From Parabacteroides sp. (GTDB lineage: Bacteria; Bacteroidota; Bacteroidia; Bacteroidales; Tannerellaceae): a stretch of DNA of 40,192 nt. The notes below the pieces were generated by a model. That model had not been told where the DNA came from, searched no databases, and saw only the letters and a program-made list of their open reading frames with translations. Within the stretch, counting starts at the first letter, position 1, and every line of letters starts with the position of its first letter. This document shows positions 1 to 40,192 of the stretch, piece after piece. The DNA lies in the NCBI GenBank assembly GCA_017937385.1, contig JAGBDR010000080.1:1-40192 (forward strand), in the 5' to 3' direction. A program made the translations under genes and the position numbers.

Positions 1-98
1 GTTTCTGATGTAAAAGTGTGGGGGCAAAACATTTCACACGGTCTTTTTGACTAACAAAAGGTCGGCCTTATTCCACACATTGATGTTGGTACTTTATG

Positions 99-131
99 CA
101 AAAATATAACAATTAAATATTATACAACAAA
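99..131 (-). promoter_or_regulatory. Leftward Bacteroidetes-type promoter
   Basis: On the minus strand there is a TTTG box (128-131) and a TATTTTTG box (99-106) separated by 21 bp, matching the Bacteroidetes -33/-7 pattern. It points out of the window to the left, presumably to a gene beginning near or beyond base 1. No convincing coding start is visible inside the window. Confidence 0.45.
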
Positions 132-134
132 AGA

Positions 135-200
135 AACACAGCTGTGATACAGACGGAACACAGTTGTGATACACAAAGAACACAACTGTGAAATGAATTA
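135..200. repeat. Three direct repeats with 22-bp period (locus A)
   Basis: Three copies beginning AACACA start at 135, 157 and 179, exactly 22 bp apart. Each core is a near-perfect palindrome of the form CACAGYTGTG. The first is fully palindromic and the third is the reverse complement of the second. The array lies between the leftward promoter at 99-131 and the rightward promoter at 314-345, so it could be a regulator-binding array. That role is inference. Confidence 0.7.
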
Positions 201-313
201 TACTGTCGGTTTCTTCCCTTTAAAATAACGGTTATAGGAGTAAAACAGACCTTAATGTGGAGGAAGAGTATGTTCTTGAATGTGATATTTGATGTGGTAG
301 CCTTGAGCTATCT

Positions 314-345
314 GTTGTGTATTTGTCGGATAGTCTGTATTTTTG
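314..345 (+). promoter_or_regulatory. Promoter of the acyl-CoA ligase gene
   Basis: GTTG (314-317), 20 bp, then TATTTTTG (338-345) fits the Bacteroidetes -33/-7 consensus. Transcription would begin around 350, which rules out the in-frame TTG at 317 as a start and supports the ATG at 371. The rest of the first 370 bases holds only the repeat array and the opposite promoter. Confidence 0.6.
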
Positions 346-370
346 CGTAAATTATAATAATGTGTGCAGT

Positions 371-2035
371 ATGATACAAGAGAATTTTATCAAAATATAC
401 GAGGAGAGTTTCAAGAAGAACTGGGAACTGCCTGCTTTGACGGATTATAGCAAAGGGATCACCTTCTCTTTTGCCGACGTAGCCAAAGAGATTGCCCGTA
501 TTCACATCCTTTTTGAAGAATGCCAGATTCGGCGGGGAGATAAGATTGCTCTGATTGGTAAAGACAGTGCCCGCTGGTGCATTGTCTATATGGCTGCCGT
601 GACGTATGGGGCGATTATCGTGCCTATCCTGCAGGATTTCAGCCCGAACGACGTACACCATATCATCAACCATTCCGAATCGGTTTTTCTTTTTGTCAGC
701 GATCGTATCTGGGATGCGCTTGAAGAAGAAATGATCGAGGAGGTTCGTGGCGTCTTCTCTTTGTCCGATTTCCGTTGCCTGCACCAGCGCGATGGGGAAA
801 ATATCCAGAAGTTATTGAAAGGGATGGACGAAAAGGTAGAGGAGAAATATCCGAACGGTTTTGGAAAAGACGATATCAAATATGCGGAACTGGATAACGA
901 CAAAGTCGTGGAAATCAACTACACTTCCGGTACGACCGGCTTCAGCAAGGGGGTTATGCTGACTGGAAATAATTTGGCGGGAAATGTAACGTATGGTGTC
1001 GAACTTGGTGTGTTGTACAGAGGGGAACGTGAGCTTTGTTTCCTGCCTTTGGCACATGCTTATAGCTGTGCGTTCAATTTCTTGGTCCCGATGGCTGTTG
1101 GGGTACATGTGTACTTGTTGGGCAAGGTGCCCTCTCCTAAAATTCTGTTGAAAGCTTTCGAGGAGGTGAAACCGAACTTGATCCTGACGGTCCCCTTGAT
1201 CCTGGAGAAGATTTACAAGAAGATGATCTTGCCGCAACTCAGCAAGACCACCATGAAGTTGGCGCTGAATATCCCGTTGCTGGATTCCCGCATTTATGCG
1301 CAGATCCGGAAAAAGCTGGTTGACGCGTTTGGCGGTCGTTTCCGCGAAGTGATTGTTGGAGGGGCTGCCATGAATGAAGAGGTGACGAATTTTCTTTATA
1401 AGATCAAATTTCCGTTTACGATCGGCTATGGCATGACGGAGTGCGGACCGCTGATCAGCTATGACCATAATGACGAATATGTGCCCGGATCATGTGGACA
1501 GATCTTGAAAGGAATCATGAATGTGCGCATCGACTCGGAAGATCCTTATAATAAGGTAGGGGAAATCCAGGTGAGCGGCGAAAATGTCATGAAAGGATAC
1601 TATAAGAACGAGGATGCGACTTCCAATGTCTTTACGGAGGATGGTTGGTTGCGTACGGGTGACTTAGGAACGATCGATGCCGATAACCGTATTTATATTC
1701 GCGGCCGCAACAAGACGATGATCTTGGGGCCAAGCGGACAGAATATTTATCCGGAAGAGATCGAATCGAAATTGAACAATCTCCCGTTTGTGATGGAAAG
1801 CATCATAATCGAGAAGAACGGCAAATTGGTAGGACTTGTCTATCCGGATTATGATACGGTAGACGGTACAGGTGTTTCGCATGAAGACCTTCCGATTATC
1901 ATGGAGCAGAATCGAATCGAGCTTAACAAACTTTTAGCACCTTACGAAGCGGTCTCCGCTCTGCAGTTGTATCCGACGGAATTCGAAAAGACACCGAAGA
2001 AAAGTATCAAGCGTTACTTGTATAGCAACTATTAA
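371..2035 (+). CDS. AMP-dependent long-chain acyl-CoA synthetase
   Basis: A 554-residue ANL-superfamily adenylating enzyme, most like long-chain fatty-acid-CoA ligases: a fatty acid is activated to acyl-AMP and then transferred to CoA in the cytoplasm. Visible motifs are the nucleotide-binding loop YTSGTTGFSKGV, the GYGMTECGP motif, the WLRTGDLG hinge motif, and a C-terminal TPKKSIKR segment carrying the likely catalytic lysine. Length is normal for a FadD-type enzyme. The frame extends upstream to a TTG at 317, but the promoter lies downstream of that, so ATG 371 is chosen. It is monocistronic by spacing: the next gene has its own promoter. The chain length of the substrate cannot be read from sequence. 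Confidence 0.9.
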   Translation: MIQENFIKIYEESFKKNWELPALTDYSKGITFSFADVAKEIARIHILFEECQIRRGDKIALIGKDSARWCIVYMAAVTYGAIIVPILQDFSPNDVHHIINHSESVFLFVSDRIWDALEEEMIEEVRGVFSLSDFRCLHQRDGENIQKLLKGMDEKVEEKYPNGFGKDDIKYAELDNDKVVEINYTSGTTGFSKGVMLTGNNLAGNVTYGVELGVLYRGERELCFLPLAHAYSCAFNFLVPMAVGVHVYLLGKVPSPKILLKAFEEVKPNLILTVPLILEKIYKKMILPQLSKTTMKLALNIPLLDSRIYAQIRKKLVDAFGGRFREVIVGGAAMNEEVTNFLYKIKFPFTIGYGMTECGPLISYDHNDEYVPGSCGQILKGIMNVRIDSEDPYNKVGEIQVSGENVMKGYYKNEDATSNVFTEDGWLRTGDLGTIDADNRIYIRGRNKTMILGPSGQNIYPEEIESKLNNLPFVMESIIIEKNGKLVGLVYPDYDTVDGTGVSHEDLPIIMEQNRIELNKLLAPYEAVSALQLYPTEFEKTPKKSIKRYLYSNY

Positions 2036-2106
2036 GCTATTTATCCGGTCTTATGAATCAGCACATTGTCATCTATTTGAAAAATAGTTCGAAAAAAAAC
2101 GTTTTT

Positions 2107-2142
2107 ATGTTGTACAACATATTTGATTAATACATACATTTG
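2107..2142 (+). promoter_or_regulatory. Promoter with 14-bp palindrome for the small lipoprotein
   Basis: TACATTTG (2135-2142) is a perfect -7 box, and GTTG (2109-2112) lies 22 bp upstream as the probable -33 box. The -33 region is embedded in the perfect 14-bp palindrome ATGTTGTACAACAT (2107-2120), which looks like an operator. The in-frame TTG at 2140 lies inside the -7 box and cannot be the translation start. Confidence 0.55.
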
Positions 2143-2193
2143 CGACGTTTTAAGACAAGAAGATATTATAGACCGTTTAAATTAAAGAACAAA

Positions 2194-2421
2194 ATGAAAA
2201 AGTTAGTTGCATTTGCTGCCGTTATCGCAGCTGTATCGTTTACATCTTGTGGCAATAAATCAGCCGAGAATTCTGAAGTTGCAGAAACTGAAACAGAAGC
2301 TACTGTAGAAGAAGTTGTAGCTCCGGTAGAAGAAACTCCTGCCGAAGATGCAGTTGCCGAAGGTGATTCGACTACTGTTGAAACTCCGGCAGTTGAAACT
2401 GAAGCTGCTCCTGCTGAATAA
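2194..2421 (+). CDS. Small acidic low-complexity lipoprotein
   Basis: A 75-residue protein starting MKKLVAFAAVIAAVSFTSCG. It has a short positively charged N-terminus, a hydrophobic stretch and an FTSC lipobox, so it is probably exported and lipidated at about Cys19. The mature part is almost entirely Glu, Ala, Val, Thr and Pro in repeating E-x-E-A and V-E-T patterns, making it very acidic and probably disordered. No enzymatic domain is visible. The start is set by the signal peptide and by a promoter ending at 2142. Similar small Glu/Ala-rich lipoproteins occur in Bacteroidetes, but their function is unknown to me. It is followed at once by a strong terminator, so it is transcribed alone. 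Confidence 0.8.
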   Translation: MKKLVAFAAVIAAVSFTSCGNKSAENSEVAETETEATVEEVVAPVEETPAEDAVAEGDSTTVETPAVETEAAPAE

Positions 2422-2446
2422 TCATTCAGCAATCAGTAAAGAGGAC

Positions 2447-2478
2447 AGTCTGTATGCGCATAACATACAGACTTTTTT
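2447..2478 (+). terminator. Rho-independent terminator after the small lipoprotein
   Basis: A perfect 10-bp inverted repeat (AGTCTGTATG / CATACAGACT, 2447-2456 and 2464-2473) with a 7-nt loop is followed by a T run. It lies 25 bp after the lipoprotein stop codon and just before the convergent transcarbamylase gene. Confidence 0.85.
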
Positions 2479-2516
2479 GATTTTCATCCTTTTCACAGAT
2501 TACTTTTCCCCTTTTC

Positions 2517-3470
2517 TTATAATCCCATCAATATCTTTTTCAATACCGTTTGTGCCGAGATTTCACGGTTAGCGGCTTCAGGGATCACGATGCTTTGAGG
2601 GCTTTCGATTACGTCGTCCGTTACGATCATGTTGCGGCGGACGGGCAGGCAGTGCATGAAATAGGCATTGTTGGTCAATGCCATCTTTTCGGCATCGACG
2701 GTCCAACTGCGGTCTGTGCTAAGCACTTTGCCGTAATGGGGATCTACGTATGCAGACCAGTTTTTGGCATAGATGAAGTCTGCACCTTCGAACGCTTTCT
2801 TCTGGTCATATTCCACACGGGCATTACCGACGAACTTCGGGTCCAGTTCGTAACCTTCCGGATGGGTGATTACAAACTCATAGTCTGTTGCATTCATCCA
2901 TTCGGCAAAACTGTTCGGGACGGCCTGCGGAAGTGATTTGGGATGAGGAGCCCAAGTCATGACAACTTTCGGCCGGGCTGTCTTCTTGTACTCTTCGATC
3001 GTGATCAGGTCGGCAAAACTCTGCAACGGATGGCGGGTTGCCGCTTCCATGCTGAATACCGGCCGGCCGGAATATTGGATGAACTGGTTCAATATCTTTT
3101 CGTTGTAATCGTCTTCCTTGTTTTCAAAACGGGCAAAGGAACGCACGCCGATCACGTCGCAATAGCATCCCATTACCGGAACCGCTTCTAAAAGGTGTTC
3201 CGGTTTGTCGCCATCCATGATCACGCCACGTTCGGTTTCCAGTTTCCAGGCACCTTGGTTTACGTCGAGCACCATCGTGTTCATGCCTAAATTCATGGCT
3301 GCCTTCTGTGTCGAGAGGCGGGTGCGGAGGCTGGAGTTGAAGAATATCATCAATAACGTCTTGTTTTTGCCCAGTTCGGTAAACCGGTAACGGTCTTTCT
3401 TGATCTCGAAAGCCTCGGCGAGCGCCTGTTTGAGGTCGCCTAAATCCTGTACACAAGTGAAGTTTCTCAT
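2517..3470 (-). CDS. argF': N-succinylornithine carbamoyltransferase
   Basis: A 317-residue transcarbamylase that transfers carbamoyl from carbamoyl phosphate to N-succinyl-L-ornithine in the acylated arginine pathway of Bacteroidetes. The carbamoyl-phosphate motif is SSLRTR (about residues 46-51), with HPLQ further on and the HCLPVRR motif near the C-terminus. Pro90 in GDKPEHL is the residue that distinguishes the succinylornithine enzyme from the acetylornithine enzyme, which has Glu there. The sequence closely follows my recollection of the Bacteroides fragilis protein. The frame extends 22 codons upstream, but MRNFTCVQDL matches the family start. It lies 22 bp after the acyl-CoA synthetase gene on the same strand, so co-transcription is likely although the pathways are unrelated. 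Confidence 0.93.
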   Translation of the reverse strand: MRNFTCVQDLGDLKQALAEAFEIKKDRYRFTELGKNKTLLMIFFNSSLRTRLSTQKAAMNLGMNTMVLDVNQGAWKLETERGVIMDGDKPEHLLEAVPVMGCYCDVIGVRSFARFENKEDDYNEKILNQFIQYSGRPVFSMEAATRHPLQSFADLITIEEYKKTARPKVVMTWAPHPKSLPQAVPNSFAEWMNATDYEFVITHPEGYELDPKFVGNARVEYDQKKAFEGADFIYAKNWSAYVDPHYGKVLSTDRSWTVDAEKMALTNNAYFMHCLPVRRNMIVTDDVIESPQSIVIPEAANREISAQTVLKKILMGL

Positions 3471-3492
3471 GTTATGTCTGTTTTTATAGGGT

Positions 3493-5145
3493 TCATTTAT
3501 CTTTGTCTCTGATCTCGACCCGGCGTATCTTGCCACTGATCGTTTTGGGTAATTCGTCTACAAACTCGACGACACGCGGGTATTTGTACGGAGCTGTCAC
3601 CTTTTTGACATGGTCCTGCAATTCCTTGACCAATGCGTCTCCGGCTTTATCCTTGTAGTCCTTGGCCAGTACGATGGTGGCTTTTACGACCTGCCCGCGG
3701 ATTTCATCGGGGACACCGGTGATTGCACATTCGACAACTGCCGGGTGTGTCATCAGGGCGCTTTCCACTTCGAACGGGCCGATACGGTAGCCGGAACTCT
3801 TGATCACGTCGTCGGCACGGCCTACGAACCAGAGGTAACCGTCTTCATCACGCCAGGCGACGTCACCCGTGTAATACAGGCCGTCGTGCCAGGCTTCGCG
3901 TGTGCGTTCGGCATCCCGGTAATATTCCTTGAAAAGGCCGATCGGTTTGCCATTTGTCGTGTGGATCACGATCTGTCCCTGTTCGCCGTCTTCGGCACGG
4001 GTTCCGTCCGGGCGCAACAAGTCTACCTCGTATTGCGGGTTGGGGACCCCCATCGAGCCGGGTTTCGGCTCCATCCACGGGAATGTGGCGACGGTCAAGG
4101 TAGTTTCCGTTTGTCCGAAACCTTCCATCAGCTTGATGCCGGTCAGTTTGTAGAACGTGTCGAATACGGCAGGGTTCAAGGCTTCGCCGGCAATGGTACA
4201 GTATTGGAGGGACGACAGGTCGTATTTCGTCAGGTCTTCGCGTATCAGGAAACGGAAGATCGTGGGAGGCGCACACAAAGAGGTGATGCGGTAGTCCTGT
4301 ATCATCTGCAACATATCGGCAGGCGTGAATTTCTCATGGTCGTACACGAATACGGTCGCTCCCGCAATCCATTGCCCATAGAGCTTTCCCCATACAGCTT
4401 TCCCCCAGCCGGTATCGGCGATCGTCAGGTGGAGGCTGTCTGCATGCAGGTTATGCCAGAAACTTCCTGTCACGATATGGCCCAGCGGATAGGTGAAATC
4501 GTGTGCCACCATTTTCGGATTTCCGGTTGTGCCGGAAGTGAAATACATCAGTGAAATGTCGTCGTTGCTGTTCGGATGTTCCGGGCGTACGAACGGAGCC
4601 GCGTTTTCGAGTCCTTTGTGGAAATCCTCGAACCCTTCGGGTATTTCGGGACCGACTGAAACCACGCGCTTGACAGATGGCGAATCGGGCAGTGAGTCGA
4701 TGATATGTTGGGTGATCACTGGCTCGCCCGCACAGACGATCATCTTGATATCGGCGGCATTTGCTCGATAGACGATATCTTTCTTTGTCAGCAAGTGGGT
4801 TGCCGGGATCACCACCGCGCCCAATTTATGCAACGCGATAATCGAGAACCAGAATTCGTAACGGCGTTTCAGTATCAGCATGACCATATCGCCGTGTCCG
4901 ATTCCCAACGACTGGAAATAAGCGGCCGTCTGGTCGGTATATTTCTTTAGGTCGGCAAATGTGAAGTTGATGTGTTCTCCCTGATCGTTTGTCCAGCATA
5001 GCGCAACCTTGTCGGGCTCTTCTTCTGCCCATGCATCTACTACGTCATATCCGAAGTTGAAGTTCTCCGGGACTTTTATTTTGAAATTCTTTATAAAGTC
5101 TTCTTGCGACTCGAAAGTCGTCTTGTCTATGAATCTTTCTAACAT
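3493..5145 (-). CDS. Acyl-CoA synthetase (medium-chain or acetyl-CoA synthetase-like)
   Basis: A 550-residue ANL-family ligase of the AcsA/ACSM type. Motifs are [13 protein letters not shown] (AMP-binding loop), GFGQTETT, the YYTGDVAW hinge motif, and C-terminal KTISGKIRR, whose lysine is the expected catalytic and acetylation site. Its substrate is probably an acetate-like, short- or medium-chain, or aromatic acid. The start MLERFIDK (5145) is preferred over a Met six codons upstream, because the upstream bases belong to a heptamer repeat block. It lies downstream of an XRE-cupin regulator and upstream of the transcarbamylase on the same strand. Pairing of XRE-cupin regulators with acyl-CoA synthetases recurs in gut anaerobes, so the regulator probably senses the acid or acyl-CoA (inference). 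Confidence 0.9.
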
Positions 5146-5154
5146 AATTGATCG

Positions 5155-5236
5155 AATTGACAATTAATAATTGACAATCGGCAACCGATAATTGACAATG
5201 CTTTTTAATTGTCAATTGTCCATTGTCAATTGTCCA
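5155..5236. repeat. Heptamer-based inverted repeat (TTGACAA type)
   Basis: The spacer between the regulator and acyl-CoA synthetase genes is filled with copies of AATTGACAAT on the left half and ATTGTCAATTG on the right half, so transcripts could fold into an imperfect hairpin. It shares its unit with the repeat at 13891-13989. There is no T run, so it is not a standard terminator. Confidence 0.75.
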
Positions 5237-5237
5237 T

Positions 5238-5792
5238 TTATAAGATGATTGCCAGAAAACTGACTTTCTCTCCATCAAGTGCCTTCATCCCGTGAGGCAG
5301 TTCGGAGTTGAAATAGATACTGTCTCCCTCTTCCAGTATCAGGTCTTTGTCGTTGATCTGTAGAAGCATACGGCCTTTCAGTACCATATTGTACTCTTGT
5401 CCGGGATGTGAATTCAGATAAATCGGGGTTTCGTCAGGAGTCGGATGGACGGTGACCATGAACGGGTCTGCTTTCCGGCCTGCGAAACCGGCGGCAAGCG
5501 ACTGGTACTTGTAGGCTTTGGTTCGTTCTACGGCAATGCCTTTCCCTTTGCGGGTAATGAAGTAGCTGCTCATTTTAGGTTCGTCACCGAACATCAGGGT
5601 GGTCAATTCTACGCCGTAGGCTTGTGAAATCTGATGCAATACACTTACTGAAATATCAACAGTACCGCTTTCCAGCTTCATATACTGTTCGGGAGTCAGG
5701 TTGCAAACCCCGGCCATTTCTTCAGGTGTAATTTCCAGTGCATCCCGAAGTCCGGCCAAACGCTCCGCAATTTGTTTTATCTGTTCGTTCAT
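5238..5792 (-). CDS. XRE-family regulator with C-terminal cupin domain
   Basis: A 184-residue cytoplasmic transcription factor. Residues about 8-62 form a Cro/CI-type helix-turn-helix (LAGLRDALEITPEEMAGVCN, then YMKLESG). Residues about 110-182 form a small-molecule-binding cupin with the HPGQEYNMVLKGRM and GDSIYFNSELPHGM motifs. It is the first gene of a probable operon with the acyl-CoA synthetase and the transcarbamylase. A -7-like box (TAAATTTG, minus strand, 5822-5829) lies 30 bp upstream of the start. The ligand is unknown; by context it may be the substrate or product of the adjacent synthetase. Confidence 0.88.
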   Translation of the reverse strand: MNEQIKQIAERLAGLRDALEITPEEMAGVCNLTPEQYMKLESGTVDISVSVLHQISQAYGVELTTLMFGDEPKMSSYFITRKGKGIAVERTKAYKYQSLAAGFAGRKADPFMVTVHPTPDETPIYLNSHPGQEYNMVLKGRMLLQINDKDLILEEGDSIYFNSELPHGMKALDGEKVSFLAIIL

Positions 5793-5821
5793 TTCCGTTG
5801 ATTATTATATGAATGAGGCTT

Positions 5822-5829
5822 CAAATTTA
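5822..5829 (-). promoter_or_regulatory. -7 box upstream of the XRE-cupin gene
   Basis: TAAATTTG on the minus strand matches TAnnTTTG. No good -33 box is seen at the usual distance, which is compatible with an activator-dependent or autoregulated promoter. The 418-bp gap 5793-6210 otherwise holds only the phased repeat at 6078-6172. Confidence 0.4.
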
Positions 5830-6077
5830 CATAAAAACTTTACTTTTTTACGCGCATCCAGTAAAATTCCCTCTCTTTTTGATCTGAAAAAGGGAGAAAT
5901 GCCTTTTGAAATGTTCAGGCTTACGGAAACTTTTGTTTGCTACAAGTGATTCTTGGGAGTTCGGCTATTCCACAATGTCAGGATTTTTGTTTTTCGGCAA
6001 TAAAAAGGTGTGGTCTTTTGATCTTCTGCCGTGCTCGTTTATGCCTCATCCTTGATCTTCTCTATTGGTCCGTGATA

Positions 6078-6172
6078 ACAATGCCCATCATGAGGTGGTC
6101 AGGATGGGCATTGTAGAGTTGCTTGAATGGGCATTGTAACGACCTTATAATGGGCATTCTAAACTTTCGCCA
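6078..6172. repeat. Three direct repeats with 23-bp period plus one inverted copy (locus B)
   Basis: ATGGGCATTGTA occurs at 6104 and 6127, and ATGGGCATTCTA at 6150, exactly 23 bp apart, with divergent sequence in between. An inverted copy, ACAATGCCCAT, lies at 6078-6088 and could pair with the first direct copy to form an 11-bp stem with a 15-nt loop. The array lies just downstream of mdh and upstream of the XRE-cupin gene. Confidence 0.75.
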
Positions 6173-6210
6173 ATTGAAGCTCGTTTTTCTGCCTGTTATT
6201 AAGGCTTTTA

Positions 6211-7152
6211 TCAGAGAGCGCCGACCTCTTTCAAAGCTTCGTTTGTTTTGTGGACGGCAGCTGCGCTCTTGGCGAAGAGTTCTTTTTCTTCTGCGTTCAG
6301 TTCCAGTTCCACGATCTTTTCGATACCGTTCTTGCCCAAGATGACAGGAACACCGATACAGATGTCGGATTCTCCGTATTCACCTTCCAGATAAACGGAG
6401 CAAGGGATCATCTTCTTCTGGTTGTGGATGATCGATTCAACTACGTATGCTCCTGCCGCACCCGGTGCATACCAAGCGGAAGTTCCTAACAGTTTCGTCA
6501 GCGTAGCACCGCCGACCATTGTAGAAGCAACAACTTCCTGCAGTTTTTCTGCGCTCAGCAATGTGCTGACCGGTTGTCCTTTGTAAGTCGCCAGACGAGC
6601 CAGCGGAATCATGGTCGTGTCGCCGTGACCGCCGATTACCATGCCTTCCACTTCGTTGGCGTTGCAGCCCAAAGCCTGAGACAAGAAATATTTGAAACGA
6701 GAGCTATCCAAAGCGCCACCCATACCGATGATACGGTTTTTCGGCAGACCCAGCGATTTCAATGCCAAGTAAGTCATCGTATCCATCGGGTTGGAGATTA
6801 CGACCAGAATTGCGTTCGGAGAGTATTTCAAGATGTTTTGAGCTACGCTCTTGACGATACCGGCGTTTACGCCAATCAGTTCTTCTCGTGTCATACCCGG
6901 TTTGCGAGGAATACCAGAAGTGATGACAACAACGTCAGAGTTGGCTGTTTTTTCGTAGTCGTTCGTGCAACCTGTAACTGTAGTATCGAAACCAAGCAGT
7001 TGAGCAGTCTGCATCATATCCATTGCTTTCCCTTCGGAAACCCCTTCCTTAACGTCAAGCATTACAACTTCGTCTGCCACTTCATTGAAGGCAAGAACAT
7101 TTGCGCAAGTAGCACCTACATTACCGGCGCCAACAACTGTTACTTTAGACAT
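6211..7152 (-). CDS. mdh: Malate dehydrogenase
   Basis: A 313-residue NAD-dependent malate dehydrogenase of the LDH-like clade, interconverting malate and oxaloacetate in the branched TCA/fumarate pathway of these anaerobes. The N-terminal GAGNVGATCA is the dinucleotide-binding loop and an acidic residue ends the second strand (MLDVKEG). IPRKPGMTRE carries the substrate-binding arginines of a malate enzyme, and GGHGDTTM contains the catalytic histidine. Length is typical. A minus-strand promoter lies about 60 bp upstream and both neighbours are well separated, so it is probably monocistronic. Confidence 0.96.
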   Translation of the reverse strand: MSKVTVVGAGNVGATCANVLAFNEVADEVVMLDVKEGVSEGKAMDMMQTAQLLGFDTTVTGCTNDYEKTANSDVVVITSGIPRKPGMTREELIGVNAGIVKSVAQNILKYSPNAILVVISNPMDTMTYLALKSLGLPKNRIIGMGGALDSSRFKYFLSQALGCNANEVEGMVIGGHGDTTMIPLARLATYKGQPVSTLLSAEKLQEVVASTMVGGATLTKLLGTSAWYAPGAAGAYVVESIIHNQKKMIPCSVYLEGEYGESDICIGVPVILGKNGIEKIVELELNAEEKELFAKSAAAVHKTNEALKEVGAL

Positions 7153-7210
7153 AATAATAAGTTTTATACGTTTTACTTATAATAATACTTCCATCTCTCT
7201 AAAAAGCGAG

Positions 7211-7241
7211 ACAAAGGTACAACCTATTACGGAATAAAGAA
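7211..7241 (-). promoter_or_regulatory. mdh promoter
   Basis: On the minus strand, TACCTTTG (7211-7218) is a perfect -7 box, and TTTC (7238-7241) lies 19 bp upstream as a one-mismatch -33 box. The untranslated leader would be about 50 nt. Confidence 0.6.
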
Positions 7242-7273
7242 ATATTTCCGTAAATAAAATAGGCCTTTCGTTA

Positions 7274-8398
7274 TTACTCGCGGTAAATATATCGCAACAA
7301 TACCGGGTTGTCATCCTCTTTCACCCTTTCAAGCCCTCTTTTCCCTGATAAATCAAATGCTTCTTTTATTGCATAAAGGGAACCAGGCACGGAGGTTTTG
7401 ATTAATTGACATCCTTTTTCAACTGACAACCAAGGCGAATCAGTTGAAATTAGATTTGCATGTGGATAAAACCGATCCTGTTTTTTGTCATACACAGCCA
7501 TGAACGGTTTCATCTTCTCCCCATTGAATTCCGAAATGGTATAGAATATAAAACTGTGGGCGTTTGTTTCAAACAGGTCGGATATCTGGATACGCGGTCC
7601 GTCCGGTCTTACTTTTGGTGTATAGTCGGCTATTATCGTCAGTTCGTCATACGTCCATTTCATTTTGCCTGTCTGGAGAAGCCACGCTGGTTCAATCCCG
7701 TTTTCATCCATGCGATACACTGTATCATTGAAATAATGGTAGGTATACATATCTTCATTAAGCGTATAAATATAAGATTGTCCGGCATAGCCTTCAGTGC
7801 CCATTTCACGTTCCCGTTTACAGATCGTATCCATGCGTCCGGCCTGGACGTCATAACAATAAATGTCCGGCATAACGGAATTGCCGGTTGTTTGATAATA
7901 GACTTTACCTTCTTTATACCGGAAATTGTCCATCCAAGTTTCTTCCGGCAATTTGAATGAGCATACAAAACTGCCGTCGAAACCGTATACGTTCATCTTT
8001 CTTCCGAAATAATCCATCACATACAGACGTTGTTCCTCTTCAACAGGCTGGATCTTTTTAATAGAAACATATTCTTCCGGTCCCTGTCCGGATGCTCCGA
8101 TATATTGCAGGAAATGTCCTGTCTTATCGAACTTGCCGATTCTATTATCAAAACCCAGCCAATAGAATTCCCGGCTCTCTTCCATACAGGAAATTTCTTT
8201 TATCAGGCAACTGTCTGTTGTTTCCAAGGGAATTGCTTCCACTTTCATCCCTAATGTCTCCTGGGGCAATTCCATATCCGGATCAATCTGATTAACATGA
8301 TCCAACATCAGAGCGTGTAATCCTGTAGTCTTCTCTTGGTGGCAAGCGGAAAGAAATAGGCCAACACTCAATAACAACAATCCTTTCCATGATTTCAT
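7274..8398 (-). CDS. 6-bladed beta-propeller lipoprotein
   Basis: A 374-residue predicted lipoprotein. The N-terminus MKSWKGLLLLSVGLFLSAC has a hydrophobic segment and an LSAC lipobox at Cys19, so it is anchored in the envelope. The mature protein resembles the 6-bladed beta-propeller family that is abundant in Bacteroides. Early in the domain it shows EAIPLETTDSCLI, then NRIGKFDKTGHFLQYIGASGQGPEEY, a typical propeller blade with the conserved GxGPEEY turn. Such proteins are thought to bind ligands or partner with surface systems, but the exact role is unknown. It stands alone between mdh and the methyltransferase, with a long heptamer hairpin just upstream of its 5' region. No clear consensus promoter was found. 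Confidence 0.82.
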   Translation of the reverse strand: MKSWKGLLLLSVGLFLSACHQEKTTGLHALMLDHVNQIDPDMELPQETLGMKVEAIPLETTDSCLIKEISCMEESREFYWLGFDNRIGKFDKTGHFLQYIGASGQGPEEYVSIKKIQPVEEEQRLYVMDYFGRKMNVYGFDGSFVCSFKLPEETWMDNFRYKEGKVYYQTTGNSVMPDIYCYDVQAGRMDTICKREREMGTEGYAGQSYIYTLNEDMYTYHYFNDTVYRMDENGIEPAWLLQTGKMKWTYDELTIIADYTPKVRPDGPRIQISDLFETNAHSFIFYTISEFNGEKMKPFMAVYDKKQDRFYPHANLISTDSPWLSVEKGCQLIKTSVPGSLYAIKEAFDLSGKRGLERVKEDDNPVLLRYIYRE

Positions 8399-8455
8399 AT
8401 TCGTCTATTTTATACTTTACTAATCTTTTTGATTCATTAAGGCAACTATGATTTT

Positions 8456-8508
8456 AGATTTATGATTTATGATTTATCAGTGACGCATAAATCATAAATC
8501 ATAAATCT
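8456..8508. repeat. Perfect 22-bp hairpin made of TTTATGA heptamers
   Basis: Bases 8456-8477 and 8487-8508 are exact reverse complements separated by a 9-nt loop. Each arm is about three tandem copies of TTTATGA (or its complement). It lies between the methyltransferase 3' end and the beta-propeller 5' end. There is no T run. It has the same architecture as 13891-13989 but a different heptamer. Confidence 0.9.
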
Positions 8509-8517
8509 GAAGCCTTT

Positions 8518-9702
8518 TCACTCCACATAAAGCACCAGCCCCTTCAAATACTCCCCTTCCGGATGGTAGATATTGACCGGGTGGTCGGCCGGTTGTGTCA
8601 GTTGGTGCAGGATACGGACGCTGCGGCCGGACTGGGCGGCGGCGCTGAATACGGCCAGGCGGAAGTTTTCCTTGCTGACCACTTGCGAACAGGAGAAGGT
8701 GAACAGGATGCCTCCCGGCTTGATCTTTTCGAAAGCGATGGCATTCAGTTTGCGATACCCCTGCAAGGCGTTGCGCAATACGTTCTTGTGCTTGGCGAAA
8801 GCGGGCGGGTCCAGGATGATGAGGTCGTAGTTGCTTCCCATCTTTTCAAGATACTTGAAAGCGTCTTCCGCGTATGCTTCGTGGCGCGGATCACCCGGAA
8901 AATTCAGTTCCACGTTCTTGTTGGTCAACGAGATCGCTTTGGCGGAACTGTCGACCGAGTGGACCACCTTGGCACCTCCGCGCATGGCGTAAAATGAGAA
9001 TCCGCCAGTGTAGCAAAACATGTTCAGAACGGAACGCCCTTTGGCATAACGTTCCAGCAACGAGCGGTTTTCGCGCTGGTCGACAAAGAAACCGGTCTTT
9101 TGCCCCTTTTGCCAGTCGACACAGAACTTCAGGCCGTTTTCAAGTGCGATGTCCTCCACTTCGCCACCATACAGATAGCCGTCCTCACTACCTAAGTTGG
9201 CTTTGTAGGGCAAGGTCGCTTCCGATTTATAGTATATGTTCTGTAAAGAATCTCCTAATACGTTTTTCAAGGCCTCGGCAATCTGGTGGCGGGCATAGTG
9301 CATGCCGACAGAATGCGCCTGCATGACGGCGGTGTGGGCATACATGTCGATGACCAGCCCCGGAAGGTTATCCCCTTCACCGTGCACCAGCCGGTATGTG
9401 TTGTTGTTTTCCACTCCGGCAAGTTCCAGTGTCTGGCGCAATGCGTAAGCGATACGGATGCGTTCTTCCCAGAATGCGGCATCTATTGTGACCGGTTTGA
9501 AAGATAAGATACGGACGGCGATACTGCCTATCTGATAATGCCCGATACCTAAGAAACGGCCGTTCGTACCATACACTTCTACCAAATCGCCTTCTTCCGG
9601 TTCCCCTTCGATTGTTTGGATGGCTCCGGAGAATACCCACGGATGGAAACGTAGCAACGATTCCTCTTTTTTCGGTTTGAGAAATACTTTACACTCCTTC
9701 AT
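8518..9702 (-). CDS. RlmI-like class I rRNA methyltransferase
   Basis: A 394-residue protein with an N-terminal PUA RNA-binding domain (about 1-75; FHPWVFSGAI and GRFLGIGHY are typical) and a C-terminal SAM-dependent methyltransferase domain. SAM-binding motif I is VLNMFCYTGGFSFYA. The catalytic region includes LILDPPAFAKHK and FTFSCSQVV, whose cysteine corresponds to the nucleophile of m5C methyltransferases. By homology to E. coli RlmI it would methylate a cytosine in 23S rRNA, though the exact site in this clade is not established. It starts directly after the stop of the upstream exonuclease gene (adjacent bases 9702/9703), indicating translational coupling in one operon with DUF5063 and the exonuclease. 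Confidence 0.9.
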   Translation of the reverse strand: MKECKVFLKPKKEESLLRFHPWVFSGAIQTIEGEPEEGDLVEVYGTNGRFLGIGHYQIGSIAVRILSFKPVTIDAAFWEERIRIAYALRQTLELAGVENNNTYRLVHGEGDNLPGLVIDMYAHTAVMQAHSVGMHYARHQIAEALKNVLGDSLQNIYYKSEATLPYKANLGSEDGYLYGGEVEDIALENGLKFCVDWQKGQKTGFFVDQRENRSLLERYAKGRSVLNMFCYTGGFSFYAMRGGAKVVHSVDSSAKAISLTNKNVELNFPGDPRHEAYAEDAFKYLEKMGSNYDLIILDPPAFAKHKNVLRNALQGYRKLNAIAFEKIKPGGILFTFSCSQVVSKENFRLAVFSAAAQSGRSVRILHQLTQPADHPVNIYHPEGEYLKGLVLYVE

Positions 9703-10284
9703 TTATATCTGTTTCAAATGGTTGTATATTTTCAGGCAGGCCCATGCGTCGAGGGCTGCATATTTTTTTTGTGCGTCGCTGAGGACATCGGCTTCCCAGT
9801 TGCTCAGACGTTGTCCTTTCGAGATCTTCTTGTCGAAAAGGATGGCGTATATCTTTTGCAGGCTGGCGTCTTCAATTCCGAACTGACCGACAAAATTCTG
9901 TAAGTCCAGGAAGTTGGCCGGTTCTATTTCCGTGCGTTTCCGCATCTCCCTGAAGTCGTCCCGCAGGGAAAGCCCGATCTTCAATACCTTTTCGTTTGCC
10001 AGAAATCCTTTGAGCACTTCCGGGATGTCGATCCGGTTCAGGCGGAACAGGAAACAAGCTTCGTCTGTCGAAATTTGCATGAGCGAGATTTTGAAGCGTT
10101 GCCCTTTCCGGAAGCTCGGGCGGGTTTCCGTGTCGAACCCGACGGCCTGGAATTCGGAGAGGTAGCTGATTGCTTTTTCCGTATCCCTCAAGGTGTCGAT
10201 CACGATGATCCGTCCGGTAAATTCTTCTATGGGAAGTTCGGAGATTGCCTCTTTTGTTATCGAATGTGTATATTGTTGTGTCAT
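9703..10284 (-). CDS. DEDDy-type 3'-5' exonuclease domain protein
   Basis: A 193-residue stand-alone RNase D-like exonuclease domain. Acidic residues of the DEDD site are visible: VGFDTETRPSF (Asp and Glu of Exo I), IGLSLRDDFREM (Exo II), and KYAALDAWACLKIY (Tyr and Asp of Exo III, hence DEDDy). It lacks the HRDC domains of full-length RNase D. It overlaps the end of the DUF5063 gene by 4 bp and abuts the methyltransferase start, so the three form one operon. The pairing with an rRNA methyltransferase suggests a role in stable RNA processing (inference). Confidence 0.9.
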   Translation of the reverse strand: MTQQYTHSITKEAISELPIEEFTGRIIVIDTLRDTEKAISYLSEFQAVGFDTETRPSFRKGQRFKISLMQISTDEACFLFRLNRIDIPEVLKGFLANEKVLKIGLSLRDDFREMRKRTEIEPANFLDLQNFVGQFGIEDASLQKIYAILFDKKISKGQRLSNWEADVLSDAQKKYAALDAWACLKIYNHLKQI

Positions 10285-10826
10285 TCTTCTTCGTTGGTTT
10301 CTAAAAGCTCTTCCTCGTTGTATCGCACAGCATGGAGTGCTTTTAATGCGTTTAATACTTGTTGTCCCCAGAATTCACGGAAGTTTCTGCGACATAAAAC
10401 GATTGCTTCGAGCATAACTTCTTCGTTGCCCTGGCGGAACAGAGAGATGAAATTACCCGTATCCTGATAGACATCGGCCAGATTCTCCGAGATGAAAGCG
10501 GCGATCGGTGTGTCGCTGTATTGCATATCCGGATGGAAAGTCTCGAGATAGGAGTCTTTCTCTCCCAGTAGTCCGGCGATTCGGGTACGGACCGTTTCGT
10601 ACATATCTTCCGTGACAGTTAGCTCCGGATCTGCCTCTTCGTTTTCTTCCACTTCGGGCAGAAGAGTAGCTTTCAGATACAACAGGGGCAAAATCTTGAC
10701 AGTCTTGTCTACAAAGTCAAAAAGGCCGGTACGGCCGGCATTCTCGACAAACGTACAAAATTCCAGTGCAACCGTTACAAATTCCAGCGTGTTGCGTTCG
10801 TATATCGGGTTATTCTCTTTTTCCAT
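10281..10826 (-). CDS. DUF5063 family protein
   Basis: A 181-residue soluble, acidic and mostly helical protein matching the DUF5063 family of Bacteroidetes as I remember it. Typical stretches are VTVALEFCTFVENA near the N-terminus, LLYLKATLLP in the middle, and WGQQVLNALKALHA near the C-terminus. There is no signal peptide or recognisable catalytic motif. It is the first gene of a tightly packed operon (ATGA overlap with the exonuclease, which then abuts the methyltransferase). Function is unknown; a role in RNA or ribosome maintenance is suggested only by its neighbours. Confidence 0.82.
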   Translation of the reverse strand: MEKENNPIYERNTLEFVTVALEFCTFVENAGRTGLFDFVDKTVKILPLLYLKATLLPEVEENEEADPELTVTEDMYETVRTRIAGLLGEKDSYLETFHPDMQYSDTPIAAFISENLADVYQDTGNFISLFRQGNEEVMLEAIVLCRRNFREFWGQQVLNALKALHAVRYNEEELLETNEEE

Positions 10827-10862
10827 GCTAATTATCTAAGTAGATACCTTGCGTTTAAGTTG

Positions 10863-10892
10863 CAAAAGTAACAATTTCCTCTATAAGTCAAG
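10863..10892 (-). promoter_or_regulatory. Promoter of the DUF5063-exonuclease-methyltransferase operon
   Basis: On the minus strand, TACTTTTG (10863-10870) is a perfect -7 box with CTTG (10889-10892) 18 bp upstream as a near-consensus -33 box. The leader would be about 30 nt. Confidence 0.55.
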
Positions 10893-10958
10893 CCCCCGTA
10901 ACCCAAGAAATAAGAGTTGATTTTTATCTGGCTCGCATACAAATCGAAGGTTTTTATG

Positions 10959-10966
10959 TAAATTTG
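10959..10966 (+). promoter_or_regulatory. -7 box of the ABC-F gene
   Basis: TAAATTTG matches TAnnTTTG and lies 33 bp before the ATG at 11000. No convincing TTTG box is seen at the expected distance. Confidence 0.45.
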
Positions 10967-10999
10967 TCCTGCATTTAAAGCTGATAGAATATAGAATAT

Positions 11000-12886
11000 A
11001 TGATAAGCTATTTACAAATAGACAAGCTGACGAAAAGCTTTGGCGATTTGGTCTTGTTCGAAGATATCACTTTCGGGATTGCACAAGGGCAGAAAGTCGG
11101 GCTGATTGCCAAGAATGGTACGGGTAAAACTACTTTACTGAATATTATAGCCGGAAAAGAAGATTATGACAGCGGTGCGGTTGTGTTCCGGAACGACCTG
11201 CGGGTCGGCTATCTGGAACAGACGCCCCATTATCCGGACGGAATGACCGTTTTGCAGGCCTGTTTTTACTCGCCGAACGAAACGGTACGTCTGATTGCCG
11301 AATATGAACAGGCGATGGCAAGCGGTGACTCTGCCAACCTCGAAGATATCCTGCTCCGGATGGATAACCTGAAAGCGTGGGATTACGAACAGCGTGCCAA
11401 ACAGATTTTGGGACAGTTGAAGATCCATGACTTCGACCAGCGTGTGGAAACGCTTTCCGGCGGGCAGTTGAAGCGGGTGGCGTTGGCGAATGTGTTGATC
11501 ACCGATCCCGAACTGATCATCCTTGACGAGCCGACCAACCATCTGGATCTGGAAATGACCGAGTGGCTGGAAGGATACCTTTCCCGCGCAAACATCAGTA
11601 TTTTGATGGTGACACACGACCGCTATTTCCTGGACCGTGTTTGCAGTGAAATCATCGAGATTGACCGGAAACAAATTTACCAGTATAAAGGCAATTACAG
11701 CTATTATCTGGAAAAACGGCAGGAACGCATAGAGGCATTGAATGCCGAAGTGGACCGGGCGAGCAACTTGCTTCGTAAAGAACTCGACTGGATGCGCCGC
11801 CAGCCGCAGGCACGCGGGACGAAGGCGAAATACCGGATCGACGCTTTTTATGAACTGGAAAAGAAAGCCAAACAGCATCATGAGGCAGGAAATGTCAATT
11901 TAGATGTGAAAGCTTCCTATATCGGTTCGAAAATCTTCGAGGCCGAGCATGTCTCGAAGCGTTTCGGCGACCTGAAGATCGTGGACGATTTCAACTATAT
12001 TTTCGCGCGTTACGAGAAGATGGGAATCGTCGGGAATAACGGGACCGGAAAATCGACTTTCATCAAAATGCTGATGGGAGAGGTGGAGCCGGACAGCGGC
12101 CGTTTCGATATCGGCGAAACGGTGCGTTTCGGGTATTACAGCCAGGAGGGATTGAAGTTTGACGAACAGATGAAGGTGATCGATGTGGTCCAGAATATCG
12201 CGGAATATGTCGATCTGGGCGACGGAAGGAAAATGGGCGTCTCGCAGTTCCTGAATTATTTCCTGTTTGCACCGGAGAAACAGCATAGCTATGTATATAA
12301 GTTGAGCGGGGGCGAGAAACGCCGCCTGTATCTCTGCACGGTTCTGATGCGTAGCCCGAACTTTCTGGTCCTGGACGAACCAACGAACGATTTGGACATC
12401 GTCACGCTGAATGTATTGGAAGAATATCTGCGCAATTTCAAAGGATGTGCGATTGTCGTGTCGCACGACCGTTATTTTATGGACAAGGTGGTCGATCATT
12501 TGCTGGTGTTCCGGGGAAATGCCGACATAAAGGATTTTCCGGGCAATTACACGCAATATCGCGAATGGAAAGAGGTGCAGGACCAGTTGGAGAAAGAGGC
12601 CGAAGCTGCCCGTCTGGCAAAGATGGCGCCCGCAGTGGCAAAAACATCGCGTCCTGAAAAGGAACAGAAAAAGAAACTGACATTCAAGGAACGCAAGGAG
12701 TTTGAGGCGCTTGAAGCCGAAATTTCCCAGCTTGAGGCTGAAAAGGCCGAATTGGAGACGGCCATGAGCAGCGGTACGTTGAGCAACGACGAGTTGTTGG
12801 CCAAATCCGTACGGATCGCACAAGTAATGGAAGAGATTGACGAAAAGACGATGCGTTGGCTGGAGTTGAGCGAGAAAGATGTATGA
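11000..12886 (+). CDS. ABC-F family ATPase (Uup-like)
   Basis: A 628-residue cytosolic protein with two ATP-binding cassettes and no membrane segments, as expected for ABC-F ribosome-associated ATPases. The first cassette has GLIAKNGTGKTT, LSGGQLKRVALA and LIILDEPTNHLD. The second has GIVGNNGTGKST, LSGGEKRRLYL and FLVLDEPTNDLD. Between them is the charged linker (about 235-300; RKELDWMRRQPQARGTKAK) that reaches into the ribosome in this family. Residues about 545-628 form a Lys/Glu-rich coiled-coil tail as in Uup. Antibiotic-resistance function is possible for ABC-F proteins, but this housekeeping-like context points to translation or ribosome quality control. Confidence 0.93.
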   Translation: MISYLQIDKLTKSFGDLVLFEDITFGIAQGQKVGLIAKNGTGKTTLLNIIAGKEDYDSGAVVFRNDLRVGYLEQTPHYPDGMTVLQACFYSPNETVRLIAEYEQAMASGDSANLEDILLRMDNLKAWDYEQRAKQILGQLKIHDFDQRVETLSGGQLKRVALANVLITDPELIILDEPTNHLDLEMTEWLEGYLSRANISILMVTHDRYFLDRVCSEIIEIDRKQIYQYKGNYSYYLEKRQERIEALNAEVDRASNLLRKELDWMRRQPQARGTKAKYRIDAFYELEKKAKQHHEAGNVNLDVKASYIGSKIFEAEHVSKRFGDLKIVDDFNYIFARYEKMGIVGNNGTGKSTFIKMLMGEVEPDSGRFDIGETVRFGYYSQEGLKFDEQMKVIDVVQNIAEYVDLGDGRKMGVSQFLNYFLFAPEKQHSYVYKLSGGEKRRLYLCTVLMRSPNFLVLDEPTNDLDIVTLNVLEEYLRNFKGCAIVVSHDRYFMDKVVDHLLVFRGNADIKDFPGNYTQYREWKEVQDQLEKEAEAARLAKMAPAVAKTSRPEKEQKKKLTFKERKEFEALEAEISQLEAEKAELETAMSSGTLSNDELLAKSVRIAQVMEEIDEKTMRWLELSEKDV

Positions 12887-12898
12887 TTTGTGATTTAT
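12882..12898. repeat. Degenerate TTTATGA-type heptamer remnant
   Basis: Two imperfect ATGATTT-type units overlap the stop codon of the ABC-F gene and resemble one arm of the hairpin at 8456-8508. No inverted partner is nearby. Confidence 0.4.
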
Positions 12899-12925
12899 GG
12901 GGTGTAGGTTGTGGAATCTTTTATC

Positions 12926-12933
12926 TATCTTTG
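12926..12933 (+). promoter_or_regulatory. -7 box of the YitT gene
   Basis: TATCTTTG matches TAnnTTTG, about 50 bp before the ATG at 12984. The -33 region is poor. Confidence 0.45.
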
Positions 12934-12983
12934 CGCAGTTTTTAACAAATAATGAATAATAATACAAAACAAACAACGCAAAC

Positions 12984-13883
12984 ATGGAACAACCGCTGAA
13001 AATGGTATCTAATGCCACGCTGAAAAGAAATGCAGCAGATTATACTTTGATTGTTATCGGTGCCTTTTTACAGGCGCTTAGTTACAGTCTGTTTCTGGCT
13101 CCTTATAAAATCGTACCGGGAGGTGTGTATGGTATTTCGATTGTCTTGCACCACGTGACGCAAGGGCTTTTCTCTTTTATGCCCGATGGATTGCCGATGG
13201 GTGCGACCGCCCTGTGTTTCAATGTGCCTTTGCTACTTTTGGCCATGAAGAAGTTAGGGCTGGCTTCCGGTCCGAAAACGGTTGTGACGTTTGTCCTGAT
13301 CTCTATTTTCACGGATGGTTTTTCCTATCTGTTTGCCAATCAGCCTTTGGTTGAGAACGACAGCTTTATCGCCTGTTTTTACGGAGGTGCCATCCTGGGG
13401 CTTGGAGTGACCTGCGTGTTCCGGGCACAAAGTACGAGTGCGGGTACGGATGTGCTGGCTCGCGTGATTGCCCAGAACTCCAATTTGAAGGTCAGCAATA
13501 TGATTATCGTCATAGACTCGACCGTCGTGATGTTGGGGTTGCTTGTCTTCCAGGACTGGTCGGTGCCTTTGTATTCTTGGTTTGCTATCTTCGTGTTCGG
13601 CAAGGTGGTGGAAATGTTCCAGACCGAGAATCCCAACCGGGCTGTCTTTATCGTGTCGCAGAAGACACAGGAAATCAAGGAACTGATTGTCGGGAAGATG
13701 GGAATGCGCGGTACGTTCCTGCATGGCCGCGGCATGTATGAGGGCAAGGAAAAAGAAATCGTCTTTACCATCGCCGAGCGTAAGGATTTGCCCCGTCTGA
13801 AAGACGAAGTGAAAGAAATCGACCCGAACGCCTTTATCTCGACCATGCATGCGAGCAAGGACTCGCCACGTCCGGGCATGTAG
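12984..13883 (+). CDS. YitT family membrane protein
   Basis: A 299-residue integral inner-membrane protein of the YitT/DUF161 family. About five hydrophobic segments occupy residues about 15-190 (for example LIVIGAFLQALSYSLFLAPY, followed by KIVPGGVYGISIVL, a family hallmark). A soluble C-terminal DUF2179 domain follows (about 215-295, RAVFIVSQKTQEIKELIV and FTIAERKDLPRLKDEV). Members may be transporters, but no substrate is firmly known. The start could also be Met7. It has its own -7 box and is followed by a long hairpin repeat, so it appears monocistronic. Confidence 0.88.
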   Translation: MEQPLKMVSNATLKRNAADYTLIVIGAFLQALSYSLFLAPYKIVPGGVYGISIVLHHVTQGLFSFMPDGLPMGATALCFNVPLLLLAMKKLGLASGPKTVVTFVLISIFTDGFSYLFANQPLVENDSFIACFYGGAILGLGVTCVFRAQSTSAGTDVLARVIAQNSNLKVSNMIIVIDSTVVMLGLLVFQDWSVPLYSWFAIFVFGKVVEMFQTENPNRAVFIVSQKTQEIKELIVGKMGMRGTFLHGRGMYEGKEKEIVFTIAERKDLPRLKDEVKEIDPNAFISTMHASKDSPRPGM

Positions 13884-13890
13884 GAGAATG

Positions 13891-13989
13891 GACAATTGAG
13901 AATTGAGAATTGACAATTGACAATTGACAATTGGAAGGGGGCTGTCAGGCGGTAAATAATTGTCAATTGTCAATTGTCAATTCTCAATT
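13891..13989. repeat. Long inverted repeat of TTGACAA heptamers
   Basis: The left arm (about 13891-13933) has tandem TTGACAA units, with TTGAGAA variants at its outer end. The right arm (about 13957-13989) has the complementary units in mirrored order, including the matching TTCTCAA variant. The arms can pair over roughly 30 bp around a 23-nt GC-richer centre. An ATTG within the right arm sits at the -33 position of the following promoter. Confidence 0.88.
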
Positions 13990-14003
13990 AATCCCTATCT
14001 TTG
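13973..14003 (+). promoter_or_regulatory. Promoter of the PLP aminotransferase gene
   Basis: ATTG (13973-13976), 19 bp, then TATCTTTG (13996-14003) fits the Bacteroidetes consensus. The -33 element lies inside the heptamer repeat arm, so the repeat contributes to the promoter. Confidence 0.6.
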
Positions 14004-14032
14004 CCCCATTCTAAAAACAAACCGTAAAAGCA

Positions 14033-15232
14033 ATGCCTACTATTTCACAACGAGGAGTCGATATGCCGGCTTCCCCCATTCGGAAACTTGCTCCGTTGGC
14101 TGATGTTGCCAAACAGAGAGGTGTTCACGTCTATCACTTGAATATCGGTCAGCCTGACCTGCCTACCCCGCAAGCGGCATTGGATGCGATCCGGACGATC
14201 GACCGTTCGGTGTTGGAATACAGTCCCAGCCAGGGATATCGCAGTTATCGCGAAAAACTGGTAGGATATTACAAGAAGTATGATATCAATCTGACGGCTG
14301 ATGATATCATCATTACGACCGGCGGCTCGGAAGCTGTGCTGTTTGCTTTCCTGAGTTGCTTGAATCCGGGTGATGAGATTATCGTGCCTGAACCGGCATA
14401 CGCCAACTATATGGCTTTCGCTATTTCGGCGGGGGCGGTGATCCGTACGGTGACGACGACGATCGATGAAGGCTTCTCCCTGCCCAAAGTGGAGAAGTTC
14501 GAAGAACTGATCAACGAGCGTACGAAAGCGATCCTGATCTGTAATCCCAACAATCCGACCGGCTATTTGTATTCCCGCCGCGAAATGAACCAGATACGGG
14601 ATATCGTAAAGAAATATGACCTCTATCTTTTCTCGGATGAGGTGTATCGGGAGTTTATCTACACCGGCTCGCCTTATATCTCGGCTTGCCATTTGGAAGG
14701 GATCGAACAGAATGTCGTCTTGATCGACTCGGTTTCCAAACGCTATTCGGAATGTGGCATCCGTATCGGCGCCTTGATCACGAAGAACGCCGAAGTCCGC
14801 AATGCCGTCATGAAGTTCTGCCAGGCCCGTCTGAGTCCGCCCCTGATCGGGCAGATTGCTGCCGAGGCTTCCCTGGATGCTTCCGAAGAGTATGCCCGTG
14901 AGACGTATGACGAATATGTCGAACGGCGTAAATGCCTGATCGACGGTTTGAACCGTATTCCGGGCGTGTATTCGCCGATTCCGATGGGAGCTTTCTATAC
15001 GGTGGTCAAGCTGCCGGTGGATGATGCCGAAAAGTTCTGCGCCTGGTGTCTGAGCGATTTCGAATATGAAGGGCAGACGGTCATGATGGCGCCGGCTTCC
15101 GGTTTCTATACCACTCCGGGATTGGGGAAGAACGAAGTCCGTATGGCCTATGTCCTGAAAAAGGAAGACCTGGTGAAAGCGCTCGTGGTGCTTCAGAAAG
15201 CACTGGAGGCGTATCCGGGGAGAACGTCGTAA
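14033..15232 (+). CDS. PLP-dependent aminotransferase, class I/II
   Basis: A 399-residue fold-type I aminotransferase of the aspartate aminotransferase superfamily. Motifs are YHLNIGQPDLPTP near the N-terminus, ITTGGSEAVLFAF (cofactor phosphate region), ICNPNNPTGY, SDEVYREF (Asp contacting the pyridine nitrogen), IDSVSKRYSECGIRIG (Schiff-base lysine) and a late Arg in NEVRMAYV that would bind the substrate carboxylate. The precise amino acid is not determinable; aspartate, aromatic or alanine-like substrates are all possible. It is followed 12 bp later by a LolC/E-type permease, so co-transcription is likely. Confidence 0.92.
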   Translation: MPTISQRGVDMPASPIRKLAPLADVAKQRGVHVYHLNIGQPDLPTPQAALDAIRTIDRSVLEYSPSQGYRSYREKLVGYYKKYDINLTADDIIITTGGSEAVLFAFLSCLNPGDEIIVPEPAYANYMAFAISAGAVIRTVTTTIDEGFSLPKVEKFEELINERTKAILICNPNNPTGYLYSRREMNQIRDIVKKYDLYLFSDEVYREFIYTGSPYISACHLEGIEQNVVLIDSVSKRYSECGIRIGALITKNAEVRNAVMKFCQARLSPPLIGQIAAEASLDASEEYARETYDEYVERRKCLIDGLNRIPGVYSPIPMGAFYTVVKLPVDDAEKFCAWCLSDFEYEGQTVMMAPASGFYTTPGLGKNEVRMAYVLKKEDLVKALVVLQKALEAYPGRTS

Positions 15233-15244
15233 TCATAAATTGTT

Positions 15245-16489
15245 TTGAATCTCGAGTATTTCATAGCAAAGCGTATCTATTTCAGCCGGGAGGGAGAGCG
15301 GCAGGCTACTCCTCCCGTGGTCCGTATCGCGATGGTCGGGATAGCCTTGGGGCTGGCTGTCATGATTCTGTCGGTCGCTATCGTCATTGGCTTCAAGAAG
15401 GAAATCCGGAACAAGGTGATCGGTTTCGGTTCCCATATCCAGATCACGAACTTCGACAACAACGCCTCTTTCGAATCGACCCCGATCGCGGTCAGCGACA
15501 CGTTGCTGGAACATCTGAAGGCTTTTCCGGGCATCACGCATGTGGAGGCTTTTGCCACGAAGCCGGGCATCTTGAAGACGGACACCGATTTTCAGGGAAT
15601 CGTCCTGAAAGGCGTGGATGAAAACTACGATTGGACTTTCTTCCGCAAGAATTTGAAAGAGGGCGAACTGTTTACCCTCTCTGCCGACAAGACCTCGACG
15701 GATGTCTTGATTTCCCGCTATCTGGCGAACCTGTTGGGGCTGAAAGTGGGGGATTCTTTCCTGACCTATTTCGTGCAGGACGAAGTGCGTGCCCGTAAAT
15801 TCCATATAACCGGCATCTATGAGACCGGTTTCGTCGATTATGACAAGTTGTTCGTGATTGCCGATATCCGCCAGATCCGCCGCCTGAACGGGTGGGCGCC
15901 CGACGAGGTGAGCGGCCTGGAGCTGCAAGTGGCTGATTACGACCGCCTGGACCGGATTGCCGAAGAGTTGTATTTCGATATTGCCGAGCGGCAGGACCGG
16001 CACGGCAATACCTATTACGCGCGCTCCATCAAGGAGTTGAACCCGATGATATTCGACTGGCTGGAGGTGCAGGACATCAACGTCGTGGTGATCTTGGTCC
16101 TGATCCTGGCCGTTGCCGGCTTCACCATGATTTCGGGGCTGTTGATTATTATCCTAGAGCGGACGAACATGATCGGCATCCTGAAGGCGTTGGGTGAAAG
16201 CAACACCCGTATCCGCCGGATATTCCTCTATATCTCCTTTTTCCTGATTGGCAAAGGGATGATTTGGGGCAATGCGATCGGAATCGCGCTCTGTTCCGTC
16301 CAGGCTTGTTTCCATGTCGTGAAGCTCGATCCGTCTGTCTATTATTTGGATGCGGTCCCGATCAGCCTCACGGCCTTTTCCCTTGTTTTGCTGAATATCG
16401 GTACCTTGGTCGCTTCCATGTTAATGATGCTCGGTCCTTCCTATTTGATAACCAAGATCCATCCGGCGAAAAGCATCCGGTTCGAGTAG
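15245..16489 (+). CDS. LolC/LolE-type lipoprotein-release ABC transporter permease
   Basis: A 414-residue inner-membrane permease of the FtsX/LolC/MacB family. An N-terminal membrane segment (about 28-50) is followed by a large periplasmic domain (about 55-265) and three C-terminal membrane segments. ILERTNMIGILKALGESNTRIRRIF is the typical coupling helix contacting the ATPase. With a LolD-like ATPase encoded elsewhere it would extract lipoproteins for the outer membrane. The frame begins with TTG: a stop codon lies three codons upstream and no in-frame ATG or GTG comes before the conserved NLEYFIAKRI, so TTG 15245 is the probable start. The gene converges on the glycosyltransferase gene, with only 9 bp between stops. 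Confidence 0.88.
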   Translation: MNLEYFIAKRIYFSREGERQATPPVVRIAMVGIALGLAVMILSVAIVIGFKKEIRNKVIGFGSHIQITNFDNNASFESTPIAVSDTLLEHLKAFPGITHVEAFATKPGILKTDTDFQGIVLKGVDENYDWTFFRKNLKEGELFTLSADKTSTDVLISRYLANLLGLKVGDSFLTYFVQDEVRARKFHITGIYETGFVDYDKLFVIADIRQIRRLNGWAPDEVSGLELQVADYDRLDRIAEELYFDIAERQDRHGNTYYARSIKELNPMIFDWLEVQDINVVVILVLILAVAGFTMISGLLIIILERTNMIGILKALGESNTRIRRIFLYISFFLIGKGMIWGNAIGIALCSVQACFHVVKLDPSVYYLDAVPISLTAFSLVLLNIGTLVASMLMMLGPSYLITKIHPAKSIRFE

Positions 16490-16498
16490 CCTGGGGTT

Positions 16499-17680
16499 TC
16501 ATGCCACATTGTTGGTAAAGTCTTTCTTCCCGTTGAACATCCTGTAAATGCGGACATAGATGTCGTAGGCCGGTTGGGCGATTTCCAACAGGGGAAGCCA
16601 GGCCGTCAACGGTTTTTGTTGCAGGAGCAGGGCCGACTTCTTATATACGACCGCTTTGGCCGCGAAGCGGAGGAGCAAAAGCGCTGCCGCCCATACCGGG
16701 AGCAACCCGTTGCCGGTAACTCCGAGGGCAAAGGTGGCGATTGTCGCAAGCCCGAAAAACAGATCGCTGGCGGTTCCCGTCCGGTAGAAAAACAGGGAAC
16801 AGCCTTTGTAGAAACGTTGGGTCGCGGCGCGGGAGGCTTTCATTTCTTTCCAGGTGCCGAAGTCTTCTATGGGGTTCATCTCAAGGATGGAATCGGGTGC
16901 GAACTGCACCTGCGTATTGGTGGAATCAGCCACTTCGTTGATGAACAGGTCGTCCGCTCCGGCATGGAGGTTGAGCGATTTGGAGTAGCCCTTGTGGGCG
17001 AAGAACAGTTGCTTGCGGTAGGAAAGGTTCCGGCCGTTTCCCGTGAAAGGATGGCGGGAGAGGGCGGAGGCGATCATTTGCAAGCCATTCGTCAGGTTGT
17101 CGTAGGCAATCAGTTTGTGCCGGAACCCCTTGCTATGCCGATAGGCGCAGAATCCTAAAAGGACCTCCGTTCCGGGCGTGTAGGAACCTGCCATCGTCCG
17201 GACCCATTGGGGGCTGAGCGGATGGCAGTCGGCTTCGGTGAAGAGGATGAGGTCGTGGCGGGCCGCCTTGATTCCCATCGTGAGCGCGAGTTTCTTATGG
17301 CTCAGGTATTGGGTGTCTACCGGCACGTAGGTGTAGTAGAGGTGTTTGTATTCATTTGAAAAGAGCTTCAGGACGTCTTCGCTCTCGGCGTCGGAACCGT
17401 CGTTGACGACGATGACCTCATAATCCGGATAATCCTGGTTCAGCAATGCCGGCAGGTTGTTGCGCAAGTCATCCGGATTGCCGTGTGCATAGACAATGAC
17501 GGAAACCGGTTGCTCTTCCCCGCCGGCCGTGGCGCGGAGCGGGTTCCCGTTTTTTTTCGCGGCGCGGAGCGGGCGGGCATAGATGACTATATAATAAAGT
17601 ATTTGTATGATAAACAACACGCCGGTGATTCCGGCCAGGAGCTGTTCGAGGGGAGAGAATGTCAGTAAATTTTCGCTCAT
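16499..17680 (-). CDS. Membrane-anchored family 2 glycosyltransferase
   Basis: A 393-residue inner-membrane glycosyltransferase. An N-terminal membrane segment (about 13-34) precedes a GT-A domain. VSVIVYAHGNPDDLRNNL and VIVVNDGSDAESEDV bind the nucleotide, LILFTEADCHPLSP carries the acidic metal-binding motif, and AGADDLFINEVA and RAATQRFYKGC resemble the late ED and Q/RxxRW-type catalytic motifs. Two to three C-terminal hydrophobic segments (about 310-370) follow. It likely transfers a sugar to a lipid-linked or cell-surface glycan; donor and acceptor are unknown. It stands alone and has a minus-strand -7 box upstream. Confidence 0.88.
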   Translation of the reverse strand: MSENLLTFSPLEQLLAGITGVLFIIQILYYIVIYARPLRAAKKNGNPLRATAGGEEQPVSVIVYAHGNPDDLRNNLPALLNQDYPDYEVIVVNDGSDAESEDVLKLFSNEYKHLYYTYVPVDTQYLSHKKLALTMGIKAARHDLILFTEADCHPLSPQWVRTMAGSYTPGTEVLLGFCAYRHSKGFRHKLIAYDNLTNGLQMIASALSRHPFTGNGRNLSYRKQLFFAHKGYSKSLNLHAGADDLFINEVADSTNTQVQFAPDSILEMNPIEDFGTWKEMKASRAATQRFYKGCSLFFYRTGTASDLFFGLATIATFALGVTGNGLLPVWAAALLLLRFAAKAVVYKKSALLLQQKPLTAWLPLLEIAQPAYDIYVRIYRMFNGKKDFTNNVA

Positions 17681-17705
17681 CGGTATTCAATTGTCTTTCG
17701 TGGCG

Positions 17706-17713
17706 CAAATGTA
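17706..17713 (-). promoter_or_regulatory. -7 box of the glycosyltransferase gene
   Basis: TACATTTG on the minus strand matches TAnnTTTG, 25 bp upstream of the start at 17680. The -33 box is weak. Confidence 0.45.
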
Positions 17714-17765
17714 CGGATGATTTTTGATTTTGTTGCAGTAAAATGGTGCCCCGTCCGGAGAAAAG

Positions 17766-18084
17766 GCTATCTTTACCCTGTCAAATGGTTGACAGGGCGC
17801 ATGAAAATGCGTCTTATTGTGATAAAATGAATATTTGCCCACCTGTTTGCCTGTTTTATACCCTATAAAATGGTTGAACGACCGGTCTTTTATCTGTTTT
17901 ATACCCTGTAAAATGCATTACAGGGCGGTCTTTAATCCATTTTACAGGGTGCAAAATGCGTTTTTGCCTGCCGTTTCGTCTGTTTTATACCCTGTGGAAA
18001 TTGGATTCTTCTGGATAAACATCCTTTTTATAGGGTGTGTTTTTATTGTTTAAACTTATATCTTTTATTTTATAGGGTATAAAT
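17766..18084. repeat. 43-bp-period palindromic array upstream of the DUF6261 gene (locus D)
   Basis: Units with a TTTTATA or TTTTACA core followed by CCCT or GGGT begin at 17851, 17894, 17937, 17980, 18023 and about 18066, almost exactly 43 bp apart, with a more degenerate unit at 17766. The best units are palindromes of the form TTTTATA-SSS-TATAAAA, where the central three bases are CCC or GGG, so orientation flips between units. Extra ACAGGG half-sites (about 17792 and 17920) sit 16 bp after a CCCTGT. The last palindrome ends one or two bases before the ATG at 18085. There are no unique spacers or cas genes, so this is not CRISPR. It fills the 404-bp gap 17681-18084. Confidence 0.85.
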
Positions 18085-18879
18085 ATGGAAATACAAGATT
18101 TTAATTTACGCCGCTTGCTCAATAATGAGTATTTGGCATTCAGCCGCGAGTTTGAAGCATTAATCGAAAAACTCGGTCCGGCGACATTGGGCGTGGAGGC
18201 GGTTTTCGGACAATTCAAGACCGCGCTCCAGGCCTTCGACGACAGCATCGTGAAAGTGCGGAAAAGCGCTCTTACGGCTCAGATGCGTGAAAGTGACAAA
18301 CTGCGTGACAACTACCACATCGGTATTCTGGAACAGATCCAGACCGCGAAACGGCACTTCGACCCGGAGGTGCGGGCGGCGGGCGAGCGCATGGACCCGT
18401 TGTTGTCTGCCTTCCAGAGCGCCCAGCTGCGCTCGTTTGACGATCAGACGGGAGTCACGAACAACTTCTTGCAGGAGTTGCAGGCGGACAAGTACAAGGC
18501 CGACGTGGAGAAACTGAATCTCGGCGGGTGGATCGCTGCCCTGAAAGAGGCGAACGGACGTTGTGCCACGCTGACGTCAGACCGCACGGGCGAGCGTACC
18601 ACGCAAGTGCAGAACCAGACGACGGCCGTCACCCGCCCGTTGGCCGACAAGGCATACACCGACTTGGTGAAACGCCTCAACGCCCTTTGTCTCATCAACG
18701 GTGATGCGGACTATGCCGACCTGATCCCCTATTGGAACACCCGTATCGACCACTACCGGACGGTCATTTCCCGCCGCCTCGGTGCAGGGAAAGGCGGCAG
18801 CACCGGCTCCGGCGACAACGCTCCCAACCCGCCAACCGGCGGAGGAGGCGGGGAGGAAGAACGCCCCGGCGAATTATAA
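18085..18879 (+). CDS. DUF6261 family protein
   Basis: A 264-residue protein that I recognise as DUF6261, a family known mainly from Bacteroides and Parabacteroides. It has no signal peptide and no hydrophobic segment. Residues about 1-235 are rich in amphipathic helices (for example NNEYLAFSREFEALIEKLG and YADLIPYWNTRIDHYRTVIS). Residues about 236-264 are a Gly/Pro/Glu low-complexity tail with a run of five Gly. No catalytic motif is visible. It is transcribed away from a 43-bp-period palindrome array whose last copy touches the start codon, and it ends at a strong bidirectional terminator, so gene and array form a self-contained cassette. Function is unknown; binding to its own array is a hypothesis. 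Confidence 0.85.
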   Translation: MEIQDFNLRRLLNNEYLAFSREFEALIEKLGPATLGVEAVFGQFKTALQAFDDSIVKVRKSALTAQMRESDKLRDNYHIGILEQIQTAKRHFDPEVRAAGERMDPLLSAFQSAQLRSFDDQTGVTNNFLQELQADKYKADVEKLNLGGWIAALKEANGRCATLTSDRTGERTTQVQNQTTAVTRPLADKAYTDLVKRLNALCLINGDADYADLIPYWNTRIDHYRTVISRRLGAGKGGSTGSGDNAPNPPTGGGGGEEERPGEL

Positions 18880-18885
18880 AAAACG

Positions 18886-18918
18886 AAAAAGCGGAGAGGG
18901 CAGGTCTCCGCTTTTTTT
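18886..18918. terminator. Bidirectional terminator between DUF6261 and lysA
   Basis: An 11-bp perfect stem (AAAAAGCGGAG / CTCCGCTTTTT) with a 9-nt loop is flanked by A and T runs, so it can terminate both the DUF6261 gene (plus) and lysA (minus). Just upstream for lysA, 18931-18952, lies a second hairpin with one G-T pair. Confidence 0.88.
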
Positions 18919-18930
18919 ATGGTGTGGAAG

Positions 18931-18952
18931 GAGGCGTAGCACGCTACGTCTC
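18931..18952 (-). terminator. Hairpin directly after the lysA stop
   Basis: GAGACGTAGC / GCTACGCCTC pair with a 2-nt loop and one wobble, immediately 3' of the lysA stop. It lacks its own T run and probably works with the next hairpin at 18886-18918 or stabilises the 3' end. Confidence 0.5.
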
Positions 18953-20113
18953 TTACAACGTATCCGAATAATAAGCCGTCGGCAGCTTCCGGCAGTTATA
19001 TTGCGAGGCCATCACTTCGCCGTATGCGCCGGCGGAGCGGAGGGCGATCAGGTCGCCGCGGTGGGCGCGGTTCAGTTCGACCTCTTTGCCGAACACGTCG
19101 GACGATTCGCAGATCGGGCCGACAACGTCATACACGTCGACCGCTTCGTCGCTGGTGATGTTCTCCATGCGGTGATAGGCGTCGTACATGGCGGGGCGGA
19201 TCAGTTCGGTGAAGCCGGCGTCCAGGATGCAGAATTTCTTCGTCTCTCCCTCTTTCACATACAACACTTTTGAAATCAGCGAACCGCATTGCGCGACGAT
19301 GGAACGTCCCGGCTCGAAGTGCACCTGTTGGCCCGGGCGGAGCTGCAACAGCTTGTTGAATACGGCGAAATAGTTGTCGAACGCCGGAATGGGCAGATGG
19401 TTCGGGTGGTAATAGTCGATACCGAGGCCACCGCCGAAGTTCAGGTTCTCCACTTTGATACCACGCGCTTCCAGTTCTTCCTGGATTTCATTGACCCGGA
19501 TGGCCAAGGCGCGGAAAGCCGCCATGTCGGTAATCTGCGAACCGATGTGGCAGTGGATGCCGATCAGCTTGACGTGCTCCAGACGGCTGGCCTGGTCTAA
19601 CACCTGTCCGAGTTGGCTCAGGTTGATACCGAACTTGTTTTCCTTCATGCCGGTCGTGATCTTGGCATGCGTATGCGCGTCAACTTCCGGATTGATGCGG
19701 AGGGCGATCGAAGCCACTTTGTTCTTGGCGGCAGCCAGCTCATTCAGGATTTCCAGTTCGGCGGCCGATTCGACGTTGAAACAGAAGATGTCGTTGTCCA
19801 GCCCCAAATTGATTTCCCAGTCCGCTTTGCCGACACCGGCGTACACGATTTTACCGGCCGGGAAACCGGCATCGAGTGCCGCCTGTATTTCACCGCCACT
19901 CACGCAGTCGGCTCCCAAGCCATACTCGGCGATGATCGACAAGATTCGGGGATTGGCATTCGCTTTGATGGCATAGTGGACGTGATAGCCATACTTGCCC
20001 GCTTCCGTTTTCACCGTGTTGAGTGTCTCTTTCAACAGCTTTATGTCGTAAAAATAGAACGGAGTCGCCAGTGATTTGAACTTTTCTGTAGAAAATGTGC
20101 CTTTTAGTATCAT
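18953..20113 (-). CDS. lysA: Diaminopimelate decarboxylase
   Basis: A 386-residue PLP enzyme (fold type III) converting meso-diaminopimelate to L-lysine, the last step of lysine biosynthesis, in the cytoplasm. HYAIKANANPRIL carries the PLP lysine, LNFGGGLGIDYY is the glycine-rich phosphate-binding loop, FEPGRSIVAQCG and GPICESSDVFGK (with the active-site cysteine of the dimer partner) follow. Length is slightly short for the family but complete. It follows lysC on the same strand with a 179-bp spacer containing a strong terminator and a possible antisense RNA. No consensus promoter is visible for lysA itself. Confidence 0.95.
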   Translation of the reverse strand: MILKGTFSTEKFKSLATPFYFYDIKLLKETLNTVKTEAGKYGYHVHYAIKANANPRILSIIAEYGLGADCVSGGEIQAALDAGFPAGKIVYAGVGKADWEINLGLDNDIFCFNVESAAELEILNELAAAKNKVASIALRINPEVDAHTHAKITTGMKENKFGINLSQLGQVLDQASRLEHVKLIGIHCHIGSQITDMAAFRALAIRVNEIQEELEARGIKVENLNFGGGLGIDYYHPNHLPIPAFDNYFAVFNKLLQLRPGQQVHFEPGRSIVAQCGSLISKVLYVKEGETKKFCILDAGFTELIRPAMYDAYHRMENITSDEAVDVYDVVGPICESSDVFGKEVELNRAHRGDLIALRSAGAYGEVMASQYNCRKLPTAYYSDTL

Positions 20114-20128
20114 TTTTTTTTGATTTTC

Positions 20129-20159
20129 TTTGGTGATTAAAAAAGTATGCCTATATTTG
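20129..20159 (+). promoter_or_regulatory. Consensus promoter antisense to the lysC-lysA spacer
   Basis: TTTG (20129-20132), 19 bp, then TATATTTG (20152-20159) is a full match to the Bacteroidetes consensus, reading opposite to lysA and lysC. Confidence 0.6.
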
Positions 20160-20165
20160 CATCAT

Positions 20166-20236
20166 AAATTTTTTCATAGTTAAGGTTTTGGTATGGGAAG
20201 GGTCATCTGTGAAGATCGCCCTTCCTCTTTTTTTGT
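20166..20236 (+). ncRNA. Candidate small RNA of about 70 nt antisense to the lysC-lysA spacer
   Basis: A consensus promoter (20129-20159) is followed within about 70 nt by a hairpin (GGAAGGG at about 20195 pairing with CCCTTCC ending near 20225, with an inner ATCT/AGAT helix) and a run of seven T. No reading frame of note lies between. The product would be complementary to the leader of lysA. It is predicted from promoter plus terminator only. Confidence 0.45.
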
Positions 20237-20242
20237 CCGTAT

Positions 20243-20292
20243 GAAAAAAGGAAAGTATGTCGATTGGTTTCGTGACATACTTTCCTTTTTTC
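20243..20292. terminator. lysC terminator, 19-bp perfect stem
   Basis: Bases 20243-20261 and 20274-20292 are exact reverse complements around a 12-nt loop, with A and T runs at the base. The hairpin begins one base after the lysC stop codon. It can act in both directions and would strongly reduce read-through from lysC to lysA. Confidence 0.88.
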
Positions 20293-21612
20293 TTATGCTT
20301 TCTTGTTGAACAAGTGATCGCTTAACGCTTGCAGCGCTCTTGTCTTGTCGGCTGCTTTGATAAGGAGCGAGACGTTGTAGTTGCTGCCTCCGTATGAGAT
20401 CATTCGTACCGGAACATCTTTCAACGCCTGGACGATGCGGGCTTCGAAACCGACATTGTCCCATTCCAGGTCACCTACTACGCAAACGATGACCATGTCT
20501 TCGTCTACCGTGACCGTCCCATACTTTTTCAGGTCGTCCACGATCTCTTCCAGATGCTTGCGGTTGTCGATCGTAACGGAAACGCCCACTTCGGAAGTCG
20601 TGACCATGTCGATAGGCGTCTGGTAGTTTTCGAATATTTCGAACACTTTGCGCAGGAAGCCGGTCGCCAACAGCATACGGCCGCTCTTGATCTTGATGGA
20701 AGTGATGTTGTCTTTTGCGGCGACGGCCTTTATGTATCCTTTTTCCATCTGGTTGGAGATCATCGTGCCCGGAGCTTCCGGCTGCATCGTGTTCAGCAGG
20801 CGGACCGGAATATTGTTCAGCTTGGCCGGCAGGATGCAGGTCGGATGGAGGATCTTGGCTCCGAAGTAAGCCAGTTCAGCCGCTTCTTCGAAGTGCAGGT
20901 GGCGGACCGGTGAAGTCTTTTCGACCACGCGCGGGTCGTTGTTGTGCATACCGTCGATGTCTGTCCATATCTGGATTTCTTCCGCACCGATAGCCGCCCC
21001 GATCAGCGAGGCGCTGTAGTCGCTTCCGCCCCGTTGCAGGTTGTCGATCTCGCCGTAAGCGTTGCGGCAGATGTAACCTTGTGTGATGAAGAGGTCCGCA
21101 TCTTTATGCTCGTCCAATAGTTTGAGGAGTTTTTCCTTGATATACACGGGGTCCGGTTCTGCGTTTTTGTCGGTGCGCATATAATCCAGTGCCGGAATCA
21201 GGACGGAGTTGACACCGCATTCGTTCAGGTAGAGGTTCATCATGCCCGTGGAGATCAGTTCGCCCTGTGCCAGGACAACCTTTTCTTCAAACAAGGTGAA
21301 CAGATCTTTCGTGAACGTGCGGATATGGTCGAAATGATGTTTTATCAGTTCTTTGGCTTTCTGTTTATATGCGTCGGTGCTGTATAGCTCTTCAATGTGG
21401 CCGTCATATTTCTGGGCCAGTTTATTGATGACTTCGTTTGCGCCGTCAGGGTTTTTCTTGTACAAGTAATCCGAGATTTCAACCAAAGAGTTGGTTGTTC
21501 CGGACATGGCAGACAAGACTACAATGTTACGTTCTCCCGTAATCAGTTTTGCTACATCTTTCATTCTCTGTGCAGATCCCACAGATGTACCGCCAAACTT
21601 TAAAACTTTCAT
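20293..21612 (-). CDS. lysC: Aspartate kinase, monofunctional
   Basis: A 439-residue aspartokinase catalysing ATP-dependent phosphorylation of aspartate, the entry step to lysine, diaminopimelate, threonine and methionine. The N-terminus KFGGTSVGSAQRM is the kinase signature, GGSDYSASLIGAAI and IWTDIDGMHNNDPR are family motifs, and residues about 300-439 form two ACT regulatory domains (ATGFLRKVFEIFENYQ; ISYGGSNYNVSLLIK). There is no homoserine dehydrogenase fusion. It has its own -7 box overlapping the end of ftsE. Feedback control by lysine is usual for this class but the effector is not certain here. Confidence 0.95.
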   Translation of the reverse strand: MKVLKFGGTSVGSAQRMKDVAKLITGERNIVVLSAMSGTTNSLVEISDYLYKKNPDGANEVINKLAQKYDGHIEELYSTDAYKQKAKELIKHHFDHIRTFTKDLFTLFEEKVVLAQGELISTGMMNLYLNECGVNSVLIPALDYMRTDKNAEPDPVYIKEKLLKLLDEHKDADLFITQGYICRNAYGEIDNLQRGGSDYSASLIGAAIGAEEIQIWTDIDGMHNNDPRVVEKTSPVRHLHFEEAAELAYFGAKILHPTCILPAKLNNIPVRLLNTMQPEAPGTMISNQMEKGYIKAVAAKDNITSIKIKSGRMLLATGFLRKVFEIFENYQTPIDMVTTSEVGVSVTIDNRKHLEEIVDDLKKYGTVTVDEDMVIVCVVGDLEWDNVGFEARIVQALKDVPVRMISYGGSNYNVSLLIKAADKTRALQALSDHLFNKKA

Positions 21613-21659
21613 TTTCTTTTCCTATATTAATTTGTTATTCTTTGCTTTAAAAGCGTGTG

Positions 21660-21667
21660 CAAAGGTA
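21660..21667 (-). promoter_or_regulatory. -7 box of lysC
   Basis: TACCTTTG on the minus strand is a perfect -7 box, 48 bp upstream of lysC and just beyond the ftsE stop at 21677, giving lysC a promoter independent of the his operon. Confidence 0.5.
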
Positions 21668-21676
21668 TATAAAAAA

Positions 21677-22354
21677 TTATTTTCCAACATCACTTAGGCA
21701 GGCATTCTCGCATTTCACTATACGCGCGGGATAATTGTGTACCAGCGTGTAGTTGTGGGTTGTCATAACGACAGCCGTCCCTTTGCTGCAAATCTCGTGC
21801 AGCAATTGTACGATTTGCCCGCTTGTTTCCGGGTCCAGGTTTCCGGTCGGTTCGTCTGCGAGGATCAAGGCCGGGTCGTTCAGCAGGGCGCGGGCGATCA
21901 CGATGCGTTGCTGTTCGCCGCCCGAAAGCTCGTGCGGCATCTTGTAGCCTTTATCCTGCATCCCGACTTGTAACAGCACGTTGTCGATGCGTTCGTTTAT
22001 CTCGCTTTTCTTTTTCCATCCGGTCGCTTTCAGGACGAATTCGAGATTTTTGTGCACCGAGCGATCGGTCAGAAGCTGGAAGTCCTGAAAGACGATCCCC
22101 AATTTCCTGCGCAGGTAGGGGATGTCTTTCCGTTTCATCTTGCAGAGGTTATAGTCCAGCAGCCAGGCTTCTCCCTGATGGATGGGAATTTCGCAGTACA
22201 AGGATTTCAACAGGCTGCTCTTGCCGGAACCGACTTTTCCGATCACATACACGAATTCCCCGTTGTGGAGCGTAAGGGAGGCTTCGTGAAGAATCACGTT
22301 CTCTTCCCGGCAGATATCCACTTTATCCAGTTTGAGCAGGGTTGTTTCTTCCAT
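21677..22354 (-). CDS. ftsE: FtsE-like ABC transporter ATP-binding protein
   Basis: A 225-residue ATPase. Walker A is [12 protein letters not shown], the signature is [17 protein letters not shown], Walker B is [13 protein letters not shown], and a switch histidine lies in MTTHNY. Size and sequence fit FtsE, the cytosolic partner of FtsX in divisome and cell-wall hydrolase control. FtsX is not in this window, so the partner must lie elsewhere. The gene is 5 bp from the end of hisIE, an unexpected partner, and is likely co-transcribed with the his genes. Confidence 0.85.
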
Positions 22355-22359
22355 TGCGA

Positions 22360-22956
22360 TTATCCTTTATGTCTGCTTTTCAATTCGCGGGCGAGGTCTT
22401 CGATGCGGAGTCCTTTGCTTGTCAACAGCACGATCAGGTGGTAGATCATGTCGGCTGCTTCGTAAACGAGCCGGTCGTCAGTCCCGTTAGTGGCTTCAAT
22501 GACCGTTTCGACCGCTTCTTCGCCTACCTTCTGTGCCATACGGTTGATACCTTTCTGGAACAGGGTAGTGGTGTAGGAACCTTCCGGCATTTCCTGGCGG
22601 CGCTGTTCGATGAAGTTCTGCAGATATTTGAGGAACATGATGTCTTCCACATTCTTTTCACCGAAACAGGTGTCGGCTCCTGTATGGCACACGGGACCGG
22701 CGGGAATCGCCTTGATCAACAGCGTGTCGTTGTCGCAATCGGCAGCGATGGAAACTACCTGCAGGGTGTTTCCGCTGGTCTCGCCTTTCATCCAGATACG
22801 GTTTTTCGTACGGCTGAAAAAGGTGACCTTGCCGGTCGCTTTTGTCTCTTCGTAAGCTTCTTCGTTCATAAAGCCCAGCATCAATACTTTGCTTGTGTTG
22901 TCATCCTGGACGATGGCGGGAATCAGGCCGCCCATTTTTTCAAAATCTAATTTCAT
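22360..22956 (-). CDS. hisIE: Bifunctional phosphoribosyl-AMP cyclohydrolase / phosphoribosyl-ATP pyrophosphatase
   Basis: A 198-residue fusion catalysing steps 2 and 3 of histidine synthesis. The N-terminal HisI domain (about 1-105) has TFFSRTKNRIWMKGETSGN, DCDNDTLLIK and CHTGADTC, with the metal-binding Asp and Cys residues. The C-terminal HisE domain (about 110-198) has the MazG-like helix EVGEEAVETVIEA. It is separated from hisF by 155 bp holding phased repeats, whereas other junctions in this operon are a few bases long. Confidence 0.95.
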   Translation of the reverse strand: MKLDFEKMGGLIPAIVQDDNTSKVLMLGFMNEEAYEETKATGKVTFFSRTKNRIWMKGETSGNTLQVVSIAADCDNDTLLIKAIPAGPVCHTGADTCFGEKNVEDIMFLKYLQNFIEQRRQEMPEGSYTTTLFQKGINRMAQKVGEEAVETVIEATNGTDDRLVYEAADMIYHLIVLLTSKGLRIEDLARELKSRHKG

Positions 22957-23028
22957 TTTATTATCTGACTATTATATTGTTCTTGATTCATTCGTATGCG
23001 GCTTCCGACCTTTTGGCATCCGTCTCCG

Positions 23029-23103
23029 GTTCCATCGGCATGGAACAAAGGTTTCATGAGCATGGAACATAAATTTCATGGGCATGGAACTGCCACTGCC
23101 TGC
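23029..23103. repeat. Three direct repeats with 22-bp period inside the his operon (locus C)
   Basis: GCATGGAAC occurs at 23038, 23060 and 23082, exactly 22 bp apart. The first two units also share TTTCATG. An inverted GTTCCAT at 23029-23035 precedes the first copy, giving the same one-inverted-plus-three-direct layout as locus B. The array sits in the 155-bp hisF-hisIE spacer and would be transcribed. Confidence 0.75.
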
Positions 23104-23111
23104 CGAGGCTG

Positions 23112-23867
23112 TCAGAGGCGGACGTTGATCCCTTCTTCGTGGAGATACTGTTTCAAGGCGCCTATGCCGATTTCTCCGAAGTGGAACACGCTTGCTGCCA
23201 ATGCCGCGTCGGCTTTTCCACGGGCGAAAGCGTCGCGGAAGTGCTCCATTTTCCCGGCGCCGCCCGAAGCGATGACCGGGATATGCAGCATGTCGGCCAG
23301 CGTAGCCAATGCGTCGTTGGCGTAGCCGTCTTTCACGCCGTCGTGTGTCATGCTGGTAAACAAGATTTCCCCGGCTCCCCAGCTTTCTGCCTCTGCCGCC
23401 CACTGGAAGAGCTGTTTTTTCGTCGGGACACGTCCGCCGTTCAGGTAGCATCTCCAGCCGTCCGCTTCGAAATGGGCATCGATGGCGACCACACATACCT
23501 GGCTGCCGAAATGCTTGGCAATCTCTTCGATCAGCCCCGGATTGCGCAGGGCAGCTGAGTTAATGGAAACCTTATCGGCTCCGGCGCTCAACAGGCGGTC
23601 CACATCGTTCAGCTCGTTGATACCGCCGCCGACCGTGAAAGGAATACTGATATGGGCCGCGACTTTCTTGACCAGTTCCGTAAAGGTCTTGCGTCCTTCG
23701 TGCGAAGCGGTTATATCCAGATAGACCAGTTCGTCCGCTCCCGCCCGGCTGTATTGTGCGCCCAGTTCGACCGGGTCGCCGGCATCGCGGAAGTTTACGA
23801 AATTGATTCCCTTGACGGTTTTTCCATCCTTTATATCCAAACAGGGTATTATTCTCTTGGCAAGCAT
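23112..23867 (-). CDS. hisF: Imidazole glycerol phosphate synthase cyclase subunit
   Basis: A 251-residue TIM-barrel cyclase that uses ammonia delivered by HisH to convert PRFAR to imidazole glycerol phosphate and AICAR. The catalytic acids are visible in [14 protein letters not shown] (Asp11 type) and [12 protein letters not shown] (Asp130 type), with phosphate-binding glycine motifs TVGGGIN and IASGGAGK. It is 18 bp downstream of hisA. Its partner HisH is encoded two genes upstream in the same operon. Confidence 0.96.
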
Positions 23868-23885
23868 ATCTAATCGTTGTTTTTA

Positions 23886-24605
23886 TCAGGTGAAGCGGAT
23901 CAGGTCTTTCAGCTGTATCTTCCCTTCGTAAATCGCTTTACCGAAGATGACAGCCGGAATACCCGCTTCAGCCAGTTTTTCAATATCTTGTATGGAACTG
24001 ACGCCTCCGCTGGCGATCAGGTAAAGCAGAGGAATTTGTTCCTGTATCTCCTTGTATAATCCGATGGCAGGCCCTTGCAGCATACCGTCGCGGCTGATGT
24101 CCGTGCAGATCGTCTTCGTGATCCCTTTGTCGTGGTAATCCCGGATGAAAGGGATCAGCTCTTGGTCTGTCGTCTCTTCCCATCCGCTTATCGCGATCTT
24201 CTTGTCTTTGGCATCTGCGCCGAGGATGATTTTTCCCGGGCCGAACCGGGTGATCCAGGAGGTGAATGTTTCCGGGTCCTTGACGGCGATACTTCCGCCT
24301 GTCACCATCTGTGCGCCGCTTTCAAACGCAATTTCCAGATCTCCTTCCTGTTTCAGTCCGCCACCGAAATCGATCACCAGTGACGTGCGTGTCGCTATCC
24401 GTTCCAATGTGCGGTAGTTGATGATCCGTCCTTGCCGTGCCCCGTCGAGGTCGACTACGTGCAGGCGTCGGATGCCGTGATCTTCAAACATCTTGGCGAC
24501 TTCCAACGGGTCTTCGTTATACACCTTCTTGGTGTCGTAGTCGCCTTGGGTAAGACGCACGCATTTCCCGTCGATCATATCTATTGCCGGAATCAACTCT
24601 ATCAT
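23886..24605 (-). CDS. hisA: ProFAR isomerase
   Basis: A 239-residue TIM barrel, paralogous to HisF, that isomerises ProFAR to PRFAR. The catalytic Asp pair lies in [14 protein letters not shown] and [15 protein letters not shown], and the phosphate motifs are DFGGGLK and IASGGVSS. It lies 6 bp after hisH and 18 bp before hisF, so it is part of the hisH-hisA-hisF-hisIE operon. Confidence 0.96.
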
Positions 24606-24611
24606 ATCACC

Positions 24612-25202
24612 TTATAGTTTTAAAAAGTTACTTAATATGGCTTCGCCGGCCGGACCGCTTTTTTCCGGGTGGAACTGGGTTGCATAGAAATTGCCTTTAT
24701 GCAGGGAAGCACTGAATGGCAAGATATATTCGGTTGTTGCGGCGGTGTATTCGTTTACGGGTACATAATAACTATGTACGAAATAGACGAACTTGTTTTC
24801 CAGTTGCGTGTCGAACAGGCCGCCTTTCACATCCGTGATTGTGTTCCACCCCATGTGCGGGACTTTGTCGGCATGTGCCTGCGGGATGAAACGTTTCACG
24901 TCTGTATCGAAAATGCCTAAGCAATCTGCATCCCCTTCTTCCGAATGGCGGCACATCAACTGCATACCGAGGCAAATCCCTAAAACCGGTTGTTTCAATT
25001 CTTTTATAACCGCATCCAATTTATGCTCTTTCAGGTACTCCATTGTAGTCTTTGCTTCACCGACGCCCGGAAAGATAACTTTGTCCGCTTTGCATAACCG
25101 TTCCGGATCCGCTGTGATCATGGCTTCGACTCCCAGTCTCTTCAGTGCATAACTCACAGAGTAAATATTCCCGGCATTGTATTTGATAATGGCGACATCC
25201 AT
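24612..25202 (-). CDS. hisH: Imidazole glycerol phosphate synthase glutaminase subunit
   Basis: A 196-residue class I glutamine amidotransferase supplying ammonia to HisF. The catalytic cysteine lies in VLGICLGMQLM, and the His-Glu pair in ATQFHPEKSG. MDVAIIKYNAGN is the standard HisH N-terminus; an upstream Met 13 codons earlier is rejected. It is the first gene of the operon in this window. hisG, hisD, hisC and hisB are not present here, so the pathway is split between loci. Confidence 0.95.
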   Translation of the reverse strand: MDVAIIKYNAGNIYSVSYALKRLGVEAMITADPERLCKADKVIFPGVGEAKTTMEYLKEHKLDAVIKELKQPVLGICLGMQLMCRHSEEGDADCLGIFDTDVKRFIPQAHADKVPHMGWNTITDVKGGLFDTQLENKFVYFVHSYYVPVNEYTAATTEYILPFSASLHKGNFYATQFHPEKSGPAGEAILSNFLKL

Positions 25203-25229
25203 TGTTGCTTCCTTTTTTATATTGAGTTG

Positions 25230-25237
25230 CAAAACTA
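25230..25237 (-). promoter_or_regulatory. -7 box of the his operon
   Basis: TAGTTTTG on the minus strand matches TAnnTTTG, 28 bp upstream of hisH. No clear -33 box is seen. The rest of 25203-25385 shows no other feature. Confidence 0.4.
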
Positions 25238-25385
25238 ACAAATTATCATGACATATAGATGTCTGCTTTATGAAAAGTTGCAGAATAGATCGTATTTGTG
25301 ATAAACTGGTGAATAAAAAAGTGCGGGCGTAATGGCTTTATTATCAGATAAAATTGAAAATAATGAAAAAAATAAGCGTGCAACT

Positions 25386-25417
25386 CTTGCATAATTCAAA
25401 TAAACCCTCTACTTTTG
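25386..25417 (+). promoter_or_regulatory. Promoter of the tRNA-Asp pair
   Basis: CTTG (25386-25389), 20 bp, then TACTTTTG (25410-25417) fits the Bacteroidetes consensus, about 38 bp before the first tRNA. Confidence 0.65.
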
Positions 25418-25455
25418 CATCGCAATTCAGAGGAATAGCGGTAAGATAAAATAAT

Positions 25456-25529
25456 GGTTCGGTAGTTCAGCTGGTTAGAATACATGCCTGTCACGCATGG
25501 GGTCGCGGGTTCGAGTCCCGTCCGGACCG
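25456..25529 (+). tRNA. tRNA-Asp (GTC)
   Basis: A 74-nt cloverleaf. Acceptor GGTTCGG pairs with CCGGACC (one G-U pair), discriminator G, anticodon loop CTGTCAC with anticodon GTC, and T-arm CGGGTTCGAGTCCCG. The CCA end is not encoded, as is usual in this group. Confidence 0.95.
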
Positions 25530-25541
25530 CACATAATATTA

Positions 25542-25615
25542 GGTGCGTTAGTTCAGCTGGTTAGAATACATGCCTGTCACGCATGGGGTCACGGGTTCGA
25601 GTCCCGTACGCACCG
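25542..25615 (+). tRNA. tRNA-Asp (GTC), second copy
   Basis: A 74-nt cloverleaf almost identical to the preceding tRNA in its D, anticodon and T arms, but with a different acceptor stem (GGTGCGT pairing with ACGCACC). Anticodon GTC. Twelve bases separate the two genes, which share a promoter and a terminator. Confidence 0.95.
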
Positions 25616-25640
25616 CACTCTTAAGATTGCAAAATCAAGA

Positions 25641-25680
25641 GAAGTCCTGAAGTTCAATACTTCGGGACTTCTTTTTTTTT
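25641..25680 (+). terminator. Terminator of the tRNA-Asp pair
   Basis: GAAGTCCTGAAG pairs with CTTCGGGACTTC (one wobble) around a 7-nt loop, followed by a run of nine T. Confidence 0.9.
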
Positions 25681-25696
25681 ATGATATTCTGCACGG

Positions 25697-26593
25697 TTAG
25701 AACAGGCTTTTGTCTGTTTCCCTTTTCCGGTAGGCGGAAGGAGACATTCCCATTATTTTTGTGAAGACACGCGAGAAGTAGGCTTGCTCTCCAAATCCGA
25801 GCCGCATCGCGATTTCGTTCAGTTTCATATCCGTAAGTTCGATGTACTGGCAGGCTTTCTGTATTTTCAGGCGCGTAAAGTAGCTGATCGGCGAAGAACC
25901 GGTTTCCTTTTGGAAGAGTGTGGAGAAGTGGGATTCGGAGTATTTGAAGTATTTCGCCAAATCATGTAATGTCAGATTCGTTTCCACATGTTCCTGTAAG
26001 TAATGAATAACCCGCATGGAGAAAGAAAGTTCATGATGGTTCGGTGCTCCGTTATGCCGGAATTGTTCTTGGAATAGGAACGTGGACAAAAGGGTGTATA
26101 AGCACATGGACGAATAGGATAGATATTCTTTGATGTATCCCATGGCAAAGCTGTTATAAGTCTCTTCAAATAATTGGATGCGCACCTGTTGCCGTGAACG
26201 TTCGTCCGACAGAATGGTTTTGGGGGATGAATTGGGCGAAAGGAAAGACTCGCTTAATTTGCCTTGAAAGTGAATCCAATAGATCGTCCAGGGATCGTTT
26301 GCATCCGCTTCGAATGAATAAGGGACATGAGGAGGAAGGATGATGTATTGATTCTTTTCTATCAGGTATGTCTTGTCGTAGATGTGGTATTGCCCTTTTC
26401 CTTCTGTACAGTAGATAAGCATGGCATAGTCCACACCGTTTTCTTTTTGCACATAATGATATTTGACTTTTGGGAAAAAGCCGATCTTACGGATGTAAAG
26501 GTTCCCGATCAGAGGATCTTTACTGTATTCTTTTAAAATTTCTTCGGGCAGATAGACAAACCGTTCTCCTTTAAATCCTTCTTTCATTTTCAT
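25697..26593 (-). CDS. AraC-family transcriptional regulator
   Basis: A 298-residue cytosolic regulator with an N-terminal cupin-like sugar-binding domain (about 40-115; YCTEGKGQYHIYDKTYLIEKNQ then PPHVPYSFE) and a C-terminal double helix-turn-helix (about 195-295; NLTLHDLAKYFKYSESHFS and LNEIAMRLGFGEQAYFSRVF). The start could also be Met3. It is transcribed divergently from the mannoside operon with overlapping promoters, so it probably activates that operon in response to mannose or a manno-oligosaccharide and may regulate itself. The ligand is inferred from context. Confidence 0.9.
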   Translation of the reverse strand: MKMKEGFKGERFVYLPEEILKEYSKDPLIGNLYIRKIGFFPKVKYHYVQKENGVDYAMLIYCTEGKGQYHIYDKTYLIEKNQYIILPPHVPYSFEADANDPWTIYWIHFQGKLSESFLSPNSSPKTILSDERSRQQVRIQLFEETYNSFAMGYIKEYLSYSSMCLYTLLSTFLFQEQFRHNGAPNHHELSFSMRVIHYLQEHVETNLTLHDLAKYFKYSESHFSTLFQKETGSSPISYFTRLKIQKACQYIELTDMKLNEIAMRLGFGEQAYFSRVFTKIMGMSPSAYRKRETDKSLF

Positions 26594-26632
26594 TATAACA
26601 GAAGATCATAAGATTGTATAAGTAAATCGAAA

Positions 26633-26672
26633 CAAATGTACTTAAAAACAAATAGAGAGTGCAATATCTTTG
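26633..26672. promoter_or_regulatory. Interleaved divergent promoters: AraC gene and mannoside operon
   Basis: Rightward: TATCTTTG (26665-26672) is a perfect -7 box 19 bp before the isomerase ATG, with no good -33 box. Leftward: TACATTTG on the minus strand (26633-26640) is the -7 box for the AraC gene, with ATTG (26662-26665) 21 bp upstream. The two promoters physically overlap, so occupancy of one should affect the other. The weak rightward -33 suggests a need for the activator. Confidence 0.55.
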
Positions 26673-26690
26673 CAGAAAAATTTTAATGCG

Positions 26691-28436
26691 ATGCGAAAAA
26701 GTAATTATGATAAAGCTCCTTCTACCGCGGTGGAAGGGAAAATTTGGAAAGGCTGGTCCCAGATCCTTGGGAAAATAGAAGAGGTATGCCTGGCGGATAA
26801 GAAAAAAACAGTAGTGGTTGTTGAATGCTATCAGGGTGTTGATAAACAGGAACTTCTTTCCCATTTGAAAGAGTTGCCGGCTGCATGGCTGGTCGATACG
26901 GGATGTTTGTTCAAATCGACGGAAGAGATCGAGCGGATGACGGCCCCCTATATGACGGACGATACGTTGTTCGGCTACTGTGCCCATTTCTCGTATGCGG
27001 ATTTTTTTGATAGGGACAAAGTCCTGGCTTGCCGGAAACAGGTGGAAGATGCGGAAGGGCTTGTTGTCCTGTGCGGACACGGGTCGGCCGAGGTTCTGGA
27101 CGATCCGGATGTCTTGGTTTATGCGGATATGGCACGTTGGGAAATACAACAGCGTTTTCGGCGGAAAGAGGTGAATGGCTTAGGGGTTGAAGACCGTGGC
27201 GTCGCTCCGTCCATTCATTATAAACGTGGCTATTTTATCGACTGGATCGTATGCGACAATCAGAAAAAGCAATTGTTGGAAAGGGTGGATTATTGGTTGG
27301 ACACGCATATCAAGGAAACTCCGAAGATGATAGAAGGGGCGACTTGGAAAGCCGGTTTGGAGAAGACGGCCCACAGACCTTTCCGGGTGGTTCCGTTTTT
27401 TGATCCGGCGCCTTGGGGCGGGCAATGGATGAAAGAGGTGTGTGACCTCGACAAGGAACAGCGTAATTTCGGTTGGTGCTTCGACTGTGTTCCCGAGGAA
27501 AACAGCCTATATTTAAACGTCTCCGGAACGCTGTTTGAGATGCCGTCCAATAACCTGATTTTCTACCGGACCCGCGACGTTTTGGGTGGACCGGTGGAGG
27601 CACGTTTCGGACAGAGTTTCCCGATCCGTTTTGATTTTCTCGATACGATGGGAGGAGGCAATTTGAGTCTTCAGGTACATCCGACGACACAATATATCCG
27701 GGATACGTTCGGGATGCTTTATACGCAGGACGAAAGCTATTATCTCTTGGATGCCGAGGAGGGCGCAACCGTATTTTTGGGTGTGAAGACCGGAGTCGAT
27801 CCGGATGAGATGATCATCGCTTTGCAGGATGCCCAGAAAACGGGCGAACCGTTTGATGCCGGTAAATATGTGAATCAATGGCCGGCGAAGAAGCATGACC
27901 ATTTTCTGATCCCTGCCGGGACGATCCATTGTTCCGGTGCCGGCGCGATGGTTTTGGAAATCAGTGCGACTCCCAGTATCTTTACATTCAAGCTTTGGGA
28001 CTGGGGACGTCTGGGACTGGACGGCCTGCCTCGCCCGATCAACATCGGACACGGCTCGCACGTGATCCAGTGGGAGCGTCAGACCGAATTTGTTCGTCAG
28101 CAACTGGTCAACCACGTTGAGCGGGTTTTTGAAGGTGACGGCTGGTATGAAGAACGTACCGGTTTGCATGAAAATGAATTCATCGAGACTCGTCGCCACT
28201 GGTTTACCGACACAGTGCTCCACCATACGGAAAATGGAGTGAACGTTTTGAATGTCGTAGAAGGGGACGAGCTGGTGGTGGAAAGTCCGGACGGAGCGTT
28301 TGAACCGTTTGTGGTCCATTATGCCGAAACATTTATTGTCCCGGCTTCAGTAGGCGCCTATACGATATCGCCGAGTGGTCAGTCCAAAGGGAAAAGATGC
28401 GGGACGATCAAGGCTTATGTTCGATTTAAACAATAA
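26691..28436 (+). CDS. Class I mannose-6-phosphate isomerase with N-terminal extension
   Basis: A 581-residue cytosolic enzyme interconverting mannose-6-phosphate and fructose-6-phosphate. The cupin catalytic part (about 225-581) has metal ligands in LSLQVHPTTQY (Gln328, His330), DESYYLL (Glu348) and IPAGTIHCSGAG (His413). Residues about 1-215 form an extra domain resembling a P-loop or uridine-kinase-like fold (KKTVVVVECYQGVDKQELL; VLVYADMARWEIQQRFR), but the Walker A lysine motif is absent, so it is probably non-catalytic. This long architecture is seen in other Bacteroidetes and Firmicutes isomerases. ATG 26691 is chosen because the in-frame TTG at 26670 lies in the -7 box. It is the first gene of the mannoside operon. 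Confidence 0.9.
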   Translation: MRKSNYDKAPSTAVEGKIWKGWSQILGKIEEVCLADKKKTVVVVECYQGVDKQELLSHLKELPAAWLVDTGCLFKSTEEIERMTAPYMTDDTLFGYCAHFSYADFFDRDKVLACRKQVEDAEGLVVLCGHGSAEVLDDPDVLVYADMARWEIQQRFRRKEVNGLGVEDRGVAPSIHYKRGYFIDWIVCDNQKKQLLERVDYWLDTHIKETPKMIEGATWKAGLEKTAHRPFRVVPFFDPAPWGGQWMKEVCDLDKEQRNFGWCFDCVPEENSLYLNVSGTLFEMPSNNLIFYRTRDVLGGPVEARFGQSFPIRFDFLDTMGGGNLSLQVHPTTQYIRDTFGMLYTQDESYYLLDAEEGATVFLGVKTGVDPDEMIIALQDAQKTGEPFDAGKYVNQWPAKKHDHFLIPAGTIHCSGAGAMVLEISATPSIFTFKLWDWGRLGLDGLPRPINIGHGSHVIQWERQTEFVRQQLVNHVERVFEGDGWYEERTGLHENEFIETRRHWFTDTVLHHTENGVNVLNVVEGDELVVESPDGAFEPFVVHYAETFIVPASVGAYTISPSGQSKGKRCGTIKAYVRFKQ

Positions 28437-28451
28437 AATCAGATACGCGAT

Positions 28452-29774
28452 ATGAAAAAGAAAACATGGACAAGCCTGGCTCTTTCGCTTGGCATTTTGT
28501 GTACAGCTTGTAGCAATCAGCCGAAACAGTCACCCGAAAAACTCTTGGCACAGCAAATCATGCAAGATACGCTGATGAACCGGGTCGAAGCGATGGCGCT
28601 CGATGTGGTGAAAGGAGGCTTCAATGCCGGTGACGGCTATGGGGAAGTTTGGATCCGCGATTATAATACGTTTATCGAACTGGCTATGGAGGTGATGCCT
28701 GATAGCCTGATTCAGGATAATCTGCTTACCTTTTTCCGTTTTCAAGGTGAAACGGGCGATATCGTAGACGGTTTCATCGACATCTCAAAAGCCACTTCGT
28801 GGGAAGGTGGCTATAAATATCGTTTCTCGAAGTCGGAATCCCGCTATGCCGCGCACAAGAACACGGTCGAGACCGACCAGGAGTCCTCTCTCGTGCAAGC
28901 CGTGTGGCGCTATGTGAAGAAGAGCGGCAATGTCGGTTTCTTGAAGATTGAAGTAGACGGAAAGACGGTCATTCAACGTTTGGAGTGGGCTTTGGAATAT
29001 CTGATGAACGAGCGGTACGATCAGAAATACGGTCTGTTGTGGGGAGCGACCACGGCCGACTGGGGCGACGTGCAGCCGGAGCATCCTTGGGGAGTCGAGA
29101 TCGATGCGAACTCACACTTTTGCCTCGATATCTATGACAATGCCTTTTTCATTATAGCGATCAACCATTTCTTGGATTTGACCGATGATGTAGCCACACG
29201 CAACCACTGGACCGAGGTGCGCGATGCGATCAAGAAGCAAGTGCGGACCCATTTGTGGGATGCGAAAGCGCAAAAGTTCATCCCGCATATCTATTTGGCC
29301 GATTCTCCTTTCCCTGCCGATTTTGATGAGAACGCGATTTATTACCACGGCGGGACGGCCATGGCGATCGAAGCCGGTCTGCTTTCTCCAGAAGAAATTG
29401 CCGTTTCGAATGCGGCTATGGTGGCCAACGTGGAAAAGTCGGGTGCGCCGACGATTGGTCTGACGGTCTATCCTCCTTATCCCGATGGCTTTTTCCAAAA
29501 CAAGGGCATGTATCCCTATGGTTATCAGAACGGGGGTGACTGGACGTGGTTTGGCGGACGCATGATCCAGCAACTCGTGCGCAATGGCTTCGTCCGGGAG
29601 GCTTACGACGAAGCCCGTCCGATGTTTGAGCGAGTCGTTAAGAATCACGGTTTTTACGAATGGTATGCAAAAGACGGAACACCGTCCGGTTCGGGTACAT
29701 TCCGAGGTGAAGCGGGTGTTTTGTATAAGGCGATTGAAGATTTTAGAAACTGGGCTGAGCAACATAAAGAATAA
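28452..29774 (+). CDS. Six-hairpin glycosidase-like lipoprotein
   Basis: A 440-residue predicted lipoprotein (N-terminal hydrophobic segment, CTAC at Cys20) with an (alpha/alpha)6-barrel glycosidase look. Motifs are EVWIRDYNTFIELAMEVMP, TDQESSLVQAVWRYVKKSGN, WGATTADWGDVQPEHPWG, and NGGDWTWFGGRMIQQLVRNGF. The WIRD and acid-rich segments recall amylo-alpha-1,6-glucosidase, GH63 and related clans, but I cannot place it in a numbered family. It sits 15 bp after the isomerase and 5 bp before the ROK kinase in the mannoside operon, so it probably trims a mannose- or glucose-containing oligosaccharide in the periplasm. Confidence 0.75.
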   Translation: MKKKTWTSLALSLGILCTACSNQPKQSPEKLLAQQIMQDTLMNRVEAMALDVVKGGFNAGDGYGEVWIRDYNTFIELAMEVMPDSLIQDNLLTFFRFQGETGDIVDGFIDISKATSWEGGYKYRFSKSESRYAAHKNTVETDQESSLVQAVWRYVKKSGNVGFLKIEVDGKTVIQRLEWALEYLMNERYDQKYGLLWGATTADWGDVQPEHPWGVEIDANSHFCLDIYDNAFFIIAINHFLDLTDDVATRNHWTEVRDAIKKQVRTHLWDAKAQKFIPHIYLADSPFPADFDENAIYYHGGTAMAIEAGLLSPEEIAVSNAAMVANVEKSGAPTIGLTVYPPYPDGFFQNKGMYPYGYQNGGDWTWFGGRMIQQLVRNGFVREAYDEARPMFERVVKNHGFYEWYAKDGTPSGSGTFRGEAGVLYKAIEDFRNWAEQHKE

Positions 29775-29779
29775 ATAGG

Positions 29780-30880
29780 ATGGATTACAAGCAAGAAAGA
29801 CGTATCGTCATGACATTGGATGCCGGAGGGACCAATTTTGTCTTTTCGGCTATTGCCGGAGGGGAAGAAATTGTGGAGCCGTTCACGTTGCCCTCTGCAC
29901 CTAACCATATAGGCAGTTGCCTGAAGAACCTGACGGATGGGTTCAGACATATTTATGATTTGCTGCCGGAACCGCCGGTCGCCATCAGTTTTGCCTTTCC
30001 CGGACCTGCCGATTATGAGGCGGGTATCATCGGGGATTTGCCCAATTTCCCGGCTTTCAGGGGAGGCGTGGCTTTGGGTCCTTATTTGCAGGAGCAATTC
30101 GGGATACCGGTGTTTATCAATAATGACGGCAACCTGTTTGCCTACGGGGAGGCGCTGACCGGCATATTGCCTGAAATCAACGGCCGGTTGGAAAAGGCCG
30201 GTAGTGCGAAGCGTTACCGGAATCTGATCGGGGTTACGCTGGGGACCGGTTTCGGGGCTGGTGTCGTGACAGACGGCCGCCTGTTGTCCGGCGACAATGG
30301 GACGGGCGGTGACCTGTGGTGCCTGCGGAATCTGAAATATCCTCAGTTTATCGTGGAAGAAAGTGTCAGCATACGGGCGGTCAAACGGGTGTATGCCGAA
30401 CGTTCCGGATCGTTGGAAGAGCTGACACCGAAAGATATTTGCCGGATTGCGGAAGGCCGGCTTCCGGGAGATCGGAACGCCGCGCAAGCCGCTTTTGCCG
30501 AGTTGGGCGAGATGGCGGCAGAGGCGTTGTCCGCCGCTTTGACTCTGATAGACGGGATTGTCGTTATCGGAGGCGGATTGTCTGGTGCTTCCCGATATAT
30601 CTTGCCGGCCATGCTCGACGTCCTGAACGGATCGATCGGTATGATGGACGGAAGCACTTTCGGCCGTTTGCAGATGAAGGTGTTCAATCTGGAGGATGAA
30701 AACGAATTTGCCTCTTTCGCCGGTTGCCAGTCCCGGCAGATACCGGTTCCCGGTTCCGGCCGCAAGGTCTTGTATGATCCTTTCAAACGGACCGGCATTG
30801 CCGTGACCCATCAGGGGACCAGCCGCTCCATTTCGTTGGGCGCTTATGTCTATGCACTTAATCGATTAGATAACAGATAA
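29780..30880 (+). CDS. ROK-family sugar kinase
   Basis: A 366-residue ROK kinase. The ATP-binding motif is TLDAGGTNFVFSAIAGG, the catalytic aspartate lies in VFINNDGNLFAYGEA, and GVTLGTGFGAGVVTDGRLLSG is the ROK glycine motif. The usual zinc motif CxCGxxGC is missing; the equivalent stretch reads TGGDLWCLRNLKYPQFIVEES. It is therefore a zinc-less member, longer than the usual 300 residues because of a C-terminal extension. Between a glycosidase and a sugar transporter, and in the same operon as phosphomannose isomerase, mannose (or glucose) is the likely substrate (inference). Confidence 0.88.
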   Translation: MDYKQERRIVMTLDAGGTNFVFSAIAGGEEIVEPFTLPSAPNHIGSCLKNLTDGFRHIYDLLPEPPVAISFAFPGPADYEAGIIGDLPNFPAFRGGVALGPYLQEQFGIPVFINNDGNLFAYGEALTGILPEINGRLEKAGSAKRYRNLIGVTLGTGFGAGVVTDGRLLSGDNGTGGDLWCLRNLKYPQFIVEESVSIRAVKRVYAERSGSLEELTPKDICRIAEGRLPGDRNAAQAAFAELGEMAAEALSAALTLIDGIVVIGGGLSGASRYILPAMLDVLNGSIGMMDGSTFGRLQMKVFNLEDENEFASFAGCQSRQIPVPGSGRKVLYDPFKRTGIAVTHQGTSRSISLGAYVYALNRLDNR

Positions 30881-30892
30881 ATTTTATATACC

Positions 30893-32047
30893 ATGAACAC
30901 ACGACATGAAAATCGCATTACCTATCCCATCCTGTTTGGCTTCTTCGTCATGGGATTTGTCGATCTGGTCGGCATTGCGACCAACTATATAAAAGAAGAT
31001 TTTGCCCTTTCCGATACGTCGGCCAATCTGATCCCGATGATGGTATTCCTTTGGTTTGCCCTGTTCTCCATACCGACCGGTGTCTTGATGGGGAAAATCG
31101 GAAAGAAACAGACGGTTATCATGGCATTGGTTGTCACGTCTGTTGCGATGTTGATACCGATCTTGTCTTATTCGTTTATGAATCTGTTGTTTGCCTTTGC
31201 CCTGTTGGGTATCGGCAATACGATCCTTCAGGTATCCCTAAACCCGATGTTGGCCGGTGTCGTTCCGGCGGGCAAGGTCGCCGGAACCTTGACGCTCGGT
31301 CAGTTCATCAAGTCTATTTCCTCTTTTTTAGGACCGATTGTCGCGGGGGCGGCAGCTACTTTTTGGGGTAACTGGAAGCTGACCTTTGTGCTGTATGCCG
31401 CGGTCTCTTTGCTTTCTACTTTCTGGGTCTACGTCGTTGTCCCACAGGACGGGCGTGATGAGGCGCAACATGCCGGTTTCTTTTCTACCCTGTCTTTGCT
31501 GGCAGATAAAAAGATCGGGTTGCTCTTTTTGGGTATCCTTCTGATTGTGGGAGTGGATGTCGGGCTGAATACGGCTCTTCCCCATTATTTGACTGTACGG
31601 GCGGATTTGCCTTTAAGTACGGCCGGTTTGGGTTCCAGTCTCTATTTCGCTTTCCGTACGCTGGGCACGTTTTCCGGTGCCTTGTTGCTTGTGCGGACAA
31701 AGCCTCGTTCTTATCTCATCGTCAATATGGGGATTGCAGTTCTGGCATTCCTCTTCTTGCTGTTCGTCCAGGCGCCCGGAGGGCTCTTTGCCGCGATTTC
31801 GATTCTCGGCTTCACCTGCTCCAGCGTGTTTCCTATCCTCTTTTCCTACGCTTTACAACAGAAACCGGACAGGAGCAATGAGATTTCGGCTTTGATGATC
31901 ATGGGAGTTTCGGGAGGAGCGTTGGTCACACCTGTGATGGGAATGGTCTCGGATCGGCTTGGCGTGACGGCGGGCCTGTCCTTATTGTTGTTTTGCTTGC
32001 TGTATTTGGCGGCTTTATCGATGATGTTACAGGAAAAAAATAAATAG
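30893..32047 (+). CDS. MFS sugar transporter (FucP/NagP-like)
   Basis: A 384-residue inner-membrane transporter with 12 predicted hydrophobic segments. Sequences resemble the fucose/glucose/galactose/N-acetylglucosamine proton symporters: FGFFVMGFVDLVGIATNYIK in segment 1, FSIPTGVLMGKIGKKQTVIM between segments 2 and 3, and GNTILQVSLNPMLAG further on. It probably imports the monosaccharide released by the operon's glycosidases, most likely mannose, for phosphorylation by the ROK kinase. It starts 12 bp after the kinase and ends 6 bp before the first GH92 gene. Confidence 0.9.
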   Translation: MNTRHENRITYPILFGFFVMGFVDLVGIATNYIKEDFALSDTSANLIPMMVFLWFALFSIPTGVLMGKIGKKQTVIMALVVTSVAMLIPILSYSFMNLLFAFALLGIGNTILQVSLNPMLAGVVPAGKVAGTLTLGQFIKSISSFLGPIVAGAAATFWGNWKLTFVLYAAVSLLSTFWVYVVVPQDGRDEAQHAGFFSTLSLLADKKIGLLFLGILLIVGVDVGLNTALPHYLTVRADLPLSTAGLGSSLYFAFRTLGTFSGALLLVRTKPRSYLIVNMGIAVLAFLFLLFVQAPGGLFAAISILGFTCSSVFPILFSYALQQKPDRSNEISALMIMGVSGGALVTPVMGMVSDRLGVTAGLSLLLFCLLYLAALSMMLQEKNK

Positions 32048-32053
32048 GTAAAC

Positions 32054-33991
32054 ATGAAAAAGTATCTACAAATCTTATTCGTTTTGTGGGTTTGTTGCCC
32101 GTTGGTTATGAAGGCGACTCCTTATAACATAGCCGGGCAAGCCCGTGTATCGGCCTCTTCTTCAGTCGATGCGGATCACGATGCCTCAAAAGCGGTTGAC
32201 CGTCTTATACGGATTCCGGATAAAGGGGAGTGGGCCTCCAACAGCACGGAAACCTTTTGGGGACAGATCAATTATCCTTGGATCCGGTTGGATTGGGAAC
32301 GTCCGGTAAGTATTGACCGGATTGTCCTCTACGATCGTCCGGATATGAAGTCGCATACGGCCGGCGGGGTGTTGCATTTCAGCGACGGCAGCAAGATCAA
32401 CGTCTGGAGTATTGCCAACGACGGGACGCCCAAGGAGGTCGAGTTTGAAGCAAGGACTGTGTCTTGGGTCCGTTTTGAAGTGACGGACGCGGCCGGTACT
32501 CACGTCGGGCTTTCGGAGATCGAAGTCTTTCCGGCTCCGGACGATTATCTGGATTATGTGTCCTGGGTCAATCCCTATATCGAAACCGCCCGCGGACGTT
32601 ATTTCTTCTTTATCACCGGAAACCAACCTTACGGAATGATCGGGGCAGCTCCTTTGACGCGAAACAAGAACCAGTACGGAGGCGGATATAACTATAATTC
32701 GACCGAGATATTGGGCTTCCCGCAGATCCATTGCTGGATGCTTTCCGGTTTGACGGTGATGCCGGTTACGGGCGATGTCGATCCGACCGGCGGGGAGCAA
32801 CAGTGGAAGGATGCTTTCTGGCTGACCCAATGGAACCTGAATACGTTGTGGGGCTTGGCCTATCCGTCCGTACAGGATGATATGGCTGCCTCCCTGTTGG
32901 AATATGATGTGAACGGCGACTTGCTCCCACGCGGTCCTTGCGCGGGCGGGTATTCTTATATCATGACCGGCTGTCCGGCAACCTCTTTGATCACGAGTGC
33001 TTTTCAGAAGGGACTGAGCAAGAAGTGGAATCCCGAAAAGGCGTTCAAGGCCATGAAACGGAATCACTCCAAAGGAGGAATGTTGGCATTGGGAATGGAT
33101 CGTGAACTGGACTTTTATGTCCGTAACGGCTATTGCCCCGGCAATGCGGGCCTGACTATTCAGTGGGCTTTCGAGGACTGGGCGTTGGCGGAGATGGCGG
33201 CCCGGTTGGGAAAGAGAGGCGATTCGGATTATTTCCATAAACGGGCTGCCGGCTGGCCGGCTTCCTTCAATGAGGAGTTGGGATTGATTTTGCCGAAAGA
33301 GGCTTCCGGAAAGTGGGTCCATACCGATCCGTTGAGCGGCAGTGGCTATGTGGAGGCCAACGCTTGGCAGGCAACATTCGGGATTTCGCATGATATTCCC
33401 CGGTTGGCTAAGCTGATGGGTGGCAACGACAGCCTTTGCCGCAAGCTGGATTTTGCGTTCCGGCAATCGGAAAAGTTGGATTTCGTGTATGGGTACGGCA
33501 ATGGCTATGTCAGTTATGCGAACCAGCCCGGTTGTTCCAATGCCCATGTCTTCTCGCATGCCGGAAAACCTTGGCTGACGCAGTATTGGGTACGCAGTGT
33601 GAAAGAACAGGCATACGGTGCCGTCACTCCCGACCGGGGCTATGGCGGCCATGATGAAGACCAAGGACAGATGGGAGGCGTCAGTACCTTGATGGCGATC
33701 GGCTTATTCTCGCTTGACGGCGGTTCGGCGCGTAATCCGCAATACGATATCACAAGCCCGGTTTTCGACGAGGTGACGATCCGGTTGGATCAAGCCTACT
33801 ATCCGGGGAAAGAGTTTGTCATCCGGACCCGGAACAATTCACCTGAAAATGTGTATATACAATCCGCCCGCTTCAATGGAAAGCCGCTGGACACGTACCA
33901 TTTTTCCCATGCCGATTTCATCAAAGGCGGCGTGCTGGAGCTGGAAATGGGGGCTGAACCGAACAAGGCGTGGGGCGTGGAGCCGGAATAG
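32054..33991 (+). CDS. GH92-family alpha-mannosidase with F5/8-like domain, internally deleted
   Basis: A 645-residue secreted protein with a signal peptide (about 1-21), an F5/8 type C-like carbohydrate-binding domain (about 25-162) and a GH92 module. The GH92 module starts normally (YVSWVNPYIETARGRYFFF; GFPQIHCWMLSGL; MPVTGDVDPTGGEQQW) but at residue 252-256 (bases 32807-32821) jumps to DAFWLTQWNLN, which in family members lies far downstream. Compared with the intact GH92 encoded next, about 250 residues (equivalent to 141-389 there) are missing, including most of the N-terminal beta-sandwich. Catalytic-barrel motifs remain: VEANAWQ (Glu434, likely acid) and GGHDEDQGQMG (Asp534/536, likely base and calcium site). 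The frame is kept, so a protein may be made, but activity is doubtful. Confidence 0.85.
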   Translation: MKKYLQILFVLWVCCPLVMKATPYNIAGQARVSASSSVDADHDASKAVDRLIRIPDKGEWASNSTETFWGQINYPWIRLDWERPVSIDRIVLYDRPDMKSHTAGGVLHFSDGSKINVWSIANDGTPKEVEFEARTVSWVRFEVTDAAGTHVGLSEIEVFPAPDDYLDYVSWVNPYIETARGRYFFFITGNQPYGMIGAAPLTRNKNQYGGGYNYNSTEILGFPQIHCWMLSGLTVMPVTGDVDPTGGEQQWKDAFWLTQWNLNTLWGLAYPSVQDDMAASLLEYDVNGDLLPRGPCAGGYSYIMTGCPATSLITSAFQKGLSKKWNPEKAFKAMKRNHSKGGMLALGMDRELDFYVRNGYCPGNAGLTIQWAFEDWALAEMAARLGKRGDSDYFHKRAAGWPASFNEELGLILPKEASGKWVHTDPLSGSGYVEANAWQATFGISHDIPRLAKLMGGNDSLCRKLDFAFRQSEKLDFVYGYGNGYVSYANQPGCSNAHVFSHAGKPWLTQYWVRSVKEQAYGAVTPDRGYGGHDEDQGQMGGVSTLMAIGLFSLDGGSARNPQYDITSPVFDEVTIRLDQAYYPGKEFVIRTRNNSPENVYIQSARFNGKPLDTYHFSHADFIKGGVLELEMGAEPNKAWGVEPE

Positions 33992-34033
33992 TATTTACAC
34001 CATATTGTTTAACACCATTAAAAACATAAGCGT

Positions 34034-36433
34034 ATGATTTCTTTTAAGAAAAAACGATTTGTACGATCCGCCATGACCTGTTTTTCTCCCTTTTTGCTCG
34101 TGGCGGCCTGTCTCTTTTCGTGCCAGCCGGTACAGGAGGAGACGACATCGGATTTGGACTTGCTTCAATATGTCGAACCCCGTATCGGGACGGCCCACTG
34201 CCGTTGGTTCCATTTTGCACCCGGCGCGTTGCCTTTCGGTTTGGCCAAACCGGGCCCAGCCACCAATGCCAGCTTAGGAAATAAGTCGGGATGGGAAGCG
34301 ACCGGCTATGACTATCGGGATAATTCGATTGAAGGTTTTCCCTGTCTGCATGAGTTCCAGGTAGGGGGAATTGTGCTGATGCCGACCAACGGCACGCTGA
34401 TAACGGTCCCCGGTTTACCGATTGATAGCGTGAAGAGCGGATACCGCTCTACGTTCAAGCGCGAAAACGAAGTAGTGACGCCTGGCTACTACTCGGTCTT
34501 GTTGGATGATTACCGGATCGGATGTGAAGTGACGGCGACGAAACGTGTGGCTTTCTTTCGATTTACTTTCCCGGAAGGGGAAACGAACCACTTGCTTTTC
34601 AACATCGGGAACAAGCAAGGCGAAAGTGGGGATGTCAAAGACGCATTTGTTTCGTACACGGAAGACGGACGGGTAGAAGGCTGGGTGATTACGGAGCCGA
34701 AATATGTCCAGAAATATCAGCATGGAGCCGATGTCCGGATGTATTTCTCGGCCGTTTCGGATTGTAAACCTTCGACGGTCGGTACTTTTAAAGGAAACGA
34801 CCGGCAGGCGGATGCCTGGGAGATACAGGGAACCGGTGCTGGTATGTATTGGACCTTGCCCGGACAGGGATCGAAGCCGGTCACGGTCAAAGTGGGATTG
34901 TCCTATACCTCGGTGGAGAATGCCCGCCTGAACCTGGAGCAGGAAGCCCGTAACCTTTCGTTCGACGAGGCTAAAGAGGCGGCGCAGCAAACCTGGGGCG
35001 ACTATCTGGGACGTATCCGGGTAGAAACGGACAACAGACAGGATAAAGTGAAGTTCTATACCGGCCTTTACCATGCTTTGTTGGGACGAGGATTGGCAAG
35101 CGACGTGAATGGTGCCTATCCGCGGCATGACGGCAGCGTCGGGCAGTTGCCGATGGAGAACGGGAAACCGCTTTATAACCTTTACAATACGGATGGTATC
35201 TGGGGTGGGCAATGGAACCTTTCCCAGGTGTGGACATTGGCTTATCCGGACTATATGTCGGATTACATCAGCAGCCACCTGCAAATTTACAAGGACGGCG
35301 GCTGGCTGGCTGACGGTGTGGCCAATAGCCGCTATGTTTCGGGGGTAGGGACCAATTTGCTGACTACGGTGATTGCCGGGGCTTATCAATGCGGTATCCG
35401 CGATTTCGATACGGAGTTGGCGTATGAGGCTTGCTTGAAGAATGAGTTGGGATATGAAGACCGTCCGTTGGGAGCCGGTAAGATCGATACGGAGATTTTT
35501 CTTCAGCATGGTTATGTACCTCATCAGGATCAAGGCACGGGTGTGGATGAGGCTTTTCGTTTTTCCGCTTCGCATACGTTAGAGTATTCTTATAGTGCAT
35601 GGGCGGTTGCCCAATGGGCGAAACAACGGGGCGATACGGCTCGCTATAACCAGTTGATGTACCTGTCGAAAGGGTGGGAACGCTTGTATGACGCTTCCAC
35701 GAATTTCATCCGTCCGAAAAAGGATGACGGTAATTTTATTGATAATTTCGACCCGATGGAAGTCTGGCGTGGTTTTCAGGAAGGGAATGCCTGGCAATAC
35801 ACGTTCTATGTGCCTCACGATGTGGAGAACTTGGTTTCCAAAGTCGGTCAGGATGTCTTCACGGCTCGTTTGGATAGTATTTTCACCCAATCCCAAAAGG
35901 TTATCTTCGGAGGAGGGACGGAGATCGGCGCGTTTGCCGGTTTGAAGACCTTATATAATCATGGCAACCAGCCGTGCCTGCATACTTCGTGGTTGTTTAA
36001 TGAAGCCGGGAAACCCTCTTTGACACAGAAGTGGGTACGTGCCATTCTGAATGAGTTCTACGGAACGGAAGGCATTCATGGGTACGGTTACGGCCAGGAC
36101 GAAGACCAGGGCCAATTGGGGGCTTGGTATGTGATTGCTTCGATGGGGCTGTTCGATGTGAAAGGGCTGACGGATCTGGAACCGTCGTTTGCTTTAGGGG
36201 CTCCTCTGTTCGACAAGGTAACGATCCGGTTGAACGGGAAGTATTATCCCGGGAAAGAATTAGTCATTACGACCGGTGGAGAAGCAGCGTCGCATCCTTA
36301 TGTGAAAAAGTTCGTCTGGAACGGCAATCCGCTCGGTGGTACCCGTCTGCCTTTCCGGGAGTTGGTGAAAGGCGGTGTGTTGGAAATCACGATGGGTGAC
36401 ACGCCGGTTGATAATTATCAGGCAAATGAATAA
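34034..36433 (+). CDS. GH92-family alpha-mannosidase lipoprotein, full length
   Basis: A 799-residue calcium-dependent exo-alpha-mannosidase. An N-terminal hydrophobic segment with LFSC at Cys30 marks a lipoprotein. The beta-sandwich domain (about 42-310; VEPRIGTAHCRWFHFAPGA, GFPCLHEFQVGG) is followed by an (alpha/alpha)6 barrel (about 330-760) with NTDGIWGGQWNLSQVW, FQEGNAWQYTFYVPHD (Glu583, likely general acid) and GYGYGQDEDQGQLG (Asp689/691, likely base and calcium site). Linkage specificity (alpha-1,2, -1,3, -1,4 or -1,6) cannot be read from sequence. It lies 42 bp after the deleted GH92 gene and 11 bp before GH38. It probably cleaves mannose from N-glycans or mannans. Confidence 0.93.
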   Translation: MISFKKKRFVRSAMTCFSPFLLVAACLFSCQPVQEETTSDLDLLQYVEPRIGTAHCRWFHFAPGALPFGLAKPGPATNASLGNKSGWEATGYDYRDNSIEGFPCLHEFQVGGIVLMPTNGTLITVPGLPIDSVKSGYRSTFKRENEVVTPGYYSVLLDDYRIGCEVTATKRVAFFRFTFPEGETNHLLFNIGNKQGESGDVKDAFVSYTEDGRVEGWVITEPKYVQKYQHGADVRMYFSAVSDCKPSTVGTFKGNDRQADAWEIQGTGAGMYWTLPGQGSKPVTVKVGLSYTSVENARLNLEQEARNLSFDEAKEAAQQTWGDYLGRIRVETDNRQDKVKFYTGLYHALLGRGLASDVNGAYPRHDGSVGQLPMENGKPLYNLYNTDGIWGGQWNLSQVWTLAYPDYMSDYISSHLQIYKDGGWLADGVANSRYVSGVGTNLLTTVIAGAYQCGIRDFDTELAYEACLKNELGYEDRPLGAGKIDTEIFLQHGYVPHQDQGTGVDEAFRFSASHTLEYSYSAWAVAQWAKQRGDTARYNQLMYLSKGWERLYDASTNFIRPKKDDGNFIDNFDPMEVWRGFQEGNAWQYTFYVPHDVENLVSKVGQDVFTARLDSIFTQSQKVIFGGGTEIGAFAGLKTLYNHGNQPCLHTSWLFNEAGKPSLTQKWVRAILNEFYGTEGIHGYGYGQDEDQGQLGAWYVIASMGLFDVKGLTDLEPSFALGAPLFDKVTIRLNGKYYPGKELVITTGGEAASHPYVKKFVWNGNPLGGTRLPFRELVKGGVLEITMGDTPVDNYQANE

Positions 36434-36444
36434 TCTTGAATTTT

Positions 36445-39339
36445 ATGAAAATAGGAAGAATCGTAATCGGAATATTGGTCGGAAATCTTACCTTTTCCTC
36501 CGTTTATGGAAGTAAGATTTCTCCGTCTTTGCTACAGGCGGAAGTGCATGACTTTTATAAATACCGTCCGGATGGAAAGCCCGGACGGTCACTCACGCTG
36601 ACCTATCGGGGCGATGCCGGCCTGAAAGGGGCGAAAGTCGAAATTCGGAGCCGGAATGGAAGTGAACGGTTTGATATGACCTCCCGTGAGATGATACTCC
36701 AACTGGACCCGACGATTGGGGTGGAGCAGACGGATACGGTAATCGCAAGCCTGTTGTTGGACGGAGAACGGCTTTCACAAGAGGTCGTTGTTCCGGCGAT
36801 GCGTCATTGGACGGTTTATATCTATCCGCATTCGCATGTGGATATTGGCTACACGAACACGCATGAGAATGTCGAGTTTATCCACAAACGGAACTTGGAT
36901 GTCGCGATGGATTTGGCTGAAAAAACGGCCGGTTATCCGGAGGATGCCCGTTTCCGTTGGAACCCGGAGGTGATGTGGCCCGTCGAACGTTATATGAAAA
37001 GCGAGTCGCCGGAGAAACGGAAACGGTTGTTGAATGCGATTCGCAACGGACAGATCGTCTTGGATGCCGGTTATGTGAACACCAATACGAGTGCGAGCAG
37101 CGATGAGGAACTGTTGCAGTTCTTCGAGTGGAGCAAGGCGATGGAGCAGGAGACCGGCCGTCCGATCCGGACGATGGTACAGGTCGATATCCCCGGCTTT
37201 TCGTGGGGCGTGGTGACGGCGGCCCGGCAGATGGGTGTCAACTATGTGCTTTCTTTGTTCAACGGGTCGGACCGAGTCGGGCTGGCGTATGAGTTCAATT
37301 TCCATCCTTTCTGGTGGGTTGGCCCGGACGGGAAGTCGAAAGTACTCTTTTTGCAGCCGGGCGACTATACGCCGGGAGCAATTGCAAAAGGCCGGTATTT
37401 TTGGCCGAAGCTGGCCGGACAGACGGATCAGAGCAAATTGTTGGCGGTCGTGAAGACGGACCATCCGAGGGAGAACTTTATCGACGGCTATTTAGAGAAG
37501 ATCTTGCCTGTATTGGAAAAAGACAAGGACTATCCGTATGACATTTTTCCCATGACTTGGTGTATGGCCGACAATACTCCGATCGATGCCGACCTGCCAG
37601 ATGCGGTGAAAAGTTGGAACGAGGAGTACGCCTACCCTCATCTGAAGATCTGTACGGCGACCGAGATCATGCAGGCTTTCGAAAAACGTTGGGGTGACCG
37701 GTTACCGACGTTACAGGGGGATTACACCGAGTACTGGACCGATGGGTTAGGATCGAGCGCGGAGAAATCGGGCACAAGCCGGGAAGTGAAAGAACGTTTG
37801 GTCCAAGGGGAGATCTTGTGGAGCCTGTTGCACACGGAAGAGGAGCCGGAAGCGTTGGTGCAGGAGGCTTGGCGGAATATGATTTTGAGCACGGAACATA
37901 CCTGGGCGTTCATGAACCCGCAACAACAACCGATACAAAATGATATTTTGAAGACCAAGTATGCGTACTTCGACAAAGCGGAGGCCCTGACGGAGCAATT
38001 GCGTACGGAGGCTGTCCGGGAGATCGAGGACAAGCGTTCCGAACAGTTGACAGTTTTCAATACCGACCTTTGGGAGAAAAGTGGTTTGGTTACATTGCCC
38101 AAGGAGACGGCTGACAGGTACGAGGGCATTTGGGATGAAGACGGGAAGGAGTTGGTTTGCCAGTTGCTGACTACCGGCGAACTGGTCTTTTGGGCAGAAC
38201 ATGTGCCGGCATTGGGAGGCAGGAACTATCGGCTGAAACCCAGGACGGATCCGGCGGTACAGGTGGTACCGGGCGGTTCGGCAACGGTGTTGGACAATGG
38301 AACGGTTAACGTGCAACTTGATCCCTTGACCGGCGATGTTGTCAGTGTGCGGGTGGATGGAAAAGAGTTTGTCGATCAGGAAGCATCGGTGGCATTGAAC
38401 AGCTATCGTTATTTGGAGGGAGGCAATACTTCCGGTTATGCTTATAAGCCCTCGCATGTCCGTATCACGGTCGGCGAGCAAGGTCCCTTGGTCAACTCCT
38501 TGGTGGTCGAATCGGATGCGAAAGGGTGCAATAGCTTGCGCCGGGAAGTACGCTTGGTGAAAGGATCGGCAATTGTCGAGTTTGACAACGTGGTGGACAA
38601 ACAGGCGATCACGGCTAAGGAGGGCATCCATTTCGGATTCGCATTCGACATTCCGCAGCCGAAAACAAGAGTCAATATCCCGTGGGGTGTCATGGAGCTG
38701 GAGAAAGATCAGTTGGAAGCCGCCAATCGCAACTGGATTGCCATGCAACGTTGGCTGAACGTTTCGAATGAGGAGAAGAACGTCACTTGGTGTTCGTTGA
38801 ACGCCTGTATGTTCGAGAGTGGCGACCTGACGGCCCATATTATCGGCGGCGCGTTCAAATCCCCCTTGTGGTTGCGCAAGCTCCAACCGAGCGCGACGAT
38901 CTATTCTTGGGCATTGAACAACCATTGGCACACTAATTTCCGTCTGAGCCAGGATGGAAAGATCGGTTTCAAATACCGTATGTTGCCCCGCTTGGGCGAA
39001 TACGATGTGGTTGCTTCCAACCGCTTTGCCTTGGAACAATACCGCCCGTTAGTGGCTGTCCAGACCCGTAAGGACTTCCGTCCGGCTGTACCTCTTTCTG
39101 TAGAGGCCGGTGACAAGGTCGTTCTGTCGAACTATAAGACTCTCAATAAAGGCAAAAGCTGTTTGTTGCGCTTTTTCTCGCTCTCAGAGAAAGATGAACC
39201 GGTCACAATCGCTTTCCACAAAAAACGTCCGAAATCGGTGCAATATCTTGACAACGGAGAGTTGAAGAAGTGCGACGGGACAAACGGCGCTTTTACGGTC
39301 CCGGCGAAAGGGGTGATGACGGTAAGGGTGAATTGGTGA
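36445..39339 (+). CDS. GH38-family alpha-mannosidase
   Basis: A 964-residue secreted zinc-dependent retaining alpha-mannosidase. A type I-like signal peptide (about 1-22) and an N-terminal beta domain (about 25-118) precede the GH38 catalytic domain, with YPHSHVDIGYTNTH (zinc ligands His131 and Asp133) and MVQVDIPGFSWG (nucleophile Asp248). A further zinc-ligand region is expected around HTEEEP or STEHTW. A large C-terminal beta-sandwich region follows (about 600-964). ATG 36445 is chosen over the in-frame TTG at 36436. It is the last gene of the operon and is followed by a remnant of another GH92. It likely works on alpha-mannosides of N-glycans together with the GH92 enzymes. Confidence 0.9.
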   Translation: MKIGRIVIGILVGNLTFSSVYGSKISPSLLQAEVHDFYKYRPDGKPGRSLTLTYRGDAGLKGAKVEIRSRNGSERFDMTSREMILQLDPTIGVEQTDTVIASLLLDGERLSQEVVVPAMRHWTVYIYPHSHVDIGYTNTHENVEFIHKRNLDVAMDLAEKTAGYPEDARFRWNPEVMWPVERYMKSESPEKRKRLLNAIRNGQIVLDAGYVNTNTSASSDEELLQFFEWSKAMEQETGRPIRTMVQVDIPGFSWGVVTAARQMGVNYVLSLFNGSDRVGLAYEFNFHPFWWVGPDGKSKVLFLQPGDYTPGAIAKGRYFWPKLAGQTDQSKLLAVVKTDHPRENFIDGYLEKILPVLEKDKDYPYDIFPMTWCMADNTPIDADLPDAVKSWNEEYAYPHLKICTATEIMQAFEKRWGDRLPTLQGDYTEYWTDGLGSSAEKSGTSREVKERLVQGEILWSLLHTEEEPEALVQEAWRNMILSTEHTWAFMNPQQQPIQNDILKTKYAYFDKAEALTEQLRTEAVREIEDKRSEQLTVFNTDLWEKSGLVTLPKETADRYEGIWDEDGKELVCQLLTTGELVFWAEHVPALGGRNYRLKPRTDPAVQVVPGGSATVLDNGTVNVQLDPLTGDVVSVRVDGKEFVDQEASVALNSYRYLEGGNTSGYAYKPSHVRITVGEQGPLVNSLVVESDAKGCNSLRREVRLVKGSAIVEFDNVVDKQAITAKEGIHFGFAFDIPQPKTRVNIPWGVMELEKDQLEAANRNWIAMQRWLNVSNEEKNVTWCSLNACMFESGDLTAHIIGGAFKSPLWLRKLQPSATIYSWALNNHWHTNFRLSQDGKIGFKYRMLPRLGEYDVVASNRFALEQYRPLVAVQTRKDFRPAVPLSVEAGDKVVLSNYKTLNKGKSCLLRFFSLSEKDEPVTIAFHKKRPKSVQYLDNGELKKCDGTNGAFTVPAKGVMTVRVNW

Positions 39340-39363
39340 AAAATGCTGGAATATCGTCGTTGA

Positions 39364-39462
39364 CGCAATACTTTGGGTAAAACGGATGCGTTGAAGATTG
39401 ACTTGGTCCCTCAACCCAACAAAGAGTGGGGAGTGGAAAGGAGCAGAAGCAACGGCAAGTAA
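39364..39462 (+). pseudogene. C-terminal remnant of a GH92 gene
   Basis: This plus-strand frame of 32 codons and a TAA stop follows a TGA and has no start codon. It encodes DALKIDLVPQPNKEWGVE near its end. That matches the characteristic GH92 C-terminus, and the deleted GH92 in this window ends LELEMGAEPNKAWGVEPE. It is best read as the surviving tail of a further GH92 gene that once ended the operon, the rest having been deleted. It overlaps the 3' end of the sigma-factor gene antisense by 52 bp. Confidence 0.65.
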
Positions 39463-40007
39463 TCTTTCAACGTGATCCGCAGTTGCTTTAATGCCTGTTG
39501 TATCCGGTAGTCTACGGTTTTGGGTGATACTTGCAGGATCTCGGCAATCTCTTTATAACTTTTATTATCGAAGCGGTGCATGACAAAGGCCTCTCGGTAA
39601 GCGGGGGGCAAAGCGTCTACCGCTTCTTTTATTTTTCTTCGCAGCTCTTCGAGTTGGTAAAAATCGGTGTCTTGTAGCATCTCCTGCATATTTTCGTAGA
39701 AAAGCGTATCGGCCCTTAGCCGGGATTGTTGGTGGGCGATCTGGTTGATGGCGCGGTGATAGACCGTTCTGAACAGATATTGGCTTAAGGATGTCTCGAA
39801 AATTTGTGTTTCGCGAGTTTCCCATAACCACAGCATCACATCCTGCACGATTTCTTCAGCGTCTTTCAGTTCTACAAACTTGGTCGCGTAGGCACACAAC
39901 ATCGGGTAGTATCTTCTGAACAAGATACCGTATGCTTTCAGGTCTCCGTGTTGCATGGCTGAAAGTAAAGTACGCTCCTCGGTGGTTTGTAGTTTTTCTC
40001 TTTTCAT
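39411..40007 (-). CDS. ECF-type RNA polymerase sigma factor
   Basis: A 198-residue sigma-70 family factor of the type linked to polysaccharide loci. Region 2 (about 20-90) contains LFRRYYPMLCAYATKFV and DAEEIVQDVMLWLWE. Region 4 (about 125-180) contains LPPAYREAFVMHRFDNKSYKEIAEIL and SPKTVDYRIQQALKQLR. It ends in a leucine-rich tail, common among Bacteroides ECF factors. MKREKLQ (40007) is preferred because the -7 box lies at 40019-40026, downstream of the longer start. The anti-sigma (FecR-like) gene and SusC/SusD pair that usually follow are absent; instead the gene runs into the GH92 remnant. Confidence 0.9.
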   Translation of the reverse strand: MKREKLQTTEERTLLSAMQHGDLKAYGILFRRYYPMLCAYATKFVELKDAEEIVQDVMLWLWETRETQIFETSLSQYLFRTVYHRAINQIAHQQSRLRADTLFYENMQEMLQDTDFYQLEELRRKIKEAVDALPPAYREAFVMHRFDNKSYKEIAEILQVSPKTVDYRIQQALKQLRITLKDYLPLLLLLSTPHSLLG

Positions 40008-40018
40008 ATCTCCGGTCA

Positions 40019-40026
40019 CAAAGGTA
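40019..40026 (-). promoter_or_regulatory. -7 box of the sigma-factor gene
   Basis: TACCTTTG on the minus strand matches TAnnTTTG, 11 bp before the ATG at 40007. It implies a very short leader and fixes the start. Confidence 0.5.
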
Positions 40027-40043
40027 ATAAAAAATATCACCCT

Positions 40044-40100
40044 ACCGTGTAACAGGGCAACCGCACCAAAATATCGTTCAAAATATGTTCTGTAACAGAA
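40044..40100. promoter_or_regulatory. Paired TGTAACAG sites, 43 bp apart
   Basis: TGTAACAG occurs at 40048-40055 and 40091-40098, exactly 43 bp apart. The second is within the palindrome TTCTGTAACAGAA (40088-40100). The first lies in CCCTACCGTGTAACAGGG, resembling the CCCTGT...ACAGGG pairs upstream of the DUF6261 gene. They sit between the divergent sigma-factor and rightward promoters, so an operator role is plausible. Confidence 0.4.
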
Positions 40101-40123
40101 TATCAGAAAAAGTGAGGAAAAAA

Positions 40124-40155
40124 TTTGTGTGGTAAGAAAATAAACGAGACCTTTG
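40124..40155 (+). promoter_or_regulatory. Promoter at the right edge
   Basis: TTTG (40124-40127), 20 bp, then GACCTTTG (40148-40155) is a near-consensus Bacteroidetes promoter reading rightward, 19 bp before an ATG at 40175. Confidence 0.55.
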
Positions 40156-40174
40156 AATCACCAAAACCATAATT

Positions 40175-40192
40175 ATGGCCTTGACGGTTAAA
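40175..40192 (+). CDS. Possible start of a rightward gene, cut by the window edge
   Basis: Only six codons (MALTVK) are visible after a good promoter and a 12-15 nt leader. HU-like DNA-binding proteins of Bacteroides can begin in a similar way, but six residues are not enough to assign a family. Confidence 0.35.

Follow-up and report, generated by a model that had tools for sequence, protein, structure and literature searches.

The window analysed in this work is a stretch of 40,192 nucleotides of Parabacteroides sp. DNA, in which a DUF6261 gene lies directly behind a tandem array of palindromic units. The units were scored against the core pattern TTTTAYA-SSS-TRTAAAA (17 positions), and the features of the locus are listed below.

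16499..17680, minus strand: flanking glycosyltransferase-like gene, in two relatives located immediately next to the decarboxylase gene, the cassette being absent there
17769..17785, no strand: array unit 1, degenerate, 13/17 to the core pattern, a direct repeat
17812..17828, no strand: array unit 2, degenerate, 10/17, in register with the 43-bp spacing
17854..17870, no strand: dyad unit TTTTATA-CCC-TATAAAA, 17/17
17897..17913, no strand: dyad unit TTTTATA-CCC-TGTAAAA, 17/17
17940..17956, no strand: dyad unit with flipped centre, TTTTACA-GGG-TGCAAAA, 16/17
17983..17999, no strand: dyad unit TTTTATA-CCC-TGTGGAA, 15/17
18026..18042, no strand: dyad unit TTTTATA-GGG-TGTGTTT, 13/17
18068..18084, no strand: last dyad unit TTTTATA-GGG-TATAAAT, 16/17, abutting the start codon
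18085..18879, plus strand: DUF6261 gene, 264 aa, product predicted to be all-helical, tail (242-264) of low confidence
18097..18114, plus strand: codons 5-10 (D-F-N-L-R-R), by alignment the putative counterpart of the segment that tracks array type in relatives
18886..18916, no strand: inverted repeat with 12-bp arms and a T-run, likely terminator, possibly bidirectional
18953..20113, minus strand: flanking PLP-dependent decarboxylase gene, which we take to be lysA-like (context)

The array was confirmed as six dyads at 17854-18084, spaced 43, 43, 43, 43 and 42 bp from first to last, and both weaker units (17769 and 17812) lie upstream of them in register. The six units scored 94/102 against a maximum of 62 in 500 dinucleotide shuffles; a chance origin was therefore rejected, and the periodic array that the original prediction had placed upstream of DUF6261 is real. 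Its six units and their 43-bp period also stood, while the first five positions given for them were 3 bp early. In a period scan with one base of slack per step, high scores were obtained at 42-44 only, and TRF and a second repeat search both returned a period of 43. As had been proposed, the central triplet changes strand, being CCC at 17854, 17897 and 17983 and GGG at 17940, 18026 and 18068, and the last unit (end 18084) reaches the start codon of the gene (ATG at 18085). The predicted terminator fits the inverted repeat with its T-run, and its action in both directions is possible. A second, weaker dyad was seen by eye between the cores, and it was clearer in two other arrays of the same type. 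A coding-repeat origin of the array was rejected, since none of the periods 40, 41 and 43 is divisible by three; among the Treponema arrays a period of 42 is nearly universal, and some reading frames there run through the array without a stop (L103, L107 and L159).

The window protein belongs to PF19775 (DUF6261) with an E-value of 3.3e-34 and 118.5 bits against a curated cut-off of 27, and a single copy was found in its genome. DUF6261 was its only Pfam match. The same family was matched by six relatives, whose other hits were weak, unrelated and below the cut-offs, and no transposase or nuclease family exceeded its Pfam cut-off in any of these seven proteins. The PADLOC and NCBIfam searches gave no match, including none to a toxin family. 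The structural model of the window protein was all-helical (pLDDT 89, pTM 0.70), with residues 1-10 confidently predicted and residues 242-264 at low confidence. Foldseek returned no match to it with E up to 0.001, and in the fold searches with this protein no DNA-binding protein was prominent and no match was specific. Furthermore, a relative (L092) was modelled (pTM 0.46) with non-helical residues 1-14, helices at 15-228 and a beta domain at 253-358. The best Foldseek match of this whole model was 4fmr (putative Bacteroides DNA-binding protein BVU_2165, E 1e-5), which we take to be HU-like. The match probably runs through the C-terminal beta domain, whereas the helical core gave no such match and the window protein has no predicted beta domain. 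This domain (L092 3757-4077) occurs in some DUF6261 proteins and has no Pfam match of its own.

Several other repeats were noted in the window and in the sampled genomes. Short arrays of 22-bp period lie at 130-191 and 23028-23090, the latter with a dyad around a GGG/CCC centre (TTTCATGGGCATGGAAC), and similar arrays occur in samples of genomes with or without DUF6261 (11 in G042, 12 in G011 and 10 in G000). They may represent a second repeat system with a partner; no recurrent partner gene was found among 115 flanking genes. Separate 21-bp arrays were also counted, nine in 400 kb of G042 (at L191-L193, L195, L203, L205, L206 and L208) against three each in the G011 sample (400 kb) and the G000 sample (329 kb). 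In addition, the window holds two nearly identical tandem tRNA-Asp genes (25456-25616) and tandem 7-bp repeats AATTGTC/AATTGAC at 5207-5238, 13887-13933 and 13958-13989.

Arrays upstream of other DUF6261 genes

Of 59 genomes searched, 28 contained relatives of the window protein, and the richest of them gave 44 matches. In a first TRF survey, arrays of 41-43 bp were present at 19 of 30 loci, with different sequences. Members of DUF6261 were found in Treponema MAGs, Segatella, Phocaeicola and Bergeyella as well (of 105 relatives, 80 were kept). The many genes in Treponema MAGs (L102-L170) are similar to Bacteroidota members, a likeness that suggests transfer between phyla. The window protein matched two short, unannotated phage records and nothing in plasmids, and a search with the family alignment A2 found one IMG/VR contig.

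The final set comprised 183 distinct genes (L018, L023-L172 and L250-L319) after duplicates with identical core starts were dropped. For the pairing count, 174 genes with at least 300 bp of upstream sequence were used, and arrays with a period of 39-44 within 700 bp were accepted. An upstream tandem array of 40-43 bp was present in 142 of these 174 genes. The periods of 143 linked arrays were 42 (73 arrays), 41 (62), 43 (4) and 40 (4), with medians of 5.2 copies and 99 bp to the gene start. Among the 32 genes without a called array, the top autocorrelation lag (range 12-129) was 41-42 in 18, 80-84 in seven and 123-125 in three, so that 28 were periodic too and four did not fit; in two sets of control genes, a top lag at 40-43, 80-86 or 120-129 was found in 37/258 and 23/188 (12-14%). 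Moreover, 20 further loci from ten genomes were drawn from a phylum-wide search, in which 12 of 395 genomes had a match, the window's own included. Eighteen of them had a top lag of 41-42 or 82-84 on 700-bp stretches, a length other than that behind the control rates, and TRF arrays of 41-42 were called in 11.

The expectation that other DUF6261 genes would also have periodic arrays upstream was thus borne out. What they share is a period of 40-43 bp and symmetry, and not the TTTTATA-SSS-TATAAAA motif that had been expected with them: a single motif common to all loci was rejected, since the sequences differ from locus to locus. A scan of 40 relatives for the exact window motif gave three other genomes with one site each, all with a different centre. 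In Treponema, 33 of the 41 linked arrays examined fall into three types. One locus has a second 41-bp array downstream of its DUF6261 gene (L059 3784-3914), with a sequence unlike that of the upstream array.

Arrays away from DUF6261 genes

Arrays of the window type were found at two more distant sites in the same genome by a genome-wide pattern scan; with one mismatch allowed, the pattern matched 14 times on each strand and its reversed form once. One of the two unlinked arrays lies on contig C8 and the other on C94. Both start beside stop codons, their first half-site overlapping the stop codon by eye, and no DUF6261 gene is near either. The gene whose stop adjoins the C8 array is presumably SusD-like. 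BLAST of the C8 array against its own genome returned the three array regions and one weak 18-base match.

Two further types were followed genome-wide. In G042, a genome with 38 DUF6261 matches, three more strong loci of the L089 type were found, none of them with a DUF6261 gene within 1.5 kb. The L081 type has nine loci in G042, one of them linked by gene positions (a weak tenth is of the L089 type), and five loci in G019, where two DUF6261 genes have related arrays; none was found in G011, G008, G009 and G024. For these three types, 2/3, 3/4 and 8/9 of the arrays are therefore away from a DUF6261 gene, so the cassette is not self-contained as originally proposed.

Arrays were also counted in bulk samples. 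In 400 kb of G042, 26 arrays with a period of 40-42 were counted, three of them adjoining DUF6261; the three DUF6261 genes in this sample each have an array. If this sample of two contigs is typical, the 38-copy genome would hold about 240 arrays. In 400 kb of G011, a relative with no DUF6261 match, there was no array of 40-43 and one of 44, and in 329 kb of the window genome there was one array, of period 43. For matching, 29 arrays (periods 39-44) from 400 kb of G042 were compared with the 27 linked arrays known for its 38 DUF6261 genes. Twelve matched a linked array at 40 bits or more, three of these being linked arrays that matched themselves. Of the 26 unlinked arrays, nine thus had a linked counterpart and 17 were unmatched. 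Four arrays of the sample matched arrays of other genomes, and none matched permuted arrays at 40 bits. Unlinked intergenic arrays lay within 40 bp of 16 of the 27 neighbouring 3' ends but of only 4 of the 19 neighbouring 5' ends (23 arrays, with simple ORFs of at least 100 aa taken as genes).

A majority of arrays away from DUF6261 genes had been named beforehand as an outcome that would count against the original prediction. It was observed for the three types above, and it is read here as action in trans, because the 400-kb sample of the DUF6261-free G011 contains none of these arrays and because the L081 type, sought in five other genomes, recurs in G019 only. The dependence of dispersed arrays on the protein gene was thus judged from one sampled genome without DUF6261 and from one array type in five other genomes.

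The locus itself is subject to turnover. In G012 and G020, the genes that flank the window cassette are side by side, with no DUF6261 match between them and no array in the stretch read. In G013 a DUF6261 remnant remains (L023), which matches from residue 60; its protein start and array are both absent. In G047, a different array and a 41%-identical protein lie between the same flanking genes. The cassette is therefore present in the window genome, absent in G012 and G020 and decayed in G013. In two pairs, L285/L291 and L286/L292, the segment and the array type were kept, with copy numbers of 8.1/6.0 and 8.2/6.2.

The arrays and their proteins resemble the REP/BIME systems, which are described in PMC2817692 as dispersed intergenic palindromes, some in regular arrays, with the gene of a RAYT protein beside its cognate repeats; REP abundance follows the presence of the RAYT gene, and repeats and protein coevolve. 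DUF6261 is alike in its dispersed palindromic, protein-dependent repeats and in the position of the protein gene beside its cognate repeats. It differs in its regular tandem arrays of 40-43 bp upstream of the gene, in the coupling to a six-residue segment described below and in the number of paralogues, up to 44 per genome and mostly with their own repeat. Moreover, the protein is predicted to be all-helical and matches no transposase family, whereas a RAYT is a transposase of IS200/IS605 type, and the inverted REPs on both sides of a RAYT gene have no counterpart at the window locus, where the array is upstream only. The architecture of DUF6261 thus resembles that of REP/RAYT, of which it is not a member.

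Even so, the arrays might be selfish repeats that the DUF6261 protein propagates; the pair would then work like REP/RAYT, and gene regulation would be incidental. The dispersed families where DUF6261 is present, the gain or loss of the cassette at an orthologous site and the proximity of dispersed arrays to stop codons would agree with this, as would the conservation of several polar residues within the helical core. The explanation is nevertheless unlikely, given that no transposase or nuclease family was detected above the Pfam cut-offs and that the window array flanks its gene on one side only.

DNA or RNA as the acting form of the arrays

The array units have a main dyad and, in many of the printed examples, a second dyad offset by roughly half a period. 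In 42 of 103 arrays the consensus unit had a dyad with 7/8 pairs or better, against about three expected from shuffles; the other 61 fell short of this. The second dyad and its half-period spacing were only mildly enriched. In total, 665 palindromes were counted in the arrays, compared with 366-395 in column-permuted arrays. On inspection by eye, the units of 18 printed arrays contained no hypervariable block.

If the array worked as RNA, it would be co-transcribed with the gene and the protein would bind the resulting row of hairpins, similar to type III toxin-antitoxin or guide-RNA systems. The position of arrays directly upstream of the gene at the short gap given above, with locus-specific sequences, is compatible with this, and the window array has a strong computed RNA fold (z -6.5), as palindromes do. 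Mismatched pairs in RNA stems would be expected to show wobble; over all dyads, 202 were G.T and 206 A.C, and in the 59 arrays with strong dyads there were 75 G.T against 81 A.C (19:20 when counted by array), without a G.T excess. A slight excess may be hidden in the overall ratio, since the column-permuted controls lean to A.C (672 against 504 G.T, summed over five). The tRNA control for this test was weak, with 7 G.T and 2 A.C in 105 pairs of 15 predicted tRNAs at the best of five offsets.

The positions of TAnnTTTG, which we take to be a promoter-like motif, were also compared in 62 Bacteroidota arrays. The motif was found between the array and the start codon in 20 (antisense 7), more often than within 100 bp upstream of the array (10, antisense 8), the position that would be compatible with action as RNA, and at neither position in 33. 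In addition, the central CCC/GGG changes strand, most arrays of the three followed types are far from the protein gene, and in Rfam nothing reached the gathering score at 17600-19000 (the best, rox1, had 38.2 bits against 58); PADLOC gave no match either. Action as RNA is therefore quite unlikely. The balanced mismatches, the strand-flipping centres and the TAnnTTTG positions favour recognition of the arrays as DNA.

Two known RNA-based systems were compared with DUF6261. In type III toxin-antitoxin systems, a repeat array lies directly upstream of the protein gene. DUF6261 is alike in this position but differs from these pairs (e.g., ToxIN; PMC8860590) in that no toxin family was matched in Pfam, PADLOC or NCBIfam, the dyads showed no wobble bias and the arrays of the types followed are mostly away from the gene. 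In TIGR-Tas, according to PMC12045711, each unit has two alternating repeats beside the gene of a Nop-domain protein, with variable guide spacers and 36-nt RNAs. Both have alternating repeats whose sequence is kept at one locus and changes from that locus to the next, whereas in DUF6261 whole units are conserved, array types are dispersed in trans, and neither a Pfam match to a Nop domain nor, in the 18 printed arrays, a variable spacer was found.

The N-terminal segment and a possible mode of action

Overall protein similarity was a poor predictor of array type, with an array shared in only 21% of the pairs above 80% identity. Mutual information between residue and array type, computed for 33 Treponema proteins whose arrays are of three types, peaked at residues 6-11 (z 8.7-17.3; next best elsewhere 7.3). 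In a pair test on 780 pairs (40 Treponema proteins, ten genomes), an array was shared in 119 of the 151 pairs with at least four identical segment residues and in 10 of the 593 pairs with two or fewer, with r 0.71 against a maximum of 0.15 in 1000 permutations. Controlled for global identity, the partial r was 0.69 at residues 6-11, and at best 0.17 beyond residue 12. The corresponding shares were 17/22 and 2/101 between paralogues within genomes, and 102/129 and 8/492 between genomes. Array sharing correlated at 0.75 with the segment, at 0.13 with residues 1-5 and at 0.22 with the 100 bp before the ATG. That the protein does not read the array, and that segment and array are only neighbours inherited or recombined together, is highly improbable: the segment is encoded close to the array, and part of the Bacteroidota support comes from orthologous or recently duplicated pairs, but in Treponema linkage alone is insufficient because equally close or closer stretches correlate weakly, the signal drops beyond residue 11, and the coupling holds between paralogues of one genome as well as between genomes.

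In Bacteroidota pairs with a core identity of at least 55%, those with five or six identical segment residues shared an array in 7 of 8 cases and the others in 5 of 75 (p 1.4e-6), compared with 10 of 44 when five or six residues agreed in the control stretch 12-17. Core identity reaches 90% or more in four of the seven sharing pairs, which are mostly orthologues. When pairs of 90% identity or more were left out, the shares were 3/4 and 2/70, and one of these three sharing pairs (L062/L069) has a misplaced start. In two window scans of Bacteroidota, the segment reached 0.088 (window 5), below 0.131 at window 179, and 0.009 (window 6) against 0.103 for the top window. In the anchored test on Bacteroidota pairs below 40% identity, segment and half-site were unrelated (r -0.016). 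A general hexamer-to-half-site code, which eyeballed matches of distant proteins had suggested, found no support in this test. Between Treponema and Bacteroidota, the half-site test gave r 0.122 at the segment, a joint top window with z 2.4, on non-independent pairs.

Individual pairs illustrate the coupling. L077 and L079 are 91% identical, have two of six segment residues in common and do not share an array, theirs being unrelated by BLAST. The orthologues L282 and L287 differ in two segment residues, and their arrays are diverged yet related (72 bits). L081 and L319 are 72% identical over their length; their segments are not the same, and in the main dyad each half-site differs by one base. 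Judged from these comparisons, array type tracks the six-residue N-terminal segment strongly in Treponema and modestly in Bacteroidota, and by alignment codons 5-10 of the window protein would be the corresponding segment. Such a coupling is expected if a DUF6261 protein binds its own array.

It is probable that DUF6261 proteins are sequence-specific DNA-binding proteins, each with the linked array as its own target and with dispersed arrays bound in trans. The six-residue segment just before the first helix would serve as the reading head, carried by the helical bundle. Dyads every 41-42 bp (four helical turns) would place the bound molecules, probably dimers, on one face of the DNA. The linked array is close to or overlaps the promoter and start region, and its occupation would most likely repress the gene itself. 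Arrays of the same type at other sites, often immediately after a stop codon, may be bound by this protein as well; once coated, they could act as a block to transcription or as an insulator, or draw remote loci into contact. Of the roles proposed for dispersed arrays, two are ranked highest, chromosome folding and a roadblock to transcription (or insulation) behind genes, and selfish spread is ranked third. In genomes rich in DUF6261 genes, many such networks of protein and arrays would exist side by side, each separate from the others.

ParB/ParR-type proteins on centromere-like arrays and plasmid iterons also use regular sites on one DNA face and are often autoregulated. DUF6261 differs from them because no known centromere-binding family was matched and because its genes are chromosomal and multi-paralogue, with many dispersed arrays. 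In the titles and abstract beginnings of the open-licence literature, no description of a pairing of DUF6261 with arrays was found, and the one paper there that contains 'DUF6261' concerns another subject, to go by title and abstract beginning. On the sequence comparisons made here, the DUF6261 proteins look like an undescribed family of sequence-specific DNA-binding proteins.

A family listed as of unknown function marks a repeat-array system in Bacteroidota and in some Treponema. If the proposed binding is true, each genome could have a large set of mutually orthogonal DNA-binding proteins, and naturally occurring pairs that are nearly identical but differ in target would allow the specificity to be read directly. 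A large class of intergenic tandem repeats would be explained as well, with a role in the control of transcription at gene ends or in chromosome folding. More tentatively, and with some doubt on our part, DUF6261 may be a new class of DNA-binding proteins with a swappable six-residue specificity, of which up to about 40 independent networks would organise or insulate a single chromosome, with a protein-DNA code that occurs naturally, can be read and may be open to reprogramming.
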